Below, piece after piece: positions 1-26,080 of a DNA stretch of 26,080 nt. The DNA comes from a virus, in IMG/VR virus record IMGVR_UViG_3300026209_000009, positions 1-26,080 of that record. One strand, written 5' to 3'. The position numbers were made by a program, and so were the translations under genes. Position 1 is the first letter of the stretch, and the number at the start of each line of letters is the position of its first letter. The notes beneath the pieces were generated by a model that was not told where the DNA came from, did no database searches, and saw only the letters and a program-made list of their open reading frames with translations.

Positions 1-1
1 C

Positions 2-109
2 AGCGGAAAGAATAAAAGTGTTTGGCAATCTTTTGTTGGGTCTGCCGAATTTTCAAAACGACATCCTAACATGATGCAAAATAAAAAGAAATATGCCAAA
101 AATAAGTAA
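2..109 (+). CDS. C-terminal end of an upstream protein, possibly terminase large subunit (5' truncated)
   Basis: An open frame runs from base 2 to a TAA at 107-109 and encodes about 35 residues ending in a lysine-rich tail (residues such as KKKYAKNK). It enters from outside the window and overlaps the portal start by 17 bases. Its third codon positions are mostly A or T, as in neighbouring genes, which favours it over the competing frame from base 3 that stops near base 74. In P22-like genomes the gene before the portal is the large terminase, so that identity is inferred from position only. No ATPase or nuclease motif lies in this short tail. Confidence 0.35.
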   Translation, partial: SGKNKSVWQSFVGSAEFSKRHPNMMQNKKKYAKNK

Positions 110-2309
110 TAAGAAGAAAGCCGAAAGTGTTTACCAGCTGTTCCAAAAGTCCACTGGCGCATGGCGTTCCAAATGGGAATCGCAGGCTCAAAAATGTTTT
201 GACTTTTACCACAATGACCAACTGACAGAAAAAGAACAAAGGGTCTTAGAGGAATCTGGGATGCCTACATTTACTATTAATAGGATTACCCCCGTTATAG
301 AGATGATGAAATATTTCTGTACGTCTAAAACTCCTAGATGGCAAGCAGTAGCTTCAGAGGGTAGCGATACTGAGATAGCTGGTGTACACGCAGATATAGC
401 AGATTATTGTTGGCATTTATCCAATGGAGATTCTTTGTACGCACACATTATACAAGATGCGTTGATTAAGGGAGTAGGTTGGTTTCAAATTGACATAGAC
501 CCCGATATGGATAGAGGTATGGGAGAGGTTGTATATAAAAGAATAGAACCATTTGATGTTTATGTAGACCCTATGGCTAGGGATTTCTTAATGAGAGATG
601 CTACATATATTATAATTAAGAAAGATATATCTAAAACTAATTTAATTAATTTATTTCCTGAGTTAAAAAATAAGATTATTAAAGCCGCTACAAGTAATAA
701 TCAATCTAGTGGCTTTATGACAAGTGCTAGAGACACTCTGACTTCAGATAGTATTCAGCCTTCTGATATTGGCGCAGAGGCTTATGACCCAATGAGTTCA
801 GAGCAAGAACCTGTTGTTGATTATTATGAATGTTATAGCAAGGAGAAATACGTATTATATAATGTATTTATTCAACTTCCTCCGGGCGTAACAAATGTAC
901 AGGAAATGAAACAACAAGCGGAAGAACAAATTGCATTAAGAGAACAAGAGCTTCAAGTCGCCTTTAAAGAGAAAGCGCAGGAAATGCAGATGTTGGCAGC
1001 TCAAGGCGAAATTATACCAGAGAGAGCTAAGATAGAAATTGAAAAAGCTCAGAGAGAGATGACTCAACAACTAGAACAATTTAAAGCCCAATTAGAAGCT
1101 GAAATAGAAGAGTCATCAAATCAAATAGAACAACAGGTTATGACTCAAGAAGAATATGATTTATTTTTAGCAGACCCACTACTAAAGAAGACCATTGTTG
1201 AGGCTGTTAAGTTTTATGATACTAGGATTAGACTTAGCGTTTCTCTTGGGGCAGAAACATTATTATTTGAAACAGCATTACCAATTGCGGATTACCCTTT
1301 GATACCGATACCTTATATGTGGACAGGAACTCCATATCCAATGTCTGCCGTTCTTCCACTTATCGGTAAGCAACAGGAAATTAATAAATCTCATCAACTT
1401 ATGATTCATAATGCAAATTTAGCATCGAATCTTAGATGGATTTATGAAGAGGGTTCAGTCCCAGAGGCAGAATGGGAGCAATACTCTTCCGCTCCCGGTG
1501 CGTTACTGAAATATAGACAAGGGTTTGCTCCTCCGACCCCCGTTCAGCCGCTACCTATAAATAATGCTTTCTTCGCTACGGTTCAAGAGGGGAAGCAGGA
1601 TATGGAGTATATTTCTGGTATTTACTCTTCAATGCAGGGGGATACTGGTGCGCAGCATGAAACATATCGAGGTCTACTCGCCCAAGACGAGCATGGAACA
1701 CGAAGGATAAAAGCGTGGATGCAAACCATTGTTGAACCTGCATTGGAGCATTTAGGTAGAGTATTTATGCAGACCGCACAGCAGACGTATAAAGCACATA
1801 AAGTATTTAGAATTGTTCAGCCTAGTGCAATTCAAGAAGATAGAGAGGTGGCAATTAATGTTCCTATCTATAATGATTTGGGGAATTCTATAGAAAAATT
1901 TAATGATTATGCTGGTGCTTCATTCGATGTAAGGGTAGTAGCAGGGTCATCTATGCCAGTAAATAGATGGGCATTACTTGAAGAATATTTTAGATGGTAT
2001 CAATCTGGTCTTATTGACGATATTGCTATGTTGGCAGAGACAGATGTTCGAGGTAAAGACCAAATTCTCAAGAGAAAATCAATATACTCTCAATTGAAAT
2101 CTCAGGTTGATGGGCTTGAAGGTGAATTAAAAGATAGAGATGGAACCATTGAAACTCTTAAACGTCAAATTATACAAGCAGATATTAAGGATAAGTCCAG
2201 AAAAGTTGAACATGGTATGCAGGGTGAAGCCTTAGAATCTAAAGCACAACAAAAACTCATGCGTCAGAGAATGGCGGATAAGGCACAAGAAAAAATGCAG
2301 GAAAAATAA
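93..2309 (+). CDS. Portal protein, P22-like
   Basis: Predicted portal: the dodecameric ring at the unique capsid vertex through which DNA is packaged and ejected. At 738 residues it is close to P22 gp1 (725). The N-terminal half has the portal pattern of a helical start, an 'FTINRITPVIEMMKYF' segment, and a core with 'GVGWFQIDIDPD' and 'IEPFDVYVDP', comparable to the P22 family segments around 'GVGAWRLVTDYED'. Residues about 265-350 are an unusual Gln/Glu/Lys-rich coiled-coil insertion. The last 80 residues are another charged helix, in the place of the P22 C-terminal barrel. It is followed after 32 bases by the scaffold gene, the classical portal-scaffold-coat order. The start is the ATG at 93; the upstream ribosome site is weak. 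Family assignment is from pattern and context, and is strong. Confidence 0.9.
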   Translation: MPKISNKKKAESVYQLFQKSTGAWRSKWESQAQKCFDFYHNDQLTEKEQRVLEESGMPTFTINRITPVIEMMKYFCTSKTPRWQAVASEGSDTEIAGVHADIADYCWHLSNGDSLYAHIIQDALIKGVGWFQIDIDPDMDRGMGEVVYKRIEPFDVYVDPMARDFLMRDATYIIIKKDISKTNLINLFPELKNKIIKAATSNNQSSGFMTSARDTLTSDSIQPSDIGAEAYDPMSSEQEPVVDYYECYSKEKYVLYNVFIQLPPGVTNVQEMKQQAEEQIALREQELQVAFKEKAQEMQMLAAQGEIIPERAKIEIEKAQREMTQQLEQFKAQLEAEIEESSNQIEQQVMTQEEYDLFLADPLLKKTIVEAVKFYDTRIRLSVSLGAETLLFETALPIADYPLIPIPYMWTGTPYPMSAVLPLIGKQQEINKSHQLMIHNANLASNLRWIYEEGSVPEAEWEQYSSAPGALLKYRQGFAPPTPVQPLPINNAFFATVQEGKQDMEYISGIYSSMQGDTGAQHETYRGLLAQDEHGTRRIKAWMQTIVEPALEHLGRVFMQTAQQTYKAHKVFRIVQPSAIQEDREVAINVPIYNDLGNSIEKFNDYAGASFDVRVVAGSSMPVNRWALLEEYFRWYQSGLIDDIAMLAETDVRGKDQILKRKSIYSQLKSQVDGLEGELKDRDGTIETLKRQIIQADIKDKSRKVEHGMQGEALESKAQQKLMRQRMADKAQEKMQEK

Positions 2310-2341
2310 TCTTGCAAAATACACACATAAAGGAGTAAACT

Positions 2342-3187
2342 ATGACACAATCAGACAACCTGCAAAGCAGCCCTGATGTAGAAGAAGCCGTAACAGGCAC
2401 ACAGGGAAGCGGACTAAATGACCCAGGCGAGTTTTTTGCAGATTTAGATGCAGCAGCAAACGGGATGATTTCCGATGCTCCCCCTCCTCAGCAGACAACC
2501 TCGAAACAAACGAGTCCTGTTGCCGAAGCCACAGAAGGTGGCGAACTTGAAACGCTCCAAAAGAGATATTCAGATTCTAGCCGAGAGGCGAAACGTCTTA
2601 ACACACGAAATAAAGAACTTGAGCGATATGCACCTCTTTTAGACCGTATGCGAGAAGACCCCAATTTAATTCAGACAGTAAGGAATTATCTTGACGGTAC
2701 AAAACAGCAAGGCATCAAAGATAGACTTGGAGTTTCTGAGGATTTCGTCTTCGACCCAGATGAAGCCTTTTCCGACCCTAAGTCTGAATCAGCAAAAGTC
2801 TTTGATTCTATTGTAAATGATAAGGTTAATAAAATCGTAAATGGGAAATTACAGCAGCAAGAAAGTGGACGACAAATACAGCAAGACCAGCAGTCTTTTA
2901 AAGACAAGCACGGTCTAACTGATGAAGCTTTTACAGAATTCATGGAATTTGCTAAAAGTAGACCTCTTAATTATGATGACATTTTTTACCTTATGAACAG
3001 AGAATCTAGAGATGAAACTATTGCTACAGAGACACGGAAAGAAGTTGCGACTCAAATGCAAAATGTAAGGCAAAAGCCTCAATCATTAGCGGGAACAGGC
3101 GCATCGGCAACAACCGAAGAAACAGTAGAAGATGCTATATTTGATACCATGCTGAAAGAAGGGTTAGAAAATCTATGGAATCAATAA
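2342..3187 (+). CDS. Capsid scaffolding / assembly protein
   Basis: Predicted scaffold that directs coat-protein assembly and then leaves the procapsid. The 281-residue product resembles P22 gp8 (303 residues) in size and character: an acidic, low-complexity N-terminus rich in Asp, Gln, Ser and Pro, then a charged helical region near residues 75-120 (with 'KRYSDSSREAKRLN'), then Gln/Lys-rich helices. It has no cysteine and no catalytic motif. The C-terminus ('DAIFDTMLKEGLENLWNQ') is an amphipathic helix that could contact the coat protein, although unlike P22 it is not strongly basic. The start is fixed by an AAAGGAGT ribosome site about 7 bases before the ATG. It sits between portal and major capsid genes. 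The role rests on position plus composition. Confidence 0.85.
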   Translation: MTQSDNLQSSPDVEEAVTGTQGSGLNDPGEFFADLDAAANGMISDAPPPQQTTSKQTSPVAEATEGGELETLQKRYSDSSREAKRLNTRNKELERYAPLLDRMREDPNLIQTVRNYLDGTKQQGIKDRLGVSEDFVFDPDEAFSDPKSESAKVFDSIVNDKVNKIVNGKLQQQESGRQIQQDQQSFKDKHGLTDEAFTEFMEFAKSRPLNYDDIFYLMNRESRDETIATETRKEVATQMQNVRQKPQSLAGTGASATTEETVEDAIFDTMLKEGLENLWNQ

Positions 3188-3207
3188 ACTCATAAGGAGT
3201 CAACAAA

Positions 3208-4773
3208 ATGGCTACAACACCATTACAACTAAGTAATTGGAACTTAGCTGATGTAGATTCTCCGGGTTCCGCGGGTTCAGACCTAAACACTGGTGTACTT
3301 CGCAGAAAGTATAATTTTGGTGACAGGGTATCCGAACTGGCGATAGCTCAGACCCCTTTCTTTCGATTTTTATCGAAGGTTGGGAAGAATCCTACTGACG
3401 ACCCAAGTTTCAAATTCACGGAAAGACGACCATCTTTCCATAAACGCTATGCCTATGTAGTTGGTTACAACACAACATCAAAACAATTTGGTGATGCTAC
3501 ATTAAAGGAGGCAGGTGGCTCAAGCAACCTTTCTCAAGGTGACGAACTACAGCTTTTTATGGCAGGCGATTACTACCCTCAAGGAAACATTCAAAATGTT
3601 TACGGGCAGGCTAGTGGAGAAATAAAAATTGGAGCAGCAGATACTGCACCAAACTTTTTTCTTAAGAATCAAATAATCAAAATCCCAATTTCGCATACGG
3701 CTGGCGGTGGCGTTCCCAATGATTATGTATTGGCGAGAGTCAGCGCAGTTGCGGCAGCAGCAAACGAAACATATACACCTTCTGGTGGTTCAGAGGGCGC
3801 ACATTCATGTGTGAAAGTCACTGCTAATATTGTTTCTGGCGCAGTCAATGCACCTAAGGCAGAATTAACATCATTCACATCAAACAAACCATATGAAGGT
3901 GTTTATGATAAGTCTATCGCAGGTGCATTAGAAAGCTATCGTACATATGTTGTTGGTAGTGCTTATGGTGAAGGTTCACAACTCGCTAACGAAACATGGA
4001 ATGACCAGCCTTTCTCAACCGGTTATGGGCAAACTCAGATTTGGCGTACTGAATTCGGTATGACAAACACGGCTCGTGCTACAGTATTGAAGTACGAAGC
4101 AAATGAGTGGGCTAGAATCTGGCGTGAAAAACTGATTGAGCATAAATGGGATGTTGAACAATCCTTGCTCTTTGGTTCTCAAGCAAGTGTAGATAGCGTA
4201 GGCTATACTCAAGGTGCAATAGATTTTATTGTGAATAATGGTAACATTTTCTCAATGGATTTAACAACTAAATCTCAGGATGCCTTTCTTGATGATTTAA
4301 GCAACTTGGTAGACCCTCGCTATAATGATTCACAAGCAACTGTGTTCTTCTGTTCAACGGCAGTATACAATTGGCTACATAAACTAAGTGGATACTTTTC
4401 CAACAATGTTGGTATGGTTAATCCAGGAGGGTCAATGACTCCCTCTGCTGATAGTTTAGGTAGAACCGATTTTGCGTTGATGGGAAAATCCAAATCGTTT
4501 GGTGTTGATATTTCAAGAATCAGCACTCTCTATGGCGATATGAATGTTGCTCGTCATGTGATGCTAGATGGAACTGATGTTAAAATGGTTGGTATTAACA
4601 TGAAGCATTGTAAGTATCGTCCACTAGTAGGCAATGGCGTATCCCGTGACACATCAGTTTATGTCGGTGTTCAATCGTTAGAGAACACTGGTACGGATAA
4701 GAGAGTCGATATGATTCTCACCGAAGCTGGTATGGAATGGCAAATGCCTGAAGCACACGCAATCTGGAAGTAG
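3208..4773 (+). CDS. Major capsid protein
   Basis: Predicted coat protein forming the icosahedral shell, 521 residues. It sits directly downstream of the scaffold, with AAGGAGT placed for strong translation, and is followed by a strong terminator, both fitting a highly expressed gene. The N-terminal part contains 'RVSELAIAQTPFFRFLSKVG' and 'DDPSFKFTERRPSF', which I recognise as typical of marine-phage coat proteins with a presumed HK97 fold. The middle, about residues 110-225, is a Gly/Ala/Ser/Thr-rich beta-like insertion. The C-terminal half has mixed helices ('NEWARIWREKLIEHKWDVEQ') and ends in a beta-rich segment with 'VDMILTEAGMEWQMPEAHAIW'. The HK97 fold is inferred, not demonstrated here. 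Confidence 0.88.
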   Translation: MATTPLQLSNWNLADVDSPGSAGSDLNTGVLRRKYNFGDRVSELAIAQTPFFRFLSKVGKNPTDDPSFKFTERRPSFHKRYAYVVGYNTTSKQFGDATLKEAGGSSNLSQGDELQLFMAGDYYPQGNIQNVYGQASGEIKIGAADTAPNFFLKNQIIKIPISHTAGGGVPNDYVLARVSAVAAAANETYTPSGGSEGAHSCVKVTANIVSGAVNAPKAELTSFTSNKPYEGVYDKSIAGALESYRTYVVGSAYGEGSQLANETWNDQPFSTGYGQTQIWRTEFGMTNTARATVLKYEANEWARIWREKLIEHKWDVEQSLLFGSQASVDSVGYTQGAIDFIVNNGNIFSMDLTTKSQDAFLDDLSNLVDPRYNDSQATVFFCSTAVYNWLHKLSGYFSNNVGMVNPGGSMTPSADSLGRTDFALMGKSKSFGVDISRISTLYGDMNVARHVMLDGTDVKMVGINMKHCKYRPLVGNGVSRDTSVYVGVQSLENTGTDKRVDMILTEAGMEWQMPEAHAIWK

Positions 4774-4788
4774 CAGATAAAGAAATGA

Positions 4789-4824
4789 TGGGGAGTCACT
4801 GTTCACCATACTCCCCACTTTTTT
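4789..4824 (+). terminator. Rho-independent terminator after the capsid gene
   Basis: TGGGGAGT at 4789-4796 pairs perfectly with ACTCCCCA at 4810-4817, giving an 8-bp GC-rich stem around a 13-base loop. One C and then six Ts follow (4819-4824). It begins 16 bases after the capsid stop codon. The next gene starts only 5 bases after the T run, so any downstream expression from the same transcript needs read-through or another promoter. It is the clearest intrinsic terminator I found in the window. Confidence 0.85.
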
Positions 4825-4828
4825 AATC

Positions 4829-6388
4829 ATGGCACTTACTGCGATAACAGCTGAGATAGAAACTTTAACTGGGGTAGGAAGCGCAAATACTAATTATATT
4901 GCATCGGCTCAGAAGTTTGTAATCTCTAGTCTTCCCAAGAATTACACTTGGACTTTTGTTGGTAAAACTAGTTTAGCTACAAGCAACCCACTCACATTTT
5001 TTGATGGTGCTGTACCTGTGGATACTGATAGTCTTTTAGGTGTTGTAAGGGGAAAATATACTTGTACTGAACTTGACCAGAGATATAGAGGAATGGTTGA
5101 GTCAGTAGACACATCTAGTCTATATTATCCAACCAATAAACATCCTAAATATCTAAAGGATGATAGTGCAAAAATTTCTATATATCCCGCTCCAGACGCT
5201 ACGGATAAAGGCTATTTACTTTTTGCGAATTATCTTCAAGTAGACGATGATTCAGATTTAAGAAATGCTGTCATATTTTATGCAGCATCAAAAGAATTTT
5301 TACAATTAGCCATTGGTAAATTAGTTGCTTGGACAGACGTTGCTGCTCCAGCGGTTCCTTCAAACCCAAATTTTGGAGCAGATTTATCAATGTCATCAAT
5401 ATCACTTCCTGTTGCTCCGAGTATTGATAAAACAGTTTTAGATACTACTTCGTGGGTTGCGCCTACTTATGTTGCACCTAGTTTGCAATTGGCGGATTTT
5501 CCTACTTTATCGTGGGAATTTCCATCGTCTCCTGTTGCTCCCTCTATTGCATCTATTAGTGTAGCAGATTTTTCAGGTGCAGCCCCGACTTTTGAGCAAC
5601 CAGCTATGCCTAATTTAGATTTCGCGGAAGCTTCTGCCTTTGTGACTGGTGAAGACCCTGAGATGGTAAACGCATCATTAAGCGTAATTAATGGTAAGGT
5701 AGGTGAATTCCAAGCACATTTAGCAAAATCTCAAGCGCAATTCAATAAAGACCAGTCTATATATCAAGCGACTATTCAAGAAAAAATACAAGAGGCGCAA
5801 TTAGAAGAAAGCTTTGAAGGTAGGAAACTTCAGAAATTCCAAGCTGAATTAAGTGATTATGGTGCTGAAGTAAATAGAATTATACAAGGCAACCAGAATC
5901 AAACAGGAGAATGGCAATCTGAACATCAAACAAAAATTGGAAAATTTAATGCTGATATTCAAGTTCAGCTTAATGTATTTAATAGTGCTAATATAGATTT
6001 TCAATCCAAGATTCAAGAATCAGTTCAAAATGCTACTTTTGAAGAAGTAGAGGAAAAGAATAAATTAACTAAATTTCAAGCTGAGATGTCTAAGTACCAA
6101 GCAGAAGTGCAAAGAGAAGTTCAAATATATCAACAAAGCTTTTCAAAGAATTCAGCAGAATATTCTTCAACTATGGCTAAATTTCAATCGGAATTAAGTA
6201 GGTTTCAAGCAGAAGTAGCTAAGAAAATGCAAGAGATTCAAGCAGGAAATCAGCTCTCTGGTGTTTATGAGAAACAGGCTGACAAATACTATTCTTGGGC
6301 AACGGCAGAAGTGCAAAAATTTATTGCTAATAATGAAAGAACTACATCTAGAGCTATGACTCAACAAGCTATCCAACAAGGAGGATAA
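4829..6388 (+). CDS. Adaptor-like protein with a proline-rich linker and long coiled-coil tail
   Basis: A 519-residue protein in three parts. Residues 1-165 are globular and start 'MALTAITAEIETLTGVGS'; this resembles head-tail adaptor-type proteins that follow the coat gene in marine phages (remembered resemblance). Residues about 170-265 are rich in Pro, Val, Ala and Ser with repeated 'VAPS/VAPT' units. Residues about 290-470 are Gln/Glu/Lys-rich helix carrying degenerate repeats of the type 'KFQAELSKYQAEV' ('KLQKFQAELSDYGAEV', 'KLTKFQAEMSKYQAEV', 'MAKFQSELSRFQAEV'). That suggests a long, probably multimeric coiled coil. No enzyme motif is seen. It has no recognisable Shine-Dalgarno site and starts just past the terminator. 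A virion connector or tail stem role is inferred from position; an exact function is not assigned. Confidence 0.72.
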   Translation: MALTAITAEIETLTGVGSANTNYIASAQKFVISSLPKNYTWTFVGKTSLATSNPLTFFDGAVPVDTDSLLGVVRGKYTCTELDQRYRGMVESVDTSSLYYPTNKHPKYLKDDSAKISIYPAPDATDKGYLLFANYLQVDDDSDLRNAVIFYAASKEFLQLAIGKLVAWTDVAAPAVPSNPNFGADLSMSSISLPVAPSIDKTVLDTTSWVAPTYVAPSLQLADFPTLSWEFPSSPVAPSIASISVADFSGAAPTFEQPAMPNLDFAEASAFVTGEDPEMVNASLSVINGKVGEFQAHLAKSQAQFNKDQSIYQATIQEKIQEAQLEESFEGRKLQKFQAELSDYGAEVNRIIQGNQNQTGEWQSEHQTKIGKFNADIQVQLNVFNSANIDFQSKIQESVQNATFEEVEEKNKLTKFQAEMSKYQAEVQREVQIYQQSFSKNSAEYSSTMAKFQSELSRFQAEVAKKMQEIQAGNQLSGVYEKQADKYYSWATAEVQKFIANNERTTSRAMTQQAIQQGG

Positions 6389-6390
6389 AA

Positions 6391-6867
6391 ATGGCAATAT
6401 CCGCAAAATATTATATTAATTATTCAGCATCGGCAACCCCAATAGAAGAGGTTTTTGGGAATAATGCTGATTCTGGAACAGATAGTTCTCGTTTAGTACA
6501 TAGCGATATAGATAAATCCGTAGGGGGAAGTAAAGAATTTTATGCTGGTGAGACCGCAACTAATTTGCAGTATAAAGATTATCCAACAACAACTTCAACA
6601 GTTCTTATGAGTCATGCTGATATTATAGGCACCTTTGCTGGTGCCGAGTTTCTTATGATTACGATTAGGTCAGCAGCATCCACAGGCACTCCTAATTGTT
6701 TGGTAGAATTCTCAAATGGAGTACAATGGGTTACAGTATGTAGGTTGACCGGAGTGGGTGATGTTATGGTACTCCCTGTTACGAATAAGAATTTAGCAGA
6801 AGTTAGACTTAGTTCTAGTGCTTCTACTACAATAGCAAATTTAGACATATTAGCAGGAAAAGATTAA
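6391..6867 (+). CDS. Hypothetical virion-associated protein
   Basis: 158 residues, start fixed by AAGGAGG just upstream of the ATG. I do not recognise a domain. The composition is beta-like: many Ser, Thr, Val and Gly, with alternating hydrophobic segments such as 'FLMITIRSAASTGTPNCLVE' and 'VMVLPVTNKNLAEVRL'. It ends in 'NLDILAGKD'. It follows the coiled-coil adaptor by two bases and shares one base with the next gene, so it is in the connector operon. A small beta-sandwich decoration or connector protein would fit, but this is speculative. Confidence 0.7.
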   Translation: MAISAKYYINYSASATPIEEVFGNNADSGTDSSRLVHSDIDKSVGGSKEFYAGETATNLQYKDYPTTTSTVLMSHADIIGTFAGAEFLMITIRSAASTGTPNCLVEFSNGVQWVTVCRLTGVGDVMVLPVTNKNLAEVRLSSSASTTIANLDILAGKD

Positions 6868-7145
6868 TGACGGTTCAAGAAGTAATGGAAAGAACTGGTA
6901 CAACTGAAACAAAGTTAGTACTAGCTTGGATAAGAGATGCTATACATCTAATTCAATCTACTTATAATGAAAATATAGGCACTTGGAAAACTGATGTTAC
7001 TGATGGGCAAAGAGATTATCCTATCCCCGCTGATTTAATAAAGATTATGTCAGTTTCTATAAAAGACACAGAAGCTAAGAAGTTTAAAAAAATTAGAAGA
7101 CTAGTATTTCAACCAACGGTGACAGAGGACTTAGAGCCAGAATGA
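6867..7145 (+). CDS. Adaptor-like protein, N-terminal part
   Basis: 92 residues beginning 'MTVQEVMERTGTTETKLVLA'. The opening helices followed by 'WKTDVTDGQRDYPIPADLIK' resemble the first part of head-to-tail adaptor (gp4-like) proteins of marine phages, where a conserved 'Y(P)-P-DLI' step precedes a beta-rich half. The product stops with TGA at 7143-7145, and the next gene begins inside that stop (ATGA). Together the two products total 250 residues and read like the two halves of one protein. Reading continuously would need a -1 shift downstream of 7096, because the -1 frame has a TAG at 7094-7096. Function is inferred from position and resemblance. Confidence 0.6.
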   Translation: MTVQEVMERTGTTETKLVLAWIRDAIHLIQSTYNENIGTWKTDVTDGQRDYPIPADLIKIMSVSIKDTEAKKFKKIRRLVFQPTVTEDLEPE

Positions 7146-7618
7146 GTAGAAACGTAGAACAAACTTGGGGATATTACATATCTGGTAGAAATATTCAGCT
7201 ATATGAAATCAAATATGGTGGTACATCACAAGATATTAATTTCAGAGTGAAAGTGCCTAATCCAGAAGATTCGGTTGAGTTACAATATCCCGATGAAACT
7301 ATTACTGGTGGTTTAATGTTTGAAGGCACTGCTTTTATAGAACCATTTGTATCGAATGACCCTAATTTATTGGTGAATGGCGAACAACCAGACCTTTCAG
7401 CAGATTCTAATCCAGATGAGGATTCTCATATTAATTTAAACAGGATGTTAACTCTTGCGTGTATTGATTATATTAAAGGTATGTTGCAGGACAGAGCGGG
7501 AGATGTTGGGAAAAAGGAATATTATATAAAAGAATTTTACAGTAAATTAGCAGATAGTGAGAGTAATAAGCGGAGGGACATAATGACCTTTCCTGTTTCT
7601 CCTTTTGCATTAAGATAA
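7142..7618 (+). CDS. Adaptor-like protein, C-terminal part
   Basis: 158 residues. It opens with 'WGYYISGRNIQLYEI', a beta segment I associate with the second half of adaptor or gateway proteins. An acidic middle follows, then a helical end 'YYIKEFYSKLADSESNKRRD', common in head-tail connector proteins. The ATG overlaps the previous stop by 4 bases, so translation is probably coupled. No separate ribosome site is obvious beyond the distant GAGGA around 7124-7129. It probably forms part of the portal-proximal tail ring, either as a partner of, or the other half of, the preceding product. Confidence 0.6.
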   Translation: MSRNVEQTWGYYISGRNIQLYEIKYGGTSQDINFRVKVPNPEDSVELQYPDETITGGLMFEGTAFIEPFVSNDPNLLVNGEQPDLSADSNPDEDSHINLNRMLTLACIDYIKGMLQDRAGDVGKKEYYIKEFYSKLADSESNKRRDIMTFPVSPFALR

Positions 7619-7619
7619 T

Positions 7620-7919
7620 ATGGCAAACTTACAAAGCATGGTACTGCAAGAACGAATGAACACCATTAATGGTGATGCTATATGGGCTTATACTTTTCAA
7701 GAAGCTTGCAATAAGTATCTTATAGCAAATATAAGTGGCTATTCGGGGATAGGTATTAATAAATATACACCTGAGGAGGCATTTTCTATTATTAGAGATA
7801 AGTCTGATATTAGGTCACATACTTTAGAAGAATTAATGAATGATATGGGGTCGTATGGATTACATGATTATACGGCTCGTGAATCACTTAACAAGCAAGA
7901 ATCAATAACGGAAGGATAA
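7620..7919 (+). CDS. Small hypothetical protein of the connector region
   Basis: 99 residues, unrecognised. Mostly helical composition with Asn, Glu and Tyr; segments include 'FQEACNKYLIANISGYSGIG' and 'PEEAFSIIRDKSDIRSHTLE'. It lacks a signal peptide or membrane segment. It starts one base after the preceding stop and shares one base with the next gene, so it belongs to the same transcript. No function is proposed. Confidence 0.6.
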   Translation: MANLQSMVLQERMNTINGDAIWAYTFQEACNKYLIANISGYSGIGINKYTPEEAFSIIRDKSDIRSHTLEELMNDMGSYGLHDYTARESLNKQESITEG

Positions 7920-8119
7920 TGTCAACTACTTGGGAAACATCTACTAGTCAGCAAGCAACTACGTTTACAACTGTTGCTGGAGCCTCTAGTGGAGTTTATA
8001 CATTTAATACACCCACTACTACCCCTGTATATACTACAAGTTTTATAAATTTTATAGGTAGTTGGGAAACATTACAAACAATTTGGTCGCAGGTTTCAGA
8101 TGTTTGGGGAGATTTATAA
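7919..8119 (+). CDS. Small Thr/Ser-rich protein
   Basis: 66 residues, over a third Thr or Ser, with aromatic clusters: 'WETSTSQQATTF' near the start and 'WETLQTIWSQVSDVWGDL' at the end. The two 'WET' segments and regular Trp spacing at the C-terminus are distinctive, but I do not recognise the family. It begins in a TAATG junction with the previous gene and ends in another with the next one. Coupled translation and its place just before the fibre genes suggest a small tail- or fibre-associated protein. Confidence 0.55.
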   Translation: MSTTWETSTSQQATTFTTVAGASSGVYTFNTPTTTPVYTTSFINFIGSWETLQTIWSQVSDVWGDL

Positions 8120-8463
8120 TGGCTAGTCTAACAGGTCAAAATGTTAATACATCATATAAAGATTTACTTACAGTAGCTGGTACTACTTCTGGTCAGGGCA
8201 TTGAAAGTTCCCTAAAACAACTTTTTGATGGCAATGGGGATGGCACCGCATTATCATTATCAACTTCCGATATTGGAGTAAGAGGTAATTTCCTCACAGA
8301 CTCAGTAACGGATTTTATCTTCAAGAATAGCTCTGGAACTACACTATTTCAGATAGATAGTGGAGGCGTTATTAAACTAAAAGAACAAACATCTATACCA
8401 AGTGGAATTGAGGGAGGACTATATTATAAAGATAGTGTTCTCTATCTTGGCATAGATGAGTAA
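8119..8463 (+). CDS. Small fibre-associated protein
   Basis: 114 residues from the ATG at 8119, which overlaps the preceding TAA. An in-frame ATG at 8062 would overlap the preceding gene by 58 bases, so 8119 is preferred. The product starts 'MASLTGQNVNTSYKDLLTVA' and continues with 'DGNGDGTALSLSTSDIGVRG', a pattern I associate with proteins and domains next to marine-phage tail fibres. Later it has 'FKNSSGTTLFQIDSGGVI' and 'GGLYYKDSVLYLGIDE', short beta hairpins typical of trimeric fibre shafts. It likely contributes to or caps the receptor-binding appendage; no catalytic motif is present. Confidence 0.65.
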   Translation: MASLTGQNVNTSYKDLLTVAGTTSGQGIESSLKQLFDGNGDGTALSLSTSDIGVRGNFLTDSVTDFIFKNSSGTTLFQIDSGGVIKLKEQTSIPSGIEGGLYYKDSVLYLGIDE

Positions 8464-8478
8464 ATAAAGGAGTCATAA
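8464..8478 (+). promoter_or_regulatory. Extended Shine-Dalgarno element before the first fibre gene
   Basis: ATAAAGGAGTCATAA lies directly upstream of the ATG at 8480. The same 15 bases recur exactly at 13586-13600 before another gene, and close variants precede the scaffold (near 2326-2336) and capsid (near 3192-3202) genes. It marks strongly translated genes that are not merely coupled to an upstream stop codon. Confidence 0.7.
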
Positions 8479-8479
8479 G

Positions 8480-10054
8480 ATGGCTACAGTATGGAAAAGA
8501 GTATTAACTGCTGGGACAGATGCTGGTACCCCATCAGCTATAGATTTAACAAACGCTACAAATATACCAGCAGCTCAACTCACTGGCACGATTGCAGACG
8601 CAAGGATGCCAGATTTAACTGGTGATGTAACAACTTCTGCTGGTGCAGTTGCTACCACGCTAGCAGATAACGTAGTAACACTAGCAAAAATGGCACCAGG
8701 AACAGATGGTAATATTATTAGCTATGATGCAAATGGAGACCCTGTTGCGATTGCTACTGGTTCAGACGGACAAGTATTAACAAGCGCTGGTGCTAATGCA
8801 CAACCAGCTTTTGAAACGCTTTCAGGCTTAGGTGATGTTAATGAATATTCTTTTAAGACTATAGCAGTCGATGGAGAAACTGATGTAGTAGCTGATACTA
8901 CAACAGATACATTAACTTTTGCGGAAGCTGGTGGAATGTCAATAACCACAAGTGGGGACACAATTACATTTACTTCGGCTACAAACGCTGGAGATGTGAC
9001 TGGTATCACAGCTGGAGAAGGTATAACTGGTTCTAGTTTAACTGGTCCCGTGCCCACTATAACATTAGACTTAACTGAATTAGCGGCTGGAACTCAGGAC
9101 TTTGACGGAGACGACGCAATTATATATCTTGATGATGGCACTCAAAAGAAAATGACGGTAGAAGATGTGAATCTTGGGGCATTTAAAAATGACCAAAATT
9201 GGACTTCAAATGCAGGTGATATTACTGCTGTAACTGCTGGTGCAGGATTGTCAGGAGGTGGAACTTCATCGGATGTTACATTAGCCATAGATGTTTCTGA
9301 GTTTAGTGCGGTTACTCCCGCATCAGGCGACTCATTCCTTACATTAGATTCAAACGGTTCTACTGAACAACGTACTACTGTCGATGCTTTAGCAACCCTT
9401 CTTGCAGGAAGTAACCTCTCTGCAACAAATGGGGTGTTAGCTGCTACTAACACAACATATTCTGCTAATCAAGTTATAGATTGGACTGCTAGTGGTGCTG
9501 GGACTATACATACTGATAACTATGTTGAAAATGTATCTACAGCAATTTCTTGGACAAACGGTACTACTGCAGGTCCAACTTTGGTTACTGATGGTAATGA
9601 CGTAGCAATTCCAGCAGCTTCATCTAGTTATTCTGGAGTCATTGTAACTGGTCCTCAAAGTTTACCCGGTAACTTTACAGTAACTGGCGACCTTGCCGTC
9701 AATGGAGATTTTACAGTCTCTGGTACTAACACGGTTATACTTGCTGAAGAACTCAAGGTTGAAGATAATGTAATAGTCCTTAATAGTAATTGGGCGTCTA
9801 ATGCTGCTCCGACTCAAGATGCTGGTATAACCATTGAGAGAGGAACTCTAGATGACGAATCCTTCTTTTGGGATGAATCAAATAATGAATGGGCTATTGG
9901 ACATACTGAATCTAGTAATGTATTTACGGTAGCAGCATCAATGTGTACAGCGAAGCAACAAACATATGATGAGAATCAAACTCATTCACACGGTGCTTTT
10001 GCTATTGGAAGCTTTCAAATTGATGGTAACGATATTTGGATGAGAGTATCATAA
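8480..10054 (+). CDS. Tail fibre protein with 'MATVWKR' N-terminus
   Basis: 524 residues, probably a trimeric receptor-binding fibre. The N-terminus 'MATVWKRVLTAGTDAGTPSA' matches that of the protein starting at 10412 and is probably a virion attachment tag. Residues 30-120 are a Thr/Ala/Gly-rich shaft. Two imperfect repeats follow near residues 170 ('GDVTGITAGEGITG') and 244 ('GDITAVTAGAGLSGGG'). Residues about 400-480 carry 'GDLAVNGDFTVSG', 'VEDNVIVLNS' and 'DAGITIERG', a beta-rich block seen in many marine-phage fibres (from memory). The last 45 residues include 'ENQTHSHGAFAIGSFQIDG'. An extended AAAGGAGT site fixes the start. The exact receptor is unknown. Confidence 0.8.
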   Translation: MATVWKRVLTAGTDAGTPSAIDLTNATNIPAAQLTGTIADARMPDLTGDVTTSAGAVATTLADNVVTLAKMAPGTDGNIISYDANGDPVAIATGSDGQVLTSAGANAQPAFETLSGLGDVNEYSFKTIAVDGETDVVADTTTDTLTFAEAGGMSITTSGDTITFTSATNAGDVTGITAGEGITGSSLTGPVPTITLDLTELAAGTQDFDGDDAIIYLDDGTQKKMTVEDVNLGAFKNDQNWTSNAGDITAVTAGAGLSGGGTSSDVTLAIDVSEFSAVTPASGDSFLTLDSNGSTEQRTTVDALATLLAGSNLSATNGVLAATNTTYSANQVIDWTASGAGTIHTDNYVENVSTAISWTNGTTAGPTLVTDGNDVAIPAASSSYSGVIVTGPQSLPGNFTVTGDLAVNGDFTVSGTNTVILAEELKVEDNVIVLNSNWASNAAPTQDAGITIERGTLDDESFFWDESNNEWAIGHTESSNVFTVAASMCTAKQQTYDENQTHSHGAFAIGSFQIDGNDIWMRVS

Positions 10055-10072
10055 TGGGACACAGGAGGACAT

Positions 10073-10261
10073 ATGAGCAAACTTGGAGAAATAAAGAAAT
10101 TCGGTGAAGAGTCAAAAAAGGAATCTCTTAATGTAAAAGATACAGACTTCATATTAAAACTTATTATGGAGAGTAATTTTTCTGGTTTACAGCTTGAGCA
10201 GGCTTATAAGGTATTAGAAAAAATAACTAACATACATAGGGGGTTTTTAAATGAGACTTAA
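10073..10261 (+). CDS. Small helical protein
   Basis: 62 residues, charged and helical, with 'FILKLIMESNFSGLQLEQAY' and 'KVLEKITNIHRGFL'. I recognise this only as a type of short protein often found between fibre genes in marine phages. A very good AGGAGG at 10063-10068 precedes the ATG by 4 bases. Its 3' end overlaps the next small gene by 11 bases. Function is unknown; an assembly chaperone or regulator of fibre attachment is possible but unsupported. Confidence 0.6.
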   Translation: MSKLGEIKKFGEESKKESLNVKDTDFILKLIMESNFSGLQLEQAYKVLEKITNIHRGFLNET

Positions 10262-10412
10262 TTTTGAATTCAATGAGATAATGCTATTGATATCTGCACT
10301 AGAAGCATCTCAAATATTAGGAAAAGATAGTATTATGGTCGCAAGTACTCTTACAAAATTATATAAAGCAAGGGATAAAGAAGGGCTCCCTGTTAAAGAG
10401 GGTGCTAAATAA
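10251..10412 (+). CDS. Small helical protein, second of a pair
   Basis: 53 residues: 'MRLNFEFNEIMLLISALEAS' followed by 'ILGKDSIMVASTLTKLYKAR' and a charged end. An AGGGGG at 10238-10243 lies 7 bases before the ATG. It overlaps the preceding gene by 11 bases and the next by one (TAATG). Like its neighbour it is short, helical and of similar size, so the two may be distant duplicates, but identity is not obvious by eye. No function is assigned. Confidence 0.55.
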   Translation: MRLNFEFNEIMLLISALEASQILGKDSIMVASTLTKLYKARDKEGLPVKEGAK

Positions 10413-11323
10413 TGGCTACTGTGTGGCAAAGACTTCTAACAACAGAGGATGATGCTAATTATAAGAATGATAGTATAGAAGCTGGTGATGTTCCTGCTCA
10501 CTCTACTGATAAATTAACAAGTGGGACTCTTCCTGTCTCTAGAGGAGGGACTGGTGCAACTTTTGGGTATAATAAAACTAATTGGGATACTGCCTATGGT
10601 TGGGGTAATCACGCAAGTGGTGGATATAGCACAGCAACAGGTGTTGAAAATAATGCTGATGTAACAGATGCGACAAATGTAACGGCAGCAGGTGCATTGA
10701 TGGACTCAGGGTTTGCAAGCCTATCAGATGTTAAGGCAATAAATCAAGGACTCACAACATCTTCTGTTGCTCAATTTAATAGGCTTAATCTTGTTAGTGC
10801 TGAAAATACTATGGTTCATCTGAATAGTAGTGACGCTAATTCTAATATTTATATGGAAGATAGTGTTGGAGGTGCAAGTGTCAATATAAGACAAGATGGT
10901 AATACATATTCTTTAAGAACAGGTGGTTCAGAAAGAGTAAGTACAACATCTACCGCATCTACATTTACAGGAGAAGTTAGAGCAACAAATGAAGTAACTG
11001 CTTATTATGGTTCTGATATTGCTATGAAGAAGAATCTAACTCTAATATCTAACCCTTTAGAAAAAGTACTATCTCTTAGTGGGTATGATTTTAAATGGAA
11101 AGCAAAGGTACTTAGAGATAGAGGTGGAGAAGATGGTTACTATGTTAGAGAAAAGGATGTGGGAATTATTGCTCAAGAAGTAGAAAAAGTTTGTCCTGAA
11201 ATTGTGGCTACTCGTGAAGATGGTCATAAAGCAGTTAAATATGAAAAACTTGTGCCTCTTCTTATTGAGTCTATAAAAGAATTAACTGCTAAAGTTACGA
11301 GGCTCGAAGATGGCAATAGCTAG
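10412..11323 (+). CDS. Tail fibre protein with C-terminal S74 intramolecular chaperone/peptidase
   Basis: 303 residues. It starts 'MATVWQRLLTTEDDANYKND', sharing 'MATVW-R-LT---DA' with the fibre gene at 8480. Next come 'GTLPVSRGGTGAT' and 'WDTAYGWGNHASGGYS' (residues about 57-72), recurrent fibre shaft motifs. Residues 201-303 fit the peptidase S74 chaperone domain: 'SDIAMKKNLTLISNPLEKVL', 'GYDFKWK', 'VGIIAQEVEKVCPEIV', 'KAVKYEKLVPLLIESIKEL' and a final coiled-coil helix. In this family Ser and a Lys five residues later form the self-cleavage dyad. Here they would be Ser201 and Lys206, with release of the roughly 103-residue chaperone after trimer folding. The protein is short for an S74 fibre. 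Confidence 0.88.
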   Translation: MATVWQRLLTTEDDANYKNDSIEAGDVPAHSTDKLTSGTLPVSRGGTGATFGYNKTNWDTAYGWGNHASGGYSTATGVENNADVTDATNVTAAGALMDSGFASLSDVKAINQGLTTSSVAQFNRLNLVSAENTMVHLNSSDANSNIYMEDSVGGASVNIRQDGNTYSLRTGGSERVSTTSTASTFTGEVRATNEVTAYYGSDIAMKKNLTLISNPLEKVLSLSGYDFKWKAKVLRDRGGEDGYYVREKDVGIIAQEVEKVCPEIVATREDGHKAVKYEKLVPLLIESIKELTAKVTRLEDGNS

Positions 11324-12230
11324 TAGTGGTGCAATAGAATTAAGTAGAGGAATTGGAGGAGAGTTAGGTGGTAGTGCTGGTGCTGAAACTGGATTAGAAG
11401 ATGCTGCAACAGGCGGTATAGCTACTATAAATACTGCTTCTTCATCTTATCCAAATGCAGCTGCCCCCCACTTAATGAGTGAATGGTATTCTTATGACCA
11501 CTCAGCAGCACCAGCTGGGTATGGTGGTATCTTTATAGATGACTTTCACACTACGGGTGGTGATGACCCTATGGATGCTCGAATAACCTATGCCACTACA
11601 GGGCTTCAAGATGGTCAGTCATTCCCAACTGATGGAGATGGCAATACAGTTACAACAAGACCAATTTGGACTTATAATCAAAGTGGAAATGGGTGTTCAC
11701 ATTACAATAATGATACACTTAGGTTAACAAATGCTAATTCGAGTCCAAATTGGAGAACTACTAATGTTCCTTCCCATCTTAATTTTAGTGGCACTATGAA
11801 TATTGAGGCTCGATTAAAGATAAGTAGCTCTTCCAATAAAGACATGGTTATATTTATAGATACTATATCTCAGGGCGATGCTTGGTCAGGGTCTGTTTTA
11901 GATGAGGGTTATTTTATACAGTTTGACGATAGTTCATCTGAGTGGGCAATGATTAGGAGAAGAAATTCATTAGGTTCAGGGACAACAACACTTGGGCAGA
12001 GTGCTAATGGTGTTACTACTAAGGGTTCTTGGTTTACCGCAAAATGGACTTGGAACCAATCAACAGGTGCCCACAAATTGTATACTGATGGCAATTTAAT
12101 TTTATCTGTTACTGATACAACTTATGATGATTTCTGTCCAAGTGGGGCAGGTATTAGAATTGCAACATTTAGATATATGTCTAATAATGCGTATAATGAG
12201 TGTGATTGGATAAAGGTTTGGAAATCATAA
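11310..12230 (+). CDS. Lectin-like (concanavalin A/LamG-type) appendage protein
   Basis: 306 residues. The ATG lies inside the 3' end of the S74 fibre gene (14-base overlap). Residues 1-45 are Gly/Ala/Ser-rich ('IASSGAIELSRGIGGELGGS'). From about residue 70 ('GGIFIDDFHTTGG') to the end, the pattern fits a jelly-roll of the ConA/LamG class: 'MNIEARLKISSSSNKDMVIF', 'GYFIQFDDSSSEWAMIRR', 'FTAKWTWNQSTGAHKLYTDG', then 'NECDWIKVWK'. Such domains bind glycans, so a host-receptor-binding or decoration role is inferred. The fold is recognised by pattern only, without a diagnostic catalytic residue. Confidence 0.65.
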   Translation: MAIASSGAIELSRGIGGELGGSAGAETGLEDAATGGIATINTASSSYPNAAAPHLMSEWYSYDHSAAPAGYGGIFIDDFHTTGGDDPMDARITYATTGLQDGQSFPTDGDGNTVTTRPIWTYNQSGNGCSHYNNDTLRLTNANSSPNWRTTNVPSHLNFSGTMNIEARLKISSSSNKDMVIFIDTISQGDAWSGSVLDEGYFIQFDDSSSEWAMIRRRNSLGSGTTTLGQSANGVTTKGSWFTAKWTWNQSTGAHKLYTDGNLILSVTDTTYDDFCPSGAGIRIATFRYMSNNAYNECDWIKVWKS

Positions 12231-12496
12231 TGGCTTATATAGACCCATATGAAGGAGATATGCCCGGTGTACTCGCTAAATTTAAATGGAAGATGGTATA
12301 TGATGAAGATATGGATGAAACTAATCCTGAAATTGGGTTTAGTGGGGATTTAGAATATGCGTACAGCGTTGAAAGATTTGATAAAGAGGCGATGGAAGGT
12401 AATGTGTGGGTATGGATTTCTGATGATTCAGATGTTGATATTCTTAAAGCTCATTCGAGTTTTGTTGGTACTAGGCTACTAAGAGACGCTAGGTGA
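12230..12496 (+). CDS. Small acidic hypothetical protein
   Basis: 88 residues from the ATG at 12230, which overlaps the previous TAA. An in-frame ATG at 12206 lies within the preceding gene and is less likely. The product is acidic with a Trp/Asp cluster: 'MPGVLAKFKWKMVYDEDMDE' and 'NVWVWISDDSDVDILKAH'. No family is recognised. It ends in TGA overlapping the GTG start of the next gene (GTGA). Confidence 0.6.
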   Translation: MAYIDPYEGDMPGVLAKFKWKMVYDEDMDETNPEIGFSGDLEYAYSVERFDKEAMEGNVWVWISDDSDVDILKAHSSFVGTRLLRDAR

Positions 12497-12798
12497 ATGA
12501 GCAGCCCAATTTGGTGTCTGTTGTTGATGATAATGCTATCGTTAGCATTAACCTCAAATGGCTGGGGCAGTTACTTGTTTTGGTCGCTATGCTTGTTTAC
12601 GGGTATTGGCGTATTGAGTCTCGACTTGGGAGCCTTGAAGAAGCGATGGTCACGGCTGATGTTAAAATTGGGGATTTACTTGGCAAACACATCGTGGAAG
12701 AAACTCTACAAAGAGAGCAATTAGAAGAGAAAGTAAGTTTTTATGAAAAAGAATTTAATATTAACCCACTTAGTTGGGGTAAAAGAAAAAAGAAATGA
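12493..12798 (+). CDS. Small single-span membrane protein with coiled coil (holin/spanin-like candidate)
   Basis: 101 residues starting at GTG 12493, whose last two bases and the next form the previous TGA. A different-frame ATG at 12497 gives a less convincing 75-residue product. About 22 polar residues are followed by one hydrophobic span ('WLGQLLVLVAMLVYGYW', about residues 23-40), then 'RIESRLGSLEEAM', a coiled coil and a basic end ('GKRKKK'). The topology suits an inner-membrane protein with a soluble helical domain. First of four consecutive small membrane proteins; a lysis role is inferred from that clustering only. Confidence 0.7.
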   Translation: MNEQPNLVSVVDDNAIVSINLKWLGQLLVLVAMLVYGYWRIESRLGSLEEAMVTADVKIGDLLGKHIVEETLQREQLEEKVSFYEKEFNINPLSWGKRKKK

Positions 12799-13061
12799 CT
12801 TCTGATATTGTAACATTAATTCAAGAATTAGGATTCCCTGTTGCAATCAGTGTTGGATTGGCTTTTGCTCTATATAGTGTAGTAAGATTTATCTTAAAAG
12901 AAAAAGTTGAAGATACTCTAAAAAGATTTGATGAAAAACATGAAAACCTGCAACACAGATTGGATATAATTATGCAGGAACTTGGCAAGTTAAAAAAGTG
13001 GAATGCAGAGATTAAATCTGATTTAAAAATTTATATTGATTTAGCAATGAAAAATAAGTAA
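12795..13061 (+). CDS. Small holin-like membrane protein
   Basis: 88 residues. One hydrophobic segment at residues about 11-33 ('LGFPVAISVGLAFALYSVVR') follows a short N-terminus, then a highly charged helical tail ('KVEDTLKRFDEKHENLQHRL'). The arrangement of short N-terminus, single span and coiled-coil tail resembles BhlA-type holin-like proteins (family knowledge). The ATG overlaps the previous TGA (ATGA). No partner endolysin is visible here, so the holin assignment stays tentative. Confidence 0.65.
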   Translation: MTSDIVTLIQELGFPVAISVGLAFALYSVVRFILKEKVEDTLKRFDEKHENLQHRLDIIMQELGKLKKWNAEIKSDLKIYIDLAMKNK

Positions 13062-13133
13062 ATGGGATTACAATCACCAAATAGTATGTTAAATGAGCAA
13101 ATGGGTAGTCATACTAACCTCTAGGAAGTAATA

Positions 13134-13451
13134 ATGGAACAATTTTTACAAGTATATGCAGAAGCTGGGATGATAGGCGTTGTAGGCGCAATGTTTGTCT
13201 TTATGGTATACCAAAATGCTAAGAGAGCAGAGCAACAAGCTGATGCTATACAAAATCTTAAAATAGAGAATGAAGGGCAGTCTAAAAACATTGAAAACAT
13301 TGAAGGGATTGTACTTAAATTCTTAGACAGATGGAACCGCTCTGATGAGACCAGAGATAGGCGACATGAGGACTTAACTAAAGAAATTAACGGCTTGTCT
13401 GATGTAATGATGGAAGTCAAAGGACAGGTATCAAGAATAAATGGTAGATAA
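13134..13451 (+). CDS. Small membrane protein with long charged coiled coil
   Basis: 105 residues. Hydrophobic segment at residues about 7-27 ('YAEAGMIGVVGAMFVFMVYQ'), then Lys/Glu/Asn-rich helix with 'KRAEQQADAIQNLKIENEGQ' and 'FLDRWNRSDETRDRRHEDLT'. It has the same plan as the two genes before it but is not recognisably identical to them. It follows a 72-base gap and is preceded by AGGAAG (13124-13129 region). A holin- or membrane-anchored accessory role is possible. Confidence 0.65.
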   Translation: MEQFLQVYAEAGMIGVVGAMFVFMVYQNAKRAEQQADAIQNLKIENEGQSKNIENIEGIVLKFLDRWNRSDETRDRRHEDLTKEINGLSDVMMEVKGQVSRINGR

Positions 13452-13453
13452 TA

Positions 13454-13600
13454 ATGGACAGCTTAAAGGTAACAAGTATAAGTACTAGTTTGGGTTTGGT
13501 GTATTGGACAGATATTATATCGGGGGTATTGATGTGCGTAATGTTTTCAGCACAAATTTACTACCTGTATTTAAAAACAAAAAAGATAAAGGAGTCATAA
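13454..13600 (+). CDS. Very small membrane protein
   Basis: 48 residues: 'MDSLKVTSISTSLGLVYWTD', then the hydrophobic span 'IISGVLMCVMFSAQIYYLYL' and a basic end 'KTKKIKES'. It has a single membrane helix with positive residues after it, predicting a cytoplasmic C-terminus. Its 3' end supplies the ribosome site (ATAAAGGAGTCATAA) of the next gene. The reading frame is complete and starts two bases after the previous stop. It is the fourth small membrane protein in this cluster; a small holin or antiholin is a reasonable but unproven idea. Confidence 0.6.
   Translation: MDSLKVTSISTSLGLVYWTDIISGVLMCVMFSAQIYYLYLKTKKIKES
13586..13600 (+). promoter_or_regulatory. Extended Shine-Dalgarno element embedded in the end of the membrane-protein gene
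   Basis: Exact second copy of ATAAAGGAGTCATAA, one base upstream of the ATG at 13602. It also encodes the last residues and stop codon of the preceding small gene. Confidence 0.6.
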
Positions 13601-13601
13601 A

Positions 13602-13829
13602 ATGGACTTTAAAAAAATGCTGATGGATTTAGCAGATGCACAAGCTCAGAAAATGCAAGATGAAGCAATGGGTTTTTTAGCGTCTGATGAGTTTGCTAAC
13701 GAAATAGCTACAAAAATAAATGAGAAAATAGACATTCCATTTGTATCCGAAGAGAAAGAACAAATCTTTTTTGAAAGAGTTGTAGACGTAGTAACCGACT
13801 TAATGGAAGGCGTATTCAAGGGGAAATAA
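13602..13829 (+). CDS. Small acidic helical hypothetical protein
   Basis: 75 residues, helical and acidic: 'MDFKKMLMDLADAQAQKMQD', 'FLASDEFANEIATKINEKID' and 'VVDVVTDLMEGVFKGK'. No membrane span and no known motif. Translated from the strong extended ribosome site and ending directly before the nozzle ATG. It could be a chaperone or a cytoplasmic partner of the preceding membrane proteins; neither is supported by motifs. Confidence 0.6.
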   Translation: MDFKKMLMDLADAQAQKMQDEAMGFLASDEFANEIATKINEKIDIPFVSEEKEQIFFERVVDVVTDLMEGVFKGK

Positions 13830-16034
13830 ATGCCCAAGAATTTTGTTCAATACAATCGGTATGAACGGGGCATAAATACTAGAGTTGATGATACGGATAT
13901 AGACGTTGCTGCTCTCGCAGAGTGTGACGGGTGGGATATTAACACCCCGGGCGAGATATTTACACTAGCAAATAGAGCAGATATAACGGATTTAGAGTTC
14001 AATGTAACAGACCCCGATGATTCTACAACTATTGCTCCAGTAATAAGTGGAAATAGTCAAATTGTAGTACGCTCTGATTATAGTTACGATTCCCCAGCGG
14101 AAGCACAATCTACTGGTAATACTATGTTATTCTTTGCTAATGACGATGGAGATGTAGGTTTGATAACTGATATTGAAGGCACTCCTACTTATAGTGGCAT
14201 TGTTATGGAATCTGCTTCTACTGCTGCTGTTAAACCATCGTTCTTTTGGTTTGAAGGTGCTTTAAGAATGTCTAATCCAGAGCATGATGCAACAATGAAA
14301 CCACAATGGTTTGGAATAATAGATAGAACAAGATTCAGTTCTGGCGATGATAGGAATGTTAAAGATAAAGTATGGACTCAGGAAGCATCTGCTTTAATTG
14401 CTCCTAATTCGGGTGATATAGACCAAACTAATAATGGCAATGGAGTTGTTTATGTAAATGTAACTGGTAATAAATACCCTAATACCGATGGTCATCCCCC
14501 TAATATTATATTGTCTCAATCAGTAGACTCAGAGGACGGACAATGGTCATCTACTAGCTATGAATTTGGAATGAGTTATGTATACGAGGGCAATCAAGAA
14601 AGTACTATAACGTCTATGCTTATTGAAAATGAAAGTGGGTCTCTTGTAAGTGATTATGAACTTAATTTAAGACAATATTTTACTGGCGTTAAGATTTTTG
14701 TTTCAACTGCTGATGGTGCTGATTTTCCTTTAAGACAAACTGGTTGTAGGGTTTATATAAAGAAATCTAATGGAGGCTCAAGGTGGAGATTGTTTTTAGA
14801 TGCTGATTTTAGGAGAGGTATAAGAACTAATACATTTGATAGATTTGATAATGTTTGGACTAGGGCTGGTGATGGTGCATATACCGTAACATCTGCAATA
14901 GAGATGAAAAGTCCATCAATTGAAACATATGAGGGGTTTACTGGTGTTGTTAATGATGAAGTAGCTGTATCATTTCAAGACAATGGACATGGATGGGGAG
15001 ACGCAGAAGCAGTTGGTAGAAGGGTTTTTTATTCTGGGTGTAATTACTATATAGGAGATGGAGGCACTTCGGTTGCACAACTACATGATAGAATATTCTA
15101 TAGTATGGGAGGTAAACCAGATGTAGTTCCACCTACTAATTGGATAGACTTGGGTATCAATGATGGAGATGAATTTATTGCACTAAAGAGTTTTGCAGGT
15201 CGCTTGTTGGCGTTTAAAAGAAATAAGATATATGTTATTAATGTTTCTCATCCTAGTCCAATGGGATGGGCAGTAGAACAGGAAATTGATAACAATGGAG
15301 TACTCACACAATCTGCTGTTATAGGTACAAGATATGGTATCATTTGGGCTAATTCATATGGGTGTTTTCTTTTTTCAGGAAAGCAACCTCAGGAAATATC
15401 TGGTACTATAGGTACGGCTGAATGGAAATCGTTTTTAACTGGTGATATATATATATTAGGTTTTGATACTAAGGTGAATAAATTAGTTGTTTCTACTGCT
15501 AAGTCAGATGGTAATGACACTAGTTTATCTAATACGTGGACTTACAATTTTGAACTTCAAGGATGGCAAAGACACGTAATTGACCTTAGAAATAAAACAA
15601 ATGGTTTTTATAATAAACAAGATGGTAGTTTATGTTATTTTGTACATGATGTTGCTGCTGGAAAATATCGTTCATTTAAAGTGTCTAATAACTTAGGAGG
15701 AGTTGCGTCCTATATACCTCGTAAATTCACATTAAGAGATGATACTTTAAAGATACCGGGTGTTAAGAAAAGATTTTACAGAGTATTAGTTACAATGAAG
15801 AATGAAGCATCGGCTGTTATAGCATTGTATATGAATGATACTTTAGCAGAATCAAAGAGTATAAGTTCAGCTAATGATGATTTTGTAACTAAGATATTTA
15901 CTCCATCAAGTGTTATTGAAACAGATAGTATGCAATTAGAATTTCGTAGTTCAGGCGCAGGTGGTGTTTCTATAAGTAATGTTTTATTAGAATATAGACC
16001 TAAGCGATTAAGACAAGGTGAAGAGGGTGTTTAA
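13830..16034 (+). CDS. Tail nozzle / stabilisation protein (P22 gp10 / T7 gp12-like)
   Basis: 734 residues. Predicted hub or nozzle of the short tail, a beta-propeller-containing ring below the adaptor. The most telling part, residues about 390-520, contains 'HDRIFYSMGGKPDVVPPTNW', 'GDEFIALKSFAGRLLAFKRN' and 'GVLTQSAVIGTRYGIIWANS', matching the recurring pattern of nozzle proteins (interface value, 'LKSF-GRLLAF', then 'G--S--S'). The N-terminus 'YNRYERGINTRVDD' and the C-terminal beta domain ('NVLLEYRPKRLRQGEEG') also fit. It starts immediately after the preceding stop and shares a base with the next gene. Sequence similarity to P22 gp10 itself cannot be measured here. Confidence 0.8.
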   Translation: MPKNFVQYNRYERGINTRVDDTDIDVAALAECDGWDINTPGEIFTLANRADITDLEFNVTDPDDSTTIAPVISGNSQIVVRSDYSYDSPAEAQSTGNTMLFFANDDGDVGLITDIEGTPTYSGIVMESASTAAVKPSFFWFEGALRMSNPEHDATMKPQWFGIIDRTRFSSGDDRNVKDKVWTQEASALIAPNSGDIDQTNNGNGVVYVNVTGNKYPNTDGHPPNIILSQSVDSEDGQWSSTSYEFGMSYVYEGNQESTITSMLIENESGSLVSDYELNLRQYFTGVKIFVSTADGADFPLRQTGCRVYIKKSNGGSRWRLFLDADFRRGIRTNTFDRFDNVWTRAGDGAYTVTSAIEMKSPSIETYEGFTGVVNDEVAVSFQDNGHGWGDAEAVGRRVFYSGCNYYIGDGGTSVAQLHDRIFYSMGGKPDVVPPTNWIDLGINDGDEFIALKSFAGRLLAFKRNKIYVINVSHPSPMGWAVEQEIDNNGVLTQSAVIGTRYGIIWANSYGCFLFSGKQPQEISGTIGTAEWKSFLTGDIYILGFDTKVNKLVVSTAKSDGNDTSLSNTWTYNFELQGWQRHVIDLRNKTNGFYNKQDGSLCYFVHDVAAGKYRSFKVSNNLGGVASYIPRKFTLRDDTLKIPGVKKRFYRVLVTMKNEASAVIALYMNDTLAESKSISSANDDFVTKIFTPSSVIETDSMQLEFRSSGAGGVSISNVLLEYRPKRLRQGEEGV

Positions 16035-19000
16035 TGCCTAGACATTATAAAGATGATGTAACCTTTGACCCAGTTACTGTGGATAATAGTCGCCTACCTC
16101 TTCCTATAGATAAGGTTCCACGACATTTATATGAAGGAGAAGTCCAAAGAGTTTTTGATGGTGAAAGGATTACTACTAGAGAAAGAATTGATGGGAGAGT
16201 TCATGAAACATCTACAGATAGCGATACTGCCGTAGATAAGATAACCAATATAACTATCAATGAAGATTCTTTAGGAAGTTCAAATGTAACATTTGAATTT
16301 GGTGAGAATAACATTATTTGTAGAGATGATAATGGAAACATAAGAGCAAAGTTCGGTCAAATATCCACAGGTAATAATTTTGGGTTTGCTAATTATAATT
16401 CTTCTGGTGCTACTCTTATGAATATATCTGGAAACACAGCCTCATTAGCAGGATGGATTGTGAATACGAGTTTTATTTCTAAAACAAATACTACAACAGG
16501 TCATACTCTAGGTCTATATGCAGATGATGAGCCTAGACTTCAACTAAAAGTGAATTCATCTACTCTGTTAAAAGCAGGTATGCTTAGTTCTACTAAAGCA
16601 GGTTTTGAGTTATTTAAAACAAACGGAACTTCTATATTTAAAGTCAATGAAGATGGAGCAGATATAGCTGGATGGAAATTTACTAATACAAAACTTGCAT
16701 CAGACGTAGATAGCCAAGCTAGAATAGAATTGAATTCTACTGATATGAGAATAGCGGTAATGAAGGATGACGATAGCACTCTTACTGCTATGGGTTATTT
16801 AGGAGGTCTTGTAAAGAATAATTCAATAGGGAATGAGATAACGAATGTGAGTGGCTTGTCGGATGTGTGTACGATTACAATAGGTGCAATAACTAGCGAT
16901 GAACACGCAGATGCTTTTAATCCAGGCACCCTTGTTGGTTTACAATATTATATAGCAAGCACTAATACTGGTTCTATCTCAGGGGGACTTCGTGGATTAG
17001 TGTCTGCTAATACTTATAATACCATTACTATTGCTGGTACTGGAGCATATAATGCTATAGGTCAGTCGTTTAGTATGGGCGATAAATGGTATGTTCTAAA
17101 ATTTGCTACCGATGACTATGGATTTTGGGCAAAAAAAGGCGACCAAATGAGAATTGATGGAGATGTTGAATATGATTCAGGTGATTGGCTTATACATTCA
17201 GATGGTGCTTTAAAATTCAGTACGGGTGCTGGTTTAGAAGTTATGAGATTAGGCACTCATACTGGTAAGAGAGGCTTGTTTATAGGCTCAAATCTTAATT
17301 CAGACCCCCCTCTTGCAGAATATACTGGGAGTAAAATACTTATAGGTGATGAAAGTGATGAATTTCTTAGATATACAACTGCTGGTGGACTTGAAATTTC
17401 TGGAAATATTACTGTTACAGACCCGGGTGATACATCTACAACAGCCCATGATGACTTTAAAGCAAGTGAATTAGATACTGGTGTGTGGGATATTATTGGA
17501 AATACGACACAAGTGTCTACTCCGACAGGTATTGGATTTCATGATACTAGCAATGATAGTAATTGGGACTCTGGTATCAGATGGGCAAATTCATTTCAAA
17601 GAGAACACGCTCCTTCTTTTTATTGGGATTTTGAAATTAAAACTGTTGATACTAATAATAATTCTGAAATGATTGGATGGTTTGCTAATAAAACATCGAT
17701 GGCTCATACGAATCTTATATATGGCATCTATTTATATGGCTTAGATATAATGTGGAGATATGGTACAAATGCGGGTGATTATGGCTCAACTAATGCTGAA
17801 TATATGCCATCTAATAGTTCTAGCACAGACCCATTAGTTGTTGGTGCTAAATATAGATTAGTAATACAAGTTATAACTGGAGGAGGAGCCTTTGGTTATA
17901 TATATCAAAATGGTGACTACACTACTCCATGGGATACATATATTTGGCAAACTGGTACTCAAACCGAGTTATATCTTGGCAGTATTTATTATAATGGTAC
18001 TTCTCCTAAGTGTGAACATCAAAATATGACAGGAGGCAATCTACAGCCAGCAGTATCTACACAAATTAGTGGTGGATTAATTAAAACTGGTAAAATAGAA
18101 TCTACTGATGGAAATACATTCTTTGATTTAAATAATAATATTATTCAAATGGAAGATAACTCTTCTGACACTAGATTAACTTTAGGTAATTACACAGGGA
18201 ATGACTATGCTTTAAGGATTGCACGACCCGGTATAGATTTAGATGCCAATACAGTCGCAGATGATATGATATTTAATTCTGATTGGGCTATCCCCAAAGT
18301 AAATGTATTATTTGGAGGGTCTAAAGAGAACACTGGTGGGTCTGGTTTATTAGATACTTATCATACTGATTGGGTAACTGGTTATTGCACTGCCAATAAT
18401 AATCCAGGAACATCAATGCAAGATAGTGCAAAGTCATGGACAGTTAATGAGTGGGTTGGAAGTACTGTTGTTAGGACAAATGCTGGTTATAACTCAAGCA
18501 CAGATACAATGGATACGAGTATGAGAGCCTATGGTCAAATTACATCAAATACTAGTAATGTTCTCACTCATGTTGCCTTAGAAGGTGGTTATCCCGGTTC
18601 GCAAAATAGTAGCAGTGATGGGAATGATTGGGACAATGGAGATACTTATACAATAGCACCTAAAATGTGGGGAAAATTTTCTAAATCAGATTCTTTTTAT
18701 GTCGGAACAAAAAAACTAAAAGCATCATATAGTAGTAGCAATTGGATTGAAAATTCTGAGGGGACTACAATGGCAGTATTCCCATATTTACACGACAAGG
18801 TTAATAAATTTATACGACTAAGTGCGTTTCTTTCGGCAGAAACGTCATTACGTTTAGGTATATATAGATACACTTGGAACACACATGATACTGCTAAAAA
18901 ATTACAATTAGAACTTGCAGGCGTGAGAGATAAGGGAAGATTTATGTATACTACAACTTTTATTAATGATTTAATAAAGGGTGATGCCGTATGGACTGAT

Positions 19001-19396
19001 AATGTAAATGGAACCACATTTGGACAACCAGCTTGGCACGTTTGTACTGACAGTAGTGTGGAGGCAAATGATATGGGAGTGGCTTGGCTACAGACTGATT
19101 TAAATCAAGGGAATCAAGCTAGTAATTTTGTTGAGATATATGAGAGGTTCCCTTTTATGAAAATAACGAACACAAGCAATGTTGATGGTGCATACAAAGT
19201 TGCAACAATGGATTTGACGTCTCATTTACAAAGTACTTATAAATTGAGACACGGTGATTTATATATTATTAGGCTCACGGGAGGCAGGACTAGCGATACT
19301 GAATCATCTACAGATGATAGTCATTTGGTCATACAGCCTTATGTGACTATACATGGGTATGATTTTGATGCAATTGACAATAACGATAGTACATAG
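16034..19396 (+). CDS. Large tail fibre/appendage protein with lectin-like domain
   Basis: 1120 residues. The N-terminal 80 residues are charged ('LPIDKVPRHLYEGEVQRVFD', 'RITTRERIDGRVHETSTDSD') and may attach to the nozzle encoded just upstream (TAATG junction). Residues about 90-460 carry short fibre-shaft repeats, such as 'IICRDDNGNIRAKFG', 'SLAGWIVNTSFIS' and 'DIAGWKFTNTKLAS'. Residues about 470-660 fit a ConA/LamG-like jelly-roll: 'DDFKASELDTGVWDIIGN', 'FYWDFEIKTV' and 'YRLVIQVITGGGAFGYIY'. The C-terminal 400 residues are beta-rich and unrecognised. The likely role is host receptor binding. No S74 chaperone is seen at its end. Confidence 0.75.
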   Translation: MPRHYKDDVTFDPVTVDNSRLPLPIDKVPRHLYEGEVQRVFDGERITTRERIDGRVHETSTDSDTAVDKITNITINEDSLGSSNVTFEFGENNIICRDDNGNIRAKFGQISTGNNFGFANYNSSGATLMNISGNTASLAGWIVNTSFISKTNTTTGHTLGLYADDEPRLQLKVNSSTLLKAGMLSSTKAGFELFKTNGTSIFKVNEDGADIAGWKFTNTKLASDVDSQARIELNSTDMRIAVMKDDDSTLTAMGYLGGLVKNNSIGNEITNVSGLSDVCTITIGAITSDEHADAFNPGTLVGLQYYIASTNTGSISGGLRGLVSANTYNTITIAGTGAYNAIGQSFSMGDKWYVLKFATDDYGFWAKKGDQMRIDGDVEYDSGDWLIHSDGALKFSTGAGLEVMRLGTHTGKRGLFIGSNLNSDPPLAEYTGSKILIGDESDEFLRYTTAGGLEISGNITVTDPGDTSTTAHDDFKASELDTGVWDIIGNTTQVSTPTGIGFHDTSNDSNWDSGIRWANSFQREHAPSFYWDFEIKTVDTNNNSEMIGWFANKTSMAHTNLIYGIYLYGLDIMWRYGTNAGDYGSTNAEYMPSNSSSTDPLVVGAKYRLVIQVITGGGAFGYIYQNGDYTTPWDTYIWQTGTQTELYLGSIYYNGTSPKCEHQNMTGGNLQPAVSTQISGGLIKTGKIESTDGNTFFDLNNNIIQMEDNSSDTRLTLGNYTGNDYALRIARPGIDLDANTVADDMIFNSDWAIPKVNVLFGGSKENTGGSGLLDTYHTDWVTGYCTANNNPGTSMQDSAKSWTVNEWVGSTVVRTNAGYNSSTDTMDTSMRAYGQITSNTSNVLTHVALEGGYPGSQNSSSDGNDWDNGDTYTIAPKMWGKFSKSDSFYVGTKKLKASYSSSNWIENSEGTTMAVFPYLHDKVNKFIRLSAFLSAETSLRLGIYRYTWNTHDTAKKLQLELAGVRDKGRFMYTTTFINDLIKGDAVWTDNVNGTTFGQPAWHVCTDSSVEANDMGVAWLQTDLNQGNQASNFVEIYERFPFMKITNTSNVDGAYKVATMDLTSHLQSTYKLRHGDLYIIRLTGGRTSDTESSTDDSHLVIQPYVTIHGYDFDAIDNNDST

Positions 19397-19441
19397 TGCA
19401 GAAATTTAATAAATTCAAGTTAAAAATTAATAGGATTACAA

Positions 19442-19606
19442 ATGGGTAAACAGGAAAAAAAAGAAAGCTCTAATGATGTACTCAAGAAAATAGAAGTTGC
19501 TATAGTGAATTTAAAAGAGCAACAGAGTCAAGCACAACTTACTTGGGATAAATGTCAAGGAGCAATAGAAGTTTTAAAATCATTTTTGGAAAAAGACAAT
19601 GGCTAA
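19442..19606 (+). CDS. Small coiled-coil protein
   Basis: 54 residues: 'MGKQEKKESSNDVLKKIEVA', then 'VNLKEQQSQAQLTWDKCQGA', then 'IEVLKSFLEKDNG'. Wholly helical and charged, with heptad-like Leu/Ile spacing. Short proteins ending in a 'GAIEVL' pattern are common next to phage internal-protein genes (remembered, not searched). A weak AGGA precedes the ATG. It overlaps the next gene by 8 bases, so the two are probably coupled. Function unknown. Confidence 0.6.
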   Translation: MGKQEKKESSNDVLKKIEVAIVNLKEQQSQAQLTWDKCQGAIEVLKSFLEKDNG

Positions 19607-20804
19607 TTTTAGACTTGCAAAAGACGCTCGAAAAGAACAAACTCTTATTGGAAAGAAAGTTGCCAGAGCAGCTAGTGGAATTGCTTCACAAAAAAGCGCA
19701 TCTATGTGGGGAGGCATTGGTGGTGGTTTAGCGGGCGCAGCTCTAATGGGAATAGCTGGTGTTTCTACTGTTTTAACTGGTGGAGCAGCGGCTCCATTAT
19801 GGGCAACAATGGCGGCAACTGGAGTGGGAGCGGCAGTTGGTAGTAAAGCAGGCGAAGAAGTATCTGAAAGGTTAACAACTGGTGAATGGAGTCTTAAAGG
19901 TCAGGCTGATTATGAAAAGGCAAGCTATATTGACCCTCATAAATCTAAGTTTTTTCAAGAAGAAGTAGGGCAGGCAAGAGGTGAAATTAGAAGTATGTCA
20001 GACCAAGTAGCTAAAAGCCACAAATGGACAGGGGTTAAAGCAGGTATGTTGTCTGGTGCTAGTGACATTCTTAAAGGCACGAAAATACTTGGAAAAGGTA
20101 GCGCATCAGTAGGTGAAGTTTTAAAAGCTGAGAAAGGGACATTTACATCAGCAGATGCTTTGGGAAAAGTAGCAGCAGAAAAAGCAGCTAAAGTAAAAGA
20201 AGGAAAAGAGTTTGCTAGTTTAGTAAAAGATAAAGCTTTATCTAGCAAAGAACTGGGTACAAAGAGATTAGCACATCTTGGTTTTGATAAAGCTTCTCTG
20301 GAGGCTGGCGATGATGCACTTAAGGCAGCTGCTAAAAGTTATACAGGCGCAGATAAGGCAGTTAAACAACGCTTCTTTGAAGAAGGTGCAAAGGCTGGGG
20401 GAGAAACGGATTGGAGTACATTCCTTACTGCTGAACAAACAGCTTTGGATGTAGCTAGTAAGGATGCAGGTGACTTTCTGGCTAAATCATATGCAAGCGA
20501 TATGAGTATGTATAATTCGTTGGGTTCACAACAGGGTGTTCAAAATCCAATAGTTGCTTATAAGAATATGGGTTTAAATGTTACACAAGATGCTTCAGGG
20601 AATCTTGACCCCGCTATATTTAAAGCAGAAAGTACTGTACAATTGAAACATGAGATGGGACAAGCTTATAAAAAGGGAATGTCTGTGGCTGAGGCTGAAG
20701 CAACTACAATGGCGCATTATGGCATGAAAAGAAATACATTATTAGAATCAATATTTTCTGAGAAAAAAACTGGGGAATGGAGTGAGAACTGGCTGTGGAA
20801 ATAA
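19599..20804 (+). CDS. Putative internal virion / ejection protein, Gly/Ala-rich
   Basis: 401 residues. Residues about 36-88 are a Gly/Ala-rich hydrophobic stretch ('GGIGGGLAGAALMGIAGVST' then 'ATMAATGVGAAVGSKAGEEV') that could form a membrane-inserting hairpin. The rest is Lys/Ala-rich helix ('KGTKILGKGSASVGEV', 'AAEKAAKVKEGKEFA') and ends with 'TGEWSENWLWK'. In P22 and T7 the genes after the tail hub encode proteins ejected into the host envelope, often with amphipathic or glycine-rich segments. This is inferred from position and composition, not a conserved motif. Translation is coupled to the small upstream gene. Confidence 0.6.
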   Translation: MANFRLAKDARKEQTLIGKKVARAASGIASQKSASMWGGIGGGLAGAALMGIAGVSTVLTGGAAAPLWATMAATGVGAAVGSKAGEEVSERLTTGEWSLKGQADYEKASYIDPHKSKFFQEEVGQARGEIRSMSDQVAKSHKWTGVKAGMLSGASDILKGTKILGKGSASVGEVLKAEKGTFTSADALGKVAAEKAAKVKEGKEFASLVKDKALSSKELGTKRLAHLGFDKASLEAGDDALKAAAKSYTGADKAVKQRFFEEGAKAGGETDWSTFLTAEQTALDVASKDAGDFLAKSYASDMSMYNSLGSQQGVQNPIVAYKNMGLNVTQDASGNLDPAIFKAESTVQLKHEMGQAYKKGMSVAEAEATTMAHYGMKRNTLLESIFSEKKTGEWSENWLWK

Positions 20805-20814
20805 TTAAAATTAT

Positions 20815-20820
20815 AAGGAG
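20815..20820 (+). promoter_or_regulatory. Ribosome binding site selecting ATG 20827
   Basis: AAGGAG at 20815-20820 lies 6 bases before ATG 20827 but only 3 before the in-frame GTG at 20824. The spacing favours ATG 20827. Confidence 0.6.
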
Positions 20821-20826
20821 TTTGTG

Positions 20827-22044
20827 ATGCCGTGGGAACCCGGTGACGATTATTCAGCAGGTCATGGTTCATCTGATTGGAATCCAGGTGCTAATGAATT
20901 AGCGTCTATGACACCAGATGATATTGCTAGTGGATATGGACTAGACCCAGAGGAATATGGTAGTTATTTCTCCACATTTGATGCTTGGAAGACTGATTTT
21001 GCTAAAACTGAGTATGCAGATACTGTTACTCAAATTGGAGCAGATAGTGCATTTAAGACTGATATTTATCAGAAAAATGTTGCAGGTATAGAGAGAGATA
21101 TAACTGAAGCAGGTGATGCGTTTAGTAGCACATTAGGTAAAAATATAAAAAGCATTTCCGACCAATATGCGGATTCAATGGCTACAATGATTGATGCTCA
21201 AGCAACTGGATTAGTAGGTGGTGCTACTGGTAGAAGTATGAGAACTATGGCAGCTCGAAGTGAAGAAGGCTATAGCGATGCTGCTGGGGATGCTAGTGCC
21301 GCTTTAACAAGTCAAACAGCAGACTTTACTCAACAAAAAGAATTGCTTGACCTTGAAGAAACTTTCCGTACAATGGAGGGAGGTCAAGACGATAGAGATA
21401 TAAAAAAAGCAGCAGAGGCTTTAGGCTATACTACTGAAGCAGAAAAACAGCAGTATAAGGATGAAATAGACTTAACATTAGAGGATATCGCAAATAAAGG
21501 TGGCTTTGATTTTGAAAACTATGATGCAAGTGATTGGCTATCTGAGATTACAAGTGCTGATAGCCATTGGCAACACGGTGATTTTGATAAGTATAAAAAC
21601 GATACAGGATTTCTAAAGTGGTTTTATGATAATATTGATTCTCACGATAGAGACTGGTATAGAGGAAGTGGCGAGGAGGTTAAGACCGCTTATGGACATT
21701 ACTCAGCTGGTGAAGATGCTGGGGAAGGTGATGATACTTATTGTTGCACAGCTAGTATGCGTACTGGATATATGACCCGTTGGAAAACTGCGAAACTTAA
21801 GAAGTGGCATCACAACCAATCTTCTATTTGGAGACTAGGATATGATGTTTGGGGCAAGGTTATTGCTGACCACCTTGTTGGTAAGTATGATTTTGCTGGA
21901 GAGTGTACTGAACAATTCTATCAATGGCATTGTAATGGCAAGAAATCGTTTAAGGGAGCAGTCGCTATTATATTTATAAAACCTATGTCCTATATTATAG
22001 GCACATATAAAAAGATTAAAGGATATTTAAGTGGCAAATTATAA
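20827..22044 (+). CDS. Putative internal virion protein with cysteine-bearing C-terminal domain
   Basis: 405 residues from ATG 20827. Residues 1-60 are acidic and aromatic ('MPWEPGDDYSAGHGSSDWNP'); residues about 60-290 are helical, with the small-residue segment 'DAQATGLVGGATGRSMRTMA'. All four cysteines lie in the last 100 residues: Cys306-Cys307, Cys360 and Cys369. The domain reads 'TYCCTASMRTGYMTRWKTAK', then 'IWRLGYDVWGKVIADHLVGK', and ends in 'KPMSYIIGTYKKIKGYLSG'. Its 'CC-A' start and 'GY-VW--IAD' middle recall bacterial CFI-box C-terminal domains and similar phage domains (a family parallel from memory). Membrane association or ejection with the neighbours is inferred; no catalytic role is assigned. 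Confidence 0.6.
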   Translation: MPWEPGDDYSAGHGSSDWNPGANELASMTPDDIASGYGLDPEEYGSYFSTFDAWKTDFAKTEYADTVTQIGADSAFKTDIYQKNVAGIERDITEAGDAFSSTLGKNIKSISDQYADSMATMIDAQATGLVGGATGRSMRTMAARSEEGYSDAAGDASAALTSQTADFTQQKELLDLEETFRTMEGGQDDRDIKKAAEALGYTTEAEKQQYKDEIDLTLEDIANKGGFDFENYDASDWLSEITSADSHWQHGDFDKYKNDTGFLKWFYDNIDSHDRDWYRGSGEEVKTAYGHYSAGEDAGEGDDTYCCTASMRTGYMTRWKTAKLKKWHHNQSSIWRLGYDVWGKVIADHLVGKYDFAGECTEQFYQWHCNGKKSFKGAVAIIFIKPMSYIIGTYKKIKGYLSGKL

Positions 22045-25000
22045 TAGTATGTTGAGTCAAATGCAACAGTCTAATACGTTGCAAAATACAATTCTTAACG
22101 CATTTGTTGGCAATATCATGAAAGAGATATTCCAAGATGTTGACCCAAGTATTAGATATGCTAATCAGCTTGCAAATCAAGAAACTATAGCTATGAGTCA
22201 AGCTGGACAAGTAGCTATACAATCTTTAAAAACCTTTAATACAAATTTCCCAGCATCGCTGACTGACATTAATAATAAATGGAACGACCAAGCTACATAT
22301 GATAAATATGAAAGCGTTAGCGGAGTAGATGCTGGAGGAAAGCTTATTAAGGTAGACGAACAAGACCCTCTTTATGGCGTTGTAAATATGGCTTTAATTA
22401 ATCAAGGTCATTATGATGAGTTAAGTGCTTTTCTAACGGATAACTTAGGCTCATGGGATGCAAACGCAAAAAAGGGGACTGGATTATCCGCTGGTATAAT
22501 TGAATATCGTGACCCATTGACTGGAGATTGGAAAGAGGAATATAATCCCAACGTACAAAAATTTGCACAAGCTACTCGAAGCATGATGGAAAGGATGTCA
22601 AATTCTTCTATGAAAGATTTAATGAGAGGTCAACAACAATATGTGACATCTGAAGCTTATGAAAAAATAATTAGTAATTCTCCTACTAATCTTTCATACG
22701 ATATTAATGCACCGAGGATTAAGAGTCTTATAGACGCAACTTATGATAGAACTCGTGAGTCTGACCGTATGGGTATAGATAACACCCAGTCTAGACAAGA
22801 TAAACTACTGCTAGAAGAGATGGAAAAAGCCTTAGAGGTTTATACAAAAATAGGTGAACATGATACAAAAGATGATGCTGGGATACAACTTGATGAATCG
22901 AAATACAAAAATATGACAATTAAGTTTGGTGATACAGATGATGACAAACAATTACAAGAAATATTAAGTATGGCTGGAGTTAGTGGCTCGAATATAAAAA
23001 ATATCAATGGGCAAACTGAAGTCCCAATAACTGAAGCAGCTAGAGCAATAGATTACTTTGTTGGTGCGAAAGATTTCGACAATGCGAAAATGATACTTGA
23101 TAAGTTTATAGGAGGAACTTCTGACAGGGCTACAATGTATAATTTGCGTGAGAAACTAAGAAAGGATACTGAGAATGATTATATAACTGCTTATAATGGA
23201 AGACTAGCACCTTACACCTCAGCTTTGGAACAAGGTGTGGCTACATTTGGGAAGCATATGGGTGCAATCGGATTTATTGACAAAGACGGGGCATTTGGAG
23301 TAACAATCAGCGATTTAGACCAAGATGAGGCTGCTAGATGGAAAGTTCTTAACCCAGATATTAGAGATACAATGGGTTATTTTACGTCACTTACGAGCCT
23401 ACAAAAAATGAACAGAAATAATTTCTCAACTTTTGACGAGAAAGATGTTCTTGGAAAGACGCTTTCTGGAGCGGGGACTAAATTGCTTGATACGTTCTTG
23501 CTCGCAGTTAATGGGGGTGAGAAAGAGAACCAGCAGTCTACACAAAATTGGAAAGCAGTAAAATTTGATAATAAAGATTATGTATTACATAGGACTGGTG
23601 ATAATCCAAAGCCAACAGGTCAGTATGCAGATTTAAAACAACTGGATGTTAATTCTTTAAATATAAACCAAATGATACAAGTATTGGACACTTACAACTT
23701 CGGACAGGGTCCAGATGGTGCCGTCATAGGTATTGAAGGACTAACTAATCCAAAGAATTATCCTTTTTTATCGGGGATAATGAAACTTGGCAACGTAGAG
23801 AGTGAAGCAAACAATGGGAAAAATAAAGCCCTCACAGCATTTCCTCGCCAGGGAATGGCGTATAAAGAGATTAAATCACTGGTGAAGATGGGAGATATAT
23901 ATAAATCTCTTAACCATATTTATGGTACAGTATCAGACGGAAGGCAAGCAATAAAAGCTTTGGACAAAGGCGATGCCGAGCATAATAATGCTGTATATAA
24001 TGATGAGTTTACAAACCAATATGCTGATGGAATGAAAGCGCACAATATAGGCAATGTTAGGGGTGCTAAAAATAATGAGAATAAAGCATGGTATGAATCT
24101 GATTGGGATGGCACAACAGCCCTTAATTTAACATACAATGATAAAGGCTTTATAAATGGAGGGGAAGGTTTTAATAGTGCGAAGGCAACTTGGTATCTAT
24201 TAGGACATCATGCTTATAATAATGAATATAGCATTGCAGATTTAGCCAATAAGGGAGGATGGACAGCAGACAATAAAGAGGCTTGGATAAAGAATGTATC
24301 AAGTCACTTAGGAGTAATGCCAGATTCAAAAGTAAGTACACTTGAACTCGGAGATGTTGTCAAAGCAATAGGGATAGCAGAGGGGACTCTAACTAAAGAT
24401 AGTGTAATTCCTACTCTTGAGCAGTTAGGTGGCTCAGAAGCAAAGCTTATGGCTAAAGTCCATTCCCATCCAAGTATAGATAAACCCGTTGAACCCCCAA
24501 TCGAAGGCATGGAACAGTGGCGTTTGGATAATGAAGATGCTATGAAGCAAGCAAAAAAAGTCCACAGTATACAAACAACAATAGATTTATTAGAGAACGA
24601 AATGGGTTTACCATTATCTCAGCAATTGAATGAACTCGATACTCTATTAGATGAAAAAGAAGAGGGTTGGGGAAATGCGCAGTATTTTGTTAGTGACGGC
24701 AGAGCAGAGTGGAAAGATGCAGTAAAAGCAAAAGATGATTTAGCAAAGAAATTTTATTCCGAAGCAAAACGAGGTGGCTTTGTTGGGTTTAAAGAAATGT
24801 CTATAATTGGAAGCGAAGTTGATGAAGCTGAAGAAATGATGACAGATTATAATAGAAAAGGTTCAAATAGTAAATATGATAATCCTACATTAGAAAGAAT
24901 TCTAATTGATTATAATGAAGCTAGTGCCAAAGTTGATTCAATTACGGAACCATTAAGGGCTTTGCTGAAGAAGGAAGACAAGCGTGGTGCAAACCCACGT

Positions 25001-25411
25001 TTCTTTGAAAAAGGATTACATTATCAGAATATGCCAGATAACAATATGTTTGACGATTTAGCAATGACAGAGAATGAAGTAAAAAAAGCAGGTTTTCTTT
25101 ATTCGGGTCAATCTACTATGGGAAGGACTGGAGATAAGGAGAAAATGGCTACTTCACCTGAAGAAAGAGCAAGGTGGACTTCTAGGTCGGATAAAACCAG
25201 AGATAGAATTCATGAACTTAGTAAAGACATAGCAGCAGCAGACCCAAATTCTGGTACGCCAAATTCATTTAAAAGTCGATTAGCTGCGCTCAATAACAGT
25301 TATTCAAAAGAAAGACAAGAATTAGTTGGTTTCAACTTAAAGGGCGATGAAGAAGAAGCTATTGCTCTATTAGAACTACTGACCGAGGAAGCTGCTTTAG
25401 CTGCTCGGTAA
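22031..25411 (+). CDS. Large putative internal virion / ejection protein
   Basis: 1126 residues, starting at GTG 22031. AAAGGA at 22018-22023 sits 7 bases upstream, and the next in-frame ATG (22049) would lose only six residues. It overlaps the previous gene by 14 bases. The N-terminus is helical and Gln/Asn-rich ('NSMLSQMQQSNTLQNTILNA'), and long charged helices dominate throughout. The C-terminus ends 'EEEAIALLELLTEEAALAAR'. No lysozyme, transglycosylase or protease motif could be seen. An 'HSHP' near residue 810 lacks the rest of a JAMM site. Size and position match the large internal proteins ejected by podoviruses (P22 gp16/gp20, T7 gp15/gp16 as comparisons). Function is inferred. Confidence 0.6.
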   Translation: MANYNSMLSQMQQSNTLQNTILNAFVGNIMKEIFQDVDPSIRYANQLANQETIAMSQAGQVAIQSLKTFNTNFPASLTDINNKWNDQATYDKYESVSGVDAGGKLIKVDEQDPLYGVVNMALINQGHYDELSAFLTDNLGSWDANAKKGTGLSAGIIEYRDPLTGDWKEEYNPNVQKFAQATRSMMERMSNSSMKDLMRGQQQYVTSEAYEKIISNSPTNLSYDINAPRIKSLIDATYDRTRESDRMGIDNTQSRQDKLLLEEMEKALEVYTKIGEHDTKDDAGIQLDESKYKNMTIKFGDTDDDKQLQEILSMAGVSGSNIKNINGQTEVPITEAARAIDYFVGAKDFDNAKMILDKFIGGTSDRATMYNLREKLRKDTENDYITAYNGRLAPYTSALEQGVATFGKHMGAIGFIDKDGAFGVTISDLDQDEAARWKVLNPDIRDTMGYFTSLTSLQKMNRNNFSTFDEKDVLGKTLSGAGTKLLDTFLLAVNGGEKENQQSTQNWKAVKFDNKDYVLHRTGDNPKPTGQYADLKQLDVNSLNINQMIQVLDTYNFGQGPDGAVIGIEGLTNPKNYPFLSGIMKLGNVESEANNGKNKALTAFPRQGMAYKEIKSLVKMGDIYKSLNHIYGTVSDGRQAIKALDKGDAEHNNAVYNDEFTNQYADGMKAHNIGNVRGAKNNENKAWYESDWDGTTALNLTYNDKGFINGGEGFNSAKATWYLLGHHAYNNEYSIADLANKGGWTADNKEAWIKNVSSHLGVMPDSKVSTLELGDVVKAIGIAEGTLTKDSVIPTLEQLGGSEAKLMAKVHSHPSIDKPVEPPIEGMEQWRLDNEDAMKQAKKVHSIQTTIDLLENEMGLPLSQQLNELDTLLDEKEEGWGNAQYFVSDGRAEWKDAVKAKDDLAKKFYSEAKRGGFVGFKEMSIIGSEVDEAEEMMTDYNRKGSNSKYDNPTLERILIDYNEASAKVDSITEPLRALLKKEDKRGANPRFFEKGLHYQNMPDNNMFDDLAMTENEVKKAGFLYSGQSTMGRTGDKEKMATSPEERARWTSRSDKTRDRIHELSKDIAAADPNSGTPNSFKSRLAALNNSYSKERQELVGFNLKGDEEEAIALLELLTEEAALAAR

Positions 25412-25435
25412 ACTCCTTTTACAAGGGAAGAACAT

Positions 25436-26080
25436 ATGCCATATAGTGTCTCTATAGACGAGTTCGCTGCTATGTTAAGGCAGCAATACCCAGAAATGGG
25501 TGATGGACTCTCTGACCTAGAGCTATCTCAATTATACTTTCAAAAATATCCCGACTCTAAATACCTAGAGAACATTGAAAATCCTGACTTGCTTTTTGCT
25601 ACTGCTGAAGACCCAATTGCAGAGGCAACTTCAGATGAGCCTATGGGGACTAAAGCAGCGAATTATGCAATTGCTAGACAAAATTATGCAACAGAAGGAA
25701 GCAAAGCTGCTCCAGGATTCGGTAAACAATTAGCATATAGAATGGCTGAACATATAACTAGTATACCCGGTGCCGTAGCGGGGTATGGAGGTTATATAGC
25801 GTCTGCTATGGGAGCAGAAGAGACGGGTCAGGAAATGATAGATTGGGGTGAAGATGGTGCTTTTGGTAGAGAGTGGGGAAGAGACTTTATGGAGGAGTGG
25901 GTTGAGGATGATTTAGAACTCCAAGCATTACAATTATGGCAAGAGGATGAGCCTGTTACATTTTATGAAGATGGTAAGATAGGTAATTTTGTACAAGGAG
26001 ATATGTTCGTAAGAGGAATGGCTAGTGCAATGCCTTCTCTTATTGAAATGGGGCTTACGGGTGTAGCCACAAGAGGAGCA
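25436..26080 (+). CDS. N-terminal part of a large putative internal virion protein (runs off the window)
   Basis: ATG at 25436, 24 bases after the previous stop, with AAGGGAAG just upstream. The frame stays open for 215 codons to the last base. Residues 10-45 carry a short helical motif, 'FAAMLRQQYPEMGDGLSDLE' then 'LSQLYFQKYPDSKYLE'. Two 'YP' units spaced about 20 residues apart recall 'KYP-Y-D' repeats at the start of giant phage internal proteins (remembered pattern). Two Ala/Gly-rich hydrophobic segments appear near residues 107-128 ('TSIPGAVAGYGGYIASAMGA') and 200-215. The C-terminus and any enzymatic domain lie outside the window. Confidence 0.65.
   Translation, partial: MPYSVSIDEFAAMLRQQYPEMGDGLSDLELSQLYFQKYPDSKYLENIENPDLLFATAEDPIAEATSDEPMGTKAANYAIARQNYATEGSKAAPGFGKQLAYRMAEHITSIPGAVAGYGGYIASAMGAEETGQEMIDWGEDGAFGREWGRDFMEEWVEDDLELQALQLWQEDEPVTFYEDGKIGNFVQGDMFVRGMASAMPSLIEMGLTGVATRGA

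Follow-up and report, generated by a model that had tools for sequence, protein, structure and literature searches.

A matched N-terminal tag on two different fibres of an uncultured virus, and a candidate dock for it

Two neighbouring fibre genes in an uncultured virus start almost alike and then encode different proteins, which raises the question of whether both fibres attach to the same kind of site on the virion by way of a common tag. The genes lie in a 26,080-base record of the virus, called the window here when the whole stretch analysed is meant, and the virus is probably a short-tailed virus of bacteria. To our knowledge, the display of two unrelated fibres by one short-tailed phage has been worked out for few systems.

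The shared start of the two fibres

The features of the window used below are:

93-2309: P22-like portal, from a Pfam scan
3208-4773: SU10-type capsid protein, from a Pfam scan
8119..8463, + strand: protein A, 114 aa, with an in-frame ATG at 8119 and the C-terminal end GGLYYKDSVLYLGIDE; candidate adaptor or dock
8480..10054, + strand: F1, the first tagged fibre, an ORF of 524 aa without a Pfam family
8480..8524, + strand: N-terminal tag of F1, MATVWKRVLTAGTDA, with Trp at residue 5
10073..10261, + strand: H, 62 aa, a predicted helical hairpin (helices 21-33 and 39-61)
10251..10412, + strand: h, 53 aa, a distant homologue of H
10412..11323, + strand: F2, the second tagged fibre, 303 aa, with a C-terminal Peptidase_S74
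10412..10456, + strand: N-terminal tag of F2, MATVWQRLLTTEDDA, with Trp at residue 5
11012..11206, + strand: Peptidase_S74 intramolecular chaperone domain, F2 residues 201-265 (PF13884, E 2.6e-12)

The original prediction was that the genes at 8480 and 10412 share their N-terminus and then diverge. Both open reading frames are present as placed, with the common start MATVW-K/Q-R-V/L-LT. BLASTP of F1 against F2 (a single comparison, E = 0.001) aligns residues 1-31, and the similarity stops near residue 31; the remaining segments have E of 4 or worse and none is convincing. Among 325 pairs of N-termini, drawn from the 26 window ORFs taken as genes, F1 and F2 make the best pair, with 8 of the 14 residues after 'MA' in common, and the runners-up have 4 of 14. 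A DNA pattern for MATVW[KQ]R..LT has two matches in the window record and none in the control. In a scan of 2.9 million IMG/VR contigs, from which the window's own record was possibly left out, the same pattern was found on one contig, twice, at the same two genes. Judged by these sequence comparisons, the likeness of the two tags is not chance.

The motif is not diagnostic by itself, as looser patterns match unrelated ORFs in other parts of IMG/VR: MATxWK[KR] was found in at least 120 stretches, where most of the ORFs examined were unrelated, and a pattern with Thr at residue 10 was found in 67, including unrelated families of 102-aa and 357-aa ORFs.

Behind the tags, the window fibres resemble proteins of cultured phages. 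Residues of about 385-496 of F1 are similar to proteins mostly annotated as fibre or structural (tblastn, 15 records), and all 15 of the 15 records match its middle and C-terminal parts; for F2, middle and C-terminal matches are found among those listed (30 of 1236 records), and its S74 match scores 47.3 bits against a cut-off of 22 (PF13884). With the N-terminal 78 aa of F1, no match to a cultured phage starts at residue 1 in any of the 4 records, and with the N-terminal 75 aa of F2 none does among the matches listed (40 of 95 records). Neither fibre matches the Phage_T7_tail anchor of about 140 residues or Mtd_N (PF18454) at a Pfam E of 0.1.

Paired tags among relatives

Further pairs of tagged fibres came early from the looser patterns and from a search with F1 (L004/L102, L020, L120, L156, and L070 with L177). 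Relatives were also sampled independently of the tag, 54 loci through a tail protein and the best 80 of 143 through A, which together make up 114 distinct contigs, with many near copies among them. The window-type tag (W tag) starts exactly two ORFs in 24 of these contigs and one in 9, and more than two in none; all 9 contigs with one tag stop before F2 could be seen. The pattern is not spread through unrelated non-virion proteins in the 114 contigs, since 57 of the 2361 ORFs that are 60 aa or longer on either strand match it, and all 57 are F1 or F2. Across loci the cassette usually runs protein A, F1, F2, and the two small helical proteins, H and h, stand ahead of the fibres or between them. 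For three proteins of these loci no cultured relative was found: tblastn of L120 F1, the L193 tail protein and L193 A gave nothing in 50,697 INPHARED phage records, and the window portal has 6 weak relatives among cultured phages.

A related group of loci, Mtd-like below, has two consecutive fibres that share another N-terminal module. The modules of its first and second fibres are related to each other (hhalign probability 98.0, E 2.2e-13), and at E up to 1, Mtd_N (PF18454) is matched by 4 of the 10 second and 2 of the 12 first fibres tested. As in the window, paired fibres share one module in this group, although the Mtd_N module is longer than the window tag and different from it. When each locus was classed by the nearest two ORFs downstream of A that match a tag, using patterns written by the analyst, 23 were W/W, 54 were Mtd-like/Mtd-like (on 52 contigs, as L300 is L204 and L309 is L207) and none was mixed. 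Among the other loci, 17 have one tag visible (8 W, 9 Mtd-like), 15 have none, and in 7 A was unrecognised; L239, the 24th W/W contig, was missed in the classing as its A was unrecognised.

The bodies of F2 vary behind the tag. They are S74 proteins in the window, L194, L196 and L239, collagen-like in L193 and L200, and in L273 a protein of 1936 aa with laminin-G plus S74. L202 has an F2 of 1955 aa without a Pfam family, with structural and tail-spike matches in PHROG, and further F2 bodies in other loci have no Pfam family. The original prediction was of a common attachment tag to which different bodies have been joined, and it is supported both by this variety and by the pairing of tags in every case where the starts of the two fibres can be seen. 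In L261, L262, L267 and L268, F2 is just 90 aa long, and the tag is kept.

A candidate dock and the helical proteins

We consider it fairly probable, from the sequences, that the two N-termini are docking tags for the same type of socket, with A as the candidate. In the mechanism that we propose, the N-terminal 10-15 residues of F1 and of F2 would be the docking tag, and two different fibres, probably homotrimers, would present the same one. Proteins with an S74 chaperone and collagen-like proteins are generally homotrimers. Each fibre would thus insert three Trp-basic-hydrophobic peptides into one type of socket on the tail, and protein A is the best candidate for this socket or for part of it. 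H and h accompany this type of tag, and could serve as clips or as chaperones of assembly. Behind the tags, the bodies would be free to change, which would give two receptor-binding specificities per particle or per particle population. We infer that the virion contains both fibres and that they contact one and the same protein.

Protein A of the window shares its position and C-terminal motif with its relatives, and the remainder is divergent. In a comparison of 13 W with 13 Mtd-like loci, mean identity is 57% over residues 1-40 of A and 29% from residue 46 on; between W loci the figures are 64% and 43%. The C-terminal ending G.LYY...LY.G, a pattern that was written from the W/W forms, is present in 23 of 23 W/W loci and 0 of 54 Mtd-like loci. 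Protein A is the best candidate for the dock because its gene stands upstream of F1 in those loci that were seen (many of them fetched by A itself) and because its C-terminal half follows the tag type. The W and Mtd-like types may represent one ancient split, in which case the difference in A and the difference in tag may be one event. An AlphaFold model of a relative of A was poor (pLDDT 67). In L221, L223, L230 and L310, longer bodies follow on from A (278, 441-443 and at least 2132 aa), which means that the N-terminal module of A can itself head a longer protein.

H is a member of a family alignment, whose profile it matches at 4e-20 with its own row included, and profile-profile comparison relates H to h with a probability of 91.8 (E 7.4e-07). 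AlphaFold2 predicts a helical hairpin for H, with a mean pLDDT of 78 that rises to about 90 over the hairpin. The model has no PDB match at E 0.001, and the sequence profile of H matches only designed helical repeats and, weakly, PSF2. H or h was found in 36 of 40 tagged loci, and the remaining 4 end inside F1. Among 83 untagged loci one has a match (L242, a contig that ends about 30 bases past H); the profiles were built from tagged loci, and this untagged figure is the only free test.

This distribution bears on an alternative that we hold to be unlikely, namely that an assembly factor (H/h or another chaperone) recognises the tag in folding or delivery, and that the tag is not a point of attachment in the virion. 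Small fibre chaperones are known, and H and h go with W-tagged fibres and are absent from untagged loci save for the one truncated exception; they are related to each other, and many loci have H ahead of F1 and h ahead of F2. However, H and h differ strongly while the tags match, and separate cognate helpers would not require the tags to match. L255, L256, L259-L264, L267 and L268 have two tagged fibres and one H/h match, and the C-terminal half of A, too, differs with the tag class.

Docking by short N-terminal peptides has precedents. The passages of PMC6872550 on K1-5, K1E and SP6 describe two different podovirus receptor-binding proteins (RBPs) that N-terminal peptides, 7 and 11 residues long, fix to a common adaptor; in K1-5 the peptides differ and each has its own site on the adaptor, which is about 300 aa long and has a T4gp10-like domain. 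The window is like these systems, as so described, in having two different fibres, each with a short conserved N-terminal peptide. It is unlike them in that the same co-varying tag is on both fibres and that the candidate adaptor is 114 aa long, with no Pfam match. In the KP34 and KP32 Klebsiella phages, the same passages describe a second RBP with a conserved N-terminus of 7 or 29 residues and diverse bodies (PMC6872550). The short conserved N-terminus followed by diverse bodies is found here too, but in KP34 and KP32 the peptide is on the second RBP and a T7-type anchor is on the first, and no such anchor was matched in F1 or F2. By analogy, the proposed mechanism would resemble docking by peptides in K1-5/SP6 and KP34, the difference being a single tag common to both fibres. 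Among the papers listed by literature text searches, none is on this matched-tag pairing.

In SU10, according to the parts of PMC9509320 that deal with its fibres, a trimeric short fibre is held via its N-terminal residues; the dock offers three Trp in a nozzle loop and the fibre gives Tyr/Ile, and long fibres are on the adaptor and short fibres on the nozzle. Set beside SU10, the window has a SU10-type capsid protein together with a P22-like portal, and the Trp is in the fibre tag here and in the loop of the nozzle dock there.

Branched systems with two RBPs exist as well (PMC6872550), and a branched or serial arrangement, in which one anchored fibre carries the other and the shared tag serves the association of fibre N-termini, is quite improbable here. 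A mutual interaction of that kind would likewise make the tags match. In the branched systems as the cited passages present them, though, an anchor and a branching domain belong to the first protein, and the second carries a peptide of its own (PMC6872550), and no T7-type anchor or T4gp10-like domain was matched in the 10 window proteins scanned against Pfam, F1 and F2 included.

Joint variation of the two tags

If one kind of socket receives both fibres, each tag has to fit it, and a change in the socket calls for a change in both. The two tags of a genome were compared in 22 lineages, with one pair each, chosen by eye; near copies (L006, L195, L201, L247, L259, L261, L264, L267 and L268) were left out of these counts, and contigs that end before F2 were not counted as pairs. 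The position of the Trp is concordant in 22 of 22 lineages, at residue 4 in both fibres in 12 and at residue 5 in both in 10 (exact p 1.5e-6 if the lineages are independent, phylogeny being ignored). The pairs are not phylogenetically independent (L120, L177/L070 and L249 are one clade), and phylogeny limits all such p-values. The matched distance from the N-terminus to the Trp points to the N-terminal end itself as the part that is held.

Past the Trp, at Trp+1 to Trp+6, likeness within genomes exceeds that between genomes (0 of 20000 shuffles as high, 21 pairs). This signal comes from the Trp5 class (0/20000), and the Trp4 class is not significant (1729/20000). A weaker excess of likeness extends beyond the tag, at Trp+13 to Trp+34 (190/20000).

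The class of Trp has also changed within clades. The tree of A has 5 Trp-class changes (bootstrap 4-5), of which the starred branches force only 1, and in the tree of the tail protein with A the starred branches force at least 2 (for L199 and L243, only F1 is known). The portal of L249 is 89% identical to that of L120. L249 has MATWKK in F1 and MASWKR in F2, with Trp at residue 4 in both, and L120, L247 and L070/L177 have Trp at residue 5 in both; by these starts, L249 is a further joint switch of Trp class, inside the L120 clade. The class of F2 in L249 agreed with an expectation formed beforehand from its F1. The claim in the original prediction that both fibres would dock at the same site is supported as far as the kind of dock goes, in that the Trp position shifts jointly in the two tags with no sign of gene conversion. 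Both tags are likely matched to a common partner, and their co-variation points to a common socket in this uncultured lineage.

It is very improbable that shared descent is all there is, with the same inherited N-terminus in both fibres and a lineage structure that mimics co-variation. Few switches have firm support in the trees, as this reading would have it. An old duplication, however, predicts that F1 is no closer to its own F2 than to the F2 of other genomes, and F1 and F2 are identical through the Trp in 15 of 22 pairs, where shuffled pairs give a mean of 3.7 and none of 20000 shuffles is as high; the joint switch in L249 also stands against it.

Recombination finds natural substrates in neighbouring genes whose 5' ends are alike, but it is scarcely credible that gene conversion or a recent re-duplication of the 5' end keeps the tags alike without functional matching, as codon identity is no higher within genomes: shared residues have the same codon in 47 of 112 cases within genomes and 356 of 781 between them, codon usage leads one to expect 0.45, and in L255, where the first 15 residues of F1 and F2 are identical, 2 of the 9 counted codons are. 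Gene conversion of the tags was set aside on this test.

Part of A may also follow the position of the Trp. Seven columns separate Trp4 from Trp5 rows in the tail protein, the intervening gene and A, mostly C-terminal, and the idea that the tail of A matters arose from this exploratory comparison of columns. The tail of A after LYxG has at least 3 residues in 11 of 11 Trp5 lineages and 2 of 13 Trp4 lineages; in lineages that were not used to form the idea, the figures are 7/7 and 2/5 (p 0.045). An acidic residue is present in this tail in 10 of 11 Trp5 and 1 of 13 Trp4 lineages, a feature that was picked after all tails had been viewed, so that only the length idea preceded the other lineages. 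The exceptions are L249 and L263 for length and L192 and L196 for the acidic residue, and the tail is VTE in L120 and LNA in L249. A matching Trp position, possibly with the tail of A, would predict which fibres and docks are partners, and would serve as a simple pairing rule for metagenomes.

A more specific version is possible, and we put it forward tentatively as a rather doubtful one. Both tags, the C-terminal half of A and H/h would be passed on and replaced together as a self-contained, exchangeable docking set, while the N-terminal half of A stays with the tail and the bodies vary, and the tail of A would contact the tag. With the same tags, the two fibres would be rivals for equivalent sockets, which would make the virions mosaic.

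Several other genes near the cassette have starts worth recording. The window gene at 7919 starts with MSTTWETS, and the gene just upstream of A in L210, L213, L229 and other Mtd-like loci starts with MANNWKDG or MANTWRKG, which are like the W tag to about Trp+2 but have Gly at Trp+3. At 13830-16034 the window encodes a protein of 734 aa that weakly matches phrog_511 (E 3.7e-05). It may be the nozzle and thus another candidate for the dock, a guess from its position and start. A third fibre-like gene, at 11310-12230 of the window, starts with MAIASSGAIELS. Similar 'SSG' or 'ASG' starts are found in the post-fibre genes of several loci of both tag groups, which suggests a separate N-terminal family that is unchanged when the tag changes.

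Follow-up and report, generated by a model that had tools for sequence, protein, structure and literature searches.

Gene Neighbourhood of P0001

The window, that is, the whole stretch of 26,080 nucleotides of marine phage DNA that was analysed, encodes the protein P0001, whose residues 1-300 carry a net charge of -38 and whose C-terminal domain carries +10 (Table 1). None of NCBIfam, PHROGs and Pfam gave a match to P0001. A phmmer match to intelectin in the PDB (E 0.02-0.03) concerned another part of the protein and was judged to be a chance match.

Table 1. Features of P0001 and of the adjoining genes in the window.
Feature	Coordinates	Strand	Basis or remark
Upstream neighbour, two glycine-rich hydrophobic stretches	19599..20804	+	Synteny with L238 and L241; hydropathy
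P0001, 405 aa	20827..22044	+	Acidic N-terminal region, basic C-terminal domain
Short Gly/Asp/Glu linker, residues ~288-303	21688..21735	+	Sequence
C-terminal domain, residues 304-405, five predicted helices	21736..22041	+	AlphaFold2; 97 viral carriers
Vicinal Cys306-Cys307, helix 1 start	21742..21747	+	Kept in 25/28 non-redundant members
GYDVWGK core motif, residues 338-344, helix 3	21838..21858	+	Alignment of 35 members
Cys360	21904..21906	+	Non-conserved, 2/28 members
Cys369	21931..21933	+	Non-conserved, 1/28 members
C-terminal helix, residues 375-404	21949..22038	+	AlphaFold2; moderately hydrophobic (KD19 1.31)
Downstream neighbour, 1126 aa	22031..25411	+	Weak homology to L238:6201-9080
Giant protein, start	25436..26080	+	L241 homologue of 1657 aa with Dda-like helicase domain

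The gene order in the window (a hydrophobic glycine-rich protein, P0001, the 1126-residue protein and the giant protein) matches that of the podovirus ejection cassette, which has been described in a review (PMC8954989). Whole-length orthologues of P0001 are found at two other loci (L241:2818-4134 and L238:4954-6216), with the neighbours conserved and the domain kept. P0001 is 40% identical to them in the N-terminal part and 48-57% in the domain, which is therefore the better-conserved part. The product of the upstream gene is a candidate small membrane-inserting ejection protein, and the position of the downstream one fits a gp15-like ejection protein. The 1657-residue frame of L241 (7033-12003) matches window positions 25436-26080 with its N-terminus and contains a Dda-like helicase region (phrog_325, AAA_30); it is the giant multi-domain protein of an ejection-type cassette. 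The earlier note had described P0001 as an ejection-type protein. The gene order of the cassette, seen in the window and in the synteny with L238 and L241, agrees with this description, while homology of P0001 to a known ejection protein was not found in PHROGs or Pfam. As judged by gene order, P0001 is most likely a small ejection protein.

When viruses with related portal and capsid proteins (L085-L099) were compared with window positions 13830-26080, the ejection-region proteins were wholly different, a case of strong mosaicism. The ejection regions of these contigs being non-homologous, no orthologues could be drawn from them. In one such portal relative (L086:3-5012), a stretch of the giant protein resembles a GHKL-type ATPase by eye (DNGSGM). 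Elsewhere in the window (10412-11323), a C-terminal region resembles, also by eye, the peptidase S74 intramolecular chaperone domain.

The C-Terminal Domain

The only cysteines of P0001 are at positions 306, 307, 360 and 369, all in the last 100 residues, and the motifs quoted earlier follow each other in the order 'TYCCTA', 'GYDVWGKVIADHLVG', 'AVAIIFIKPMSYIIGTYKK'. The naive chance of all four cysteines lying within the last 100 residues is about 0.004; conservation is stronger evidence than this placement that the domain is real. The three of the 28 members without the vicinal pair constitute the CRP-1 subfamily, whose single cysteine precedes that position by two alignment columns. What the members have in common is a cysteine close to where helix 1 starts, seen also in the bacterial CFI-box and in the phage family X considered below. 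Cys360 and Cys369 are private to P0001 or nearly so. Since these two are not conserved, the four-cysteine pattern is partly coincidence in a domain that is itself real, and the metal-binding or disulphide module of four cysteines put forward in the earlier note is unlikely; a four-cysteine metal site was rejected on the counts of two and one member.

Residues ~304-405 form a discrete domain that was uncatalogued before: Pfam, NCBIfam and PHROGs do not contain it. Searches of IMG/VR with P0001 as single query, with a two-sequence alignment or with the neighbouring 1126-residue protein gave no relatives; these were found with a DNA motif. In tblastn against 50,697 phage records, the sole match, a weak one, was the C-terminus of Roseobacter phage CRP-1 gp49 (32%, E 2e-3), and two other family members used as queries against annotated phages yielded almost nothing further. 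Alignment of P0001 with CRP-1 gp49 provided a conserved W.xGYxV.GK core, which was back-translated and run on IMG/VR. The DNA motif for W[RS]xGYxVxGK occurred at 44 loci, all 44 being members by hmmsearch, and a looser motif gave 101 loci, only a few of them chance matches. The scan of about 85,000 prokaryote species genomes, in which members without the exact motif escape detection, produced 23 matches, none convincing and all judged to be chance. Within these sequence searches, the domain of P0001 residues 304-405 proved virus-specific.

The claim that a distinct domain ends P0001 and that similar ones end other phage proteins is borne out by 97 viral carriers. The domain forms the C-terminal end in every one of them, followed by no more than 17 residues, and the N-terminal parts belong to about ten distinct groups, including DUF4815 proteins. 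Low-complexity linkers lie upstream of the domain in other carriers (mean G+S over 30 residues of 31%). Three subfamilies can be distinguished (THCCTAA..., [YW]CC[ST]xM... and CYVATAL...), with mutual hhalign values of 95-100%. W327, W335, G338, Y339, V341, G343, K344 and A347 are invariant in the 35 aligned members, and the domain carries a positive net charge (+2 to +15) in 28/28 members. The P0001 C-terminus itself matches the family HMM, carries the invariant W..GYxV.GK core and is C-terminal in position. No paper on a mobile phage C-terminal domain was found in the literature.

The five-helix fold of the domain is predicted with confidence by AlphaFold2 from 35 members (pLDDT 89.7, pTM 0.81), with helices at 5-12, 17-28, 32-50, 54-68 and 74-103 in construct numbering. 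The search of the PDB with this model gave no fold match. The best match in BFVD was a 715-residue protein, which by its length would be CRP-1 gp49, followed by A0A516LWU8, A0A6M5C7S3 and S4S2E0; the last has 762 residues and by that length would be the HMO-2011 protein of the gene slot described in the next section. The Kyte-Doolittle value of the last helix over 19 residues (1.31; family median 1.42) is below the usual transmembrane threshold, and a classical transmembrane anchor is unsupported by this hydropathy.

Family X and Tail Exchange

Another group of phage protein ends, family X, was found via a short degenerate motif modelled on the ends of phage proteins. Its consensus is CCFI[MF]LEARYG...RRGYYK.AEV.VPLMRKS, it comprises at least 120 IMG/VR loci (L288-L407), and in the libraries searched no named family reached a score above the cut-off. 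A LysM domain is present in one carrier (L317:2-2716). Comparison of X with the CFI-box gave hhalign values of 70-84% over about 70 columns, and none of 60 shuffles was as good; by these profiles, X is CFI-box kin. The helices of the X model (5-10, 16-28, 31-50, 52-73 and 81-98) follow the order predicted for the P0001 domain. The two models have BFVD matches in common, namely A0A516LWU8 (prob 1.00 and 1.00), S4S2E0 (0.96 and 0.97) and A0A6J5KZP5. Searches of annotated phages by tblastn with family X or with the tail of phage ctYwJ313 revealed almost nothing further.

The gene that lies between portal and coat in HMO-2011-type podoviruses encodes homologous proteins with an RDDI..LSEGEFV core. 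In CRP-1 the tail of this protein is the P0001-type domain; CRP-13 and CRP-345 have X, and ctYwJ313 has a certified CFI-box (52.1 bits, cut-off 40). HMO-2011 has another tail, whose GYHYWAIPMVPVMRKNK stretch weakly matches X, and eight other HMO-2011-type phages have none of these tails in the slot. The SEGEFV core is present in about half of the IMG/VR carriers of the P0001 domain, across all three subfamilies, and in 23 of the 120 X carriers. Comparison of these sequences shows the P0001-type domain to be exchangeable with the X, CFI-box and HMO-2011 tails on one core protein. Because the tails are exchanged on one core, an equivalent role is argued for them, and the alternation of the P0001-type domain with the CFI-box in one phage gene suggests a common docking job.

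Relation to the CFI-Box

The CFI-box model NF041770 (curated cut-off 40 bits) did not match P0001 at E<=1 or E<=10; the positive controls L172, L168 and ctYwJ313 scored above the cut-off. P0001 begins its domain with TYCCTA and has no CFIATA or C[FY][IV]ATA-type motif; the CRP-1 subfamily has CYVATA. The earlier note had likened the order of motifs to the CFI-box. Profile-profile comparison did not bear out membership: hhalign against the CFI-box (18 sequences) or X was non-significant, at 0.03-1.4% with all members and at best 15% with the CRP-1 subfamily. By these profiles, the P0001 domain is not a CFI-box member. What stands of the resemblance comes from the kinship of X with the CFI-box, the fold matches held in common with X and the same gene slot. 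Profile alignment of the window subfamily with the CFI-box was equalled by 0/60 shuffles, and in the best register without gaps cysteine lies against cysteine; alignment with X was weaker (2/60 shuffles as good). The P0001 domain probably belongs to the CFI-box superfamily as a distant branch.

CFI-box carriers seen in the analysis have PDZ, TPR or adhesin-like parts, and CFI-box kin are present in bacterial proteins that have no virion. Among phage records, the box occurs in ctYwJ313 (L286:2412-5396, above the NF041770 cut-off) and in Clostridioides phage pCD1602_4 (L287:1501-1719, tblastn 2e-10). The literature search found no paper dealing with the CFI-box and no description of its function.

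Proposed Function and Alternatives

We tentatively regard the P0001 domain as a virus-specific, swappable C-terminal tail that docks at the host envelope and is probably distant CFI-box kin. On this reading, the basic and partly hydrophobic bundle of helices, free to move on its flexible linker, would attach to a target that many infections have in common: most likely the envelope of the host cell, the anionic membrane surface of that envelope or a conserved partner located there. Each carrier's N-terminal part would meanwhile perform its own job. In P0001, the tail would keep the ejected protein at the host envelope. The cysteine conserved where helix 1 begins would be a feature common to the P0001-type domain and the CFI-box superfamily. 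We infer both the docking and its partner; the host envelope is favoured on account of the basic charge of the domain, the moderate hydrophobicity of its last helix, the LysM domain of an X carrier and the PDZ, TPR or adhesin-like parts of CFI-box carriers. The P0001 domain may dock to a membrane, but its last helix is only moderately hydrophobic. Carriers of the DUF4815 type are probably parts of tails or fibres and not ejected proteins, and a single envelope role for all carriers is therefore a guess. No experiment on any carrier of the domain, and no virion proteomics, was found in the literature.

The main rival to envelope docking is docking to a virion component. The tail would then attach its carrier to a conserved part such as the portal, coat or core for packaging or positioning, and tail swaps would track changes in that part. 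Many carriers are indeed encoded within blocks of structural genes, the slot of the HMO-2011 type is flanked by portal and coat, and a C-terminal position suits a packaging tag. We consider this unlikely: the domain is found on very different phages (podovirus-like ones and those with DUF4815 proteins) with differing portals and coats, and CFI-box kin include the bacterial proteins mentioned above. The positive charge of every member would also suit a tail that offsets the acidity of its carrier (-38) and attaches to packaged DNA or to lipopolysaccharide; this is distinctly improbable, as the PDB search gave no DNA-binding fold and conservation is strongest at Trp, Gly and Tyr, with one invariant Lys. 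Slightly more improbable is a folding or oligomerisation tail, an intramolecular chaperone of long fibre-like carriers, for which the C-terminal position, the low-complexity linkers and the long structural DUF4815 carriers speak. P0001 and many other carriers are not fibre-like, and a single chain is predicted to be compact with five helices. Least credible is a thiol module in which the cysteines bind metal or form disulphides: the vicinal pair is widely kept, but it alone makes a poor metal site, the CRP-1 subfamily has one nearby cysteine instead of a pair, and Cys360 and Cys369 are not conserved.

As to origin, the P0001 domain and the CFI-box and X tails might be unrelated short helical tails that converged on the same niche, as the non-significant hhalign values between them would allow. 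Convergence is rather doubtful, given that the top fold matches are common to both, helix order and lengths agree, the N-terminal cysteine is present and the gene slot is the same. Envelope docking by probable distant CFI-box kin is the reading tentatively favoured here. A broader and slightly less probable reading is that aquatic phages carry interchangeable helical C-terminal docking tails (P0001-type, X, CFI-box and HMO-2011) which descend from one superfamily that bacterial envelope proteins also use, and which do one job. If so, a phage could change its docking partner by a tail swap and keep the rest of the protein.

Through the analysis, an unannotated phage protein end becomes a defined family of about a hundred carriers, for which a fold is predicted, and tail swaps at a single gene slot tie this family to the CFI-box. 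As the cultured phages CRP-1, CRP-13, CRP-345 and HMO-2011 bear different tails on the same protein, tail function is directly testable.

Comparison with Known Systems

The podovirus ejection proteins (T7 gp14/gp15/gp16) resemble the window in their order, from a small membrane-type protein through a medium to a giant one, but PHROGs and Pfam reveal no sequence similarity to them in the window. CRP-1 gp49 (QBQ72458.1) is the only annotated phage protein with a significant match to the P0001 domain, and its C-terminal domain is a true family member by HMM (4.7e-29). It differs from P0001 in belonging to the CYVATA subfamily, with one cysteine and an insertion, and in its unrelated N-terminal core.

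Family X shares with the P0001 domain the CC start, the GY in helix 3, five similarly ordered helices, a linker and the C-terminal position, whereas the sequence profiles are not significantly similar and X is nearer to the CFI-box (hhalign 84%). Unlike CFI_box_CTERM, the P0001 domain has no NF041770 match, no CFIATA motif and no significant hhalign score. Both have in common the C-terminal position, the starting cysteine, L[RK]x[WF][RH], GY/YY and the hydrophobic end, all in the same order, and in phage ctYwJ313 CFI_box_CTERM occupies the equivalent gene slot.
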